Positions 1-64,000 of a stretch of 64,000 nt of DNA are shown here, piece after piece (position 1 is the stretch's first letter; every line of letters begins with the position of its first letter). This DNA is from Enterobacterales bacterium CwR94 (lineage in GTDB: Bacteria > Pseudomonadota > Gammaproteobacteria > Enterobacterales > Enterobacteriaceae), in NCBI GenBank assembly GCA_002837195.1, contig KZ478063.1, forward strand, positions 190,584 through 254,583, given 5' to 3'. The notes under the pieces were generated by a model. It was not told the DNA's origin, made no database searches, and was given only the letters and a program-made list of their open reading frames with translations. A program made the position numbers and the translations under genes.

Positions 1-1922
1 GTATCTGGTACATCGCGGATGCATTCCGTGCCGGGATGTCTGTCGATGGCGTATTTAATCTGACGAACATTGACCGCTGGTTCCTGGTGCAAATCGAAGA
101 GCTGGTGCGTCTGGAAGAGCAGGTCGCACGAGACGGCGCGAAAGGTTTGACGGCAGAATTCTTGCGTACGCTGAAGCGCAAAGGCTTTGCTGACCACCGC
201 CTGGCGGCATTGGCTGGTATTGCCGAGAGCGAAATTCGTAAACTGCGTCAGCAATTTAATCTGCACCCCGTGTACAAGCGCGTAGATACCTGCGCGGCGG
301 AGTTTTCTACCGATACTGCGTACATGTACTCCACCTATGAAGAAGAGTGTGAGTCGAATCCGAACCAGGATCGCGACAAAATCATGGTTCTCGGTGGCGG
401 GCCAAACCGTATCGGCCAGGGTATCGAGTTCGATTACTGCTGCGTGCATGCCGCACTGGCACTGCGTGAAGATGGTTACGAGACTATTATGGTCAACTGT
501 AACCCGGAAACCGTCTCTACGGACTACGACACCTCTGACCGTTTGTACTTTGAGCCGGTTACGCTGGAAGATGTGCTGGAAATCGTACGCATTGAGCAAC
601 CTAAAGGGGTGATTGTGCAGTATGGCGGTCAGACGCCGTTAAAACTGGCGCGTGCCCTTGAAGCGGCCGGTGTGCCGGTAATTGGTACCAGCCCGGATGC
701 CATTGACCGCGCTGAAGACCGCGAACGTTTCCAGCAGGCGGTTGATCGTCTGGGGCTGAAACAGCCTGCCAACGCCACGGTCACCACCATGGAACAGGCC
801 GTAGAAAAAGCCACGTCGATTGGCTATCCGCTGGTGGTGCGTCCTTCCTATGTTCTGGGTGGCCGCGCGATGGAAATCGTCTACGACGAAGTGGATTTGA
901 AGCGTTACTTCCAGACGGCGGTTTCGGTTTCAAACGATGCGCCAGTGCTGCTTGACCGTTTCCTTGACGATGCTGTGGAAGTGGATATTGATGCCATCTG
1001 CGATGGCGAGCGTGTGCTTATCGGCGGCATTATGGAGCACATTGAGCAGGCTGGCGTGCACTCCGGTGACTCAGCATGTTCATTGCCTGCCTACACGCTC
1101 AGCCAGGACATCCAGAATGTGATGCGCCAGCAAGTTGAAAAACTGGCGTTTGAACTCTGCGTGCGGGGTCTGATGAACGTGCAGTTTGCGGTCAAGGACA
1201 ACGAAGTGTACCTGATTGAGGTGAACCCACGTGCCGCACGTACCGTGCCGTTTGTCTCTAAAGCCACCGGCGTGCCATTGGCGAAAGTGGCAGCACGCGT
1301 GATGGCTGGCCGTACGCTGACGCAGCAGGGTGTCACCAAAGAGGTGATTCCACCGTACTACTCGGTGAAAGAAGTGGTGCTGCCGTTTAACAAGTTCCAG
1401 GGTGTTGACCCGATTCTGGGGCCAGAAATGCGCTCCACCGGTGAAGTCATGGGCGTGGGCCGCACTTTTGCAGAAGCCTTCTCTAAAGCCATGCTGGGTG
1501 CTAATGCCATCATGAAGAAGCAGGGGCGTGCGCTGCTGTCAGTCCGTGAAGGCGATAAGAAACGCATTGTGGATCTGGCTACCAAGCTGCAAAAAATGGG
1601 CTTTGAGCTGGATGCGACTCACGGTACCGCTGTCGTGCTGGGTGAAGCGGGCATTAATCCGCGTCTGGTGAACAAGGTACATGAAGGTCGTCCTCACATT
1701 CAGGATCGCCTGAAAAACGGGGAATACAGCTATATCGTGAACACCACCGAAGGCCGTCAGGCCATTGAGGATTCACGCATTATTCGCCGCAGCGCACTGC
1801 AATACAAAGTGCATTATGACACCACCTTGAACGGCGGCTTCGCCACCGTGAACTCCCTGACCGCGGACCCGCGTGAGCAGGTGATTTCCGTGCAAGAGAT
1901 GCATAAGCTGATTAACGGTTAA
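1..1922 (+). CDS. carB: carbamoyl-phosphate synthase large subunit, C-terminal part
   Basis: The frame is already open at the left edge (first full codon at base 3) and stops at TAA 1920-1922, so roughly the last 640 of about 1,073 residues are present. With CarA it makes carbamoyl phosphate from glutamine, bicarbonate and two ATP for arginine and pyrimidine synthesis in the cytosol. Visible in order are the end of the oligomerisation domain ([18 protein letters not shown]), the second ATP-grasp half ([50 protein letters not shown]) and the C-terminal MGS-like allosteric domain ([11 protein letters not shown] onward) that binds UMP and ornithine in the E. coli enzyme. No frameshift or internal stop is seen. 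Truncation is only by the window edge. Confidence 0.98.
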
Positions 1923-1955
1923 TCATGGCGGTAAGCCTGCCGAATGGCAGGCAAA

Positions 1956-1992
1956 TAAAAAACCACTCCCCGTCAGGGTGAGTGGTTTTTTT
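1956..1992. terminator. bidirectional terminator between carB and the LysE-family gene
   Basis: An inverted repeat (ACCACTC ... GAGTGGT) has an A-run on its left and a T-run on its right, so it can end transcription from both convergent genes. Confidence 0.8.
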
Positions 1993-2003
1993 ATGGCATT
2001 GGG

Positions 2004-2618
2004 TTACGACAACGCGACTTTAATCCCTAACGCAACCAACACGCCACCAAGCAGTTTATCAATGATCTTTTGCGCCTTTGCTAATCCGCGACGGACAGGT
2101 GCGCTTTGAATCAGGAATACCAGTGCTGGCCACCAAATCAGCGACAGGCCTAAAATAATACCGGCATACCACAGTTTTTCGCCAAAGCCCGAGTGCATAT
2201 CCAGCACCTGCGTAAACACCGACAGGAAAAACAGTGTGGCTTTCGGATTCAGCAAATTACACAGGTAACCTTGCAGAAAAGCGCGCTTAAGCGTTGTCTC
2301 GCTCTTTTCAACACTGTTGATATCCATTTTGCTGCCACCGCGCGCCAGCAGGGCCTGAACGCCGACATAAATCAGGTAGGCGGCGCCGGCATATTTCAGC
2401 AAGGTAAACAGCCAGGGCGTTGTGGTGATCACCACGGCCAGTCCGGCGACGCAGTAGGTCATGTGCGTTGCCACACCACAAATCACGCCAAAGGAGGTGA
2501 CCAACGCTGTACCTCGCGCGTAGCGTGCCGCATTTTTAATGATCAGAAAAAAATCCGGACCGGGAGAGATCATCCCTAAGGTGGCGATGGTAGCGACAAA
2601 AAGGGTTGTTTCAAGCAT
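2004..2618 (-). CDS. LysE/RhtB-family amino acid exporter
   Basis: A 204-residue, strongly hydrophobic protein with the LysE/RhtB N-terminal signature MISPGPDFFLIIKNAARYA and about six predicted membrane segments. The short polar loop near residues 95-110 and the NLLNPKATLFFLSVF motif are typical of the family. Members export amino acids or homoserine lactones from the cytosol by proton antiport. The substrate cannot be read from sequence, so no symbol is given. It sits alone between carB and folA, where E. coli carries the cai/kef genes, and is divergent from folA across 190 bases. Confidence 0.85.
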   Translation of the reverse strand: MLETTLFVATIATLGMISPGPDFFLIIKNAARYARGTALVTSFGVICGVATHMTYCVAGLAVVITTTPWLFTLLKYAGAAYLIYVGVQALLARGGSKMDINSVEKSETTLKRAFLQGYLCNLLNPKATLFFLSVFTQVLDMHSGFGEKLWYAGIILGLSLIWWPALVFLIQSAPVRRGLAKAQKIIDKLLGGVLVALGIKVALS

Positions 2619-2808
2619 GGTGGCGCTCTTTTTTACACGAAAGGCAGTATTTTAGCATGCTTTGTGCAAGAAATGACGCTGCATATCGCGTGTTACAGAG
2701 GGTTAACAGAAATTGAAAAGACTTTACGCAAAAGCGGGGGTTCGCCCTATCGACGAAAGTTTCACCTTTACGTATTATGGCGCCAATTTTGTTCCAGAAG
2801 AGTCCGAT

Positions 2809-3291
2809 ATGAAAATTAGCCTGATTGCAGCGTTGGCTGCGGATCGCGTTATTGGTATGGAAAACGCGATGCCCTGGCATCTTCCCGCCGATCTTGCCTG
2901 GTTTAAACGCAATACCCTGAAAAAACCGGTGATCATGGGGCGTTTAACCTTTGAATCGATTGGTCGTCCGTTACCTGGGCGTCTGAACATCGTGATCAGC
3001 AGCCAGCCCGGTAACCACGACGGTGTGACCTGGGTGACTTCCGTCAAGGCAGCACTTGAGGCGGCGGCAGATGCAGAAGAAGTGATGGTGATTGGCGGTG
3101 GGCGCGTGTATGAGCAGTTCCTGAAAAAGGCGGATTGCTTGTACCTGACACACATCGATGCCGAAGTGGAAGGCGACACGCAATTCCCGGACTACGAGCC
3201 CGATGAGTGGCATTCCACTTTCAGTGAGTTCCATGATGCTGATAAGGACAACTCACACAGCTACTGTTTTGAAATTTTAGAACGCCGCTAA
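2809..3291 (+). CDS. folA: dihydrofolate reductase
   Basis: The 160-residue protein begins [19 protein letters not shown] and matches E. coli FolA (159 aa) end to end. The ATG at 2809 is chosen because the longer open frame upstream adds residues absent from the family. It reduces dihydrofolate to tetrahydrofolate with NADPH. The catalytic aspartate is Asp28 (Asp27 in E. coli) in PADLAWFKR, and the glycine pair lies in [11 protein letters not shown]. The cofactor-contact segment reads GRLTFESIG where E. coli has GRHTWESIG, so E. coli His45 is Leu46 here. The gene is monocistronic and lies upstream of the PhoX-type gene. Confidence 0.97.
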
Positions 3292-3321
3292 TCCACCTCA
3301 GAGGCGGGAGTGCTCTCGCCT

Positions 3322-3355
3322 CTGTAACATTCCCGTCATTTTCTGCCCTTAGCAT
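3322..3355 (+). promoter_or_regulatory. candidate Pho box and promoter of the PhoX gene
   Basis: Two 7-base direct repeats separated by four bases, CTGTAAC-ATTC-CCGTCAT (3322-3339), match the PhoB box (CTGTCAT-N4-CTGTCAT) closely. A -10-like TAGCAT (3350-3355) follows ten bases later, the usual spacing in PhoB-activated promoters. This would couple the phosphatase to phosphate starvation. PhoB binding is inferred from the pattern and has not been shown. Confidence 0.6.
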
Positions 3356-3392
3356 TGCTACCACTCTGGGAAACCATAAAGGAAGCAATGTC

Positions 3393-5279
3393 ATGAACGA
3401 TAAAATTATCACGCTTAACGCCGATCGCTTGCAGGATCCCCAACGTCGTAAATTGTTAGCGGGCACTGGTGCCGTGGGGCTAACAGGCTTCCTCGGTGGT
3501 GGCCTCTTATCTGTCCCGGTCAATGCGCTGGCTGAAGGCACACCGGCAGGGAGCGCACTGCTGGGCTTTAAAGGCATCACGGCTTCGACGGCCGATGAGA
3601 TGGTGGTGGCCGCGGGATACCGCGCCGATGTACTGATTTCCTGGGGAGAACCCATTATTGAGGGCGCAGCGGCTTTTGATCCCGAAGGCAAAAACAGTGC
3701 CGCGGATCAGGAGAAGCAGTTCGGCGACAACAATGACGGTATGAGCTACTTCCCGATTGACGAAAACCGTGGCCTGTTGGCGATCAACAATGAGTATGTC
3801 AACGAACCCTATTTGTTTGTGCATGGCGGCAGCAAAGCCACCAGTCTGGAAGATGTGCGTAAATCACAAGCTGCACACGGTATTTCCGTGATTGAGATCC
3901 AACGGGGTGAAAATAACCGTTGGGCATTGGTGCGTCCGTCTCGCTACAACCGCCGTATTACCGCCAATACCGAAATGCGTTTTACGGGCCCGGCGGCGGG
4001 TGATAAAGCGCTGCAAACCGCTGCGGATCCCAGTGGCCTGAAAGTCCTTGGCACCTTTGGGAATTGTGCGAACGGGAAAACGCCGTGGGGCACCTATCTG
4101 ACGTGCGAAGAAAACTACGACACCTACTTTGGGACGCAGCAAGCCGATTATGTTGTCACGCCTGCGCAGAAGCGTTACACCCTGAATCCCAGCGAGCCAG
4201 AGCGTAACTGGGCCGATTTTGATGCGCGTTTTGACGTGGCGAAAAACCCCAATGAATTTAACCGCCACGGCTGGATTGTTGAAATCGATCCGATGGATCC
4301 CACTTCGACACCTATCAAGCGCACGGCGCTGGGCCGTTTCAAACATGAAAATGCCGCTGTCACCGTTGCTAAGAATGGGCAATTAGTGGTGTACATGGGT
4401 GACGATGAGCGTGGCGAGTATATCTATAAATTTGTCTCCAATGAGAAAGTGGATAATGCCAACCCGGCAGCCAATAAAACGCTGCTGGATGAGGGCACGC
4501 TGTATGTGGCAGAGTTCACCGGGGATGCTGCGGGCACGCCGTTAAAGGGGATTGGGCGCTGGCTTCCTCTGGTACACGGCCAGCACGGATTGACGGCAGA
4601 AAATGGTTTCCAGAGTCAGGCGGACATTCTTATCAACGCGCGCGGCGCGGCGGACGTGGTGAAGGCGACGCGTATGGATCGCCCCGAGTGGATTGCGGTG
4701 AATCCGCACGATGGTCGTGCTTACTGCACGCTGACCAATAACAGCAAGCGCGGTGATGAAGGGATGCCGGTCAATCCTGCCAACCCGCGTCCGAAAAATA
4801 TCTATGGGCAAATCATCCGCTGGGATGAAAAAGGCGATGCCACTGCGCAGCAATTTAGCTGGGATATTTATGTGCTTTGCGGCAACCCGATTGCCCATCC
4901 TGAAGGAATTTACCGCGGTACACCGAATGTCACGGCGGAGAACACCTTTAACAGCCCGGACGGCCTGGGTTTCGATCACGATGGGCGTCTGTGGATCCTC
5001 ACCGATGGTAAATACAGCAACAAGGGTGATTACCAGGGACAGGGGAATAATCAGTGTCTGGTGGGTGACCCCGTCAGCGGTGAAATTCGCCGCTTTATGG
5101 TGGGGCCAAAATCCTGTGAGTTAACCGGCATTGCGTTTACGCCAGACTACAAGACGATGTTTGTTAACGTGCAACATCCCGGTGAAGAAGGGGATTCGCA
5201 CTTTCCAAATAACAGCCCACGTCCGCGCTCATCGGTCATTATGGTGACGCGTGAAGACGGTGGCGTGATAGGCGCATGA
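3393..5279 (+). CDS. phoX: PhoX-family (DUF839) Tat-exported alkaline phosphatase
   Basis: A 628-residue protein with a twin-arginine signal near residues 15-45 (DPQRRKLLAGTGAVGLTG, then an alanine-rich cleavage region), so it is exported folded to the periplasm. The rest is a PhoX/DUF839 beta-propeller. Hallmarks seen are TCEENYDTYFG, GRFKHENA, MGDDERGEYIYKF, AVNPHDGRAYCTLTNN and NSPDGLGFDHDGRLWILTDG, which in characterised PhoX supply acidic ligands for an iron-calcium centre. It should release phosphate from organic phosphoesters. The start at 3393 has a good ribosome site (AAGGAAG). An upstream Pho-box-like element supports a starvation role. It lies between folA and apaH, where E. coli has no such gene. 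The symbol is by family similarity only. Confidence 0.85.
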   Translation: MNDKIITLNADRLQDPQRRKLLAGTGAVGLTGFLGGGLLSVPVNALAEGTPAGSALLGFKGITASTADEMVVAAGYRADVLISWGEPIIEGAAAFDPEGKNSAADQEKQFGDNNDGMSYFPIDENRGLLAINNEYVNEPYLFVHGGSKATSLEDVRKSQAAHGISVIEIQRGENNRWALVRPSRYNRRITANTEMRFTGPAAGDKALQTAADPSGLKVLGTFGNCANGKTPWGTYLTCEENYDTYFGTQQADYVVTPAQKRYTLNPSEPERNWADFDARFDVAKNPNEFNRHGWIVEIDPMDPTSTPIKRTALGRFKHENAAVTVAKNGQLVVYMGDDERGEYIYKFVSNEKVDNANPAANKTLLDEGTLYVAEFTGDAAGTPLKGIGRWLPLVHGQHGLTAENGFQSQADILINARGAADVVKATRMDRPEWIAVNPHDGRAYCTLTNNSKRGDEGMPVNPANPRPKNIYGQIIRWDEKGDATAQQFSWDIYVLCGNPIAHPEGIYRGTPNVTAENTFNSPDGLGFDHDGRLWILTDGKYSNKGDYQGQGNNQCLVGDPVSGEIRRFMVGPKSCELTGIAFTPDYKTMFVNVQHPGEEGDSHFPNNSPRPRSSVIMVTREDGGVIGA

Positions 5280-5290
5280 TCGACGCATAA

Positions 5291-5317
5291 AACAACGGGC
5301 GCCTGGGCGCCCGTTTT
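5291..5317. terminator. bidirectional terminator between the PhoX gene and apaH
   Basis: A GC-rich stem AACGGGCGCC / GGCGCCCGTT is flanked by AAAA on the left and TTTT on the right. It serves both convergent genes. Confidence 0.8.
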
Positions 5318-6147
5318 CACTCTCCGATCGCCATTTCGCGATTGGAAGGCTGTGTGAAATAGGTCATGTCTTCCCAGCGCAGCAAGGTTAAGTTGCCGCC
5401 CCAGCAGCAGCCGGTATCCAGCCCAATGATGCCCTCTGGCGTCCCTTTCCCTTCCAGCGATGCCCAGTGACCAAACACAATGGTGTAATCCTCAGCCACC
5501 GGGCCTGCGATCGTAAACCAGGGTTTTAAAGGCGGTGGGGCGCTTCCCGGCGCTTCTTTGGCAATCATGTCCAGCTGACCATTCGGAAAGCAAAAACGCA
5601 TCCGCGTCAGCGCATTGGTGCTAAAACGCAGCTTAGATAAGCCAGTGAGGGTCGGCGTCCAGTGGTTGGGCATGTCGCCGTACATGGCATCAAGAAACAG
5701 CGGGTAACTGTCACTGGAGAGCACGGCTTCCACTTCACGGGCGCAGGCTTGCGCGGTGTGGATGTCCCACTGCGGCGTGATGCCTGCGTGCGCCATCACC
5801 AGCTTCTTCTCTTCATCCACTTGCAGCAGCGGTTGACGACGTAACCAGTTAATTAACTCATCCGCGTCTTCCGCTTCCAGCAGTGGATTCAGCCGATCTT
5901 TCGGTTTGTTACGGCTGATGCCCGCGTACACCGCCAGCAAGTGTAAATCATGATTCCCTAAAACCAGGCGTACGCAATCACCCAGTGAACGCACATAGCG
6001 CAAAACATCCAGCGAGCCGGGGCCGCGAGCCACTAAATCGCCGGTTAACCACAGCTCATCCTCACGCGGAGAAAACGCCACTTGCTGCAATAAAGCAACA
6101 AGCTCATCGTAGCAACCGTGAACGTCACCTATCAGATATGTACTCAT
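5317..6147 (-). CDS. apaH: symmetrical bis(5'-nucleosyl)-tetraphosphatase
   Basis: A 276-residue metallophosphoesterase close to E. coli ApaH (280 aa). It cleaves diadenosine tetraphosphate (Ap4A) to two ADP and also acts as an Np4-RNA decapping enzyme in E. coli. Metal-binding motifs appear in order: GDVHG (residues 7-11), GDLVARG (36-42), GNHD (64-67) and later HAGI. It is the last gene of the lptD-surA-pdxA-rsmA-apaG-apaH operon, 51 bases after apaG. Confidence 0.97.
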
Positions 6148-6198
6148 GAATGTGTTACCTGATGCAGTCGTTCCCGAACGGGAACGACCTACTGTCTG

Positions 6199-6576
6199 TC
6201 AGTGGATATGGGTTTGAACCGCAAGGCGGAACACGGGAATCTCGACCTGGAAATGCTCACCTTGCAAATCGACCATCACATAATGGCCTTGCATGGTGCC
6301 CATTGGGGTTTCCAGGATTGCACCACTGGTGTATTGAAACTCACCGCCTGGTGCAATGTGCGGCTGTTCGCCCACCACGCCTTCACCTGTGACTTCCGTT
6401 TCCCGACCATTGCCGTTAGTGATCAGCCAATAGCGACTGCGCAGTTGCACAGAGTGTCGCCCGAGATTGCGGATTGTGATGGTGTAAGCAAACACATAAC
6501 GCTCGGTTTCAGGCTCAGATTGCGATTCGATATAGGCACTCTGTACGTGAACGCAGACTCGGGGCTGATCAATCAT
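6199..6576 (-). CDS. apaG: ApaG-domain protein
   Basis: A 125-residue single-domain protein nearly identical in layout to E. coli ApaG (fibronectin-III-like fold), including [22 protein letters not shown] and [11 protein letters not shown]. Its biochemical role is not settled; the family has been linked to cobalt/magnesium efflux phenotypes and to nucleotide binding. It sits three bases after the rsmA stop within the operon, so it is probably translated with rsmA. Confidence 0.95.
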
Positions 6577-6579
6577 GCT

Positions 6580-7401
6580 TTAACTCTCCTGCGGCGCCGG
6601 ATGGGCCGAAAGCCAGTTTGCTAACTGACAGTAATGGGCAACGGAAACATTCTCTGCACGCAAGCCGGTATCAATCCCAAACTCTGCAAACACCTCGTCG
6701 GGAAACAGGTGTCCCAGACTGTTGCGCAGTGTTTTGCGGCGCTTGCCAAAGGCTTCGGTGGTGATACGACTCAGCACGCGAATATCGCCCACGGGATGCG
6801 GCAGCGTTGTATGGGGGACCAAACGCACTACCGCTGAATCGACTTTCGGTGCGGGCGTAAAGGATTCAGGTGGCACTTCCAAAACGGGAATCACCTGACA
6901 GTAATATTGTGCCATCACGGTAAGACGACCATAGGCTTTACTGCCGGGGCCTGCAACCAGACGATTCACGACCTCTTTCTGCAGCATAAAATGCATATCT
7001 TTGATCGCATTAGTATAGCTGAAAAGATGGAACATCAGCGGCGTTGAGATGTTGTACGGTAAGTTACCAAACACACGCAACGACTGGCCTTTTTCTTCTG
7101 CAAGTGCGGCAAAATTAAAGGTCATGGCATCTTGTTGGAAGATGGTTAATTTAGGGCCGAGAAACGGGTGCGTCTGTAGGCGTGCCGCGAGGTCACGGTC
7201 GAGTTCGATAACGGTTAACGCATCAATGCGCTCGCCGACGGGCTCTGTCAATGCACCTAAGCCGGGGCCGATTTCCACCATGGCTTCGCCAATCTGCGGA
7301 TGAATGGCGGAGACAATGCTGTCGATAATGTACTGATCGTTCAGGAAGTTCTGCCCGAAACGTTTTCGGGCAAGGTGCCCCTGATGGACGCGATTATTCA
7401 T
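6580..7401 (-). CDS. rsmA: 16S rRNA dimethyladenosine transferase
   Basis: A 273-residue Rossmann methyltransferase equal in length to E. coli KsgA. It dimethylates A1518 and A1519 in helix 45 of 16S rRNA during late 30S assembly. Visible are RFGQNFL (14-20), the SAM-binding [11 protein letters not shown] (from residue 42), and the catalytic NLPY motif (113-116). The start overlaps the end of pdxA by eight bases, consistent with translational coupling. Confidence 0.97.
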
Positions 7402-8386
7402 GGCTATTGTTAATCATACTGATGGCGAGGTTAAGCGCCGTGATAAAGCTGCCGACATCAGCCAGCCCCTGGCCCGCAAGTTCAAGCGCGGTGCCGTGGT
7501 CGACGGATGTGCGGATAAAAGGCAGGCCGAGCGTGATATTCACTGCGCGACCAAAGCCCTGATATTTTAACACCGGTAAGCCCTGATCGTGATACATCGC
7601 GAGCACAGCATCGGCTTGTTGCAGATATTTAGGCTGAAACAAGGTATCAGCAGGCAACGGGCCGCTGAGTTGCATGCCTTGCGCACGTAATGTCTCTAAC
7701 GCAGGAATAATGGTGTCTATCTCTTCACGCCCCATATGCCCGCCTTCACCCGCATGCGGATTCAGGCCACAGACCAAAATATGGGGAGAGGGAATACCAA
7801 ATTTTTCTCGCAAATCGTGATGGAGAATTGTGATCACTTCGTGCAGCGTCTGCGGCGTGATGGCCGCTGCGACATCCTTTAACGGTAAATGCGTGGTTGC
7901 TAAGGCAACGCGCAACGTTTCCGTCGCTAACATCATCACCACGTTGTCGCAGTGCGCACGCTCGGCGAAAAACTCGGTGTGACCGCTGAAAAAGATCCCA
8001 CCGTCGTTAATCACGCCTTTATGCACCGGGCCCGTCACCAGGGCAGCAAATTCACCACGTAAACAGCCGTCGCAGGCGCGTGCAAGGGTCTCTAATACGT
8101 AGTGACCATTTTCAACGTTGAGCGTCCCCGCGATGGAGGGCGCCGCCAGAGGCACAGGCAACACGGTCAGTGTACCCGCACGCTGCATACAGGCTTCGCT
8201 GCCCGGCTGATAAGGTAGGAGTTGCAGGGGAAGCCCTAATAATTGGGCGCGTGCCAGCAGGAGGTCAGGGTCTGCACAGACCACCAGTTCAATCGGCCAG
8301 TCGCGCTGCGCCAACTGAACGGTGAGGTCAGGACCAATCCCGGCGGGTTCGCCGGGAGTGATAACCAGACGGTGGTTACTGCCCAT
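7394..8386 (-). CDS. pdxA: 4-hydroxythreonine-4-phosphate dehydrogenase
   Basis: A 330-residue enzyme of pyridoxal phosphate synthesis. It oxidises 4-phosphohydroxy-L-threonine with NAD(P), and the product is condensed by PdxJ. Family motifs are [13 protein letters not shown] at the N-terminus, SGHTEFFAE and [15 protein letters not shown] with metal-ligand histidines, and [16 protein letters not shown]. Length and start match E. coli PdxA (329 aa). It overlaps both neighbours (surA by 11 bases, rsmA by 8). Confidence 0.97.
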
Positions 8387-9671
8387 TCTGGCCGAGGATC
8401 TTCACGTAAGCGGAAGCACGTTGTTCCTGCATCCAGGTCTGCGCTTCTTCTGCAAACTTACGGTTGAACAGCAGGCGGTAAGCACGCTCTTTCTGTGCCG
8501 CGTCGGTCTTATCGACCTGGCGCGTATCCATTAACTGAATCAAATGCCAGCCGAAGGAGGAGTGAACCGGGCCACTGGTTTCGCCCTTTTTCAAGCGCAG
8601 CAAGGCATCGCGGAACGCAGGATCATAGACTTCAGGTGAGGTCCAACCCAAGTCACCACCCTGATTCGATGAACCGGGATCCACCGAGAACTGTTTCGCG
8701 GCGTTGGCAAAAGTGATTTTACCGCTGCTGATGTCTGCGGCAATTTCTTGCAGCTTCTGGCGCGCTTGTTCATCGGTTAATACCGGTGACGGCTTCAGCA
8801 AAATATGGCGAGCATGGACTTCAGTGACAGAAATGTTCTGTGCACCTCCGCGCATATCGTTCACTTTCAGGATATGGAAACCTACACCAGAGCGAATCGG
8901 GCCGATGATGTCGCCTTTTTTCGCCGTAGTCAGCGCCTGACCAAAGATACTTGGCAGCTCCTGAATACGTCCCCAACCCATGTTGCCGCCTTTCAGCGCC
9001 TGAGAGTCGGCAGAGTAGGTGATTGCCAGTTTGCCGAAATCTGCGCCATTACGCAGTTCGCCAACCAGCTGTTTCGCCAGGTTTTCCTGATCGTCCACCT
9101 GCTGCTGCGTCGGGTTTTCCGGCAGCGGCAGTAAAATGTGGCTCATGTTCAGTTCTGTCCCGGCGTCATTTTGGCTACCGACCTGAGCGGCCAGCGCATC
9201 AACTTCCTGCGGCAGAATCGTCACGCGACGGCGCACTTCATTGTTGCGCACTTCTGCAATCAGCATCTCTTTGCGGATCTGCTCGCGGTAGTTGTTGTAG
9301 TTGACGCCATCGTAGGCCAGACGGCTGCGCAGTTGATCGGGCGACATGCGGTTTTGCTGGGCAATCCCCGCAATGCCTTGCTCTAACTGCTGATCATTAA
9401 TCTGAATGCCCATCTGCTTTGCCAGTTGTAATTGGATATTATCCATTACCTGACGCTCGATGATTTGGTGGCGCAGGGTATTGTCATCGGGCAGTTGCTG
9501 ACCCGCCGCTTTTGCCTGCGATTTCACCGACTGCATCATGCCAGTGACGTCACTTTCTAATACCACACCGTTATTTACCACCGCGGCGACTTTATCCACC
9601 ACTTGTGGGGCTGCTAACGCGGTGTTGGCCATGACGACCGTACCAAGAATCAGCGTTCTCCAGATCTTCAT
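8376..9671 (-). CDS. surA: periplasmic chaperone and peptidyl-prolyl isomerase SurA
   Basis: A 431-residue secreted protein. The first 20 residues form a Sec signal peptide ending ANTALA before APQVVDKV. The N-terminal chaperone domain is followed by two parvulin domains (around [11 protein letters not shown] and [14 protein letters not shown]) and a short C-terminal helix. SurA escorts unfolded outer-membrane proteins, including LptD, to the Bam complex. It lies 51 bases after lptD in the same operon, which pairs the chaperone with a major client. Confidence 0.97.
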
Positions 9672-9722
9672 ACTTTTTCCATTGTTAAATCCGCCATGCG
9701 GGTTTGCCGTTATACGACGTTA

Positions 9723-12083
9723 TCAGAACGCGCGCTGGTAAGGCAGAATGCCTGAACGCAGCATCTCCCCAGTGCCGAGACCATAGTTCGGGCTCAGACC
9801 GCGTAACTCAATATTGAAGAAAATTTTATCGTCGTATTTGCTGTTAACGTTTACGTTGTCCCAACTGATGATTTTGCGCTCATAGCCTACGCGAATCGCG
9901 TAGCAGCATGAGTTGTACTGAAGACCAACCAACTGATCGGCAGGTTGATTTTGCTTGGTATCATAGTAGTACGCACCCACTACGGACCAGGCATCGGCGA
10001 TTGGCCAACTGCCTGTGGTACCCACTTGTGAAATCCCGTCTTTATAGATGGGGTTATTCACCAGTGAACTGTTATTCAGCGCTGTAGCAACATACTCTGG
10101 GCTGCTGTAACGGTAGTTCAACTGCAGCATGCGATCGGCGTCGCGACGGTATTCCAGTACGGCATTACCCTGCGCGATGTTATCCAGGCGCGTATCGTAT
10201 TGAATCCCGCCACGGGCACCCCAGCGGTCGCTGATTTTCCAGTAGGTATCACCCGCCCAAATCAAACTGCCTCTGTCATCATCCGACAGGCTGTCATTGG
10301 CGCTCACGCGGGACGGCGTAAACTGGTAGATTTGACCCACAGAAACATTAAAACGTTCAACTAAAGCGTCATCATAAATACGCGTGGTGACACCGGTGGC
10401 AACCTGATTGGTCGATGCGATGCGATCCAGACCGCTGTAAGTACGGTCGCGGAACAAGCCCGTATAGTCAGTTTGCAGCAGCGTGGTGTCATAGGTGCGG
10501 ATGTGGCTCTGGTCGCGATACGGCGTGTAAAGGTATTGCACGCGCGGTTCCAGCGTCTGGGTATAGCCCGCCTCCCAGTTCATCTCGCGGTCAAAGACCA
10601 TTTTGCCATCCGCTTTAAACTGTGGCATCACGCGGTTGACGGACTCTTTCAACTGATTATTCGGGCCAGCAATACGCGTGTTGTAATACTCGATATCCGA
10701 CTGGTCGTAATGGGTCGCCAGCAGTTTGGCTTCCGTGTTTAAACTGGCCCAGCCGTTGGATACGGGCAAGCTCAGGGTCGGTTCGATGTGTAAGCGCGTC
10801 GCGTCCGGCAAACGCTCATTGACATTGGTAAATTTCACCGCTTGCGCAAAGATACGGCCATCAAACGGGCCGATATCGTTCTGGTAGAAATTAAGGTCGA
10901 GCTGCGGCTCTGCACGATAAATATCATTGTTGGCCTGGCCCGCAAAGACCTGGAACTGTTTGGTCGAGAGCGTCGCGTTCCAGTTAGTATCCGCGTAGCC
11001 GACGCTGAATTTTTGCGTGGCATAGCCATCGGTGGTGGAGCCGTAAGTCGAATCCAGATCGGTAAAGTAGTAAGGATCGCTGACTTTCAAATAATCAATA
11101 TTAAAACGCCAGTGTTGGTCATACACTCCGGCGTGACGCCAGTAAAACAACCAGCGTTTAGAATCTTCACCCTGGGCTACGCGCTCATCTTCATAAATTT
11201 TATCTGAAGGCAAGTAATCGAAGGCCATTAAGCCTGTGCCCATTTGTGACAGATAGCGGAACTCATTCTGCCATTGCAGGCCTCGGCGGCTAATATAGTG
11301 CGGCGTAATGGTGGCATCCGCCTGCGGCGCAATGTTCCAGTAGTACGGCAGCACAAATTCAAAACCGCTGTTTTTACCGTACTTCGCGTTCGGGATCAGG
11401 AATCCAGAGCGGCGGCGATCGCCCACCGGCAACTGCAAATAAGGGCTGTAAAAGACCGGCACGGGGCCAATCTTAAAGCGAGCATTCCAGATTTCAGCGA
11501 CCTGCTCATCGCGGTCGTGGATCACTTCGGAACCCACGACGCTCCAGCTGTTATCGCCCGGCAGACAGGAGGTGAAAGTGCCGTTTTCTAAAATGGTGTA
11601 GCGGTTTTCACCGCGCAATTTCATCTGATCGGCAATACCGCGTCCCTGACGTCCCACCATCTGGTAGTCGCCATTCCACACGTTGGTGTCTTTGGTATTG
11701 AGATTCGCCCAGGCTTTTGGACCTTTCAGGATCACCTGATTATCGTCGTAATGCACATTGCCCATGGCATCGACTGTCCGCACAGGCTCCGTCTGACCCG
11801 CTTGCTGACGCTGATGGACTTGTACTTCATCAGCCTGCAGGCGGCTGTTGCCCTGCACAACGTCGACGTTCCCGCTGAAAACCGCATCGTCAGGATAGTT
11901 GCCTTTCGCCTGGTCGGCGTCGATGGTGACAGGCAACTGGTTGGGCTGTCCGTTCACCAATGGGCGGTTATAGCTGGGTACGCCCAGCATACACTGGGAC
12001 ATTAAATCGTCCGCAAGGCCTTGCTGGCTGTATAACGCTGAGCCAATCAGCGTGGCCAGCAGTGTGGGGAGTCGTTTTTTCAT
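9723..12083 (-). CDS. lptD: LPS-assembly outer-membrane protein LptD
   Basis: The ATG at 12083 ([20 protein letters not shown]) is preferred over one 36 bases upstream because it aligns with the family start and opens a signal peptide cleaved after QQGLA. The 786-residue product matches E. coli LptD (784 aa): an N-terminal OstA-like periplasmic domain then a 26-strand barrel. With LptE it inserts lipopolysaccharide into the outer leaflet. All four disulfide cysteines are present (MSQC, SCLPG and the SCCYA pair). It is the first gene of the operon reading through surA to apaH. Confidence 0.97.
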
Positions 12084-12268
12084 TCGCGGTATCGAAAATT
12101 CCGTGATAACTGGCATCATGCCGATAAACGGTCAGAGACTAACGCACTCAACTACGTTGCGCCAGTGTTATCCTGTTACGTTAAGTACGCGCTGCGGTTA
12201 GGCGAAGCGCTTAATGACAGGTATGATAAAGCAATTTTTAGCCAACGGCATGGCGAATTGAGGAGTAT

Positions 12269-13093
12269 ATGCGCTATTGGGGTAAAGTTCTCGGCCTGAT
12301 GTTGGGCCTGATGTCGGGTTACGGCATCTGGGGTGTGTTGCTGGGGCTGTTCGTGGGGCATATGGTGGATAAAGCGCGCGGTGCGCAACGCCAGGGCTAT
12401 TTTGCGAATCAGCAGGAAAGGCAGGCACTCTTTTTTCGCACCACCTTTGAGGTCATGGGACATTTAACCAAATCAAAAGGGCGCGTTACCGAAGCGGATA
12501 TTCAGATCGCTTCGTTGTTAATGGAGCGGATGCAGTTACACGGTGAAGCACGCACATCGGCGCAAACGGCTTTTCGCGTCGGCAAGCAGGGGCAATATCC
12601 GCTGCGGGATAAACTGCGTGAGCTGAAATCGGCCTGCTTTGGCCGCTTTGATTTGATTCGGATGTTTTTGGAAATTCAGATCCAGGCCGCGTTTGCGGAT
12701 GGGCAATTGCACCCCAATGAACGTCAGGTGCTGTACGTGATCGCCGAAGAGTTAGGGATTTCACGCAGCCAGTTCGATCAATTCCTGCGCATGATGGAAG
12801 GGGGCCAGCAGTTTGGTGGTCGCGGCCAGTCTCAGCAAGGCGGTTGGGGAGGCAATGCACACCAGTCGCGTCGTGGGCCAACGCTGGAAGATGCGTGCAG
12901 CGTCCTCGGTGTGAAGAGTTCAGATGACAACACCACCATCAAGCGTGCCTACCGCAAGCTGATGAGCGAGCACCATCCCGATAAGCTGGTGGCCAAAGGC
13001 TTGCCGCCACAAATGATGGAAATGGCGAAGCAAAAAGCGCAAGAAATTCAAGCCGCCTACGATTTGATCAAGCGGGAAAAGGGCTTTAAGTAA
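12269..13093 (+). CDS. djlA: membrane-anchored DnaJ-like co-chaperone DjlA
   Basis: A 274-residue type III J-protein. One glycine-rich N-terminal membrane helix (about residues 6-31) is followed by a TerB-like helical domain, a Q/G-rich linker and a C-terminal J domain with the HPD triad at 236-238. It stimulates DnaK at the inner membrane and, in E. coli, activates the Rcs capsule pathway when overproduced. The start has a good GAGGAG site. It is divergent from lptD, as in E. coli. Confidence 0.96.
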
Positions 13094-13109
13094 TTGTCGC
13101 CGTCTGGCG

Positions 13110-13139
13110 TGTCCTCCGGCTGTAATGCGCTGGAGGACA
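13110..13139. terminator. hairpin between djlA and rluA
   Basis: The inverted repeat GTCCTCC ... GGAGGAC lies between the convergent genes. There is no clear T-run, so termination is only likely. Confidence 0.45.
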
Positions 13140-13145
13140 TTGGGC

Positions 13146-13805
13146 TTAAAAATCGGCGGGCGCTTTGAAGGTCATGGGCGTGCCGAATTTGGGATGGGTG
13201 ATCGTCAGCATTTCTGCGTGCAGCAGCAGGCGCGGTGACATTGCTAATGCCTCTGGCGTGGCGTAAAAGCGGTCACCCAAAATCGGATGCCCCAACGCTT
13301 GCATATGCACGCGCAACTGGTGTGAACGTCCCGTAATCGGGGTCAGGCGCACGCGGGTACTGTTATCCGCGTCTTGTGATATCACCTGATACTCCGTTTG
13401 CGCTGATTTCCCTGTGTCGAAGCACACTTTCTGCATCGGGCGATTTGGCCAGTCGCAGATCAACGGCAAAGCCACCACGCCGCTCTCTTTTTCCAGATGA
13501 CCCCAAACCCGCGCAATATAGTGTTTCTTCGGTTCACGTTCGCGAAACTGTCGCTTTAGCTCACGCTCTGCCGCTTTGGTTAACGCCACAGCAATCACAC
13601 CGCTGGTCGCCATATCCAACCGGTGCACCGACTCTGCCTGCGGATAATCACGCTGAATACGCGTCATGACACTGTCTTTGTGCTCGTCCAGGCGTCCGGG
13701 CACTGACAGTAAGCCACTGGGTTTATTGACCACCATGATGTGATCGTCTTGATACAAGACGATCAACCAGGGATCCTGCGCGGGAAAATAGGGTTCCATT
13801 AACAT
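13146..13805 (-). CDS. rluA: dual-specificity rRNA/tRNA pseudouridine synthase RluA
   Basis: 219 residues, the same length as E. coli RluA, which converts U746 of 23S rRNA and U32 of several tRNAs to pseudouridine. The catalytic aspartate is Asp64 in HRLD. VNKPSGLLSVPG and GRSHQLRVHMQALGHPILGD are also present. The start codon overlaps the rapA stop by one base, so the two are co-transcribed. Confidence 0.97.
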   Translation of the reverse strand: MLMEPYFPAQDPWLIVLYQDDHIMVVNKPSGLLSVPGRLDEHKDSVMTRIQRDYPQAESVHRLDMATSGVIAVALTKAAERELKRQFREREPKKHYIARVWGHLEKESGVVALPLICDWPNRPMQKVCFDTGKSAQTEYQVISQDADNSTRVRLTPITGRSHQLRVHMQALGHPILGDRFYATPEALAMSPRLLLHAEMLTITHPKFGTPMTFKAPADF

Positions 13806-16711
13806 TACTGGTGCGTCACCACGATTAACCGCAGCGCATCCAGACGCCAGTTCGCTTGATCCAGGGCTTCCAGCACCTGGGTGCGATTGCTTTCTAACGC
13901 GGCTATCTCGTCTTCACGGATATTCGGGTTAACGGCTTTCAAGGCTTCCAGACGCGTTAACTCGGCACCCAGTTTTTCACTGGCTTCATCCCGCGCGGCG
14001 TCGATCAATTGGCGCGCTTCAGCCACCACCTGCGTTTCGGCCAGCGTCAGGATCGCATGCACATCTTGTTGCACAGCATTGACCAGCTTGCTGCCGGTGT
14101 GGCGATTAACGGCGTTCAATTGGCGGTTAAAACTCTCGAACTCGACTTTGCCCGCCAGGTTATTGCCCTTGTTATCGAGCAGCATACGCACTGGGGTGGG
14201 CGGCAGAAAACGCGTCAGTTGCAGATGTTTTGGTGCCTGCGACTCAACCACATACACCATCTCAACCAGCAAGGTGCCGACTGGCAGCGCTTTGTTTTTC
14301 AGCAGTGAAATGGCGCAACTGCCGGTATCACCCGACAACACCAGGTCAAGACCGTTGAGGATCAGAGGATGTTCCCAGGTCACGAACTGTGCGTCTTCGC
14401 GTGACAGCGCCTGATCGCGATTAAAGGTTACCGTGCAGCCGTCTTCTGGCAAACCAGGGAAATCAGGCACCAGCATATGGTCACCCGGCGTCAGGATAAT
14501 CATGTTATCGCTGCGGTCTTCCTGATTAATGCCCACGATATCGAACAGGTTCAGCGCGAAATTAACCAACTCAATGTCGTTGTCCTGATCGCCAATGCGT
14601 TCAGCCAGGCGTTGTGCGTTCTCGCCGCCGTTGGAGTTTAACTCCAGCAACCGGTCACGGCCTTGCTCCAGTTGCGAACGGATAGCGTCATGCTCTTTAC
14701 GACATTGAACGATAAAGTCGTCAAGACCTTCCTGATTCTCAGGAGAAGCCAAAAAGCCGATCAATTGTTGGTAGACGTTATCGTACAACGTGCGACCGGT
14801 CGGACAGGTGTGTTCAAACGCATCCAACCCTTCGTGATACCAACGCACCAGCACAGATTGCGCGGTTTTCTCCAGGTAAGGCACCAGGATTTGGATATCA
14901 TGCGCCTGACCAATACGATCCAGACGGCCAATGCGCTGCTCCAGCAAATCAGGATTAAAGGGCAGATCAAACATCACCAGATGGCTGGCGAATTGGAAGT
15001 TGCGCCCTTCAGAGCCGATTTCCGAGCACAAGAGCACCTGTGCGCCTTCCTCTTCCGAGGCAAAGTAGGCCGCAGCCCGGTCACGTTCCAGAATCGACAG
15101 GCCTTCGTGGAACACCGCGGCGCGGATGCCTTCACGCTCGCGCAGTACCTGCTCAAGCTGCAGCGCGGTTGCTGCTTTGGCGCAGATCACCAGCACTTTT
15201 TCGTCGCGATGGCTGGTCAGATACCCCATTAACCACTCGACGCGGGGATCAAAGTTCCACCAGGTGCCGGTATCGCCTTCAAATTCCTGATAAATTTGCT
15301 CGGGATACAGCATGTCGCGCGCACGCTCTTCCTGACTCTTGCGCGCCGCCATGATGCCGGAGACTTTGATGGCGGTTTGATACTGTGTTGGCAGCGGTAA
15401 ACGGATTTGATGCAGTTCGCGTTTTGGAAACCCTTTCACACCCTGACGCGTATTACGGAACAGCACGCGGCTGGTGCCGTGGCGATCCATCAGCATGCTG
15501 ACCAGCTCCTGGCGTGCTGCCGCTTTCCCCTCACTGCTGCCATTGGCGGTTTGCAGTAGAGGTTCGATGTCTTGTTCGCCCATCAGATCGCCGATTTGGT
15601 TCATCTGCTCGTTGCTGAGCGGTGTGTCGGCGAGCAGTTGGGTGACGGCGTCGGCAATGGGGCGGAAGTGTTTTTGCTCTTCCACAAAGGCATCAAAATC
15701 ATGGAAACGGTTAGGATCCAGCAGGCGCAAACGTGCAAAGTGGCTCTGCATTCCCAGTTGTTCAGGGGTGGCGGTCAGCAGCAGGATGCCTGGCACATGT
15801 TCTGCCAGTTGTTCAATCACCTGATATTCACGGCTGGGCGCCTCTTCAGACCAGGCCAGGTGATGGGCTTCATCCACCACCATTAAATCCCATTCGGCTT
15901 CGGTTAACTGTTGCAGGCGCTGTTTATTACGGCGAACGAAATCCAGTGAACAGATGATCATCTGTTCCGTTTCAAAAGGATTATCGCTGTCGTGTTGCGC
16001 CTCGGCAAAGCGCTCATCATCAAACAGGGCAAAACGCAGGTTAAAGCGGCGCAGCATTTCAACCAGCCACTGATGCTGCAGGGTCTCTGGCACGATAATA
16101 AGCACGCGTTCGGCGCGGCCTGCCATCAGTTGCTGGTGGATTATCATACCGGCTTCAATGGTCTTACCGAGGCCCACTTCATCGGCCAGCAATACGCGAG
16201 GCGCATGGCGGCGGCCCACATCGTGAGCAATATGCAACTGGTGCGGAATCAGGTTGGTACGCATACCGCGCAGCCCGCTGATATCCAGACGGTACTGTTG
16301 GCTTTGGTATTTACGCGCCCGAAAACGCAACGCAAAGCGATCCATGCGATCCAGTTGACCGGCAAACAAACGGTCTTGAGGTTTGCTGAAAACCAGTTTG
16401 CTGTCGAGCATCACTTCGCGCATCACGACGTTGGTTTCGCCGCTGTCGAGGCGCGTACCGATATAGGCGACAACGCCGTTTTCAATTTGGGTATCGTCAA
16501 TCTGCAACTGCCAGCCTTCGTGGCTGGTCACGGTATCACCGGGATTAAAGATCACGCGGGTGACGGGAGAATCATTACGGGCATATAGACGGTTTTCGCC
16601 GGTCGCGGGAAATAGAATGGTGACCATACGGGCATCCAATGCCACGACAGTTCCTAAACCAAGTTCGCTTTCCGTATCGCTGATCCAGCGTTGACCAAGA
16701 GTAAAAGGCAT
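13805..16711 (-). CDS. rapA: RNA polymerase-associated SWI2/SNF2 ATPase RapA
   Basis: A 968-residue Swi2/Snf2 remodelling ATPase, the same length as E. coli RapA (HepA). It binds RNA polymerase and helps recycle stalled or post-termination complexes. Visible are the N-terminal Tudor-like region, Walker A GLGKT (about 180-184), DEAH box (about 280-283), and helicase C motifs including [12 protein letters not shown] divergent convention follows upstream: 131 bases separate it from polB, which reads the same way. Confidence 0.97.
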
Positions 16712-16842
16712 AGATTAAGTACTCGATTCTCGTGCGTTCAGACAAAAGCTCATCACCCGGCGCGAAATGCCCGGTGAGATTAATATGCGTGTGGGTTCAG
16801 AAAGGGCGCTATGGTACTGGAAGGCAACGCATTCGTCACCTG

Positions 16843-19206
16843 TCAAAAAAGACCCAACTGACCCGTAATCAGTGTAGCAAAATCATCACCAACAAACGGC
16901 AGTATGCCATCGGCCACCGGTTGCAGTTGTTTCGTCAGGTAGTGATCGTAATCCAGTGGCGTCAGACGATAGTCAACGGGTTCCGGGCCAGAGGTGGCAA
17001 TAACATAGCGGATCGAACCGCCGTTCTGGTAGCGCAAAGGACGATCGCGCTTGCGATTCTCTTCATCTGCCAGCCGCGCGGCGCGGACGTGCGGTGGCAC
17101 ATTTCGTTCATACTCTTTTAGAGGGCGGCGCAGGCGTTTCTTATAAACGAGCTGATCGTCGAGCTTGCCGTCCATCAACTGCTGAACCGTTTCGCGGATA
17201 AAATCCTGATACGGCTGCTGCGTAAAAATACGCTGATACAGCGCCTGTTGGAAATGCTGAGCGAGTGGCGTCCAGTCGGTGCGCACGGTTTCCAGGCCTT
17301 TAAACACCATGCGTTGTTGATCGCCCTCACGGATCATACCGGCGTAGCGCTTCTTACTGCCGGTTTCTGCTCCGCGGATGGTCGGCATTAAAAAACGGCA
17401 ATAATGGCTTTCATATTCCAGTTCCAGCGCGCTGTCTAACTGCCATGTACGCTGTAAATGCTCGCGCCACCAGGCATTGATATGTGCGACCAGGCGCTGA
17501 CCCGTGGCTTGTGCATCGGCTTCACTGTGGGGGGATTTTAGCCAGACAAAGGTGGAGTCGGTATCGCCATAAATAACGTCGAATCCTTCGGCTTCAATCA
17601 ACGCTTTGGTTTGCTGCATGATCTCATGTCCACGCAGGGTAATTGAGGAAGCCAGGCGCGGATCGAAAAAGCGGCAAGCGCTGGTGCCGAGCACACCATA
17701 AAAGGCATTCATAATAATCTTGAGCGCTTGTGACAGTGGCTTGTTGCCGACCTGTTTGGCTTTTTCCCGGCCCTGCCAAATCTGCTCGACAATCGCCGGT
17801 AAACAGTGGCGATGACGGTCAAAGCGGCCTCCGCGAAAGCCAGGGATGGCGTCGGTACTGGTTTCCTCATGGCTCATGCCTTCCACTAAGCCAACGGGAT
17901 CGATCAAGAATGTGCGAATAATGGAGGGATACAGGCTTTTGTAATCCAGCACCAGTACGGAATCGTACAAACCGGGTTGTGAGTCCATCACGTAGCCGCC
18001 TGGGCTGGCCAGTGGCGCGACTTCTCCCAGGTTTGGGGCGACAAATCCCATGCGATGCATACGCGGAATGTACAGATGCCCAAAGGCGGCCACTGAACCG
18101 CCGTGACGATCCACGGCTAGGCCATTCACACTGGCGCGTTCCAGCAAGAACGGCATGATTTCCGTTTTGTGGAAGATACGCGTGACCAGTTCACAATCTT
18201 TCAGGTTATAGCGCGCCAGCGCAGGTTTATCTTCTGCAAAACGACGATTGATCTCTTCCATGCGATGCCAGGGATCGTCGATGGCTTTGCCTTCACCCAA
18301 CAGCGTTTGCGAGACGGATTCCAGGCTGAAAGAGTCAAAATTCCAGAAGGCAGATTTCAACGCTTCAATGCCATCCACAATCAGTCGTCCTTCAAGCTGA
18401 GCAAAGAACACGCCGGGCTTGAAACCGTGCTCGCGCCATTCAAGCGGCGCCTGGCGACGCCCCAAACGCAGAGGGATATGGTATTTTTCGGCGCTTTTTT
18501 GCAACACGCGCAGATCAAATTGCACCACGTTCCAGCCAATCAGCACATCGGGATCGTGTTGGGCGAACCATTGATTGAGTTTTTCCAGCAGTTGCGGACG
18601 ACGCTCCACGTACTGCAAATCAAAATCTTCTTTGCTGGCATCACCATTGGGTGGGCCCAACATATACACGGTGCGACAGCCGCAGCCTTCAAGGCCAATA
18701 GAATAAAGCTCGCCGTGGCGCGTGGTTTCAATATCCAGTGATACCCACTTAAGCTGCGGGCGGTAGTCGGGATGGGGCTTAATGCGTGTATTGACGACAT
18801 CACCGTACTGGGCCTCGCCGTCAAACCACACGGAAGCCGTGATAAATCGCTCCATCAGATAGCGTTCGGGCGGACGGATATCGGCTTCATATAAGGTGAC
18901 GCCACCTTCGCGTAGCTGTTTCTCCAGCCGCTGTAACTGGCGCTGCTGCGTGCAATAGAGTCCCATAACGGGCCGTTGACGAAAATCTTTCAACGCGAGG
19001 GGCGTCAGGCGCCAGTTTTTTTCCCGGCTCAGCAGGTGTTCAACCTGCTGGCGTTGTTCTTCAGGAATAAAGGCCACGGATTCTTGCGGGGGTAACACCA
19101 CGAGCTGCGGGCCGGCATCGGTGGCCAGCCAAAAGCTGATTTCAGTGCCCGCGGGCGTATCACGCCAGTGGCGGGTGAGAAGATATCCAGGCTGCGCAGT
19201 CATCAT
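16843..19206 (-). CDS. polB: DNA polymerase II
   Basis: A 787-residue family B polymerase (783 in E. coli) that restarts replication at damaged templates. The proofreading exonuclease carries DIETTRHGE. The polymerase domain has [12 protein letters not shown] and YGDTDS. The C-terminal QLGLF is the beta-clamp-binding peptide. Two adjacent ATGs (19206 and 19203) make the start uncertain by one residue. A LexA-like box lies just upstream. E. coli has the ara operon between polB and yabI; here they are 140 bases apart and divergent. Confidence 0.97.
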
Positions 19207-19220
19207 TCACTCAGTGTAAC

Positions 19221-19236
19221 ATGTTTATTTATACAG
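19221..19236 (-). promoter_or_regulatory. LexA-like SOS box upstream of polB
   Basis: Bases 19221-19236 agree with the 16-base LexA consensus CTGTATATATATACAG at 13 positions. One half-site (ACAG) is perfect and the other is ATGT instead of CTGT. It lies 15-30 bases before the start of polB, a gene of the E. coli SOS regulon (dinA). Confidence 0.55.
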
Positions 19237-19346
19237 TGGTGGCTGCTTTACACGTTCTGCTATAGACGTTTTCATACAATTCCTGTCTTGACGGGGATCG
19301 TGCGCGTCGTAACAATCCCTGTTCCTTTCATCACCTGCAGATTCTG

Positions 19347-20114
19347 ATGGAACATTGGTTAGAACAGTTAATAGCGCAGTCAACGGGCTGGGCGCTGGCC
19401 GCGATTGCACTGGTAGCATTTTTTGAGTCACTGGCGTTGGTGGGGTTACTGCTGCCAGGCACGGTGCTTATGGCAACGCTCGGCGCGCTGATTGGCAGTG
19501 GGCAGTTAGGCCTGTATCCCGCGTGGGCAGCGGGCATTGTCGGTTGCCTGCTGGGCGATTGGATTTCATTCTATATTGGCTACCGGTTCAAAGGCCCGTT
19601 GCATCGCTGGTCATTTTTGAAGAAACACCACGCCATGCTGACCAAAACCGAACATGCGTTGCATGAACACAGCATGTTCACCATTATCATCGGACGCTTT
19701 ATTGGCCCGACGCGACCGCTGATTCCCATGGTGGCGGGCATGTTAGAGCTGCCTGTCCGTAAGTTTGTGCCGCCCAACATCATCGGATGTGTGTTGTGGC
19801 CGCCGCTCTATTTTCTGCCGGGTATTTTGGCCGGTGTTGCCATTGATGTGCCCAGCGCTGAACAAGGTGGCGGGTTTAAATGGCTGTTGCTGGCGGTGGC
19901 TGTCGTGGTTTGGCTGGGGTTATGGCTGGGCTGGCGTGGCATTCGAGCGGGTAAGAAACAGGACTGGGCAACGCGCTGGTTGCCCGCCTCGCGGCTGAAA
20001 TGGCTGGCACCGTTCGGCGTCGCCTGCGCCATTGCTGTGTTTATCGCGATACAGTTTCATCCACAAATGCCGGTCTTTCGCCACCTGTTATGGCAAGTGT
20101 TTATCGGACGGTAA
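19347..20114 (+). CDS. yabI: DedA-family membrane protein YabI
   Basis: A 255-residue polytopic inner-membrane protein with the DedA signatures [16 protein letters not shown] and [17 protein letters not shown], aligning along its length with E. coli YabI (254 aa). DedA proteins move lipid carriers or support envelope homeostasis; this member's substrate is not established. Its last 14 bases overlap the 3' end of thiQ on the other strand. Confidence 0.94.
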
Positions 20115-20802
20115 TCCCTAAAATCTGCGCAGCGGGCGTTTGCCCCTGCATCAGCGTGGCGGTCGGGCCATCCCAGTACACGCGCCCGTCGACAATCAGT
20201 AGGCTACGGGGCGCACAGCGCAGGGCATCTTCGATATTATGCGACACCATCAGCAGCGTTAAGGCCCGCTCCTGACACACCTCATCAAGCAGTTGCAGCA
20301 TCTCTTTTCTCAGGGCCGGATCCAGCGCGGAAAAAGGTTCATCCAGCAGCAAGACCGGTTGCTCGCGCAGCAAACAGCGCGCCAGTGCGGTGCGCTGACG
20401 TTGGCCACCGGACAGTGCACCCGGTAAACGCTGCAGACAATCACTGAGTCCCACGCGGTGGGCAATGTCATCGACTTTTTTGCGTTGCTGTGCGCTGAGT
20501 CGCAGGCCAGGGTTCAGCCCTAATGCCATATTTTCAAACACGGTCAGGTGCGGAAACAGGTTGTTCTCCTGAAACAGCATCGATACCGGGCGCTCTGCCG
20601 GCGAGGCCTGTGTGACCTGTTGACCGGCAATGGTCAGAGTGCCGCTGGTTGCCGGGAGAAAGCCGGCAACCAGGCTCAGCAAGGTGCTTTTACCGGCTCC
20701 GCTGGGGCCGAGCACCGCGACGCGCTCACCGGGTGCCAGCGACAGTGAAAAGCGCATCGGCAGATGATTGTAGAGATAAGTCAGGTTATCGAGAGTGAGC
20801 AT
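20101..20802 (-). CDS. thiQ: thiamine ABC transporter ATP-binding protein
   Basis: Start [11 protein letters not shown] at 20802 is preferred over an ATG 21 bases upstream because it aligns with E. coli ThiQ; the product is 233 residues. It is the ATPase of the thiamine/TPP importer. Walker [10 protein letters not shown] (32-40), signature LSGGQRQR and Walker [12 protein letters not shown] are visible. The start lies within the end of thiP (17-base overlap). Confidence 0.96.
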
Positions 20803-22396
20803 GGCGTCCCGGAAGTTTCTCAATCAAGGTGAAAAGGCTCAGGCAAAGGATCAGCAACAGCAGTGCCGTGACGGCCCCTTCCTGGCTGCGGTAGGCCCCT
20901 AACTGCTGATAAAGATAGAACGGCAGCGTGCGGAAATCCTCATTGCCAAACAGGGCAACGGCACCAAAATCGCCAACGGAGATCACGCAGGCAAAGGCCA
21001 GCGCCTGAGCGATGGGGCGTCGCAGCGCGCGCCACTCAATTAAACGCCAGCGCTGCCAGCCGCTGATTCCCAACGATAAACACAACCGGTTATAGCGCTC
21101 GGCGATGTCGCGCATCGGATGTTCCAGCACTTTCATGGCATAGGGAATGGCAATCAGCGCATTGGTAAACATCACAATGCCATCGGCCCGAGCCGGTAAG
21201 CCCAGCGTACTGTTGAGTAAAATAAAGAAGCCGGTGGCAAGCACAATGCCCGGCATGGCCAGAATCAGCATGCCGCTCAATTCCATCAGTTGACCGCCTA
21301 ATGGGCGCTGGCGTTGACGAAGCTCGCGACTGCTCCAGAGCAGCATGAGCGTCAGCGTAACGGCGAGCAGGCCAGCCACAACGGCAATGCGCAGTGACGT
21401 GCCAACGGCCTGCCATAATGCTGGCGTCATCAAGGCATGGCTCAGGCCGCGATGTACTCCATCGACCACAACGGCCAGTAACGGGGGAATCAGCAGCAGC
21501 AAAGCCGCACTAATCAGCAGTGTATCCAGCAGGCGTGAAAGGGGACGGCGATCGCTGGCAAACCACGGAGCCGCTTGATTGCTACCGGCGGGAATCGCCC
21601 GGCTCAGACGTTGGCTGAGCAACACCAACACCAGGCAACAACCCAGTTGAACCAATGCCAGTAAGGCCGCGCGTCCAGGATCATAGTCGTAGCTGAGTGC
21701 CTGGTAAATCGCCAGTTCCAGCGTGGTCGCCTGTGGCCCGCCACCCAGCGCAAGCACGGTGGCAAAGCTGGCGAAGCACAGCATAAAAATCAGGGCGCCA
21801 ATCGGTAAAATCTGCCGCCGCAGCCAGGGCCATTCGAGCAGACGAAATTGCGCCATCCCGGACATGCCGAGCTGGGCAGCCAATTGCCGTTGTTCGCCAG
21901 GAATGGCTTCCAGCGTTTGCAGCAGCAAGCGTGTGGCGAGCGGTAAGTTAAAGAACACGTGAGCCAGTAGAATGCCTTGCAGCCCGTACGGAGAAAAGTG
22001 GTACTCAAGGCCGACAAGGTTCAGCATGGATGCCAGCCAGCCTTCACGGCCATAAACGCTGAGTAAGCCAAACACCGCAACCAGCACCGGTAATACCAGC
22101 GTCATGGCGCACAGGCGCAGTAGCATTGTGCGTCCAGGAAAGCGCCGACGAAACAGCGCACGCGCCAGAGGAATCGCGGGGATCACCGATAACAGGGCGG
22201 ATAGCAACGCCTGCCAGAGTGAAAAACGCAAGATGTGCCAGAAATAGCTGTCCGCCCAGAGTGTGGTCACGCTGGCCGCGGGCGCATTAACCCACAGCGC
22301 ACCAAAGGCCAGCAGGGCGACACTGACTAATAACAGTGTCGCCAGACTGCCGGGAAGCAGTGGGCGCACACTCAACGGCTGACGGCGCGTTGCCAT
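20786..22396 (-). CDS. thiP: thiamine ABC transporter permease
   Basis: The 536-residue permease starts [10 protein letters not shown] at 22396, the family start, which also places it inside the end of thiB (25-base overlap). It has the duplicated BPD_transp_1 layout with about 12 membrane segments and two EAA-type loops ([12 protein letters not shown] and [13 protein letters not shown]). It forms the channel for thiamine delivered by ThiB. The middle gene of thiBPQ. Confidence 0.96.
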
Positions 22397-23358
22397 GCGG
22401 CGATCCACGGGGCGCGCTCAGTGGCAACCTGCTCAGGCGTGAATTGCAGCGCCTGCTGAGGTTTTATCAGCGTATCAAAACCTTCTGGCAGCGGGGTCGC
22501 GATGACCGGGTACATCCAGTTACCCGTGGCAATGGTGTGCTGAAAGTCTGGCGAAATCATAAACGTCAGGAACTGCTTTGCCAGCTCGGGTTGTGGGCTG
22601 GCCGCCACGCGTGCTGCCACTTCAACCTGCAAGTAGTGCCCCTCGCTGAAAGGCGCTGCGGCATAGTTATCCTTTTTTTCACTGATCAGATGGTAGGCCG
22701 GTGAGGTTGTGTAGCTGAGGACTAAATCGCCTTCCCCTTTAAGGAATAAACCGTAGGCTTCACTCCAGCCTTTGGTGACCGTCACGGTTTTTTTCGCGAA
22801 CTGTTGCCAGGCTTCGGGAGCTTTGTCGCCATACACTTTTTGCATCCACAGTAGCAGACCCAATCCTGGTGTACTGGTGCGGGGATCCTGATAGATCACC
22901 CGCCATTGCTCGGGGCTTTCAACCAGTTGTTTCAGGCTGGTGGGTGGGTTCTTTAGTTTGTTCTTATCGTAAACAAACGCGAAGTAACCGTAGTCATAGG
23001 GCACAAAGGTTGTATTGTCCCAGCCGCCGGGCAGGCTGAGTGCCTGCGTATCGACACCGCTGGCGGCAAACAGTCCGCTTTTTTCAGCGGCTGAAATCAG
23101 ATTATTGTCCAGACCCAATACCACATCGGCTTTGCTGCGTTTGCCTTCCATACGCAGGCGATTAAGCAGCGACACGCCATCTTCCAGTGCCACAAATTTC
23201 AGGATGCAATCGCACTGGGCTTCAAAGGCTTTTTTAACCGCCGGTCCTGGCCCCCAGTCGGCGGCAAAAGAATCATAGGTGTAGACCGTCAGCGTTGGCT
23301 TGGCAGCCAAAACTGGACCAGCCAGCAGCAGTAACAGCGGGAGAACTTTTTTCAGCAC
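22372..23358 (-). CDS. thiB: periplasmic thiamine-binding protein
   Basis: Substrate-binding component of the thiamine importer, 328 residues, with a signal peptide ending GPVLA and a family-wide YTYDSFAADWGPGP start of the mature protein. I choose the GTG at 23356-23358 because an AAGGA ribosome site sits seven bases before it. The in-frame ATG 15 bases upstream would add MKERK, not found in E. coli ThiB (327 aa), and lacks a ribosome site. Expression is controlled by the TPP riboswitch in its leader. Confidence 0.95.
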   Translation of the reverse strand: MLKKVLPLLLLLAGPVLAAKPTLTVYTYDSFAADWGPGPAVKKAFEAQCDCILKFVALEDGVSLLNRLRMEGKRSKADVVLGLDNNLISAAEKSGLFAASGVDTQALSLPGGWDNTTFVPYDYGYFAFVYDKNKLKNPPTSLKQLVESPEQWRVIYQDPRTSTPGLGLLLWMQKVYGDKAPEAWQQFAKKTVTVTKGWSEAYGLFLKGEGDLVLSYTTSPAYHLISEKKDNYAAAPFSEGHYLQVEVAARVAASPQPELAKQFLTFMISPDFQHTIATGNWMYPVIATPLPEGFDTLIKPQQALQFTPEQVATERAPWIAAWQRAVSR

Positions 23359-23410
23359 TTTGCGTTCCTTCATTATTCAGGGTGCGCAAAGGATTTGAGG
23401 AGAGGGCACA

Positions 23411-23490
23411 CTCAAATCCCTACGCCGGGATTAGCCGGATCAGGTTCGACGGGTTTTTCTCAGCCGCTTGTGACGCAGCACCCCGTTGAG
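23411..23490 (-). promoter_or_regulatory. TPP (THI-box) riboswitch upstream of thiBPQ
   Basis: On the minus strand the conserved thi-box elements occur in order: GGGGTGC, GCTGAGA, ACCC, GAACCTGATC and CCGGCGTAGGGA, inside a closing stem. It lies about 50 bases before the thiB start. In enterics TPP binding shuts off translation and transcription of thiamine genes. Confidence 0.93.
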
Positions 23491-23536
23491 TTGGCACAAG
23501 TGTAATGGTTAATGCTGGCGTTAAAAAGGGGCGCTT

Positions 23537-25195
23537 TCACGACTCGGGCGCAAACCAGGCGGATTTAAAGTCGAACCAGCCCAATGTGTTCATGCGCACT
23601 CCGCGCATACTGCGCTGGCCTTCCAGTAGCAGCCAGTGGTGAAACAGGGGATGCAGACTGTCACTGTCGACCAGACGTTTTGCCCACTCCGCCAGCGGTA
23701 ACTGTTGCTCGCGCCAGCGTTGTGCATCGCCTTGCCAGTCGTTAGGAATACAGTGATGCAGCAGCGGCAGTTCGTATAACAGCGCGAACAGTGAATATTC
23801 CAGCGGCAGGGTGAAGTTAGCGCTACCGAGCCAAATATCACTGCTGGCTTCGCCGTTATGCCAGTCGGTGTAGTCAATTTCTTGCGTAATCAGCGTGACG
23901 CCCTGCGCGGCGAGCAACGGCGACAGCACATTTGCAATACCCTGATGTTCAACATGATCGCGGTAAAAGGTCAGCGTAAGCTGCTGCAAGTGCGCGGGTT
24001 TCTGCACCGGATTTACATCGCGACGATGATGCCAGCGCGGCAGTAACCCATAGGCGGGAAACCAGTAGCGTTGATAGGCGGGGCCAGCATGATTCAGCAG
24101 TGTAATGGGGTTGAAGAGATAGCTGACCCAGCGGCGAATGGCGTCATCACGCCCGGCTTCCGAACGCTGATCAAACAACAGAAAATAGCAGCCTTCCTCC
24201 AGACGGCTCTCTTCTGATTTTTCAGCCTGGGTTTTCCCCTGTAACCGCACCCCGGCGTAGACCATCTCTTCCGAGACTTCTGGCAGTACCCAAATGCTCA
24301 CTTCATCAATCAGGGCGCGGTAACCGAAATAATCATCAAAGGCTTCGATTTTCAACTGCGTCTGCTGATTACGCACCACCGCATACGGCCCGGTGCCAAT
24401 AGGCTCTCGTGCAAAGTCGGGGAGGGTTGGCCATTCTCGCGGCAAAATCATGGCGTTAACGCTACCCATGAGCCACGGCAGCCAGCGATCGGGTGTCGTG
24501 AGCATGATATCCAGTGTCCACGGGGTTTTGGATTCAATCAGGTGCAGATGCGAAAAAATGGGCTGCGTACGGACGCGTTCCAGACTGCTAATCACATCTT
24601 CCATCTCTAATTCGCGGCCATGATGGAATTGAATGGCAGGGCGCAAATAAAACCGCCAATGGGTATCACTGATCTGCTGCCAGTGGTGGGCAATATCGGG
24701 TTCGAGTTCCCCGTTTTCCTCATTTATGCGCGTCAAACTGCTGAAAATTTGCCGAGCCATATGGGTTTCCGAACGGCGCAACGGTGAACCTGGCAGTAAG
24801 TTGAGCAGCGGGCGATAGTAGAGTACGCGCAGGATATGGCGGCCTTGACGGAAACTGCGGCCCAGATGTGAAATCAGCATCTGGCGTACGCTGTTTTTAT
24901 CGCCGACCAGTTGCACCAGTTGATCAATGCGATCCTGCTCCAACAGATCTTCAGCACGCTGCTGCTGTAACGCGAGGCCAGTATAGAGAAAGTTCAGGGT
25001 CGAGCGCTTACCGCGTCCGGCTTCCGCCTGCCACTCCAGCCAGCCGGCTTCCTGCATTGCATTGAGCAGGTTGCGCATATGGCGGCGTGAACAACTGAGT
25101 TGTTCCGACAAGGCGTTGAGTGTCGTTTCCTGCGACTGTCCGCCGCAGCTTTGCCACAGGCGAATAAATTGTTGTTGTAGACGCGGTGAGGACAT
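23537..25195 (-). CDS. sgrR: transcriptional activator of glucose-phosphate stress, SgrR
   Basis: A 552-residue regulator with an N-terminal winged-helix DNA-binding domain ([25 protein letters not shown]) and a long solute-binding-protein-like domain (SBP_bac_5 type) that senses sugar phosphate stress. In E. coli SgrR (551 aa) activates the divergent sgrS RNA and setA. The same arrangement is found here: sgrR, then sgrS and setA in the other direction. Confidence 0.96.
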
Positions 25196-25262
25196 AAAAG
25201 AGGAACTCCCTTTGGAAACTCGACAATGTTTTCTGCCTTATTTTAGGCCGATACTGTTCGCA

Positions 25263-25380
25263 GATGAAAGAGCGGGAGGCATTTCTCTGAAATGGCGTTC
25301 TGACATCGGGCTGTGACCCAGCCAAACTGAGTATTGGTGCTTTCACCCGCCAGCGGATCTTTTACCCGCTGGCTTTTTTC
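25263..25380 (+). ncRNA. sgrS: SgrS small RNA, short form without sgrT
   Basis: The 3' half is near-identical to E. coli SgrS: the ptsG-pairing segment CTGAGTATTGGTGC (25327-25340), then CACCCGCCAGCGG, and a terminator stem GCCAGCGG / CCGCTGGC (25349-25373) followed by six T. The likely 5' end GATGAAAG resembles the E. coli start. Total length is about 118 bases against 227 in E. coli. No SgrT frame remains: the only ATG at the 5' end closes after eight codons. SgrS acts with Hfq to silence ptsG. A -10-like TACTGT (25252-25257) precedes it. The exact 5' end is inferred. Confidence 0.85.
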
Positions 25381-25444
25381 TTTATTGTCGTCATCATCTA
25401 CCCTTTGCTCCTTCTCACCGCTCATTCCGTCGCAAGGATCTTGC

Positions 25445-26620
25445 ATGAAATCGTTGCTTACCCGACGCCGCCTGAACCCTGTCTATCTCACCTTTATGCT
25501 GGTCACCTTTTTAGTGGGTGTCGCAGGCGCATTACAGGCCCCTACGCTGAGTTTATTTCTGGCGCGTGAAGTTGATGTGCGCCCATTTTGGGTGGGGTTG
25601 TTCTATACCATCAATGCGATTGCAGGTATTACGGTGAGCTTGTTGCTGGCTAAACGCTCCGATACCACAGGGGATCGCCGCAAGCTGATCATGTTCTGTT
25701 GTGTGATGGCCGTGGGAAATGCCCTGTTATTTGCCTGGAACCGCGATTATCTCACACTGATCACGGTTGGCGTGATGCTGTCAGCGCTGGCCAGTGTGTC
25801 GATGCCACAACTGTTTGCGCTGGCGCGCGAGTATGCAGATAGCTCTGCACGGGAAGTGGTGATGTTCAGCTCGGTGATGCGTGCGCAGCTCTCCCTGGCA
25901 TGGGTGATTGGGCCGCCGTTGTCGTTTGCGCTGGCGTTGAATTATGGCTTCACTACCATGTTTCTGGTGGCCGCCGCCATCTTTGTGCTGTGTTTATTGT
26001 TGATTGCGGCTGCGCTGCCATCGGTACCGCGCACGGCGCCTTCACCGGATGTGATCGTCACACAGGCCAGCGCCTGGCGAAACCGCGACGTGCGCTTGCT
26101 GTTTTTGGCCTCGGTGATGATGTGGACATGCAACACCATGTATATCATTGATATGCCGCTGTATATCACCAGCGTGCTGCAATTACCGGAAAGCCTGGCG
26201 GGTTTATTAATGGGGACCGCTGCAGGGTTAGAAATCCCCGTTATGTTGTTGGCTGGCTATTACGTCAAGCGCACCGGGAAACGTAAGATGTCGTTATTTG
26301 CCGTCGGGTGCGGCGTGCTGTTTTATCTGGGGTTGATGCTCTTTCAGGGACGCACCGCGCTGATGATTTTGCAGCTGTTTAATGCGGTGTTTATTGGCAT
26401 CATTGCGGGGATTGGCATGCTGTGGTTTCAGGATTTGATGCCTGGCCGGGCCGGTGCGGCCACCACGTTATTTACCAATAGCATCTCAACCGGGGTGATT
26501 TTGGCAGGCTTATTACAGGGCGTGTTAGCGGAGAATATCGGCCACCATGCGGTTTACTGGCTGGCGTTTGGCCTGGCGAGCGGCGCATTTCTGTTGTCGC
26601 TAAAAATTAAAGATGCCTGA
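25445..26620 (+). CDS. setA: sugar efflux transporter SetA
   Basis: A 391-residue MFS protein aligning over its length with E. coli SetA (392 aa), including FMLVTFLVGVAGALQAPTLS, REYADSSAREVVMFSSVMR and FQDLMPGRAGAATTLFTNS. It exports sugars and analogues in exchange for protons. The start is the ATG at 25445 with AAGGA six bases upstream; a longer open frame runs back through SgrS and is not coding. Adjacency to sgrR/sgrS supports SetA rather than SetB. Confidence 0.95.
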   Translation: MKSLLTRRRLNPVYLTFMLVTFLVGVAGALQAPTLSLFLAREVDVRPFWVGLFYTINAIAGITVSLLLAKRSDTTGDRRKLIMFCCVMAVGNALLFAWNRDYLTLITVGVMLSALASVSMPQLFALAREYADSSAREVVMFSSVMRAQLSLAWVIGPPLSFALALNYGFTTMFLVAAAIFVLCLLLIAAALPSVPRTAPSPDVIVTQASAWRNRDVRLLFLASVMMWTCNTMYIIDMPLYITSVLQLPESLAGLLMGTAAGLEIPVMLLAGYYVKRTGKRKMSLFAVGCGVLFYLGLMLFQGRTALMILQLFNAVFIGIIAGIGMLWFQDLMPGRAGAATTLFTNSISTGVILAGLLQGVLAENIGHHAVYWLAFGLASGAFLLSLKIKDA

Positions 26621-26625
26621 AACAA

Positions 26626-26653
26626 AAAAGGGTCTGCATTGGCAGACCCTTTA
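26626..26653. terminator. bidirectional terminator between setA and metK
   Basis: Stem GGGTCTGC / GCAGACCC with AAAAAA on the left and TTT on the right. It lies exactly at the setA/metK synteny junction. Confidence 0.8.
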
Positions 26654-26669
26654 ACGTAGAACGGTGACC

Positions 26670-27824
26670 TTATTTCAGGCCAGCAGCATCACGCAGCGCA
26701 GCGGCTTTGTCGGTTTTTTCCCATGGGAAATGTTCACGACCAAAGTGACCGTAAGCGGCGGTTTCTTTGTAGATTGGGTGCAACAAATCCAGCATCTGAA
26801 TCAGACCATAGGGACGCAGGTCGAAGAACTCGCGTACCAGCAGCGTCAGTTGCTCAGTAGATACTTTCTCGGTACCAAAGGTTTCAACCATGATGGAGGT
26901 CGGCTCTGCCACACCAATCGCGTAAGAAACCTGGATTTCACAGCGGTCAGCCAGGCCTGCAGCCACGATGTTTTTAGCAACATAGCGTGCAGCGTAGGCC
27001 GCTGAGCGGTCTACTTTCGACGGATCTTTACCAGAAAACGCGCCGCCGCCGTGACGTGCCATACCGCCGTAGGTATCGACGATGATTTTACGGCCAGTCA
27101 GGCCACAATCACCCATTGGACCACCGATAACAAAACGGCCTGTTGGGTTGATGTGGTATTTGGTGCTGGCGTTGATCCACTCGGTCGGCAGAACGGGCTT
27201 GATGATCTCTTCCATCACGGCTTCTTGCAGATCTTTCTGCGAGATATCTTCAGCGTGCTGGGTCGACAGGACCACGGCATCAATACCGACGATTTTGCCA
27301 TCGTCATACTGGAAGGTGATTTGGCTTTTGGCATCCGGGCGCAGCCACGGCAGTGAGCCGTTTTTACGCACTTCAGACTGGCGCTGCACTAAACGGTGAG
27401 CGTAGGTCACAGGGGCTGGCATCAGCACATCGGTTTCATTGGTGGCGTAACCAAACATCAAACCCTGGTCGCCTGCGCCTTGCTCCAGCGGATCCTGGCG
27501 ATCAACGCCCTGATTGATATCTGGAGACTGTTTACCAATTGCGCTTAAAACTGCACAAGAGTTGGCATCAAAGCCCATATCGGAATGCACGTAGCCAATT
27601 TCACGCACGGTTTGGCGGGTGATCTCTTCGATATCGACCCAGGCGCTGGTGGTGATTTCACCGCCGACCATGACCATACCGGTTTTGACATAGGTCTCAC
27701 AGGCTACGCGGGCTTTAGGATCTTGCGCCAGAATGGCATCAAGCACCGCATCGGAGATTTGGTCAGCGATTTTATCAGGATGCCCTTCGGATACGGACTC
27801 GGAGGTAAACAGGTGTTTAGCCAT
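26670..27824 (-). CDS. metK: S-adenosylmethionine synthase
   Basis: 384 residues, the same length as E. coli MetK. It joins methionine and ATP to make S-adenosylmethionine. The family motifs [32 protein letters not shown] and [19 protein letters not shown] are intact. A set of MetJ-type boxes lies upstream. It converges on setA, unlike E. coli where galP follows metK. Confidence 0.98.
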
Positions 27825-28003
27825 GTGAATTATTACCTTTCATTAAATTCGGGTGAAAACGACTGCGCTAGCGCTGAACAGAGGCACCAGCCTGATACTG
27901 CGTGGCAATGATGCCGCTGCAGGCCCCCTCAGCGAAGTCGCGAACTGAGTAAGTGTGTCCATCTATAGGGCGTCAAAGTGACTAACAAAATTAAGGGACG
28001 CTT

Positions 28004-28049
28004 AGAAGTTAACCAGTATAGATGGATTAACATCTGGACGGCTATTCTA
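28004..28049 (-). promoter_or_regulatory. metK promoter with tandem MetJ boxes
   Basis: On the minus strand a -10-like TAGAAT (28044-28049) is followed directly by five 8-base units in phase (28004-28043). They read AGCCGTCC, AGATGTTA, ATCCATCT, ATACTGGT and TAACTTCT, matching the met box AGACGTCT at 6, 5, 5, 4 and 5 of 8 positions. MetJ with S-adenosylmethionine binds tandem boxes cooperatively. The -35 region is not obvious. Confidence 0.6.
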
Positions 28050-28214
28050 GGTTACTCAGTGAGCGAATTGCCACCCTTTTTTTAGTGGCAAGGCATGTTT
28101 TGCTGCGCTGAATTGGCAATTTTTCCTGACAGTTTCCCAGTTTCCAATAATTTGATTTTGCTTTTTATGGCGCTCGGCGGTATAAAACGCCGCTGCTCTG
28201 TTGCAGGCGAATCC

Positions 28215-28231
28215 GTCAGACCTTGTCTGAC
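28215..28231. repeat. perfect 7-base inverted repeat in the metK-speA gap
   Basis: GTCAGAC-CTT-GTCTGAC. It may be an operator or a small hairpin. It lies 66 bases before the small open frame at 28297. No known regulator is recognised. Confidence 0.5.
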
Positions 28232-28296
28232 ATGTCATCCTCAGTCCTGTCTATCACATGGCCCGTTATGCTGTGTGTGTGGAGGTGATAAACGTA

Positions 28297-28437
28297 ATGA
28301 AAATGGATGTGATTGTCCCTTCATTCGCCGCGTACCCTTCCGGTACTTTGCTCCTGTCTATAACGCCACTTTTTTCGTTAACTCGAAGACGTTTCCGTCA
28401 TTGCCCTGACACGCGCGCCAGCTACACTGGTGCTTAA
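28297..28437 (+). CDS. possible small protein or leader peptide upstream of speA
   Basis: A 46-codon frame starting MKMDVIVPSFAAYPSG and ending in a basic stretch (LTRRRFRHCPDTRASYTGA). I do not recognise it, and it does not resemble E. coli YqgB from this location. Support is the ribosome site: GGAGGTGAT at 28281-28289, nearly full anti-Shine-Dalgarno complementarity, seven bases from the ATG. It is 194 bases upstream of speA on the same strand, so a leader role in polyamine or arginine control is conceivable but unproven. The rest of the 807-base metK-speA gap (27825-28631) holds the met boxes, an inverted repeat and no other convincing gene. Confidence 0.35.
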   Translation: MKMDVIVPSFAAYPSGTLLLSITPLFSLTRRRFRHCPDTRASYTGA

Positions 28438-28631
28438 GACTTTTCTGCGATGTGCAGACTTTTACACGGAGTGTGGCAGCGTGCTTTACACTTACACAAA
28501 AATACCGTCTTCAACGTTGATTTTTCAGCGTGTTATGCTGCAATCCAGCAGGGTAGATGGCTTGTTCCCGCAACGGTTTGCTGCGCGAGCAGTAGACTCT
28601 GTTGCACATTTGGCAAAAAAAGAGGCTCGTG

Positions 28632-30608
28632 ATGTCTGACGACATGAAAACAATTAAGGGTTCGTCAGCAGGCGAACAGGGTGGGTTACGTTCCATGCAG
28701 GAGGTTGCGATGAGCAGTCAGGATGCCAGCCGTATGCTGCGTACTTACAATATTGCCTGGTGGGGCAATAACTATTACGACGTCAACGAACTGGGCCACA
28801 TCAGCGTCTGCCCCGATCCCGATCAGCCGGAAGTCCGCGTGGACCTGGCCAAATTGGTGAAAGAGCGTGAAGCGGATGGACAACGTCTGCCTGCACTGTT
28901 CTGCTTCCCACAAATTTTACAACATCGTCTGCGCTCGATTAATGCGGCGTTTAAACGCGCCCGTGAATCCTATGGCTATAAAGGCGATTACTTTCTGGTG
29001 TATCCGATCAAAGTTAACCAGCACAAGCGTGTGATTGAATCGCTGGTGAACTCGGGTGAACCGCTGGGCCTCGAAGCCGGTTCGAAAGCGGAATTGATGG
29101 CAGTGTTAGCGCATGCGGGTATGACGCGCACGGTTATCGTCTGTAACGGCTATAAAGATCGTGAATATATTCGTCTGGCGCTGATTGGTGAAAAACTCGG
29201 CCACAAAGTCTATCTCGTGATCGAGAAAATGACCGAAGTGAAGATGGTGCTGGAAGAGGCTGAACGCCTGAATGTGGTGCCGCGCTTAGGTATCCGCGCC
29301 CGTTTGGCTTCGCAGGGGTCAGGAAAATGGCAATCCAGCGGCGGCGAGAAGTCGAAATTCGGTTTGGCGGCCTCTCAGGTGCTGGAACTGGTGGACATCA
29401 TGCGCAAGGCTGGTCGTATTGATAGCCTGCAACTGCTGCACTTCCATCTGGGTTCGCAGATGGCAAACATTCGCGATATCGCCACGGGCGTGCGTGAGTC
29501 GGCTCGTTTTTATGTTGAGCTGGCAAAATTGGGCGTCAACATTCAATGCTTCGACGTGGGCGGCGGCCTGGGAGTCGATTATGAAGGCACGCGCTCACAA
29601 TCTGACTGCTCGGTGAACTATGGCCTGAACGAATACGCCAACAATGTTATCTGGGCGATTGGTGATGCGTGTGAAGAGCACGGCTTGCCGCATCCGACAG
29701 TGATCACTGAGTCTGGCCGTGCAGTAACGGCGCACCATACGGTGCTGGTGTCCAACATCATCGGTGTAGAGCGTAACGAATTCAGCGTGCCAGAGGCGCC
29801 AGCGCCAGACGCGCCACGTCCACTGCAAAGCATGTGGGATACCTGGCAGGAGATGCATGAACCTAACACGCGCCGTTCACTACGTGAGTGGTTACATGAT
29901 AGCCAGATGGATCTGTTTGATATCCATACTGGCTATTCGTCTGGCACCTATGATCTGTTGCAACGCGCATGGGCTGAGCAGCTCTACTTAAGCATTTGTA
30001 ATTACATTCAGCAGCATCTGGACCCAAGCAACCGTGCGCACCGTCCGATTATTGATGAACTGCAAGAGCGTATGGCAGACAAAGTCTACGTGAACTTCTC
30101 GCTGTTCCAGTCGATGCCGGATGCGTGGGGAATCGACCAGTTGTTCCCGGTACTGCCGCTGGAAGGGCTGGATCGCCCACCTGAGCGTCGTGCGGTCTTG
30201 TTGGACATCACCTGTGACTCGGATGGCACCATCGACCATTATGTGGACGGTGACGGCATCGCCACCACCATGCCGATGCCGCAATATGACGTGGATAATC
30301 CACCGATGTTGGGCTTCTTTATGGTCGGCGCCTATCAGGAGATTCTGGGCAACATGCACAACCTGTTTGGCGATACCGAAGCGGTCGATGTGTTTGCTTT
30401 CCCGGATGGCAGTGTTGAAGTGCAATTGTCAGACGAAGGCGATACCGTGGCTGACATGTTGGAGTATGTACAGCTTGATCCGCAGGAGTTGTTGACGTTG
30501 TTCCGTAATCAGGTGAAACAGACTGATTTGGATGATGATTTACGCGCACAATTCCTGGAAGAGTTTGAAAGCGGATTATACGGCTACACTTATCTTGAAG
30601 ATGAATAA
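28632..30608 (+). CDS. speA: biosynthetic arginine decarboxylase
   Basis: A 658-residue PLP enzyme, the same length as E. coli SpeA, converting arginine to agmatine for putrescine synthesis. The start [12 protein letters not shown] at 28632 matches the family and has AGAGG upstream; an earlier ATG adds ten unrelated residues. The PLP lysine is Lys127 in [34 protein letters not shown] and [14 protein letters not shown] are also present. It is followed by a yidB-like gene, then speB. Confidence 0.97.
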
Positions 30609-30617
30609 TCTTCAGGC

Positions 30618-30643
30618 GGGAGGGGGCATGTAAGCCCCCTCCT
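30618..30643 (+). terminator. hairpin after speA
   Basis: The nine-base perfect stem GGAGGGGGC / GCCCCCTCC with a six-base loop. The tail (TAATCATT) is poor in T, so it may be a weak terminator or an RNA-stability element within the speA-yidB-like-speB cluster. Confidence 0.5.
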
Positions 30644-30678
30644 AATCATTAACCCTACGCATATAAAGGAGTAAGGCA

Positions 30679-31125
30679 ATGGGGCTTTTAGACAGTATTT
30701 TAGGTGGTGGATCGTCGCAAAACTCAGGATTGGGTAATGCGGCAAAAATGGCTGCCGTTGCGGCAATTTTCCAGTGGGTGAATTCGCAACCAGGTGGCTT
30801 GCCCGGGGTCATTGAAAGGCTTCGGACCGGCGGCTTAGGGAGCATTTTGGGCAGTTGGACAGGGCAGGGGGCGAACGAACCCGTTGAGCCTCAACATCTT
30901 GGACAAGTTGCTCAAGAAAGTGGATTGGATATCAGTTCACTGGCCAGCCTGCTAGGCACCGACCAACAGGGTGCACTGAATCAGTTATCACAATTTCTGC
31001 CAGGCTTAGTCGACAGAGTCACGCCTCAAGGCGAGGTAGATGAATCTCAGGTTCAAGAGCTGAACAACGTCGACACCAGCCAGATCAGCAATTTATTTGA
31101 TGGTATTTTTGGCAACAAAAAGTAA
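30679..31125 (+). CDS. YidB-like DUF937 protein
   Basis: A 148-residue soluble protein with the DUF937/YidB pattern: [10 protein letters not shown] at the start, [39 protein letters not shown], and a closing [15 protein letters not shown]. coli YidB (132 aa) has the same layout. No signal peptide or membrane segment is seen. Function is unknown. It has its own ribosome site (AAAGGAG) and a terminator after it. It separates speA from speB, which are adjacent in E. coli. Confidence 0.85.
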
Positions 31126-31149
31126 GCTCCACCAGAACGTTTTTTTATT

Positions 31150-31192
31150 CAATCCCTTCCTCGTCGGGTCAACGACGCGGGAGGGATTTTTT
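31150..31192 (+). terminator. terminator after the yidB-like gene
   Basis: A stem ATCCCT ... AGGGAT with an inner CGTCG/CGACG pairing, followed by TTTTTT. It separates the yidB-like gene from speB. Confidence 0.8.
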
Positions 31193-31243
31193 ATATCTAG
31201 TGACGTCACTTTACGGACAAAATCGGTTTTGAGAGGAACCACC

Positions 31244-32167
31244 ATGTACAACACCTTGAACAACGAATACGACAACTCACTGGTTTCAAACGCCTTTGGT
31301 TTTATGCGTTTTCCACTGAACTTTCAGCCTTACGATAGCGATGCAGAATGGGTGATCACGGGCGTCCCCTTCGATGCCGCGACCTCGGGCCGTCCAGGCA
31401 GCCGCTTAGGGCCGGGGGCGATTCGTCAAATCTCCACCAACCTGGCGTGGGAAGGTTGCCGCTATCCGTGGAATTTCGATCTGCGTCAGCGTTTGAAGGT
31501 GATTGACTGCGGCGATCTGGTGTATGCATTCGGGGATTCTCAGGATCTGAGCACCAAATTGCAGGCCCACGCAGAAAAACTGCTGGCCAATGGCAAACGC
31601 ATGCTGACTTTTGGTGGCGACCACTATATCTCTCTGCCACTGCTGCGCGCACACGCTAAGTATTTTGGCAAAATGGCGCTGGTGCATTTTGATGCTCACA
31701 CCGATACCTACTCAAACGGACCAACGTTTGACCATGGCACCATGTTCCACCATGCACCGCAGGAAGGTCTGATCGATCCAACGCGCTCGGTACAAATCGG
31801 TATTCGCACCGAATTTGATGCTTCCCTGGGATTCAATGTGTTAGATGCGGCACAAGTGAATGATCGCGGTGTGGATGACATTCTGGCGCAGGTAAAACAG
31901 ATTGTTGGCGACTTACCGGTCTATCTCACCTTTGATATTGACTGTCTGGATCCGGCTCATGCACCGGGCACCGGCACGCCAGTGTGCGGCGGGTTAACCA
32001 GCGATAAAGCATTGAAGCTGGTGCGCGGTTTGCAGGGGCTGAACATCGTTGGGATGGATCTGGTAGAAGTGGCACCGGGTTACGATCAATCCGATCTCAC
32101 CTCGCTGGCCGCGGCGACCATCGCGCTGGATATGCTGCACGTGCAGGCGGTAAATAAAGGCGAGTAA
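31244..32167 (+). CDS. speB: agmatinase
   Basis: A 307-residue ureohydrolase that cleaves agmatine to putrescine and urea, the step after SpeA. The start [13 protein letters not shown] at 31244 aligns with E. coli SpeB and has GAGAGGA upstream; the open frame extending left crosses the preceding terminator. Binuclear manganese motifs [15 protein letters not shown] and [15 protein letters not shown] are intact. Confidence 0.97.
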
Positions 32168-32179
32168 GCCTTGTTGATT

Positions 32180-32206
32180 GCGTCCCCTCGCGTTGCGAAG
32201 GGACGC
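32180..32206. terminator. hairpin between speB and loiP
   Basis: The inverted repeat GCGTCCC ... GGGACGC lies between the convergent genes and lacks a T-run. Confidence 0.45.
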
Positions 32207-32220
32207 AGTATCACGCGGGG

Positions 32221-32973
32221 TTATTTACCGGCGGCGATACGATCACGGATATGCTGTGCACGGCTTGCGGAATCCGGGTGTGAATCAAACATGCTGCTGC
32301 CCTGACTGCCGCTGAGTTTAGACAATTTGTCGAAGCTGGTGGCGAGACCCAGTGGGTTGATGCCACGCTTTTTCAGCAGATCGAAAGAGTAATCGTCCGC
32401 CTGTGATTCCTGCGTTTGCGAGAACTGTGCATTAACCAGCTTTTCACCTAAATCACCCAGTTGAGACTGTGACAGGCTGGCCGCAATACCACCAGCGGAA
32501 CCAATCGCATTGCGCGCGGCAGTGGTGCCGACGGCAACCTGCATGGCTTTACGCGTATGGCCTAATGCCACGTGGCCCATCTCATGGCCCAGCACACCTT
32601 CCACTTCGTTGTCTGTCATCATATCCATTAAGCCGCTGTACACGCGGATACAGCCATTGGCCATTGCCCACGCGTTCACGTCTTTGGTCAGATAGACTTT
32701 GTAGTTAGCCGGTGTCCCATTGATGTTATCGCCCAGTGAAGCGGCAATCTTATTCAGACGTTTGGTGTACTCGCTGCTGGCAGGTGCGATTTGTGCCTGT
32801 TTGTCCATTTGCGCACAAGACTGATCGCTCAGGGTTTTTACCTGCTCATCATTGAGGGTATAAGCCTGAAAAGCCTGGGCTCCAGATTGCATCAGAGCAT
32901 TGCTGTCCATTCCCTGACAGCCCGCGAGTAAGGTCGTCATAGTGAGTGCCATTGCGGCAGCACGGATCTTCAT
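32221..32973 (-). CDS. loiP: outer-membrane lipoprotein metalloprotease LoiP
   Basis: The ATG at 32973 (MKIRAAAMALTM) opens a lipoprotein signal with lipobox LLAGC, Cys19 becoming the lipidated residue; the product has 250 residues (252 in E. coli LoiP/YggG). The M48 zinc motif is HEMGH (130-134), with a downstream ESQADDYS supplying the third ligand. LoiP is a low-ionic-strength-induced protease of the outer membrane. The gene is divergent from tktA. Confidence 0.95.
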   Translation of the reverse strand: MKIRAAAMALTMTTLLAGCQGMDSNALMQSGAQAFQAYTLNDEQVKTLSDQSCAQMDKQAQIAPASSEYTKRLNKIAASLGDNINGTPANYKVYLTKDVNAWAMANGCIRVYSGLMDMMTDNEVEGVLGHEMGHVALGHTRKAMQVAVGTTAARNAIGSAGGIAASLSQSQLGDLGEKLVNAQFSQTQESQADDYSFDLLKKRGINPLGLATSFDKLSKLSGSQGSSMFDSHPDSASRAQHIRDRIAAGK

Positions 32974-33117
32974 TTTTTTCTTCCTTTGAAAAGTAACAAG
33001 ATGAGTGTCGGGCAAATCGCCAGCGACTCCTGCTGCCGTTATAGCATGTTTTAGCGATTTTGCTGGTGGGCAGTGCTCTGAAAGCGGGGCTGAATCGGTT
33101 ATTTTTGCTTTTCATGC

Positions 33118-33145
33118 CATGTACGAAACACGAGGTTTCATGTAC
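33118..33145. promoter_or_regulatory. operator-like element between loiP and tktA
   Basis: Two CATGTAC copies start exactly 21 bases apart (33118 and 33139) and enclose the inverted repeat GAAAC-ACGAG-GTTTC. Spacing of two helical turns suits a dimeric regulator. No known protein is assigned. Confidence 0.35.
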
Positions 33146-33240
33146 ATTGAAATGCGATTTTCTCTTAGCTTTGCCTGATAATTTATTACTTACAATAGGT
33201 TAAGGACGGCGAAGCACTTTAATCCGACCTGGAGTAGAAA

Positions 33241-35232
33241 ATGTCTTCTCGTAAAGAGCTTGCCAACGCCATTCGCGCCCTCAGTATGGATGCGGTACAA
33301 AAAGCCAATTCCGGCCACCCGGGAGCCCCAATGGGCATGGCTGACATCGCTGAAGTCCTGTGGCGTGATTACCTGAATCATAACCCGGTCAACCCACAAT
33401 GGGCCGATCGTGACCGTTTCATCCTGTCTAACGGCCACGGCTCAATGCTGATTTACAGCTTGCTGCATCTCTCCGGTTATGACTTGCCAATGAGCGAGCT
33501 GCAGAACTTCCGTCAGTTGCACTCCAAAACGCCTGGCCACCCAGAGTTTGGTTACACCGCAGGCGTGGAAACCACGACTGGCCCACTGGGTCAGGGGATT
33601 GCGAACGCCGTGGGAATGGCGATCGCTGAGCGCACGTTGGCTGCCCAGTTCAACCGCCCAGGTCACGATATCGTTGACCACGCGACCTATGTGTTCATGG
33701 GTGACGGTTGCATGATGGAAGGGATCTCCCACGAAGTCTGCTCACTGGCGGGAACGCTGAAGCTGGGCAAACTGGTGGCGTTCTATGACGACAACGGCAT
33801 CTCTATCGACGGTCACATTGAAGGCTGGTTCACCGATGACACCGCGATGCGTTTCGAGTCTTATGGCTGGCACGTTGTGCGTGGCATTGATGGTCACGAT
33901 GCTGACGCGATCAAAAAAGCGGTCGATGAAGCACGTGCGATCACTGACAAGCCATCCCTGTTGATGTGCAAAACCGTTATCGGTTTCGGCTCTCCAAACA
34001 AAGCCGGTACGCACGACTCTCACGGCGCGCCACTGGGCAACGATGAAATTGCACTGACCCGTAAACAACTGGGTTGGACGCACGCACCTTTTGAAATCCC
34101 TTCTGACATCTATGCGCAGTGGGATGCTAAAGAAGCAGGCCAGGCGAAAGAAGCCGAGTGGAACAAGAAGTTCGCAGCCTACGCCAGCGCTCACCCAGAA
34201 CTGGCAGCGGAATTTAAGCGCCGTACTGCTGATGAACTGCCGGCTAACTGGGAACAAGAGTCGCAGAAATTCATTGAGCAACTGCAGGCGAATCCCGCGA
34301 AAATCGCCAGCCGCAAAGCCTCTCAGAATGCGATCGAAGCCTTTGGTAAGCTGCTGCCAGAATACATGGGCGGCTCTGCTGACCTGGCGCCAAGCAACCT
34401 GACAATCTGGTCAGGCTCTAAGCCAATTAACGAAGATGCCGCGGGCAACTACATTCACTACGGTGTGCGTGAATTTGGTATGACGGCTATTGCTAACGGG
34501 ATTGCTCTGCACGGTGGTTTCCTGCCGTACACCGCCACATTCCTGATGTTTGTCGAGTATGCCCGTAACGCAGCGCGTATGGCGGCACTGATGAAGATCC
34601 GTCAGGTGATGGTCTATACCCATGACTCTATTGGTCTGGGTGAAGATGGCCCAACGCACCAACCGGTTGAGCAAATGGCCAGCCTGCGAGTGACACCTAA
34701 CATGAGCCTGTGGCGTCCTTGCGACCAGGTTGAATCTGCGGTGGCCTGGAAATACGCGATTGAGCGTAAAGATGGTCCAAGCGCACTGATCTTCTCGCGT
34801 CAGAACCTGGCGCAGCAAGATCGTACCGCTGAGCAGTTGGCTAACATCGCTCGCGGTGGTTACGTGCTGAAAGATTGTGCAGGCCAGCCTGAGCTGATCC
34901 TGATCGCCACGGGTTCTGAAGTTGAACTGGCGACGGGCGCGTATGACAAACTGACCGCCGAAGGCCGTAAAGTTCGCGTCGTGTCGATGCCTTCTACCGA
35001 TGCCTTTGACAAGCAGGATGCTGCTTACCGTGAATCTGTCTTGCCAAAAGCCGTTAGCGCGCGCGTGGCCATCGAAGCGGGTATCGCGGACTACTGGTAC
35101 AAGTATACCGGCCTGAACGGCGCGATCGTTGGCATGACAACCTTTGGTGAATCAGCGCCAGCAGACAAACTGTTCGAGATGTTTGGCTTCACCGTGGATA
35201 ACGTGGTTGCTAAAGCGAAAGCCATTCTGTAA
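33241..35232 (+). CDS. tktA: transketolase
   Basis: A 663-residue thiamine-diphosphate enzyme, the same length as E. coli TktA, transferring two-carbon units in the pentose phosphate pathway. The N-terminal ThDP-binding region ([38 protein letters not shown]), central pyrimidine domain ([19 protein letters not shown]) and C-terminal domain are complete. TktA is preferred over TktB because of the loiP and epd-pgk-fbaA neighbours. The ribosome site is TGGAG. Confidence 0.97.
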
Positions 35233-35246
35233 TTTTTTGCATCCCA

Positions 35247-35275
35247 GGGGCCGGTCTTCTCCGGCCCTTCCTTTC
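35247..35275 (+). terminator. terminator after tktA
   Basis: Stem AGGGGCCGG / CCGGCCCT with loop TCTTCT and a pyrimidine-rich tail. Confidence 0.6.
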
Positions 35276-35297
35276 TCTCTCCGCTATCTATCAATTT

Positions 35298-35313
35298 TGT
35301 GACGCAGATCCAA
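35298..35313 (+). promoter_or_regulatory. CRP-like site upstream of epd
   Basis: TGTGA-CGCAGA-TCCAA has one perfect half of the CRP consensus TGTGA-N6-TCACA and a degenerate second half. The E. coli epd operon is CRP-regulated, which raises its plausibility. Confidence 0.4.
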
Positions 35314-35371
35314 TATTTCATTGAGTAATTGATCGCAATCATTCCTGTTATTCCTCACATAGATTACTCTA

Positions 35372-35386
35372 GCTGAACCGTTTCAG
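35372..35386 (+). promoter_or_regulatory. Cra (FruR) operator upstream of epd
   Basis: GCTGAACCGTTTCAG contains the arms CTGAA / TTCAG and agrees with the Cra consensus at 13 of 14 positions. Cra represses the E. coli epd-pgk-fbaA operon when sugar phosphates are scarce. Confidence 0.65.
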
Positions 35387-35501
35387 TTGTGGTGTTACAC
35401 TGCCGAAACGACGCGGATTTTCGTGATATTCCTCTGTACAAAACGGAGCGTGTAGCCCAGGCTATCGGCACCCATTTTCGGAGGGAATACGCAGGAGTGG
35501 T

Positions 35502-36521
35502 ATGACCGTTCGTATCGCAATCAATGGCTTTGGCCGTATTGGACGAAATGTGCTGCGTGCACTGTATGAAACAGGCCGCCGCGCCGAAATTACCGTGGTC
35601 GCCATCAATGAGCTGGCGGACAGCGCGGGGATTGCGCACTTACTCAAGTACGATACCAGTCATGGCCGGTTTACCTGGGATGTCCGCCAGGAGCGTGATG
35701 TCTTAACGGTGGGCGATGACAGTATCCGCCTGTTGCACTCTCCCGATATCGCTTCACTGCCGTGGCGCGAACTGAACGTGGATATTGTGCTGGAGTGTAC
35801 CGGAGTATATGGCCGTCGCGCTGATGGTGAAGCGCATCTGCGGGCAGGCGCAAAAAAAGTCCTGTTTTCACATCCGGCGGATAACGACATCGATGCCACC
35901 GTGGTGTTTGGGGTTAATCAGCAGGCGCTCAAGGCTGAGGATTGCATTGTCTCCAACGCCTCCTGTACCACGAACTGCATTATTCCGATCATCAAATTGT
36001 TAGATGATGCGTTTGGGATCGAATCCGGGACAGTGACCACCATCCACTCGGCGATGCACGATCAACAGGTGATTGATGCGTATCACCCTGACCTGCGACG
36101 CACACGCGCCGCCAGTCAGTCGATTATCCCGGTGGATACCCGTTTAGCCGCGGGGATTACACGCATTTTTCCGAAATTTAACGACAGATTTGAAGCGATC
36201 GCCGTCCGCGTCCCGACGATAAACGTGACGGCGATTGACCTGAGCGTCACAGTACGCGATGGCGTAGATGCCTGCCGGGTGAATGCCCTGCTCAGAGGCG
36301 CGTCAGAAGGGGCATTTAATGGTATAGTTGACTATACAGAATTGCCTTTGGTCTCCATCGATTTTAACCATGACCCGCACAGTGCCATTGTGGACGGTAC
36401 GCAAACGCGGGTCAGCGGTCAGCACCTGATCAAAACGCTGGTTTGGTGTGACAACGAATGGGGCTTTGCCAACCGAATGATTGACACCACGTTGGCAATG
36501 GCCGCAAGCGGTTTCAGGTAG
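35502..36521 (+). CDS. epd: D-erythrose-4-phosphate dehydrogenase
   Basis: 339 residues, equal to E. coli Epd (GapB). It oxidises erythrose-4-phosphate to 4-phosphoerythronate with NAD, the first step of the DXP-dependent pyridoxal phosphate pathway. The NAD-binding [10 protein letters not shown], catalytic cysteine in SNASCTTNC and [12 protein letters not shown] are present. It heads the epd-pgk-fbaA operon, with a Cra-like operator upstream and an AGGAG ribosome site. Confidence 0.97.
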
Positions 36522-36571
36522 GGCGCGGTTTGCGTCTGCAAAACTTATGAGAATCAACGAGAGGATTCACC

Positions 36572-37735
36572 ATGTCTGTAATTAAAATGACCGATCTGGA
36601 TCTGGCAGGTAAACGCGTGCTGATCCGCGCCGATCTCAACGTGCCGGTCAAAGAAGGTAAAGTGACATCTGATGCACGTATTCGTGCTTCTCTGCCCACG
36701 ATCGAAGCGGCGCTGAAGCAGGGTGCGAAGGTTATGGTCACCTCCCACCTGGGTCGTCCGACAGAAGGTGAGTACAACGAAGAATTCTCCCTGCTGCCTG
36801 TGGTGAACTACCTGAAAGAAAAACTGAGCAGCACCAACGTCACCCTGGCAAAAGACTACCTTGACGGCGTTGATGTCGGTGCCGGTGAGTTAGTGGTGCT
36901 GGAAAACGTTCGCTTTAACAAAGGCGAGAAAAAAGACGACGAAGCGCTGTCGAAAAAATACGCTGCACTGTGCGATGTTTTCGTGATGGATGCTTTTGGT
37001 ACCGCACACCGTGCACAAGCCTCGACGCACGGCGTAGGTAAATTTGCGCCTGTTGCCTGTGCTGGCCCGCTGCTGTCTGCTGAGCTGGAAGCGCTGGGTA
37101 AAGTGATGAGCAACCCAGAGCGTCCTCTGGTCGCGGTGGTTGGCGGCTCTAAAGTTTCTACTAAATTTGACGTGCTGCAGTCACTGGTCAAAATCGCGGA
37201 TACCGTGATTGTGGGTGGCGGCATCGCTAACACCTTCGTGGCTATCGACAACAACGTGGGTAAATCACTGTACGAGCCAGACTTCGTTGAAGCGGCCAAA
37301 AAACTGCGTGACGAACACGGTATTCCAGTGCCAACCGATTCCCGTACGGGTACGGAGTTCTCTGAAACTGCACCTTCTACCGTGAAGAAAGTGAACGAAG
37401 TTCAGGACAACGAAGAGATCATGGATTTCGGTGATGAAACCGCGTTGGCTATGGCTAAGTTACTGAAAGAAGCCAAAACTATTCTGTGGAACGGTCCAGT
37501 TGGCGTGTTCGAATTCCCGAACTTCCGCAAAGGCACCGAAATTGTGGCGAACGCCATTGCCGACAGTGATGCTTTCTCTGTTGCGGGCGGTGGTGATACC
37601 CTGGCTGCGATTGATTTGTTCGGTATCGAAGACAAAATTTCCTATATCTCTACCGGTGGCGGCGCATTCCTTGAGTTCGTCGAAGGCAAAAAACTGCCTG
37701 CTGTTGCCATGCTGGAAGCGCGCGCTAAGCAGTAA
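36572..37735 (+). CDS. pgk: phosphoglycerate kinase
   Basis: 387 residues, the length of E. coli Pgk. It transfers phosphate from 1,3-bisphosphoglycerate to ADP. The signature [21 protein letters not shown] (first 20 residues cited in part), [11 protein letters not shown] and [13 protein letters not shown] are intact. It lies 50 bases after epd with an AGAGGA ribosome site. Confidence 0.97.
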
Positions 37736-37835
37736 GTATTCACCAGGCGGCGCACGGTGCGCCGTCTAAAATGTTGATCTCCACCTGCCCATTGCATTAT
37801 TGCTGGGTATCAGGCCTAAAAAACGGGACGCAAAC

Positions 37836-38915
37836 ATGTCTAAAATTTTTGATTTCGTAAAACCGGGCGTTGTCACTGGCGACGACGTGCAGAAAATTTT
37901 CAAAGTCGCGAAAGAAAACAAATTCGCACTGCCTGCAGTGAACTGCGTAGGCACCGATTCCATCAATGCGGTACTGGAAGCGGCAGCGAAAGTTAAATCG
38001 CCTGTGATTGTACAGTTCTCTAACGGCGGCGCAGCGTTCATCGCGGGTAAAGGCGTGAAAACCGATAAGCCACAGGGCGCAGCAATTTTTGGTGCTATCG
38101 CTGGCGCACACCACGTACACCTGATGGCTGAGCACTACGGCGTGCCTGTTATCCTGCACACTGACCACTGCGCGAAGAAACTGCTGCCGTGGATCGACGG
38201 TCTGCTGGACGCGGGTGAAGCGCACTATGCTAAAACCGGTAAGCCACTGTTTTCTTCTCACATGATCGACCTGTCTGAAGAGTCCCTGGAAGAAAACATC
38301 GAAATCTGTGCTAAGTACCTGGCGCGCATGGCGAAGATGGACATGACGCTGGAAATCGAACTGGGTTGCACCGGTGGTGAAGAAGATGGCGTGGACAACA
38401 GCCATATGGACGCCTCTGCACTGTACACGCAGCCAGAAGACGTTGATTACGCTTACACTGAGCTGAGCAAAATCAGCCCACGTTTCACCATCGCGGCTTC
38501 CTTCGGTAACGTACACGGCGTGTACAAGCCAGGTAACGTGAAGTTGACCCCAACCATCCTGCGTGATTCCCAGGAGTATGTGAGCAAGAAACACAACCTG
38601 CCACACAACTCTCTGGACTTCGTTTTCCACGGCGGTTCCGGTTCTTCTGCTGCTGAGATCGAAGAGTCCATCAGCTACGGTGTGATCAAAATGAACATCG
38701 ATACCGATACCCAGTGGGCAACCTGGGACGGTATCCTGCAGTACTACAAAAAGAACGAAGGCTATCTGCAAGGCCAACTGGGCAACCCAGAAGGCGACGA
38801 TAAGCCAAACAAAAAACATTACGATCCACGTGTCTGGCTGCGTGCCGCGCAATCTTCAATGGTTGTGCGTTTAGAGCAAGCCTTCAAAGAGCTGAACGCA
38901 GTAGACGTTCTGTAA
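37836..38915 (+). CDS. fbaA: class II fructose-bisphosphate aldolase
   Basis: A 359-residue zinc aldolase identical in length to E. coli FbaA, interconverting fructose-1,6-bisphosphate with the two triose phosphates. The start MSKIFDFVKPGV at 37836 is the family start; a longer frame adds 12 residues. Zinc and catalytic residues lie in ILHTDHCAKK, ELGCTGGEEDGVD and HGGSGSS. Codon use is strongly biased to optimal codons, as expected for a very highly expressed gene. A GC-rich hairpin (37746-37765) lies between pgk and fbaA. Confidence 0.98.
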   Translation: MSKIFDFVKPGVVTGDDVQKIFKVAKENKFALPAVNCVGTDSINAVLEAAAKVKSPVIVQFSNGGAAFIAGKGVKTDKPQGAAIFGAIAGAHHVHLMAEHYGVPVILHTDHCAKKLLPWIDGLLDAGEAHYAKTGKPLFSSHMIDLSEESLEENIEICAKYLARMAKMDMTLEIELGCTGGEEDGVDNSHMDASALYTQPEDVDYAYTELSKISPRFTIAASFGNVHGVYKPGNVKLTPTILRDSQEYVSKKHNLPHNSLDFVFHGGSGSSAAEIEESISYGVIKMNIDTDTQWATWDGILQYYKKNEGYLQGQLGNPEGDDKPNKKHYDPRVWLRAAQSSMVVRLEQAFKELNAVDVL

Positions 38916-38936
38916 GACTTCTCGCAGACAGCATGT

Positions 38937-38962
38937 AAAAGGCCCCAATGGGGCCTTTTTTT
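38937..38962 (+). terminator. terminator of epd-pgk-fbaA
   Basis: Stem AAAAGGCCCC / GGGGCCTTTTTTT, a classic rho-independent terminator. Confidence 0.9.
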
Positions 38963-39100
38963 ATGCATCTTGTGTCTGAAAAGGTAACAAATCCCGACAG
39001 TTATTTGGCAGCACCCCACTTTTTTTATTACCCTTTATAGGTTTTGGGCGCATGCGCTAAGCAAGCGCGTTTTTCTCGATGGGAATTGAAGGGTGGTTAA

Positions 39101-39973
39101 ATGGAAGATTTAAACGTCGTGACTGGCATCGACAATGCGAGTAACTGGCTAATACGTAATCAGGCACTGATCCTGAGTTATGCGGTGAACATCATTGCGG
39201 CGATAGCCATTCTCTTTATCGGCTTTCTGGTTGCCAAGCTGATCTCGGGTGCGGTAAATCGCATGCTGCAGGCCCGTAAAATTGATGCCACCGTCGCTGA
39301 CTTTCTTTCGGCGTTGGTCCGTTACGGCATCATTGCCTTTACGTTAATTGCGGCGCTGGGGCGAATTGGCGTGCAAACGGCATCGGTGATTGCCGTGCTG
39401 GGTGCGGCGAGCTTGGCCTTTGCAATATCACTGCAGGGCTCGCTAAGCAATCTGGCCGCCGGTGTGTTGTTGGTCACCTTTCGGCCATTCCGGGCGGGAG
39501 AATTTGTCGATCTCGGCGGTATTATGGGCACGGTGCTGAACGTACAAATCTTCTCCACCACCATGCGCAGTTCAGACGGCAAAATCGTGGTAGTGCCCAA
39601 TGCGAAGATCCTCGCAGGCAATATTGTTAACTACTCACGTGAGCCTGAGCGTCGTAATGAATTTATCATCGGTGTTTCTTATGATGCCGATGTTGATCAG
39701 GTGATCGGGCTGTTGCGTGAAGTGGTGGAGGCCGATGAGCGCGTACTAAAAGATCGCGGCATTCAGATCGGGCTTAATGAACTGGCGGCATCGTCGTGCA
39801 ACTTTGTGGTGCGCTGCTGGAGTAAGAGCGGTGACCTGCAACAGGTGTACTGGGATCTGATGGCCAACTTCAAGCGTACACTGGATGCGCACGGCATCGG
39901 TATTCCTTATCCGCAAATGGATGTTCACTTGCATCAGGTGAAGGCGCAAGAAGCGGCTGCGCGCAGCGAATAG
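39101..39973 (+). CDS. mscS: small-conductance mechanosensitive channel
   Basis: A 290-residue inner-membrane channel (286 in E. coli) that opens on hypo-osmotic shock. Two N-terminal membrane helices are followed by the pore helix TM3 ([19 protein letters not shown] and on to AAGVLL), a beta domain ([16 protein letters not shown]) and a cytosolic vestibule. It follows fbaA, as in E. coli. Confidence 0.97.
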
Positions 39974-39980
39974 TCATCTC

Positions 39981-40002
39981 GGGTGCAGCCGTCGCTGCAC
40001 CC
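39981..40002 (+). terminator. hairpin after mscS
   Basis: A nine-base perfect stem GGGTGCAGC / GCTGCACCC with a four-base loop, without a T-run. Confidence 0.5.
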
Positions 40003-40105
40003 ACTATTAAGCACTCTAATATCCCATTAAAATTTTGCGTTTCCTCTAATAATTCATGCCGCTTACACTGCCCGCCATAACGAACAGTGTGAAGGATGAA
40101 ATCTC

Positions 40106-40726
40106 GTGTTATCGGTCTATTTTCAAGGTGTTGTATTGGGCGCTGCGCTCATTTTGCCGCTGGGGCCACAAAACGCCTTTGTGATGAATCAAGGTGTGCG
40201 TCGGCAATACCACCTAATGACGGCGGGTCTGTGCACAGTAAGCGATATTGTTCTGATCTGTGCAGGGATCTTTGGCGGCAGCGCGTTGCTGATGCAATCG
40301 CCGATTTTGCTGCAAATCGTGACCTGGGGCGGCGTTGCGTTTTTACTTTGGTACGGTTGGGGCGCGTTGCGCACAGCGTTCAGTGGCAATATTGCGATTG
40401 CGCAAGAAACGGTGATGAAACAGAGCCGCTGGCGTATTCTGGCGACACTGTTGGCGGTGACCTGGCTCAACCCACATGTCTATCTGGATACCTTTGTGGT
40501 GCTCGGTAGCCTGGGCGGCCAGTTCCCGGAAGAGGCCCGCCGTTGGTTTGCCTTTGGCACCGCAAGCGCCTCGCTGATTTGGTTCTTTGGCCTCGCGCTG
40601 CTGGCGGCCTGGTTATCGCCTTTGCTGAATACGGTCAAGGCACAACGCATTATCAATCTGCTGGTGGGGGCGGTGATGTGGGGGATTGCAGGCAAGTTGG
40701 CATGGCAAGCCTTTTCATTGGTGTAA
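40106..40726 (+). CDS. argO: arginine exporter ArgO
   Basis: A 206-residue LysE-family exporter of arginine and canavanine matching E. coli ArgO (211 aa), with [20 protein letters not shown] and [20 protein letters not shown]. The start is the GTG at 40106, with AAGGA nine bases upstream. Its activator gene argP lies 1 kb downstream. Confidence 0.95.
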
Positions 40727-40891
40727 ACTCACTATTCAGACTGCCTGACATGGCACACTGTGCTGCCAGCGAGTATTCTTAGCGAGCAAACGGCAGGTTA
40801 AACCAGGTAAAACGCTGTAAAGCGCATTGCGGTTACTTGTCAGGACATTACACTTGCGCAACTCATTGAGTAAGCGCACACGGAGGATAAA

Positions 40892-41617
40892 GTGAAGCTG
40901 AAATCGCTGGCATTTGCCACCCTAATGGGACTGAGTCTCACCCCACTGTCTACTCTGGCCAACGAACTGCCAAATGGCCCGCACGTTGTGACTTCTGGCC
41001 AGGCCAGTGTCGACGCCACGCCGGATATTGCCACCCTGGCCATTGAGGTTAACGTCTCTTCGAAAGAAGCGGCGGAAGCCAAGAAGCAGGCTGATGATCG
41101 CGTTGCGCAATATTTCGATTTCTTGCAAAAGAACGGCATCGAAAAGAAAGATATCAATGCGGCGAATTTGCGCACGCAACCGGAATACGATTACCTGAAA
41201 GACGGTAAATCGGTACTGAAGGGATATCGCGCGGTGCGTCAGGTGCAGGTCACGTTGCGCAAACTGGATAAGCTGAATGATTTACTGGATGGCGCGTTAA
41301 AATCCGGTCTGAATGAAATCCGCTCGGTTGAGCTGGGGGTCGCGAATCCGGATCAATACCGTGTGAAAGCGCGTCAGGCGGCGATTGAAAACGCCACCAG
41401 TCAGGCAGAAGCGCTGGCGCAAGGTTTTAAAGCCAAACTGGGTTCGGTGTACAGCATCCGTTATCACGTTGCGAACTATCAGCCAATGCCGGTCGCGCGG
41501 ATGTATAAAACTGCCGATGCTGCACCAATGGCCTCTGCGGCGGAAACCTACGAGCAGCAATCGATTCATTTCGATGATCAGGTGGATGTGGTATTCCAAA
41601 TCCAGCCTGCGCAGTAA
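40892..41617 (+). CDS. yggE: SIMPL-domain periplasmic protein YggE
   Basis: A 241-residue SIMPL (DUF541) protein with an N-terminal signal peptide (MKLKSLAFATLMGLSLTP, cleaved near TLA-NELP). It aligns throughout with E. coli YggE (246 aa), which has been linked to oxidative stress. The start is GTG at 40892 behind CGGAGGA. Confidence 0.94.
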   Translation: MKLKSLAFATLMGLSLTPLSTLANELPNGPHVVTSGQASVDATPDIATLAIEVNVSSKEAAEAKKQADDRVAQYFDFLQKNGIEKKDINAANLRTQPEYDYLKDGKSVLKGYRAVRQVQVTLRKLDKLNDLLDGALKSGLNEIRSVELGVANPDQYRVKARQAAIENATSQAEALAQGFKAKLGSVYSIRYHVANYQPMPVARMYKTADAAPMASAAETYEQQSIHFDDQVDVVFQIQPAQ

Positions 41618-41633
41618 ACATTCCCGTCAGATA

Positions 41634-41663
41634 CTTGCCCCTTGTTGTGTAAAAAGGGGCAAG
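41634..41663. terminator. hairpin between yggE and argP
   Basis: A ten-base perfect stem CTTGCCCCTT / AAGGGGCAAG between the convergent genes, without a clear T-run. Confidence 0.5.
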
Positions 41664-41670
41664 CTCCGCT

Positions 41671-42576
41671 TTAGGCTTCGGTATTCTGTCGCAGTACGCG
41701 ATGACCGTGTGAGAGCAGGGCATCGGTCACGCGGCGCATCAAACGGCTTTCCGGCGCAAAACGGTGCCAGTAGAGCATGCGACGTTGCAGCAGGCCGGGT
41801 GTCAAATCAATCAGCTCACCGCTGGCTAATTCACGTTCAATTTGCAGGTGGGGAATCATACAGCAGGTTGATCCCTGGCGAGCCAACTGCACGAAGGCTT
41901 CTGATGAATTAACGATATGGCAAGGCACGCTGCCTGGCGATAAATCAAAGTTCTGTTGCAAAAACGCCTGATGCATATCATCAAGATGATCAAAAGCCAC
42001 AGCGGGGGCTTTTAATAGCGCAGAGCGCGTCACGCCGTTGGGGAAATACTTATCGGCGAACTCGCGCGAACCCACAAACAGATAATCTAACGCACCAAGC
42101 TGATCGACCAAGCAACTGGGCAAGGGCTGCGGCTGAATACTGACCGCACCCACCACCTCACCACGGCGTAAGCGCTCTTGCGTACGTGTTTCATCTTCGA
42201 CTTGCAGGTTGAGACGCACCGGGGAGTCTGCCAATACATCTTTGAGGGCTGGCAACAGCCAGGTCGCCAGACTGTCGGCGTTGACCGCCAGGGACAGCAA
42301 CAACGGCGTGGTTGTGCCACCTTGCTCGTCACCAAGCCACTCCTCTTCCAGTAGCTCTACTTGATGCAGCAGCGCGAGCAGCTTTTGCCCTTGCTCGGTT
42401 GGGCGCGGTGGCACGGTACGAACCAGCAATGGCTGCCCGAACATATTTTCCAGTTGCTTGATACGCTGGGAAACCGCAGATTGTGTGATACAGAGTTTCT
42501 GCGCGGCGCGTTCAAAACCGCGTTCTCTGATCACGGCATCCAAAGCCTGCAGTGTGCGATAGTCCGGGCGTTTCAT
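41671..42576 (-). CDS. argP: LysR-family regulator ArgP (IciA)
   Basis: A 301-residue LysR-type regulator. The first 60 residues ([23 protein letters not shown] in [20 protein letters not shown]) are identical to E. coli ArgP, so DNA recognition should be the same. It activates argO with arginine and represses with lysine. The ATG at 42576 is the family start. It is divergent from rpiA. Confidence 0.97.
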
Positions 42577-42699
42577 GTTGGTGATTCTCCTTGCAATCAA
42601 TGTTTCGCACTATGCCACATTTTTCTGCATTTGCACTCTCTGTTGCACAGAAGGTGTATATACTACGCGCAACTTGTATACGCACAGGCGGGTAACGTG

Positions 42700-43359
42700 A
42701 TGACGCAGGATGAACTGAAAAAAGCAGTGGGTTGGGCAGCATTGGATTTTGTAGAACCGGGCACCATTGTGGGTGTTGGCACCGGTTCAACAGCCGCGCA
42801 TTTTATTGACGCGCTGGGCACCATGAAAGGAAAAATCGAAGGGGCCGTCTCCAGTTCAGAAGCATCAACCGAGAAGCTGAAAGCGCTGGGCATTCCGGTT
42901 TTCGATCTGAATGACATTGATTGCCTCTCCATCTATGTTGATGGCGCCGATGAAATCAACACGCAGATGCATATGATCAAAGGCGGCGGTGCTGCGCTGA
43001 CGCGTGAAAAAATTGTGGCGGCGGTGGCAGAGACCTTTATCTGTATCGCGGATGCCTCCAAGCAAGTTGACGTGTTGGGGAAATTTCCCCTGCCAGTGGA
43101 AGTGATTCCAATGGCCAGAAGTTATGTCGCGCGTCAACTGGTCAGACTCGGTGGCCGTCCAGAATATCGTCAAGGTGTGGTCACCGATAACGGCAATATT
43201 ATTCTGGATGTCTGGGGCCTGAGTATTGTTGATCCTCTGGGGCTGGAAGAGGCGCTAAACGCCTTGCCTGGCGTGGTCACCAATGGATTATTTGCCGCTC
43301 GCGCCGCGGACATTGCCTTGATTGGCACCGCTGACGGCGTGAAAATTATTAAGCGTTAA
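42700..43359 (+). CDS. rpiA: ribose-5-phosphate isomerase A
   Basis: 219 residues, the same length as E. coli RpiA, interconverting ribose-5-phosphate and ribulose-5-phosphate. The start [15 protein letters not shown] at 42700 is the family start; a longer open frame extends left through the argP promoter. [23 protein letters not shown] and [11 protein letters not shown] are present. Confidence 0.97.
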
Positions 43360-43365
43360 TCGGAT

Positions 43366-43385
43366 GGGCGCGCGGTGCGCGCCCG
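43366..43385 (+). terminator. hairpin after rpiA
   Basis: Stem GGGCGCGC / GCGCGCCC with a three- to four-base loop, followed by a short GTTAATTCTT tail. Confidence 0.5.
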
Positions 43386-43429
43386 TTAATTCTTCACTAA
43401 AAACATCTTTTCTTTGTCGGGTTAAATTC

Positions 43430-43445
43430 GGTGATTTATGTCACA
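43430..43445 (+). promoter_or_regulatory. CRP-like site upstream of serA
   Basis: GGTGA-TTTATG-TCACA matches the CRP consensus halves at nine of ten positions. It lies about 200 bases before serA, a CRP- and Lrp-controlled gene in E. coli. Confidence 0.55.
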
Positions 43446-43641
43446 AAATCGTAACCTGCCACCGTATCCTTCTGAAGCCTAACCTGCCCACATTAGAATC
43501 TGTTGCTTTGTGCTATAGAACGTCACTCCTGTGCTAACGGCCAGGCAATCGTTTGTATTGCTGTGTGCGGAAATTTTGATATTTTGACAGCAGGCTGACT
43601 TATCACAGCCGTCACTGGTGTCTGCAAAATAGGGTCGGGAA

Positions 43642-44880
43642 ATGGCAAAAGTATCACTGGAGAAAGACAAGATTAAGTTTCTGTTGGTTGAAGGCGTGCA
43701 TCAGAGTGCGGTTGAAATTCTGAAGTCCTCCGGATACACCAACATTGAGTTCCACAAAGGTGCACTCGATACCGAAGAGCTGAAAGTCGCCATTCGCGAT
43801 GCTCATTTCATCGGCATCCGTTCCCGTTCGCAGCTGACTGAAGAGGTGTTTGCGGCGGCGGAGAAACTGGTTGCAGTGGGTTGCTACTGCATCGGCACCA
43901 ACCAGGTGGATTTGAACGCGGCCGCTAAACGCGGTATTCCCGTGTTCAATGCGCCTTTCTCCAATACCCGCTCCGTTGCAGAACTGGTTATCGGCGAATT
44001 ACTCCTGCTGTTGCGTGGCATTCCAGAAGCCAACGCCAAAGCGCACCGTGGGATTTGGAACAAGCAGGCGGTTGGCAGCTTCGAAGCCCGTGGCAAAAAA
44101 CTCGGCATTATCGGCTACGGTCATATTGGTATGCAGTTGGGTGTGCTGGCTGAGAGCCTGGGTATGCATGTCTACTTCTACGATATCGAAAACAAATTAC
44201 CGCTGGGCAACGCGACGCAGGTGCGTCATCTGTCTGAACTGCTGAACATGAGTGATGTTGTTAGCCTGCATGTGCCGGAAACACTCTCCACGCAGAACAT
44301 GATGGGTGCCGAGCAACTGGCGCTGATGAAGCCGGGTTCACTGCTGATTAACGCTTCACGCGGCACGGTAGTGGATATTCCCGCTCTGGCAGAAGCGCTG
44401 GCCAGCAAGCATTTATCCGGTGCCGCCATCGACGTGTTCCCAACCGAACCGGCAACCAACACCGATCCGTTTGACTCCCCACTCTGCCAGTTTGATAACG
44501 TGATCCTGACGCCGCACATTGGGGGCTCAACCCAGGAAGCACAAGAAAACATCGGTATTGAAGTGGCCGGTAAGCTGGCGAAATATTCTGACAACGGCTC
44601 AACGCTGTCTGCGGTGAATTTCCCTGAAGTGTCGTTGCCGATGCACGGGGATCATGTGAGTCGCTTACTGCACATCCATGAAAACCGTCCTGGTGTGCTG
44701 ACCGCGATTAACCAGATTTTTGCTGAGCAAGGCATCAACATTGCCGCGCAGTATCTGCAAACCACGCCGCAAATGGGTTACGTGGTCATTGATGTCGATG
44801 CAGAAGAAGATGTGGCAACAAAAGCGCTGCAACTGATGAAGGCCATTCCAGGCACCATCCGCGCACGTTTGCTGTACTGA
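43642..44880 (+). CDS. serA: D-3-phosphoglycerate dehydrogenase
   Basis: A 412-residue enzyme (410 in E. coli) for the first step of serine synthesis. The NAD-binding GIIGYGHIGMQLG, catalytic region LINASRGTVVDI and TPHIGGSTQEAQENIG are followed by a C-terminal ACT domain (HIHENRPGVLTAINQIFAEQ) that binds serine for feedback inhibition. A two-residue insertion sits just before the ACT domain relative to E. coli. Confidence 0.98.
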   Translation: MAKVSLEKDKIKFLLVEGVHQSAVEILKSSGYTNIEFHKGALDTEELKVAIRDAHFIGIRSRSQLTEEVFAAAEKLVAVGCYCIGTNQVDLNAAAKRGIPVFNAPFSNTRSVAELVIGELLLLLRGIPEANAKAHRGIWNKQAVGSFEARGKKLGIIGYGHIGMQLGVLAESLGMHVYFYDIENKLPLGNATQVRHLSELLNMSDVVSLHVPETLSTQNMMGAEQLALMKPGSLLINASRGTVVDIPALAEALASKHLSGAAIDVFPTEPATNTDPFDSPLCQFDNVILTPHIGGSTQEAQENIGIEVAGKLAKYSDNGSTLSAVNFPEVSLPMHGDHVSRLLHIHENRPGVLTAINQIFAEQGINIAAQYLQTTPQMGYVVIDVDAEEDVATKALQLMKAIPGTIRARLLY

Positions 44881-44884
44881 TAAA

Positions 44885-44915
44885 AAAAGGGCGGGATGAG
44901 TATCCCGCCCTGTTT
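44885..44915. terminator. terminator between serA and the fumarase gene
   Basis: Stem GGGCGGGA / TCCCGCCC with a six-base loop, A-run on the left and TGTTT on the right. It marks the left edge of the inserted fumarate block. Confidence 0.75.
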
Positions 44916-44926
44916 GCATTACGGCG

Positions 44927-46573
44927 TTATTTCACGCACTTGGCACACTGTTGCAGGCGAATATTCTCGAAGAAATCCTCACCTTTATCATCCACCAGGA
45001 TGAAAGCTGGGAAATTATCCACTTCGATTTTCCATACGGCTTCCATTCCCAGTTCCGCATACTCCACGCATTCCAAATGCTTGATGCTCTGTTGCGCCAG
45101 AACGGCGGCTGGCCCGCCGATGCTGCCCAAATAGAAACCACCGTGCTTATGACAGGCTTCTGTCACTTGTGCGCTGCGGTTGCCTTTCGCCAGCATCACC
45201 ATACTGCCGCCGTTGGCCTGGAACAGGTCGACGTAGGAGTCCATACGGCCAGCAGTCGTCGGGCCGAGTGAGCCCGAGGCGTAACCTTCCGGCGTTTTAG
45301 CAGGGCCTGCATAATAAACCGGGTGATCCTTCATGTACTGCGGCATGCCTGCGCCGCTGTCGATGCGCTCTTTCAGCTTGGCGTGGGCAATATCGCGCGC
45401 CACGATAATGGTGCCGCTCAGGGACAAGCGCGTTGAAACCGGATATTCCGAAAGCTGGGCCAGAATCTCTTTCATGGGACGATTAAGATTCACATGCACC
45501 ACTTCGCCTTCACCTTGCTGGCGCAGCGCTTCAGGGATAAATTTGCCCGGATTCTGCTCCAGTTTTTCAATCCAAATCCCGTCACGGTTGATTTTGGCTT
45601 TGATATTGCGGTCTGCGGAGCAAGACACGCCCATCCCGACCGGGCAAGAGGCGCCGTGGCGTGGCAGACGTACCACACGAATATCGTGCGCAAAATATTT
45701 GCCGCCGAACTGTGCGCCGAGCCCAATGTCTTGCGCTGCTTTCAGCAGCTCTTTCTCTAATGCGATATCGCGAAACGCCTGGCCGTGTTCGTTGCCTTCA
45801 GTCGGCAGCTCATCATAGTAGTGCGTGGAGGCCAGTTTCACGGTTTTCAGCGTGCTTTCCGCAGAGGTGCCGCCAATCACAAATGCGATATGGTAAGGCG
45901 GGCAGGCTGCGGTACCCAGCGAGCGCATCTTTTCCGTCAGATATTCGGCCAGTTTGCCCGGGGTCAGCAGCGCTTTGGTTTCCTGATACAGATAGGTTTT
46001 ATTGGCGGAGCCGCCGCCCTTGGCGATGCACAGGAACTTATATTCATCGCCGTCCACGCTGTACAGATCGATTTGGGCGGGCAGGTTGGTGCCGGTATTC
46101 ACCTCACGGTACATATCCAGTGCGGCGTTTTGCGAGTAGCGCAGGTTATCTTCGATAAAGGTGTTATAAACGCCTTCTGACAGTGCAGCTTCATCGCCGC
46201 CGCCGGTCCAGACGCGTTGGCCTTTTTTCCCCATGATAATCGCGGTGCCGGTGTCCTGGCAGGTCGGCAGAATGCCTTTCGCCGCGATTTCCGAGTTGCG
46301 CAGGAATTGCAGTGCCACGTAGCGATCGTTTTCGCTGGCCTCTGGATCATCCAGAATCGCAGCAACTTGTTTCTGGTGCGCAGTGCGCAGCATAAACGAC
46401 GCATCGTGGAAGGCCTGCTTAGCCAGCAAGGTCAACGCCTTGGGATCCACCTTCAGCACATCTTGGCCGTCAAACTGGGCGACAGACACGTGCTCACTGC
46501 TGAGCAGGTAGTATTCAGTATCCTCATGGGCAAGAGGAAAGGGGTTCTGATAATGAAAAGGTTTATTCGACAT
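44927..46573 (-). CDS. fumA: class I (iron-sulfur) fumarate hydratase
   Basis: 548 residues, the same length as E. coli FumA/FumB and similar along its full length. It interconverts fumarate and L-malate with an oxygen-sensitive 4Fe-4S cluster. Cluster cysteines are seen in LPTCQDTG (Cys105), TAACPPYH and GVSCSADRN. FumA and FumB cannot be told apart by reading alone. Context (next to a dicarboxylate transporter and opposite a fumarate reductase) points to FumB-like anaerobic use. It is downstream of the transporter gene on the same strand, with a strong hairpin between them. Confidence 0.95.
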
Positions 46574-46656
46574 TTTTCACTCACTTAATGACGTGTTGCC
46601 ACTGTCCATAAGCGCGGGCACCGACAACATCACTGGCGACATTATTGTTTTGAACA

Positions 46657-46684
46657 CTCCGCCAGTCGGCTCTGACTGGCGGAG
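46657..46684 (-). terminator. intercistronic hairpin between the DASS transporter and fumarase genes
   Basis: An 11-base perfect stem CTCCGCCAGTC / GACTGGCGGAG with a six-base loop. No T-run follows in the direction of transcription, so it may attenuate or stabilise RNA rather than terminate fully. Confidence 0.45.
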
Positions 46685-46750
46685 AGAGAAGGAATGTTAC
46701 ATCACTGTTAAGAGGACTGCATGCGCTAGCGCGCGAAAACCAGATAAAGA

Positions 46751-48262
46751 TTAGAACATCATTACCATCCACGGGTAGCCAATCAGCATCATCGCGCACA
46801 GGAAGAACAGGCCAAAGATGGTGCCAAGGCGCCAGTAGTCTGCCGTTGGCAGGTAGCCGCTACCGTAATAAATGGGGCTTGGGCCAGTGCCGTACGGCGT
46901 GATAATGCCCATTACACCCAGAGACGTACACAGCATCAGACAGAACACCGGCATATTAATACCCGGGATAGCCGCCGCGATGGTTAACATCGCAGGTAAC
47001 AGCGCCGTGGTGTGCGCCGTGGTGCTGGCGAACAGGTAGTGCAGTAAGTAGAAGGCGATCATCAGCACGACAGCAGAGACCTGTGGATCGTAGCCCTGCA
47101 GCAAAATCCCCCCCTCTTTACCCAGCCAGGCAATAAAGCCCACGCGCGCCAGGCCATCAGCCAGGGCAACCAGGGTGGCAAACCAGGCAAAGGTATTCCA
47201 GGCGGCTTTATTACTGGTGATGTCGTTCCAGTTCAACACGCCGGTCCACAGCATCAGCACGATAACCAACAGGGCGGCCATGGCCGGTTCAATCCAGGCG
47301 GTGGCGAAGATCCACATCATCAATGCGCAGACCACGAACACCAGCAGCAGGATTTCGTTACGTGAAAGTTTACCGAGTTTTTCCAGTTCGCTGCTGGCCC
47401 AACGCGGCACTTCATCATTCACTTTTACTTCTGGTGGATACAGCCAGTAAGCCATTAACGGCATGATCAGAATCAGCAGCACACCGAGCGGCAGGAAGGC
47501 GAGGAACCACATGCCCCAGGAGATATCAAAGCCGATAACGCTCTTAACCAGCGCCAGTGCCAGCAAATTCGGTGCTAAGGCTGACAAGAACATGGAACTG
47601 GTAATACAGGCCGCAGTAATCGCTACCCACATCAGATAGGAACCGATGCGGCGTGCACTTGGGTCGTTCGGTTTGGAGCCGTACAGCGGCGGCAGGTTAG
47701 CGATAATCGGATAGATGGTGCCGCCACTGCGCGCGGTGTTCGACGGCGTAAAAGGGGCCAGCAGCAGGTCAGCAAAGGTAATCGCGTAGCCCAGTGTCAA
47801 ACTGCGACGGCCGAGGTATTTCACCAGAATCAGCGCCAGGCGGCGGCCAAACTGGGTTTTGTCATAACCGGCGGCAAACATAAAGGCCCCGAAAATCAGC
47901 CACACGGTGGAGTTGCCGAAGCCGCTCACCGCCCATTTAAAGGCTTGGGTAGCGGTTTTAAATTTCGGGTCAGCCAGTTCTGCCGGGCTAAACAGCAGCC
48001 ACTGGCTAAACAAGGCGATCACCACAACGCCGGTCAGGCCAATAACGGCACCGGGCAGCGGTTCGAAGATCAATCCGATAATGACACCCACAAAGATGGC
48101 AAAGAAGTGCCAGGCATGCGGTTCCAGCCCGTCAGGCACGGGGACTAACAGCAGCAGTACCGCCACCAGCACAGGAAGGAACAACATAATCAGGCGTTTT
48201 TTATTACCGGGAGAGGCGGGTAGCGCCTTCGCAGGATCACTGACAGGAGTTGTATTGGTCAT
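46751..48262 (-). CDS. DASS-family dicarboxylate/succinate antiporter (CitT/TtdT-like)
   Basis: A 503-residue polytopic membrane protein of the divalent anion:Na+ symporter (DASS) family, close in layout to E. coli TtdT and CitT. Family motifs are APFTPSNTARSGGTIYPI, the second SNT-like region around FASTTAHTTALLPAM, and the C-terminal YGTGPSPIYYGSGYLPTADY shared with TtdT. CitT and TtdT exchange an external di- or tricarboxylate for internal succinate. The ATG at 48262 is preferred over an upstream TTG; neither has a strong ribosome site. Likely substrates here are malate, fumarate or tartrate (inference from the fumarase and reductase next to it). Confidence 0.9.
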   Translation of the reverse strand: MTNTTPVSDPAKALPASPGNKKRLIMLFLPVLVAVLLLLVPVPDGLEPHAWHFFAIFVGVIIGLIFEPLPGAVIGLTGVVVIALFSQWLLFSPAELADPKFKTATQAFKWAVSGFGNSTVWLIFGAFMFAAGYDKTQFGRRLALILVKYLGRRSLTLGYAITFADLLLAPFTPSNTARSGGTIYPIIANLPPLYGSKPNDPSARRIGSYLMWVAITAACITSSMFLSALAPNLLALALVKSVIGFDISWGMWFLAFLPLGVLLILIMPLMAYWLYPPEVKVNDEVPRWASSELEKLGKLSRNEILLLVFVVCALMMWIFATAWIEPAMAALLVIVLMLWTGVLNWNDITSNKAAWNTFAWFATLVALADGLARVGFIAWLGKEGGILLQGYDPQVSAVVLMIAFYLLHYLFASTTAHTTALLPAMLTIAAAIPGINMPVFCLMLCTSLGVMGIITPYGTGPSPIYYGSGYLPTADYWRLGTIFGLFFLCAMMLIGYPWMVMMF

Positions 48263-48837
48263 AGTATTTGTCTGCAAGTTAGAAGAATCTGGTTGCGCCC
48301 CAATTTCACGATGTCTGACATTCTTATTGCTTTAAAACGGTGCGATCGTGAAATCTCAAAAAATTTGAAGCTCACTAAAAATAGTTATTGGGCTGTTGGT
48401 GATATGATGCGATTTCCAAAACTATTAATTTTGATCTGGATCAAGAAAAATTATATGTGATTTTTATTTTTTAACCTGGTTTCGTCATAAAATTGAAACC
48501 GTGGTTAGGATTTTTCTTCCAAAAAACAGCTTAATGCAACTCTCGCCTCACTTTCAATACGTGGAGGATGTTTAACATATTGATAGTTTAGGTTTTATTT
48601 TGGTTGTGAATGTAAGGTTGCGCTTTGTAGGTTGTTGATTAACAATTAGTAAAACTATTAATAGCATCTTTGCTGAATAATTCCACTTTCGCTTTGTGAT
48701 AACGGCGTCTTGCAAAAATTATCGCATCTTCTACCTAAAAAGTTGTAATATTTACAGCATGTCATCGGACCAATTAGATCCAGAAAAAACGCGTCCGACC
48801 CCCGAATTCATGACTTTTAAATTTGGAGTTGATCCTG
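48263..48837. promoter_or_regulatory. divergent promoter region of the fumarate block
   Basis: A 575-base AT-rich gap between the transporter gene (left) and the reductase gene (right), with no convincing gene. It holds an FNR box (48431-48444), two further short palindromes (48632-48645, TTGTT-GATT-AACAA; 48744-48756, TGTAA-TAT-TTACA) and a 12-base direct repeat AAAACTATTAAT at 48418 and 48651. The leader of the reductase gene would be over 300 bases if transcription starts near the FNR box. Confidence 0.6.
48431..48444. promoter_or_regulatory. FNR-binding site
   Basis: TTGAT-CTGG-ATCAA is a perfect match to the FNR consensus palindrome. A TATTTT (48465-48470) lies at a spacing suitable for an FNR class II promoter reading toward the reductase gene. 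FNR control implies induction without oxygen. Confidence 0.75.
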
Positions 48838-51618
48838 ATGAATAAGCTCACGCCTATCCTGAAGCCCCTGAAATTGCCAAATGGCGCCGTGCTCAAAAAC
48901 CGCTTATTAATGGCCCCCATGACCACCTGTACCGGATTTTATGATGGTACCGTGACCAGCGAGTTAGTGGAGTATTACCGCTCACGGGCAGGCAGCATTG
49001 GTACCGTGATCGTTGAATGCTGCTTTATTGATCCAAAAGGCCCGGCCTTCCCCGGCGCTATTGCTATCGACAGCGATAACAAAATCGCGGGTCTGGCCAA
49101 AATCGCCGATGCCATTAAATCGCAAGGCTCAAAAGCGATTTTGCAGATCTACCACGGTGGTCGCATGGTCGAGCCTGAGCTGATCGGCGGCAGAACGCCA
49201 GTGGCGCCGAGTGCCATTGCGGCACCGCGTGAAGGCGCCACGCAGCCGCAGGCTTTAACGGCAGAAGAAGTGGATGTGATGATCACCAAGTTCGGTGATG
49301 CGGTAAACCGCGCGATCAAAGCCGGCTATGACGGTGTGGAAATTCACGGTGCCAACACCTATTTAATCCAACAATTCTATTCTCCGAACTCTAACCAACG
49401 TGATGATAAGTGGGGCGGCAGCCGCGATAATCGCGCCCGTTTCCCACTGGAAGTGCTCGAAATCACCCATAAAATGGCGCAACGCTTTGCGGATGCTTCT
49501 TTCATCATTGGTTATCGTTTCTCGCCAGAAGAAATTGAAGTTCCCGGTATTCGTTTTGATGACACGATGTACCTGTTGGAAAAACTGGCCGCTCGCGGTC
49601 TGGATTATGTGCACTTCTCTGTGGGCGCTCTGCTGCGCCCCTCCATCGTGGATACACAAGATCCTACGCCCCTGATCACCAAATATATTGCAATGCGTTC
49701 ATCGGAGCTGGCGAAAGTGCCCGTGATTGGCGTGGGCGGCGTGGTCAACAAAGAAGACGCGGAGCGTGCGTTAGAACACGGGTTTGATTTGGTGGCCGTG
49801 GGTAAGGCCTGCATTGCCTATCCGGATTGGGCCGACCGCATCATCAACAATGAACACCTTGATCTCTACATCGACAGTACGCAGCGTGAAGCGCTGACCA
49901 TCCCGGAACCCCTGTGGCGTTTCTCGTTGGTTGACGCCATGATCCGTGATGTCAGTGCGACAGGCCGCAAATATAAAGCCGGTGTGTATCAGGAGAAAGT
50001 GGAAGCCGAAGCGCTCAAGCTGCAGATCAAAGTGACACTTGATACTGACCGTATCACAGATATTCAGATGGTGCCAGATGCCTCGCTGGACGTCGATTTC
50101 ACCACCACCTTTGAAAGTCTGCGTAACCGCATGCTGGTGGCTAACAGTCCACACGTTGATGCGATCACCGGGGCGACAACGCAGAGTGAGGCGCTGAAAA
50201 AAGCCGTTTCCCGCGCCATGTCGACATCAAACAAAGAGTATGTGATTGATGAAGGCGGTAACCCGATGGCACCGCAAAACTACGATGTGGTCGTGGTTGG
50301 CAGCGGTGGTGCGGGTCTGGCGGCAGCCATTCAGGCGCATGATGAAGGCGCACACGTGGTGATTATCGAAAAAATGCCGACCATTGGCGGTAACACCATT
50401 AAGGCCTCCGTGGGGATGAATGCGGCCGAAACGCGCTTTCAGAAAATCAAAGGCATTGAGGATAGTAAAGAGCTGTTCTACGAAGAGACGTTGCGTGGGG
50501 GGAAAAACAAAAACAACCCGGAATTGCTGCGCGAATTTGTTGAACTGGCTCCGGCCGCCATCGACTGGCTGGCAGAACACAATATTGAACTGAATGACAT
50601 CACCATTACTGGCGGCATGAGTATTGACCGTACGCACCGCCCAGCCGATCGCTCTGCCGTGGGGGGCTTCCTGATCAGCGGCCTGGTGAAAAACGTGAAC
50701 CAGCGTGAGATTGAAGTGCTGCTGGAAACCTCAGTGGACGAGATCCTGTTTGAAAACGGGGCCGTTACCGGGGTAAGAGTGATTGACGAATATAACGATA
50801 CCCGCATTTTGAATGCGAAAAGCGTGATTGTGGCAACCGGCGGCTTTAGTGCCAACCGCGAAATGGTCGTGAAGTACCGTCCTGAACTGGATGGGTTTGT
50901 GACCACCAACCACAAAGGCGCCACCGGCGGAGGGATCGCGATTTTGCAGAAAATCGGCGCGGATACCGTCGATATGGGCGAAATTCAAATTCACCCAACG
51001 GTGGAGCAAACCACCTCTTATCTGGTGTCTGAAGCCATTCGCGGCGGTGGGGCGGTGTTAATCAGCCAGGCGGGACAGCGTTTCTATAATGAAATGGAAA
51101 CCCGCGACAAGGTGTCGGCGGAAATCATCGCATTGCCGGAAAAAAGTGCGTGGATCGTGTTTGATGAACAGGTGCGCAAAAATAACAAAGCGGCGGATGA
51201 GTATATCGCCAAAGGTTTCGTTTTAAGCGGCCCAACGCCAGGAGAACTGGCGGTGAAACTCAATATGAATCCGATCGCGCTTGAAGCGTCACTGGATCGC
51301 TACAATGGCTTTGTTGAGCAACAGAATGATGAAGACTTTGGGCGTAAAACAGCGCTGCGTCACCCGCTGAATCAGGGGCCGTTCTATGCGATCCGTATCG
51401 CACCGGGCGTGCACCACACCATGGGCGGCGTCACCATCAATACGGATACCGCCGTGTTGAATGCACAGAAAGAGGTGATTCCGGGCGCGTGGGCGGCGGG
51501 TGAAGTGGTTGGCGGCATTCACGGTGCTAACCGTATTGGCGGTAACGCCGTCGCCGATATCATTATCTTTGGTATTCTGTCTGGCCGTAACGCGGCGAAA
51601 TTTGCGAAGCGAGGATAA
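48838..51618 (+). CDS. soluble NADH-dependent fumarate reductase, OYE-FMN_bind-FAD_binding_2 fusion
   Basis: The 926-residue protein starts at ATG 48838 (MNKLTPILKPLKLPNG), nine bases after a GGAG ribosome site; an earlier in-frame ATG overlaps that site. Domain 1 (about 1-360) is Old-Yellow-Enzyme-like with His170, Asn173 and Tyr175 in HGANTYLIQQF. Domain 2 (about 375-460) is FMN_bind, with the flavinylation motif DAITGAT; Thr447 should carry covalent FMN. Domain 3 (from about 480) is an FAD-binding fumarate reductase domain: GSGGAG, His719 (IHPT), Arg756 (METRD), His860 (HHTMGG) and Arg899 (GANRIGGN), matching catalytic residues of Shewanella flavocytochrome c. No signal peptide or haem motif is seen, so it is cytosolic. 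Klebsiella pneumoniae has a described NADH:fumarate oxidoreductase of this type. Confidence 0.92.
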   Translation: MNKLTPILKPLKLPNGAVLKNRLLMAPMTTCTGFYDGTVTSELVEYYRSRAGSIGTVIVECCFIDPKGPAFPGAIAIDSDNKIAGLAKIADAIKSQGSKAILQIYHGGRMVEPELIGGRTPVAPSAIAAPREGATQPQALTAEEVDVMITKFGDAVNRAIKAGYDGVEIHGANTYLIQQFYSPNSNQRDDKWGGSRDNRARFPLEVLEITHKMAQRFADASFIIGYRFSPEEIEVPGIRFDDTMYLLEKLAARGLDYVHFSVGALLRPSIVDTQDPTPLITKYIAMRSSELAKVPVIGVGGVVNKEDAERALEHGFDLVAVGKACIAYPDWADRIINNEHLDLYIDSTQREALTIPEPLWRFSLVDAMIRDVSATGRKYKAGVYQEKVEAEALKLQIKVTLDTDRITDIQMVPDASLDVDFTTTFESLRNRMLVANSPHVDAITGATTQSEALKKAVSRAMSTSNKEYVIDEGGNPMAPQNYDVVVVGSGGAGLAAAIQAHDEGAHVVIIEKMPTIGGNTIKASVGMNAAETRFQKIKGIEDSKELFYEETLRGGKNKNNPELLREFVELAPAAIDWLAEHNIELNDITITGGMSIDRTHRPADRSAVGGFLISGLVKNVNQREIEVLLETSVDEILFENGAVTGVRVIDEYNDTRILNAKSVIVATGGFSANREMVVKYRPELDGFVTTNHKGATGGGIAILQKIGADTVDMGEIQIHPTVEQTTSYLVSEAIRGGGAVLISQAGQRFYNEMETRDKVSAEIIALPEKSAWIVFDEQVRKNNKAADEYIAKGFVLSGPTPGELAVKLNMNPIALEASLDRYNGFVEQQNDEDFGRKTALRHPLNQGPFYAIRIAPGVHHTMGGVTINTDTAVLNAQKEVIPGAWAAGEVVGGIHGANRIGGNAVADIIIFGILSGRNAAKFAKRG

Positions 51619-51646
51619 TATCGCGTAGGCTGCGTGCATCATATAT

Positions 51647-51666
51647 CGGGCCGGATTTCCGGCCCG
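51647..51666 (+). terminator. intercistronic hairpin between the reductase gene and apbE
   Basis: An eight-base GC-rich stem CGGGCCGG / CCGGCCCG with loop ATTT inside the 62-base gap. No T-run follows. It could lower apbE expression relative to the reductase. Confidence 0.5.
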
Positions 51667-51680
51667 AACGAGGTTTAAGC

Positions 51681-52655
51681 ATGTCTGTCGAGCAACGCGT
51701 TTATCACTATTCTGCCGTCATGATGGGATCTCCCATTCTCCTGACTCTTTTCGAAAATAATGAATCCCTCGCCCGTGATGTCTTTCGGTTAATCAAACAA
51801 CAGGAAAACCTGTTTACCGTTAACCGTGCACACTCTGAAGTCATGTCAGTTAATCAGGCGGCAGGCGTGCATCCTGTGGTGCTCAGTGCGCCCGTATTTT
51901 CGCTGATCTGCCAGGCAAAGGCGGTCAGCCTGTTAGCCAACAGTTGTTTTAATCTCACTATTGGCCCGTTGGTGAAACGCTGGAAAATTGGTTTTCAGGG
52001 CGACAGGGTGCCGCCAGCCGACGAGATAGCGACACTGCTGGCGATCACCGATCCGCGCCAGGTCGTCGTAGACGTCGACACGCAGTCGGTGTTTCTGACG
52101 CAGCCCGGCATGGAAATTGACCTCGGGGCGATTGCAAAAGGCTATATTGCCGATCGGGTGCGTGATTATCTGCGGCAACAACAGGTGGAAAACGCGCTGA
52201 TCAATCTGGGCGGAAACGTACATACCTTAGGCGGCGTGCAGGCGAGTAACGGTTGGGCGATTGGTTTGAAAAAGCCGTTTGCCGCAGCCGATGCGTTGGT
52301 GGGCGTTATCGAGGTACGGGATAAGTCGGTTGTCACTTCCGGTATCTATGAGCGCTACTTTATGCAGCAGGGGCGTTGCTATCACCATATCCTCGATCCG
52401 AAAACCGGCTACCCACTGGATAATGAATTACTCAGTGTCACCATTATCTCTGATCGCTCCCTCGACGGTGACATCTACACAACATTGCTGTACGGCATGG
52501 GCGTTGTGCAGGGCAGCGCTTATCTGGCGGATAAACCTGATATCGAGGCCATTTTTGTCACGCGCGATCGTGAAGTCATTTTTTCGTCGCAGCGCCAGTT
52601 TGCTTTTCAACTACTGGACACGGACTACCGCTTATCACCATTGCCACAAGCGTGA
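51681..52655 (+). CDS. apbE: cytosolic FAD:protein FMN transferase (ApbE family)
   Basis: A 324-residue ApbE-family enzyme that moves FMN from FAD to a threonine of FMN_bind proteins. Motifs are EIDLGAIAKGYIADRV, LINLGGNVHTLGG, HHILDPKTGYPL and GDIYTTLLYGMG (metal-binding region). Unlike the periplasmic ApbE lipoproteins there is no signal peptide or lipobox, so it acts in the cytosol. Directly downstream of the fusion reductase, whose FMN_bind domain is the obvious target. The ribosome site is GAGG, seven bases from the ATG. Its last 21 bases overlap ygfA on the other strand. Confidence 0.92.
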   Translation: MSVEQRVYHYSAVMMGSPILLTLFENNESLARDVFRLIKQQENLFTVNRAHSEVMSVNQAAGVHPVVLSAPVFSLICQAKAVSLLANSCFNLTIGPLVKRWKIGFQGDRVPPADEIATLLAITDPRQVVVDVDTQSVFLTQPGMEIDLGAIAKGYIADRVRDYLRQQQVENALINLGGNVHTLGGVQASNGWAIGLKKPFAAADALVGVIEVRDKSVVTSGIYERYFMQQGRCYHHILDPKTGYPLDNELLSVTIISDRSLDGDIYTTLLYGMGVVQGSAYLADKPDIEAIFVTRDREVIFSSQRQFAFQLLDTDYRLSPLPQA

Positions 52656-53231
52656 CGGGGTTAGCACCGCAGGCAGGGGGATATCCCAGCTCTGCGCAGG
52701 GAGTGAGTCAACCTGCTGACAATCGTGCGCTAAACCCACGCGCTGAAAACCGTACTGCTGCCAGCACTGCAACGTGCGATCGTAAAACCCGCCGCCCATC
52801 CCTAAACGCTGCCCCTGAGTATCAAAGGCCACCAGCGGCATCATTAAAACATCCAGTTGTGCCAGCGGCACTAATTGCTGAATGTCCAGCGGCGGCTCTG
52901 GGATGCGTAGGCGATTAGTGATCAGCGGCGTATCGGCACTGTAGCGTAAGAACAGCAGTTGGCCAGCAGAGAAAGGGTGCAGGACAGGCAGACAGACGGT
53001 CTTTCCCTGCTCCCACAGCGCCTGAATCAGCGGTTGGGTATCCAACTCACCATCCACTGACATAAAGAGGGCGACGGTGTGCGCGTTTATCACGGGACCA
53101 TACTGCAATGCGCGCGCCGTTACGGCGTGAGCAGCTTGCTGCTGTTGTGCTGGCGTCAGGGCACGCCGCTGCTGACGGATCTGTTGGCGTAATTGTTGAC
53201 GACGTTGCTGGTGTTGTTGCTGAGCGAGCAT
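52635..53231 (-). CDS. ygfA: 5-formyltetrahydrofolate cyclo-ligase
   Basis: A 198-residue enzyme that uses ATP to convert 5-formyl-tetrahydrofolate to 5,10-methenyl-tetrahydrofolate. The start MLAQQQHQQRRQQL at 53231 is chosen; the longer open frame reads into 6S RNA. The N-terminal 30 residues are unusually glutamine- and arginine-rich. The conserved LGMGGGFYDRTL and VLTPSRLWQW closing segment are present. It lies just downstream of ssrS, as in E. coli, where it is co-transcribed with 6S RNA. Confidence 0.95.
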   Translation of the reverse strand: MLAQQQHQQRRQQLRQQIRQQRRALTPAQQQQAAHAVTARALQYGPVINAHTVALFMSVDGELDTQPLIQALWEQGKTVCLPVLHPFSAGQLLFLRYSADTPLITNRLRIPEPPLDIQQLVPLAQLDVLMMPLVAFDTQGQRLGMGGGFYDRTLQCWQQYGFQRVGLAHDCQQVDSLPAQSWDIPLPAVLTPSRLWQW

Positions 53232-53287
53232 AAAGCACACTTCCAGAGGGAACGACGGTGATAATAAGGGAGTATGACAGAAGAGGT

Positions 53288-53473
53288 TGGAATCTCCGAG
53301 ATGCCGCCGCAGGCTGTAACCCTTGAACCCATGGTTCAAGGTGAATATGCCGTCGCAACCATCAGGCTTCTCGGACGAACCGAGCATGCTCACAGGTTAC
53401 AGAGCGCCACATTCTGTTTTGTTGCAATTATCGGCTCAGGGGACTGGCCCGCTTGCAAACATCTCAGAGAAAT
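53288..53473 (-). ncRNA. ssrS: 6S RNA
   Basis: About 186 bases on the minus strand, starting ATTTCTCTGAGATG and ending GGAGATTCC, both nearly identical to E. coli 6S RNA (184 bases). The closing stem (ATTTCTCTGAGAT with the 3' ATCTCGGAGATT side), the GGGCCAGTCCCCTGAGCCGAT segment and the GCATGCTCGG region around the open bulge are conserved. 6S RNA binds sigma-70 RNA polymerase in stationary phase. Flanked by zapA and ygfA as in E. coli. Confidence 0.95.
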
Positions 53474-53515
53474 TTTTTGCTACACCGTTACCCTAACACA
53501 AGTAACCCTGAAGCG

Positions 53516-53845
53516 TTATTCGAATTTTGTGCCCTGGCGATCGGTTATGCGACCTTGCTCAAGTAATGCTTGTTCAATGGTCTGTTGCAGCATGCGAATA
53601 CGTTGTTCCATGTTGGCCGCGTAATCTCGGGTCTTGCCCTTTTCTTGCGCCAGCTCATGACAGACGTTCAATGCAGCAATGAACACCAGTTGTTCTGTAT
53701 TGGTGACTCTAGTGCGAACTTTTAGATCTTGCAACCGTTGGTTGAGGTCATCGGCAGCTTGAGTCAGCGCTTCTTGCTGTTCAGGCGGACAATTTACTCG
53801 TAATGAACGGCCAAAAATTTGAATATCTACTGGTTGTGCAGACAT
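53516..53845 (-). CDS. zapA: cell division protein ZapA
   Basis: 109 residues from the ATG at 53845 ([19 protein letters not shown]), equal to E. coli ZapA; the longer open frame upstream is not conserved. ZapA crosslinks FtsZ filaments at the division site through an N-terminal FtsZ-binding domain and a C-terminal coiled coil (residues about 75-100). The ssrS RNA follows on the same strand. Confidence 0.96.
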
Positions 53846-54009
53846 GCCACCTTCCTGACTGATTACTGCGCCCGACATCCCGAACCCCGGGAACCGAAGG
53901 GGCGCCACTATAGCTACGCGTGAGTGAAGAAACAACCCCTTTCTGGAATCATTCAGGCACCTGGTGGTAGCATAACATGATCTATTCCAGCCAACGACGA
54001 TGAATGCGT

Positions 54010-54591
54010 ATGTCTAATCAAAACGAAGTGCCAGGCTATGACGCACTGGCGTCTGTACTCTCTCAGCAAGGTGTTGGTATGACACCCGCCGAAATGCACG
54101 GTCTGATCAGTGGTTTGATCTGCGGCGGTAATCAAGACAACAGTTGGACGACCTTGCTGCATGATCTGACTAACGAAGGTTTGGCCTTCTCACAGACCCT
54201 GGCCAATCCTTTAAGCCAACTCCGGCAAAACATCATGGAATCCCTTGAAGAAGATGTCTTCGCCTTTCAGGTGTGGTTGCCGGAAGGGGACGATATCACC
54301 GTTTTCGATCGTGCCGATGCGCTGGCCGGTTGGGTGAACCACTTTCTGTTAGGCCTCGGGGTGACACAACCCAAGCTCGATAAAGTGACTGGCGAGGCGG
54401 GGGAAGCCATCGACGATCTGCGCACCATTGCGCAACTGGGTTATGACGAAGATGAGGATGAAGAAGAGCTGGCGCAATCACTGGAAGAGGTGATTGAGTA
54501 TGTGCGCGTTGCGGCACTGCTGTGCTTTGATCACTTTACGCGTCCAGTTGGCCTGACTGCCGTTGAGAATCCAAAACCCACACTGCACTAA
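54010..54591 (+). CDS. ygfB: UPF0149 family protein YgfB
   Basis: A 193-residue UPF0149 protein matching E. coli YgfB (192 aa): [35 protein letters not shown] and an acidic stretch [10 protein letters not shown], closing in KPTLH. In Pseudomonas YgfB modulates beta-lactamase regulation; the role in enterics is unclear. The start could instead be the ATG at 54004. It heads the ygfB-pepP-ubiH-ubiI cluster. Confidence 0.94.
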
Positions 54592-54614
54592 ATTATCTAC
54601 AGGGAGAGCGTAAA

Positions 54615-55940
54615 ATGACGATCAGCCAACAGGAATTTATCCGCCGCCGCGAAGCGCTTATCAGCAAAATGGCTGCTGGCAGCGCCGCCGTGATGTTTGC
54701 CGCACCCGAGACCACGCGCAGTGCGGACAGTGAATATCCCTACCGCCAAAACAGCGATTTTTGGTACTTCACGGGCTTTAACGAGCCGGAAGCCGTGCTG
54801 GTGCTGATTAAAAGTGATGATAGCCATCATCACAGCGTGTTGTTTAATCGCCTGCGGGATAAAACCGCTGAAATTTGGTTTGGCCGTCGTTTAGGGCAGG
54901 ATGCCGCCCCTGAGAAATTGGCTGTTGATCGTGCGTTACCCTTCTCCGACATTGCTGAGCAGCTACCGCAGCTACTCAACGGTCTGGACACGGTGTATCA
55001 CGCACAAGGCCAATATGATTATGCCGATGCGTTGCTGTTTGCGGCGCTGCAAAAGCTACGCAATGGTGCGCGTCAGCGTCTGCGCGCGCCGGATACTTTA
55101 ACCGACTGGCGTCCATGGGTGCATGAGATGCGCCTGTTCAAATCGGCAGAAGAGTTGGCGATCATGCGAGAAGCCGGACGTATCAGCGCACTGGCGCACA
55201 CCCGCGCGATGGAAAAATGCCGCCCTGGCATGTTTGAATATCAGTTGGAAGGTGAGATTCAACATGAGTTCAATCGCCACGGCGCGCGTTTTCCTGCGTA
55301 CAACACCATCGTTGGTGCAGGGATCAATGGCTGCATTTTGCATTACACCGAAAATGAGAGCCAGATGCGCGAAGGCGAGCTGGTACTGATTGATGCCGGC
55401 TGTGAATTCCACGGCTATGCCGGTGATATCACGCGGACGTTTCCGGTGGGGGGCCGATTTAGCCCCGCTCAGCGTGAAATCTATGACATTGTGTTGCACT
55501 CCCTGAATACCGCATTAGCCCTGTTTAAACCGGGCATCAGCATCCGTGAGGTAAACGATGCGGTGGTGCGCATTATGGTCACGGGATTGGTGAAGCTCGG
55601 TGTGATGCAGGGTGACATCGATACACTGATCGCCGATAACCAGCATCGTGCTTTCTATATGCACGGTCTGGGCCACTGGCTGGGATTGGATGTGCACGAT
55701 GTGGGCGATTATGGCTCCCCGGATCGCGGGCGTATTTTAGAACCGGGCATGGTATTAACCGTCGAACCGGGTTTGTATATCGCCGAAGACGCAGAAGTGC
55801 CCGCTGCCTATCGCGGCATTGGCGTGCGTATCGAAGACAACATTCTGATTACCGCTGACGGCAATGAAAACTTCACCGCCAGCGTTGTCAAAGACGCTGA
55901 TCAGATCGAAGCCTTGATGGCGGCAGCAAAAGCGCTATGA
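54615..55940 (+). CDS. pepP: Xaa-Pro aminopeptidase
   Basis: 441 residues, the length of E. coli PepP, removing N-terminal residues that precede proline. The pita-bread domain carries manganese ligands in LIDAGCEFHGYAGDITRTFP (two Asp), HGLGHWLGLD (His), LTVEPGLYI (Glu) and GVRIEDN (Glu). It overlaps ubiH by four bases (ATGA), a sign of translational coupling. Confidence 0.97.
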   Translation: MTISQQEFIRRREALISKMAAGSAAVMFAAPETTRSADSEYPYRQNSDFWYFTGFNEPEAVLVLIKSDDSHHHSVLFNRLRDKTAEIWFGRRLGQDAAPEKLAVDRALPFSDIAEQLPQLLNGLDTVYHAQGQYDYADALLFAALQKLRNGARQRLRAPDTLTDWRPWVHEMRLFKSAEELAIMREAGRISALAHTRAMEKCRPGMFEYQLEGEIQHEFNRHGARFPAYNTIVGAGINGCILHYTENESQMREGELVLIDAGCEFHGYAGDITRTFPVGGRFSPAQREIYDIVLHSLNTALALFKPGISIREVNDAVVRIMVTGLVKLGVMQGDIDTLIADNQHRAFYMHGLGHWLGLDVHDVGDYGSPDRGRILEPGMVLTVEPGLYIAEDAEVPAAYRGIGVRIEDNILITADGNENFTASVVKDADQIEALMAAAKAL

Positions 55941-57115
55941 GTATTATCATTGCAGGCGGCGGGATGACCGGTGCCACACTGGCACTGGCTATCTCGTACC
56001 TTACACAGGGGCAACTGCCCGTCACGCTCATTGAAGCCAGTGAGCCGGATAATCGCACGCATCCGGGGTACGACGGACGCGCCATTGCCCTCGCCGATGG
56101 CACGTGCAAGCAGCTCGCAGCCATTAATTTATGGGGCACGCTGCAATCCTGTGCCACGCCCATTACCCATGTGCATGTGAGCGATCGCGGCCATGCCGGG
56201 TTCGTGAATTTGAATGCCGCAGAGTATGGGCTGAATGCGCTGGGCCAGGTCGTTGAATTGCATGATGTGGGCCAGCGTTTCTACCAGTGCTTAATGCGTG
56301 CGCCGGGTGTCACCGTGCATTGTCCTGCCAGCGTGGCGTCTGTTGAACGCAGCGCTGACCGCGTTGCAGTGACGCTGGACAATGGCACCGCGTTGACGGC
56401 GGCAATGTTAGTGGCCGCAGACGGGACGCGTTCTGCTCTGGCGGCATCCTGCGGTATTGGCTGGGAAACGGCGGATTATCAGCAAGTGGCGGTGATCGCC
56501 AATGTCTCCACGGCGCTACCGCATCAAGGGAAAGCCTTTGAGCGCTTTACCGAACATGGCCCATTGGCGTTATTACCGATGTCGCAAGGGCGTAGCTCAC
56601 TCGTCTGGTGTCACCCTCTGGCAGATCGTTCACGGGTAGACAGTTGGGACGATGCGACTTTCCTTACGCAATTGCAGCGCGCGTTTGGTTGGCGTCTGGG
56701 ACGAATTACACAGGTTGGGCAACGCCACAGCTATCCGCTGGCGTTGCACACTGCCTCACAACACGTTGCCCACCGCCTTGCGCTGGTGGGTAATGCCGCG
56801 CAAACGCTACACCCTATTGCCGGTCAGGGCTTTAATGTCGGGCTGCGTGATGTGATGTCGCTGGCTGAAACGCTGGCCGCAGCCTGGCGTCGCGGTGATG
56901 ACATCGGCAGCTACGGTGTTTTGCACCAATATCAGCAACGCCGTCAGCCAGATCAACAATCCACTATCGGCATAACTGATATGCTGGTGCAACTGTTTGC
57001 AAATCGCCATGCACCTTTAGTGGTGGGCCGTAATCTGGCCTTGATGGCGATGGATAATTTACCGCTGGCGCGTCATCGCCTGGCGAAACGCACGTTGGGC
57101 TGGGTCCCGCGCTGA
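55937..57115 (+). CDS. ubiH: 2-octaprenyl-6-methoxyphenol hydroxylase
   Basis: A 392-residue flavin monooxygenase of ubiquinone synthesis (C1 hydroxylation). The FAD motif IIIAGGGMTGATLALA, DG motif VAADGTRSALA and GD-like GNAAQTLHPIAGQGFNVGLRD are present. Gene order pepP-ubiH-ubiI is that of E. coli. Confidence 0.97.
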   Translation: MSIIIAGGGMTGATLALAISYLTQGQLPVTLIEASEPDNRTHPGYDGRAIALADGTCKQLAAINLWGTLQSCATPITHVHVSDRGHAGFVNLNAAEYGLNALGQVVELHDVGQRFYQCLMRAPGVTVHCPASVASVERSADRVAVTLDNGTALTAAMLVAADGTRSALAASCGIGWETADYQQVAVIANVSTALPHQGKAFERFTEHGPLALLPMSQGRSSLVWCHPLADRSRVDSWDDATFLTQLQRAFGWRLGRITQVGQRHSYPLALHTASQHVAHRLALVGNAAQTLHPIAGQGFNVGLRDVMSLAETLAAAWRRGDDIGSYGVLHQYQQRRQPDQQSTIGITDMLVQLFANRHAPLVVGRNLALMAMDNLPLARHRLAKRTLGWVPR

Positions 57116-57123
57116 GGAGAAAC

Positions 57124-58326
57124 ATGCAATCGTTTGATGTAATCATTGCCGGTGGCGGAATGGTTGGACTGGCCGTGGCCTGTGGTTTACAGGGCAGTGG
57201 ATTACGCATTGCGGTGCTGGAACAACAGGCGCCAGAAGCGTTTAACGCCCAATCGGCTCCTCAGTTACGCGTGTCGGCCATTAATGCCGCCAGTGAGCGA
57301 CTGCTCCAGCATCTTGATGTGTGGTCTTCGATTTTGGCGCTGCGTGCTGCGGCGTATCACGGCATGGAAGTGTGGGAGCGCGACAGCTTCGGTGAAATTC
57401 GGTTTGATGATGATCATCAGGGGTTGAGCCATCTGGGGCATATCATTGAAAACGCGGCGATTCATCAGGCGTTATGGCAAAAAGCCAGCGACTTAAGCGA
57501 TGTCACGCTGTTGACACCGGCGGCACTCCAGCAGGTGGCGTTTGGCGACAACGAAGCCTTTGTTACGCTAAGCGATGGCAGTATGATGACCGCCCGCTTG
57601 CTGGTGGCGGCCGACGGGGCAAATTCCTGGCTGCGTAACAAAGCCGATATCCCGCTGACCTTTTGGGATTACGATCACCATGCATTAGTTGCGAATATCC
57701 GCACGGCGTTGCCCCATCAGGCGGTCGCGCGTCAGGTGTTTCATGGCGACGGTATTTTGGCGTTTCTGCCGCTGCAGGACCCGCATTTATGCTCCATTGT
57801 CTGGTCGGTCTCACCGCAGGAAGCCACGCGTTTACAGGCGATGCCCGCAGCGGTGTTTAATCAACAGCTCTCTGTGGCGTTTGATCTGCGTCTGGGCTTG
57901 TGTGAGGTGGAGGGCGAGCGTAAAACCTTCCCGCTTACCGGGCGCTATGCGCGTCAGTTTGCCGCGCACCGGCTGGCGTTAGTCGGGGATGCTGCACACA
58001 CCATCCACCCGTTAGCAGGACAAGGCGTCAACCTGGGCTTTATGGATGCGGCCATGCTGATAGGTGAAATTCGTCGTTTACACCAGCAAGGCAAAGACAT
58101 TGGTGAGCATCTGTGGCTGCGACGCTATGAACGCAATCGCAAGCAGAGTGCCGCACTGATGCTGGCGGGGATGCAGGGCTTTCGTGAACTGTTTGCCGGA
58201 CAGCACCCGGCGAAGAAACTGGTGCGTGATATCGGTTTAAAACTGGCCGATACGCTGCCGGGCGTGAAACCGCGATTGCTGCAACAGGCCATGGGGCTAC
58301 ACGATTTACCGGAGTGGTTGCGGTAA
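57124..58326 (+). CDS. ubiI: 2-octaprenylphenol hydroxylase
   Basis: A 400-residue flavin monooxygenase (VisC) responsible for C5 hydroxylation in ubiquinone synthesis. FAD motif IIAGGGMVGLAVACGL and LVGDAAHTIHPLAGQGVNLG are seen. It starts eight bases after ubiH with GAGGAGA. In E. coli gcvTHP follows; here a hairpin and a lipoprotease gene follow instead. Confidence 0.97.
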   Translation: MQSFDVIIAGGGMVGLAVACGLQGSGLRIAVLEQQAPEAFNAQSAPQLRVSAINAASERLLQHLDVWSSILALRAAAYHGMEVWERDSFGEIRFDDDHQGLSHLGHIIENAAIHQALWQKASDLSDVTLLTPAALQQVAFGDNEAFVTLSDGSMMTARLLVAADGANSWLRNKADIPLTFWDYDHHALVANIRTALPHQAVARQVFHGDGILAFLPLQDPHLCSIVWSVSPQEATRLQAMPAAVFNQQLSVAFDLRLGLCEVEGERKTFPLTGRYARQFAAHRLALVGDAAHTIHPLAGQGVNLGFMDAAMLIGEIRRLHQQGKDIGEHLWLRRYERNRKQSAALMLAGMQGFRELFAGQHPAKKLVRDIGLKLADTLPGVKPRLLQQAMGLHDLPEWLR

Positions 58327-58332
58327 TTCACC

Positions 58333-58359
58333 GTTATCTGGCCGCAAAGGCCAGATAAC
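58333..58359. terminator. hairpin between ubiI and the lipoprotease gene
   Basis: An 11-base perfect stem GTTATCTGGCC / GGCCAGATAAC with a five-base loop between convergent genes, without a T-run. Confidence 0.55.
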
Positions 58360-58360
58360 A

Positions 58361-58984
58361 CTACTCAATGGATTGCGCCAGCCACTGCGCAAACTTCGCA
58401 TACGGCACATACAGCGACACATCTTTATAGAGCGTTTTGCCACTGGCGTTATCGTTAATTTCATCGCTGAATCCCACGATCACGCCACCCAGCGTGTCGT
58501 CGCTGGCGTTATACACCGCGCCACCCGACATGCCTTTCACCACGCCAGCATTGGTCGCGACCAGTACGCAGCCTGGCTTATTCCATTTGGTATCGAGTGA
58601 CGTATTGATCAAGTTGGTGCCACTGCTACTGACGGGCATGGCAGAGACAAAGCTGTAGCCATACAGATTCACATTGTCGCCAATCTGGCTATTGCGAAAG
58701 CGAGGAGGGTGCATCAAATCCGGGTTTTTGTGGTACACCACCGCCAAATCGCACTGCGGATGCCAGGCTTTTACTTTGTAGGTGGAATACTTTGCCACGT
58801 GCGCGGCCGTCAGACTGTATTCCGGCGTGAGTGGGATCGTGGTGCCGAGCGTGCCTAAACCCATAATGGTGGGAATGCCAGTAAAAGTGACATCCACGCG
58901 TTTCCCGGCTTCCTTGCTGTACTCATATTTTCCCACCGAGCAGCCACTTAGCAGCCCGACAAGGACGAAAATACCCCATCGCAT
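58361..58984 (-). CDS. trypsin-like serine protease lipoprotein
   Basis: A 207-residue protein with a lipoprotein signal (MRWGIFVLVGLLSGC; Cys15 lipidated) and a trypsin-like fold. The candidate triad is His in SLTAAHVA, Asp in PQCDLAVVYH and Ser in KGMSGGAVYN. It is shorter than DegP/DegS and has no PDZ domain. I do not recognise a specific E. coli counterpart. Residue 2 after the cysteine is Ser, so outer-membrane sorting is expected. Substrate and role are unknown. Confidence 0.75.
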   Translation of the reverse strand: MRWGIFVLVGLLSGCSVGKYEYSKEAGKRVDVTFTGIPTIMGLGTLGTTIPLTPEYSLTAAHVAKYSTYKVKAWHPQCDLAVVYHKNPDLMHPPRFRNSQIGDNVNLYGYSFVSAMPVSSSGTNLINTSLDTKWNKPGCVLVATNAGVVKGMSGGAVYNASDDTLGGVIVGFSDEINDNASGKTLYKDVSLYVPYAKFAQWLAQSIE

Positions 58985-59328
58985 CGCTTTCTCCTTTTAT
59001 TGACCGCCATACCCAGGTTGATTATCGGCGACGGTATCCAAATGCTTATACGAAATGCTCATTTCATTATTAGGTTTACCGCCGCAGATACTAGCCATGG
59101 AAACAAAATGAAAAGATTCAAGACCCGAATACCATGGATTGTTGCGTCTTAAGCAACAGAGCCTTGCAGTCGGTGGGGTGTATGGCGTTATGTGCCTGTG
59201 CTATTAATAATAGGGTGTGACGCAGATCAACAATTGATGTTTATTATAACGCGTCACTCCACTGTGCCTTTGGGCCCGCAAACACCGTGCGGGGCGGCCT
59301 TCTTTTGTGTTTTTGGGGAGTCAATGAC
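58985..59328. other. 344-base gap upstream of the MFS gene
   Basis: No convincing gene is seen. It contains a CRP-like TGTGA-CGCAGA-TCAAC (59216-59231), an overlapping ATCAA-CAA-TTGAT palindrome (59226-59238) and a GC-rich stretch just before the MFS ribosome site. Confidence 0.5.
59216..59231 (+). promoter_or_regulatory. CRP-like site upstream of the MFS gene
   Basis: TGTGA-CGCAGA-TCAAC has a perfect left half and a weak right half of the CRP consensus, about 100 bases before the MFS start. Confidence 0.35.
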
Positions 59329-60492
59329 ATGCCTGTTTCATTATTAGCTCTGGCGCTTAGTGCCTTTGCTATTGGTACCACTGAGTTCGTGATTATGGGG
59401 CTGTTGCCCGAGGTGGCGAACGATTTACAGGTATCAATACCCTCTGCGGGCTGGCTGATCAGCGGCTACGCATTGGGTGTGGCGATTGGCGCACCGATCA
59501 TGGCGTTGCTAACGGCAAAATTGCCGCGTAAACGCACGCTGATCCTCCTGATGATTATTTTTATTATCGGCAACATTCTGTGTGCACTGGCCTACAGCTA
59601 TAACCTGCTGATGTTGGCACGTGTCATTACGGCGCTGTGCCATGGTGCGTTCTTTGGGATTGGCGCGGTGGTGGCGGCCAGTTTGGTGGCCCCCAATAAG
59701 CAGGCCTCTGCGGTGGCGCTGATGTTTACCGGGTTAACGCTGGCGAATGTGCTGGGCGTGCCGCTGGGCACCTGGTTTGGCCAATTATTTGGCTGGCGTG
59801 CCACCTTCTGGGGCGTATCGGTGATTGGCGTGCTGGCTTTTATTGCGTTGATCGTCAGCCTGCCCAATAACAAGGATGAAAAGCCGGTCAATCTGGCAAG
59901 CGAAGTCAGCGCTCTGGCGAATGGCAAGCTGTGGTTGTCGCTGCTGATGACGGTCTTTTTTGCCGCCGCGATGTTTGCTTTGTTCAGCTATATTGCGCCA
60001 ATGCTGCTTGAAGTCACGGGCATCACCGATCGCGGTGTGAGCTGGACACTGTTCCTGATCGGTGCCGGGTTAACCGTCGGCAACATTATCGGTGGCAAGC
60101 TGGCGGACTGGCGGGTGTCGTTCAGTTTGATTCTGAGCTTCTCATTGATTGCGCTGTTCTCACTGCTATTCAGTTGGACCAGCCACGCCCTGTGGATGGC
60201 TGAAATCACGTTATTCCTGTGGGCAATGGCCACCTTCGCCACGGTCCCTGGATTGCAAATTAACGTGGTGCGCCACGGAAAAGACGCGCCTAATCTGGTT
60301 TCAACACTGAATATCTCAGCCTTTAACGTTGGCAATGCCTTAGGGGCCTGGGTGGGAGGTGCTGTGATCAATAAAGGTTTTGGTCTGACCGCAGTGCCGG
60401 TAGCCGCGGCTGTAATAGCAGCAATCGGTTTTGCGGTCTGCCTGATCACCTTTCGGCGCACGCCCAATCAGGCTGAACCGGTACGTGCTTGA
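59329..60492 (+). CDS. MFS efflux transporter, AraJ/YdhP-like
   Basis: A 387-residue DHA1-family major facilitator protein with about 12 membrane helices. It resembles E. coli YdhP and AraJ: FAIGTTEFVIMGLLPEVA, motif A-like APIMALLTAKLPRKRTL and HGAFFGIGAVVAASLV. The start MPVSLLALAL at 59329 has TGGGGAG eight bases upstream; an earlier ATG adds 14 residues. Export substrate is unknown. Its 3' end overlaps lysR by 25 bases on the opposite strand. Confidence 0.88.
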   Translation: MPVSLLALALSAFAIGTTEFVIMGLLPEVANDLQVSIPSAGWLISGYALGVAIGAPIMALLTAKLPRKRTLILLMIIFIIGNILCALAYSYNLLMLARVITALCHGAFFGIGAVVAASLVAPNKQASAVALMFTGLTLANVLGVPLGTWFGQLFGWRATFWGVSVIGVLAFIALIVSLPNNKDEKPVNLASEVSALANGKLWLSLLMTVFFAAAMFALFSYIAPMLLEVTGITDRGVSWTLFLIGAGLTVGNIIGGKLADWRVSFSLILSFSLIALFSLLFSWTSHALWMAEITLFLWAMATFATVPGLQINVVRHGKDAPNLVSTLNISAFNVGNALGAWVGGAVINKGFGLTAVPVAAAVIAAIGFAVCLITFRRTPNQAEPVRA

Positions 60493-61403
60493 TCCAAAAC
60501 CTGGCAGAGCCGCTGAGTAAAGTGCGGCACACCTGCCAGCAGGTGTTCACTAAAGGCATCGGCCAGTGCAGAAGCCGGCCGATGCTGCGGCCTGACCAGG
60601 CTGACGGTAAAGGGCACATCCAGACTGAATCGTCTGACCACCACACCACTTTCGGCGTAATCCAGCGCCGTCAGTGGGTTCACCACGGAAATGCCCACGC
60701 CTGCTTTCACCATTGCACACACCGACGCGGCGCTGTGGGTTTCCATCACCATGCGACGCTGTATCTGATGTTCGTGGAATAACGCATCCAGCAGTTGCCG
60801 ATAGCTATCAGTGCGCGACAAGCTAATGTAATTCTCGCCCGCGAAATCCTCTGGCGTCAGCGTCGCTTTGGCGGCCAATGGATGCCCTGCCGGTAATACG
60901 CAGACTTCATTCAGCGTCAACAGGGGGGTAAGCGTGGTGCCTGCCGGTGCGCTACTGGATTCGGTTAACCCGAGATCGTGGCGCTGGGCTGACAGCCACT
61001 CTTCCAATAACGGTGATTCCTGCGGCGTAATCGTCAGGCTAACTTCGGGATAGCGCTGTAAAAAGTGCTGGCAGAGGCTGGGCAGCAGTGACTGGGAAAA
61101 CACCGGCAGACAAACCACAGAGAGTTCGCCCTGGCGAAACTGACGCAATCCCTCAGCGGTATTGATAATGCGATCCAGGCCATACCAGGAGCGCTGCACT
61201 TCTTCAAACAGCCGTAATCCCTGCACGGTAGGATGCAGCCGTCCCCGCAGTCGCGTAAACAGTTGCAGCCCAGTGAGCTTTTCAAATCGAGCCAGTTCGC
61301 GGCTGACCGTGGGCTGTGAGGTGTTCAGCAGGCTGGCAGCGGCAGTCAGGCTGCCGCTGGTCATCACGGCATGAAAAATTTCGATATGTCGGTGCGTCAC
61401 CAT
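60468..61403 (-). CDS. lysR: LysR, activator of lysA
   Basis: An approximately 311-residue LysR-type regulator, and the LysR protein itself: HIEIFHAVMTSGSLTAAAS, TSQPTVSRELARFEKLTGL and LSRTDSYRQLLDALF align with E. coli LysR (311 aa), which activates lysA in response to diaminopimelate. It is divergent from lysA, the classical arrangement. The start is uncertain: ATG 61403 fits the family length; ATG 61436 would add 11 residues; neither has a clear ribosome site. Confidence 0.94.
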   Translation of the reverse strand: MVTHRHIEIFHAVMTSGSLTAAASLLNTSQPTVSRELARFEKLTGLQLFTRLRGRLHPTVQGLRLFEEVQRSWYGLDRIINTAEGLRQFRQGELSVVCLPVFSQSLLPSLCQHFLQRYPEVSLTITPQESPLLEEWLSAQRHDLGLTESSSAPAGTTLTPLLTLNEVCVLPAGHPLAAKATLTPEDFAGENYISLSRTDSYRQLLDALFHEHQIQRRMVMETHSAASVCAMVKAGVGISVVNPLTALDYAESGVVVRRFSLDVPFTVSLVRPQHRPASALADAFSEHLLAGVPHFTQRLCQVLDQARTGSA

Positions 61404-61466
61404 CGCGAGACGTGCCTGTAAAATGTGCAAAGCCATATCGTAGATGAATAGACTCTGCTTAAACAG

Positions 61467-61479
61467 ATATTTTCAATAT
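61467..61479. promoter_or_regulatory. palindrome between lysR and lysA
   Basis: ATATT-TTC-AATAT is a 13-base palindrome in the 125-base divergent region and a candidate LysR operator, about 50 bases before lysA. Confidence 0.4.
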
Positions 61480-61528
61480 GCCCGTGGGCTGTGGCTTAAT
61501 AGCAGGATGCGAGATGAGGAGAATCCCT

Positions 61529-62788
61529 ATGCCACAGTTACTGACCACCACTGACAGCGCGTTAAACGCTGAGACACTCTTTCCCTTAACCCAGCGCTAT
61601 TCGACCCCTGTTTGGGTGTATGACGCTGGGGTTATCGTGAAGCGTATCAATCAACTGCAACAGTTTGATGTGGTGCGCTTTGCCCAGAAAGCCTGCTCAA
61701 ACATTCATATTCTCCGTTTAATGCGTCAGGCGGGGGTTAAAGTTGACTCGGTGTCATTGGGGGAAATTGAGCGTGCGCTGGCGGCAGGATACCGTGCAGG
61801 CGCAGGTCATGACGATATTGTCTTTACCGCCGATGTGCTGGATGCGGAAACCCTCAATGGTGTCAGCGAGCTGAAGATTGCGGTGAATGCCGGGTCTGTC
61901 GATATGTTGCATCAACTGGGTGCGGCTTCACCGGGCCATCGCGTCTGGTTACGCATCAATCCTGGGTTTGGTCACGGCCACAGCCAGAAAACCAATACCG
62001 GCGGTGAAAATAGCAAGCATGGGATTTGGCACAGCGATTTGCCTCTCGCGCTGGAAGCGATCCAAAAATACGATCTGCAACTGGTAGGGCTACACATGCA
62101 CATTGGGTCGGGCGTTGATTATGCTCACCTGGAGCAGGTGTGTGATGCGATGGTCGATCAGGTGGTGCAGTTTGGTCAGGATCTTGAAGCGATCTCCGCA
62201 GGCGGCGGCCTTTCCATCCCGTACCGTTTGGAAGGGGAGACGATTGATACCGATCACTACTATGGCCTGTGGAATGCGGCGCGCGAGCGCATTGCCGCGC
62301 ACCTGGGTCATCCTGTGAAACTGGAAATTGAACCCGGGCGTTTTCTGGTTGCGGAATCCGGTGTCTTACTGACCCAGGTACGCGCATCCAAACAGATGGG
62401 CAGCCGCCACTTTGTGCTGGTGGATGCCGGTTTCAGCGATCTGATGCGCCCGGCGATGTACGGAAGCTATCACCATATCTCCGCGCTGTCTGCCGATGGC
62501 ACGCTGCTGGAGGCCACGCCAGGCATTGATACTGTTGTCGCGGGGCCGTTGTGTGAATCCGGTGACGTATTTACACAGTTAGAAGGTGGCATGGTCGAGC
62601 CGCGTTTGCTGCCGCAGGTGCAGGTGGGCGACTGGCTGGTGTTCCATGATACCGGCGCCTATGGTGCCTCGATGTCTTCCAACTACAACAGCCGCCCTTT
62701 GTTGCCCGAAGTGCTGCTGGAGAAAGGCGTGCCGCGCGAAATCCGTCGTCGGCAGACTATCCAGGAGCTGTTGGCGCTGGAGCTGTAG
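61529..62788 (+). CDS. lysA: diaminopimelate decarboxylase
   Basis: A 419-residue PLP enzyme (420 in E. coli) for the last step of lysine synthesis. The start MPQLLTTTDSALN at 61529 has GAGGAGA upstream; an earlier ATG is not conserved. PLP lysine is Lys54 in FAQKACSN; HMHIGSGVDY, EIEPGRFLVAESG and GPLCESGDVFTQ complete the active site. The stop is followed two bases later by a GNAT gene. Confidence 0.97.
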   Translation: MPQLLTTTDSALNAETLFPLTQRYSTPVWVYDAGVIVKRINQLQQFDVVRFAQKACSNIHILRLMRQAGVKVDSVSLGEIERALAAGYRAGAGHDDIVFTADVLDAETLNGVSELKIAVNAGSVDMLHQLGAASPGHRVWLRINPGFGHGHSQKTNTGGENSKHGIWHSDLPLALEAIQKYDLQLVGLHMHIGSGVDYAHLEQVCDAMVDQVVQFGQDLEAISAGGGLSIPYRLEGETIDTDHYYGLWNAARERIAAHLGHPVKLEIEPGRFLVAESGVLLTQVRASKQMGSRHFVLVDAGFSDLMRPAMYGSYHHISALSADGTLLEATPGIDTVVAGPLCESGDVFTQLEGGMVEPRLLPQVQVGDWLVFHDTGAYGASMSSNYNSRPLLPEVLLEKGVPREIRRRQTIQELLALEL

Positions 62789-62790
62789 TC

Positions 62791-63243
62791 ATGCTGCGCA
62801 TCGTCGATCTGCGTGATGTCCCTCAGTATGCTGAGAGGGTAACTGACTGGCTGTTTAACGCTTTTGGCAGCGAAAACAGCCGGGCCTTTTTCGCCAGTGT
62901 GATTGATGCCAGCCTGAGTGAGAGCGATTATCCGGTGACCTGGGTCGCGCTGGAAGAGGAACGCCTGCTGGGCACGGTAGGATTGTGGCGCTGTGATTTG
63001 ATCAGCCGTCAGGATTTATTTCCGTGGCTGGCCGCGTTGTATCTGGATGAGGCGGCGCGCGGTCGCGGACTGAGTGAAAAACTACAGCAACAGGTGCTGG
63101 ATGCCGCCCGCGCCAGGGGGCATCAGCAGCTCTATCTCTATTCTGCCTGCGCCGATTACTACGGACGTTTCGGCTGGCAGTATCTGGGCGAAGGGCTCGA
63201 TTACCCGGATATCGCGGTGCGGCTGTATTCAAAGCCGCTGTAA
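62791..63243 (+). CDS. GNAT-family N-acetyltransferase
   Basis: A 150-residue single-domain GNAT protein. The acetyl-CoA-binding region is LAALYLDEAARGRGLSEKL (Q/RxxGxG/A-like) followed by LYLYSACADYYGRFGW, typical of GNAT motif B. The substrate is not predictable. The start is two bases after lysA, so it is probably translated with it. It converges on galR with a three-base gap. Confidence 0.85.
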   Translation: MLRIVDLRDVPQYAERVTDWLFNAFGSENSRAFFASVIDASLSESDYPVTWVALEEERLLGTVGLWRCDLISRQDLFPWLAALYLDEAARGRGLSEKLQQQVLDAARARGHQQLYLYSACADYYGRFGWQYLGEGLDYPDIAVRLYSKPL

Positions 63244-63246
63244 GGA

Positions 63247-64000
63247 TTACGCCGGTGGTGTCACCGAATGGCGGCGCACCAGCGTTGGACTAAACATATT
63301 GGTGACTTCTGGCAGTGGCTCCCCTTTGGCCAGCGCCAGCGCTAGCTGTGCTGCTTGCTGAGCCATGGTGATGATCGGATAACGCACGGTGGTCAGCCGT
63401 GGGCGTACATAGCGAGACACCAGCACATCATCAAAGCCGATCAGCGAAATCTCTTCCGGCACACGAATACCGTTATCGCTCAACACCGCCAGCGCCCCGG
63501 CGGCCATGGAGTCGTTGTAACAGGCCAGCGCGGTAAAGTTGCGCCCGCGTCCCAGCAGTTCCGTCATCGCCGTTTCGCCGCCTACTTCATCGGGTTCACC
63601 GAAGGCCACCATCCGATCGTTACAGGGTAAACCGTGCTCTTTCAGTGCGTCGTAATACCCTTGCAGGCGTTCGTCGGCATCGGAAATCGGGTGCGTTGAG
63701 CAGATAAAAGCAATGTTCTTATGGCCCATTTGGATCAGATGACGCGTCGCAAGCCAGGCACCGTGGCGATCGTCTAAGGCAATACACCGCGTTTCAAAGC
63801 CTGGCAGGGCGCGATTGAGCAACACCATGCCGGGAATTTGGCGCATCAACCCTGCCAATTCTTCATCGGGCACCCGCTTGGCATGCACCACTAACGCATC
63901 GCAGCGATGGCGAATCAGTTGCTCAATCGCCTGACGCTCTTTTTGCTCGTTGTGGTAACCGTTGCCAATCAACAAAAAGTTGTTGGTTTGCCAGGCCACC
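63247..64000 (-). CDS. galR: galactose operon repressor GalR, C-terminal part
   Basis: The frame runs off the right edge, leaving about 250 C-terminal residues of a protein of about 343. The sugar-binding core is nearly identical to E. coli GalR: NFLLIGNGYHNEQKERQAIE, GMVLLNRALPGFETRCIALD and SLIGFDDVLVSRYVRPRLTT. The N-terminal HTH lies beyond the window. GalR represses gal genes in the absence of galactose. The lysA-galR neighbourhood is conserved with E. coli. The edge codon is Val (GTG), not a true start. Confidence 0.95.
   Translation of the reverse strand, partial: VAWQTNNFLLIGNGYHNEQKERQAIEQLIRHRCDALVVHAKRVPDEELAGLMRQIPGMVLLNRALPGFETRCIALDDRHGAWLATRHLIQMGHKNIAFICSTHPISDADERLQGYYDALKEHGLPCNDRMVAFGEPDEVGGETAMTELLGRGRNFTALACYNDSMAAGALAVLSDNGIRVPEEISLIGFDDVLVSRYVRPRLTTVRYPIITMAQQAAQLALALAKGEPLPEVTNMFSPTLVRRHSVTPPA

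Follow-up and report, generated by a model that had tools for sequence, protein, structure and literature searches.

A Klebsiella-type soluble NADH:fumarate reductase predicted beside fumA, a DASS transporter and apbE, with a conserved FNR-type site

Domains and flavinylation of the predicted enzyme

Bertsova et al. reportedly described a soluble NADH:fumarate reductase (FRD) from Klebsiella pneumoniae in 2020 (FEMS Microbiol Lett 367, fnaa175). Fumarate is also reduced by the membrane complex FrdABCD, which has four subunits and quinol as its donor, and the flavocytochrome c3 of Shewanella (FCc3) carries haems. The available text of one study calls the Klebsiella soluble enzyme 'ETC-independent, NADH-dependent', and reports that Gilliamella has lost frdAB and has a soluble frd, for which horizontal gain is proposed (PMC11325843). 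According to the accessible part of another, a cytoplasmic ApbE is essential in K. pneumoniae to flavinylate a soluble fumarate reductase (PMC12052999).

The window, by which we mean the whole 64-kb stretch of DNA analysed here, carries at 48838..51618 of the forward strand an uninterrupted frd reading frame of 926 amino acids and a stop. The program-made list of reading frames starts it at a TTG (48823), 15 bases before the ATG at 48838; a GGAG box stands ahead of this ATG and is invariant in 37 aligned leaders. Pfam places Oxidored_FMN (OYE) at residues 7-338 (E 3.6e-75), FMN_bind at 395-461 (E 3.6e-7) and FAD_binding_2 at 483-905 (E 2.4e-78), each E-value being that of the whole protein. 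The fusion of three domains claimed for this reading frame by the original prediction is thus borne out, and the OYE-like, FMN_bind and FAD_binding_2 domains stand on one chain as they do in the Klebsiella-type soluble enzyme.

The likeness to Klebsiella extends from the protein to the neighbouring genes, on which the original prediction is silent. A piece of the K. pneumoniae FRD covering residues 118-924 is identical to the window's protein at 586 of 807 positions (73%), and it covers 20 of the 21 positions that we checked, 19 of them identical and one changed (T444S). In both genomes apbE lies next door, and the divergent side is occupied by a gene for a DASS-family anion transporter (Na_sulph_symp; 46751..48277 in the window, reverse strand) and by fumA, which encodes a class I fumarase of 548 aa (44927..46573, reverse strand). 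Judged by sequence, frd is an orthologue of the known K. pneumoniae soluble NADH:fumarate reductase, the enzyme itself being known. The K. pneumoniae cluster, however, continues after apbE with dcuR and a sensor kinase gene, assigned by NCBIfam to DcuR and to the DcuS/MalK family, whereas in the window apbE is followed by ygfA, so that dcuR-dcuS is not found there. In the K. pneumoniae record used for this comparison (L129, CP125156), fumA (1807-3443) and frd (5669-8421) each match as two overlapping pieces and are absent from the gene table, which is incomplete; this reflects either sequencing error or broken genes.

The motif D-x-x-[S/T]-G-A-[S/T] occurs once in the frd product, as DAITGAT at residues 441-447 (codons at 50158..50178, forward strand), with Thr447 in the last position. 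Since ApbE modifies the last residue of its flavinylation motif, according to the available text of PMC12052999, Thr447 had been correctly named as the expected covalent FMN site, and we retain it as the predicted one. Directly downstream, apbE (51681..52655, forward strand, 324 aa) encodes an FAD:protein FMN transferase by Pfam. A lipobox was not found in its first 40 residues, so this ApbE is probably cytoplasmic; the 3' end of its gene overlaps that of ygfA. We propose that the FMN of the N-terminal OYE-like domain would be reduced by NADH, and that electrons would pass via the FMN on Thr447, attached by the neighbouring ApbE, to the FAD of the C-terminal domain. It is very probable, in our view, that the frd product works in the cytoplasm as an NADH:fumarate reductase of the Klebsiella FRD type, serving an FNR-controlled route and acting as the probable sole fumarate reductase of the cell.

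Active-site residues and the choice of substrate

His719, Arg756, His860 and Arg899 had been put forward as the fumarate-reducing residues, and His170, Asn173 and Tyr175 as kept in the OYE-like domain; each stands in the frd product at the number given. Across 106 aligned rows, made up of the window and 105 loci chosen for their similarity to it (a few of them fetched twice), H719, R756, H860, H170, N173, Y175 and the DAITGAT residues are the same in 106/106 rows, and R899 in 105/106, the remaining row having a gap. E732, R735 and S731 are also the same in every row. This conservation is far beyond chance.

Shewanella FCc3 (PDB 1qjd and others) has a FAD domain and catalytic residues like those of the frd product. 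The alignment of flavocytochrome c3 fumarate reductase to residues 480-925 of the frd product has an E-value of 1.3e-117, and in it H365, M375, T377, E378, R381 and R402 of FCc3 correspond to H719, L729, S731, E732, R735 and R756. H860 and R899 are the counterparts of FCc3 His504 and Arg544, and E732 and R735 are those of its proton path, Glu378/Arg381. The set of fumarate-binding and proton-path residues is complete (H719, S731, E732, R735, R756, H860 and R899), with two conservative changes relative to FCc3, T377 to S731 and M375 to L729. L729 shares with S731 its invariance across the 106 rows, and both are found in the Klebsiella piece. Fumarate would be bound by His719, Ser731, His860 and Arg899, and would become succinate once N5 of the FAD had donated a hydride and Arg756 a proton, the latter supplied through Arg735 and Glu732.

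These residues do not all speak for fumarate with the same force. The carboxylate contacts Arg411, His520 and Arg560 of the urocanate reductase UrdA are common to UrdA and fumarate reductases, and UrdA has Tyr373 in place of the His and does not conserve the proton-path Glu, according to the available text of PMC7921117. As far as it is described there, UrdA (PDB 6t85 and others) resembles the frd product in joining a FAD_binding_2 domain with the conserved Arg/His/Arg to a covalent-FMN domain, and differs from it in the two other residues: the frd product has H719, and not a Tyr, at the position of FCc3 His365, and the Glu is present. A Vibrio plasmid protein (L130, 3968-6982), whose gene is followed by one for an FMN transferase, has the same domain order and is identical to the frd product at 390 of 914 aligned residues. 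It shares R756, H860 and R899 with the frd product, but its residues at 719, 732 and 735 are Met, Gly and Pro, and it is perhaps a reductase of another enoate. Because relatives with other substrates keep R756, H860 and R899, the observation that all four residues are kept is weaker evidence than the original prediction made of it. Its reading as a true fumarate reductase is supported; these three residues, kept in L130 and UrdA alike, are less telling than His719. From the sequences compared, His719 is the only diagnostic residue among the four, and the combination diagnostic of fumarate reduction is H719 with E732 and R735, all three of which the frd product has; the last two are not among the residues named in the original prediction.

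One might suppose that the enzyme has drifted from fumarate to another enoate, such as acrylate, cinnamate, urocanate or similar. The Vibrio protein, where the same architecture and a neighbouring transferase gene go with changes at 719, 732 and 735, lends this some credit, as does the transporter, whose substrate we can only guess at (uptake of a C4-dicarboxylate or of tartrate, or exchange of succinate). Against it, H719, S731, E732 and R735 are kept throughout the alignment, two of these positions being those at which UrdA departs; the cluster includes a fumarase; and DcuR/DcuS-like genes are found in 72 of the 80 clusters examined below. We therefore think a drift to another enoate very unlikely and keep fumarate as the substrate. 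The same comparison points to the residues by which fumarate reductases can be told from look-alikes with this order of domains.

Fumarate reduction elsewhere in the genome and the family

FrdC, a subunit of the membrane enzyme, had no match in the window genome, in a search that did detect it in E. coli as a positive control, although in a draft of 26 contigs such absences carry some risk; nor was it found in the single further genome examined from this genus. In this the window genome differs from Gilliamella, which keeps frdCD according to the available text of PMC11325843. When the window genome was searched with the whole protein, the matches besides the protein's own were three of OYE type and two more proteins with a FAD domain, which NCBIfam identifies as L-aspartate oxidase (NadB) and SdhA. 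With no FrdC, and with SdhA and NadB as the sole FrdA-like proteins, the frd product is probably the only fumarate reductase of the cell.

This is not the rule in the family. In a sample of 119 genomes the soluble enzyme, counted at E <= 1e-200, occurs in 24, of which 18 have FrdC and six do not; it is neither universal nor tied to the loss of FrdC. Among 50 named genomes that have the soluble enzyme, drawn from 80 loci, FrdC was found in 28 and not in 22, the latter including 17 Pantoea and one Erwinia. The co-occurrence in both samples is what one would expect if the enzyme were only an electron-balancing accessory to membrane FrdABCD, a role that it may have where both enzymes occur. But FrdC is found in neither the window genome nor the other genome of its genus, and for this organism we hold an accessory role to be slightly less probable still than a change of substrate; a sole fumarate reductase remains our preferred reading.

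There is finally the name under which such proteins are filed. The best NCBIfam model for the frd product is 'flavocytochrome c' (621.9 bits, for a cut-off of 542), which matches only from residue 448 to 925, and many public entries for its orthologues are filed under that name. A haem-dependent periplasmic fumarate reductase, as this automatic name implies, is hardly credible here, since the 926 residues hold no CXXCH haem motif and only four cysteines, OYE and FMN_bind domains stand where Shewanella FCc3 has its haems, and the N-terminus is not hydrophobic by eye. The database name is thus misleading, and the present analysis gives a protein that databases call flavocytochrome c its correct identity, an enzyme of the Klebsiella FRD type.

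The conserved cluster and its regulation

The module of fumA, DASS transporter, frd and apbE is conserved among relatives. We collected 115 FRD loci, among them L001, a truncated copy of the gene in the window. In 78 of the 115, fumA, transporter and apbE are all present; another 22 are orphan pairs of transporter and frd, with neither fumA nor apbE; and the other 15 run into a sequence end or are missing some parts. In the window the cluster sits between serA and ygfA-6S RNA-zapA. The 6S RNA gene (ssrS, 53289-53473, reverse strand), found by Rfam between ygfA and zapA, is ordinary, and at the gathering threshold Rfam finds nothing else between 43000 and 56000. Among the loci examined, the place between serA and ygfA is shared only with Pantoea sp. 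A4 (L010), which the FRD tree also places as sister to the window. Pantoea, where large plasmids often carry the gene, accounts for 74 of the 102 plasmid records matching at E <= 1e-100.

The orphan pairs (L011-L016, L018, L019, L022, L039, L048, L054-L056, L058, L060, L075, L082, L087, L090, L092 and L095) seem as a rule to accompany a second cluster with apbE. All 11 orphan genomes searched have two ApbE each, and in all nine of them in which the place of the second was examined, this apbE lies together with a transporter, an FRD and some or all of fumA, the second FRD being 71-77% identical to the window's. A second FRD is also present in G035 and G071; G086, which holds orphan L092, has a single FRD match and is an exception. 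The FRD tree, a quick one with SH-aLRT support only, nests the orphans at several places inside the clusters of Erwiniaceae, and they look more simply like derived copies. We had considered that the window cluster might be a hybrid, as its FRD and transporter resemble those of the orphan pairs, and this mosaic origin was dropped on account of the nesting.

The FNR consensus is TTGATN4ATCAA. A perfect, unstranded dyad of this type, TTGATCTGGATCAA, lies at 48431..48444 and is the sole match in the 64-kb window, where 0.08 would be expected; the whole genome has 19 matches, this one included, and encodes an FNR protein 91% identical to that of E. coli. The dyad is perfect in 76 of 81 clusters with transporter and frd in the locus (the window counted once, a few places fetched twice), with 73 distinct flanks. 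The five others are L042, L045, L059, L078 and L109, of which L109 has the dyad at its usual place with a single mismatch. In the 620 bases searched in each orphan, the perfect dyad was found in 0/22 and a candidate with one mismatch in 12/22. Some 31-32 bp to the left of the dyad there is a conserved block which, in our reading, is a -10-like element facing the transporter, and its distance from the dyad fits the class-II FNR spacing rule. With 393 bp between the dyad and the frd ATG, FNR may act chiefly on the side of transporter and fumarase. Action of FNR on frd itself is made less likely by this distance, the spacing towards the transporter and a -10 of frd's own.

FNR may nonetheless act on frd, as -10-like blocks are present on both sides. 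On that of frd, a conserved element some 85 nt ahead of the start codon is the predicted -10 (48746..48752, forward strand), which reads TAATATT here and TTATATT or TATATT in most relatives. It is followed by a predicted leader hairpin (48765..48798, forward strand; arms 48765-48770 and 48793-48798), which has no Rfam match at the gathering threshold. Its arms covary across 43 sequences, near-duplicates and clusters without a recognisable -10 having been excluded: the stem score is 13.1 with own arms versus 11.6 (sd 0.30) with swapped ones, and 0/5000 permutations scored as high, as was the case for the 18 more diverse sequences alone, although relatedness weakens such tests.

Sensor genes were compared in 80 clusters, the window and 79 loci, with L053 dropped for its uncertain start. 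Both dcuR and dcuS are present in 72, in all of which dcuR adjoins apbE on the opposite strand (in L047 it is in two pieces). The eight clusters with neither gene are the window, L010, L078, L089, L042, L045, L059 and L113. Across whole genomes, DcuR at E <= 1e-20 was found in none of the window, L010, L089, L078 and L059 genomes, and those of L042, L045 and L113 have only a paralogue of 29-31% identity.

As we read the alignments, a pair of dyads spaced by about 21 bp is common to relatives and lies upstream of their frd -10. We built a matrix of 46 positions for this block, trained on 36 loci bearing DcuRS, with rows at least 85% alike left out when scoring. The 72 clusters with the sensor score 8.3 to 49.1 and the eight without it at most 0.4, values to be read with caution, as the matrix was trained on the first of these groups and the loci are related. 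In the window the corresponding place (48701..48746, forward strand) is degenerate and scores -6.3. The best of 306 shuffles under the same training rule reaches 8.6, so L117, at 8.3, is not above background. Sensor and block are lost together in four of four independent pairs of the tree (sign test, p 0.125; four pairs cannot reach 0.05), and in two of the four the FNR-type site disappears along with the sensor.

Might this block be the operator of DcuR? Two observations count against it. Whereas 21 of the 22 orphans score at most 2.4, the exception, L092, keeps a good block (20.1) in a genome, G086, where DcuR has no match; and the DcuR site mapped with DNase I at LEE1 in EHEC, as given in the available text of PMC10636207, is not obviously the same motif. 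In the 10.5-kb dcu region of E. coli K-12 (L132) the best match lies upstream of dcuB but scores 2.8, below the 8.6 of the shuffles, and upstream of E. coli dctA there is nothing (-10.9); the case for a DcuR operator of this kind upstream of dcuB in E. coli is suggestive only. The joint absence of DcuR and of the promoter dyad nevertheless makes the block a candidate operator. Our literature search, with most subscription papers outside its reach, found no description of the dcuRS-linked module.

The window cluster has thus kept the FNR-type site and has neither the sensor nor the probable operator; it is probably still controlled by FNR and uncoupled from the sensing of fumarate. Most simply, we infer, sensor and operator were lost when the module came to adjoin ygfA. 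Fumarase A would supply fumarate from malate, with the DASS transporter encoded adjacent to it, and the FNR-controlled module would dispose of NADH as succinate without the membrane. Unlike in most related clusters, fumarate reduction here would not be tied to the DcuS/DcuR sensor.

We find it reasonably likely that the ancestor in these enterobacteria was a movable module with its own DcuS/DcuR, and that the window's lineage lost sensor and operator, leaving a soluble enzyme under FNR only as the sole fumarate reductase. If so, the ancestral module would have comprised the transporter, the fumarase, the NADH:fumarate reductase, its flavinylating enzyme and DcuS/DcuR acting on a tandem-dyad operator; it would have moved between serA and ygfA in a lineage without membrane FrdABCD, and the enzyme left there would be one that does not conserve energy. 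The regulation of the module and the apparent role of its enzyme as sole fumarate reductase are the parts that deserve a second look. Our results suggest that in many Pantoea and some of their neighbours the reduction of fumarate is fermentative rather than respiratory.
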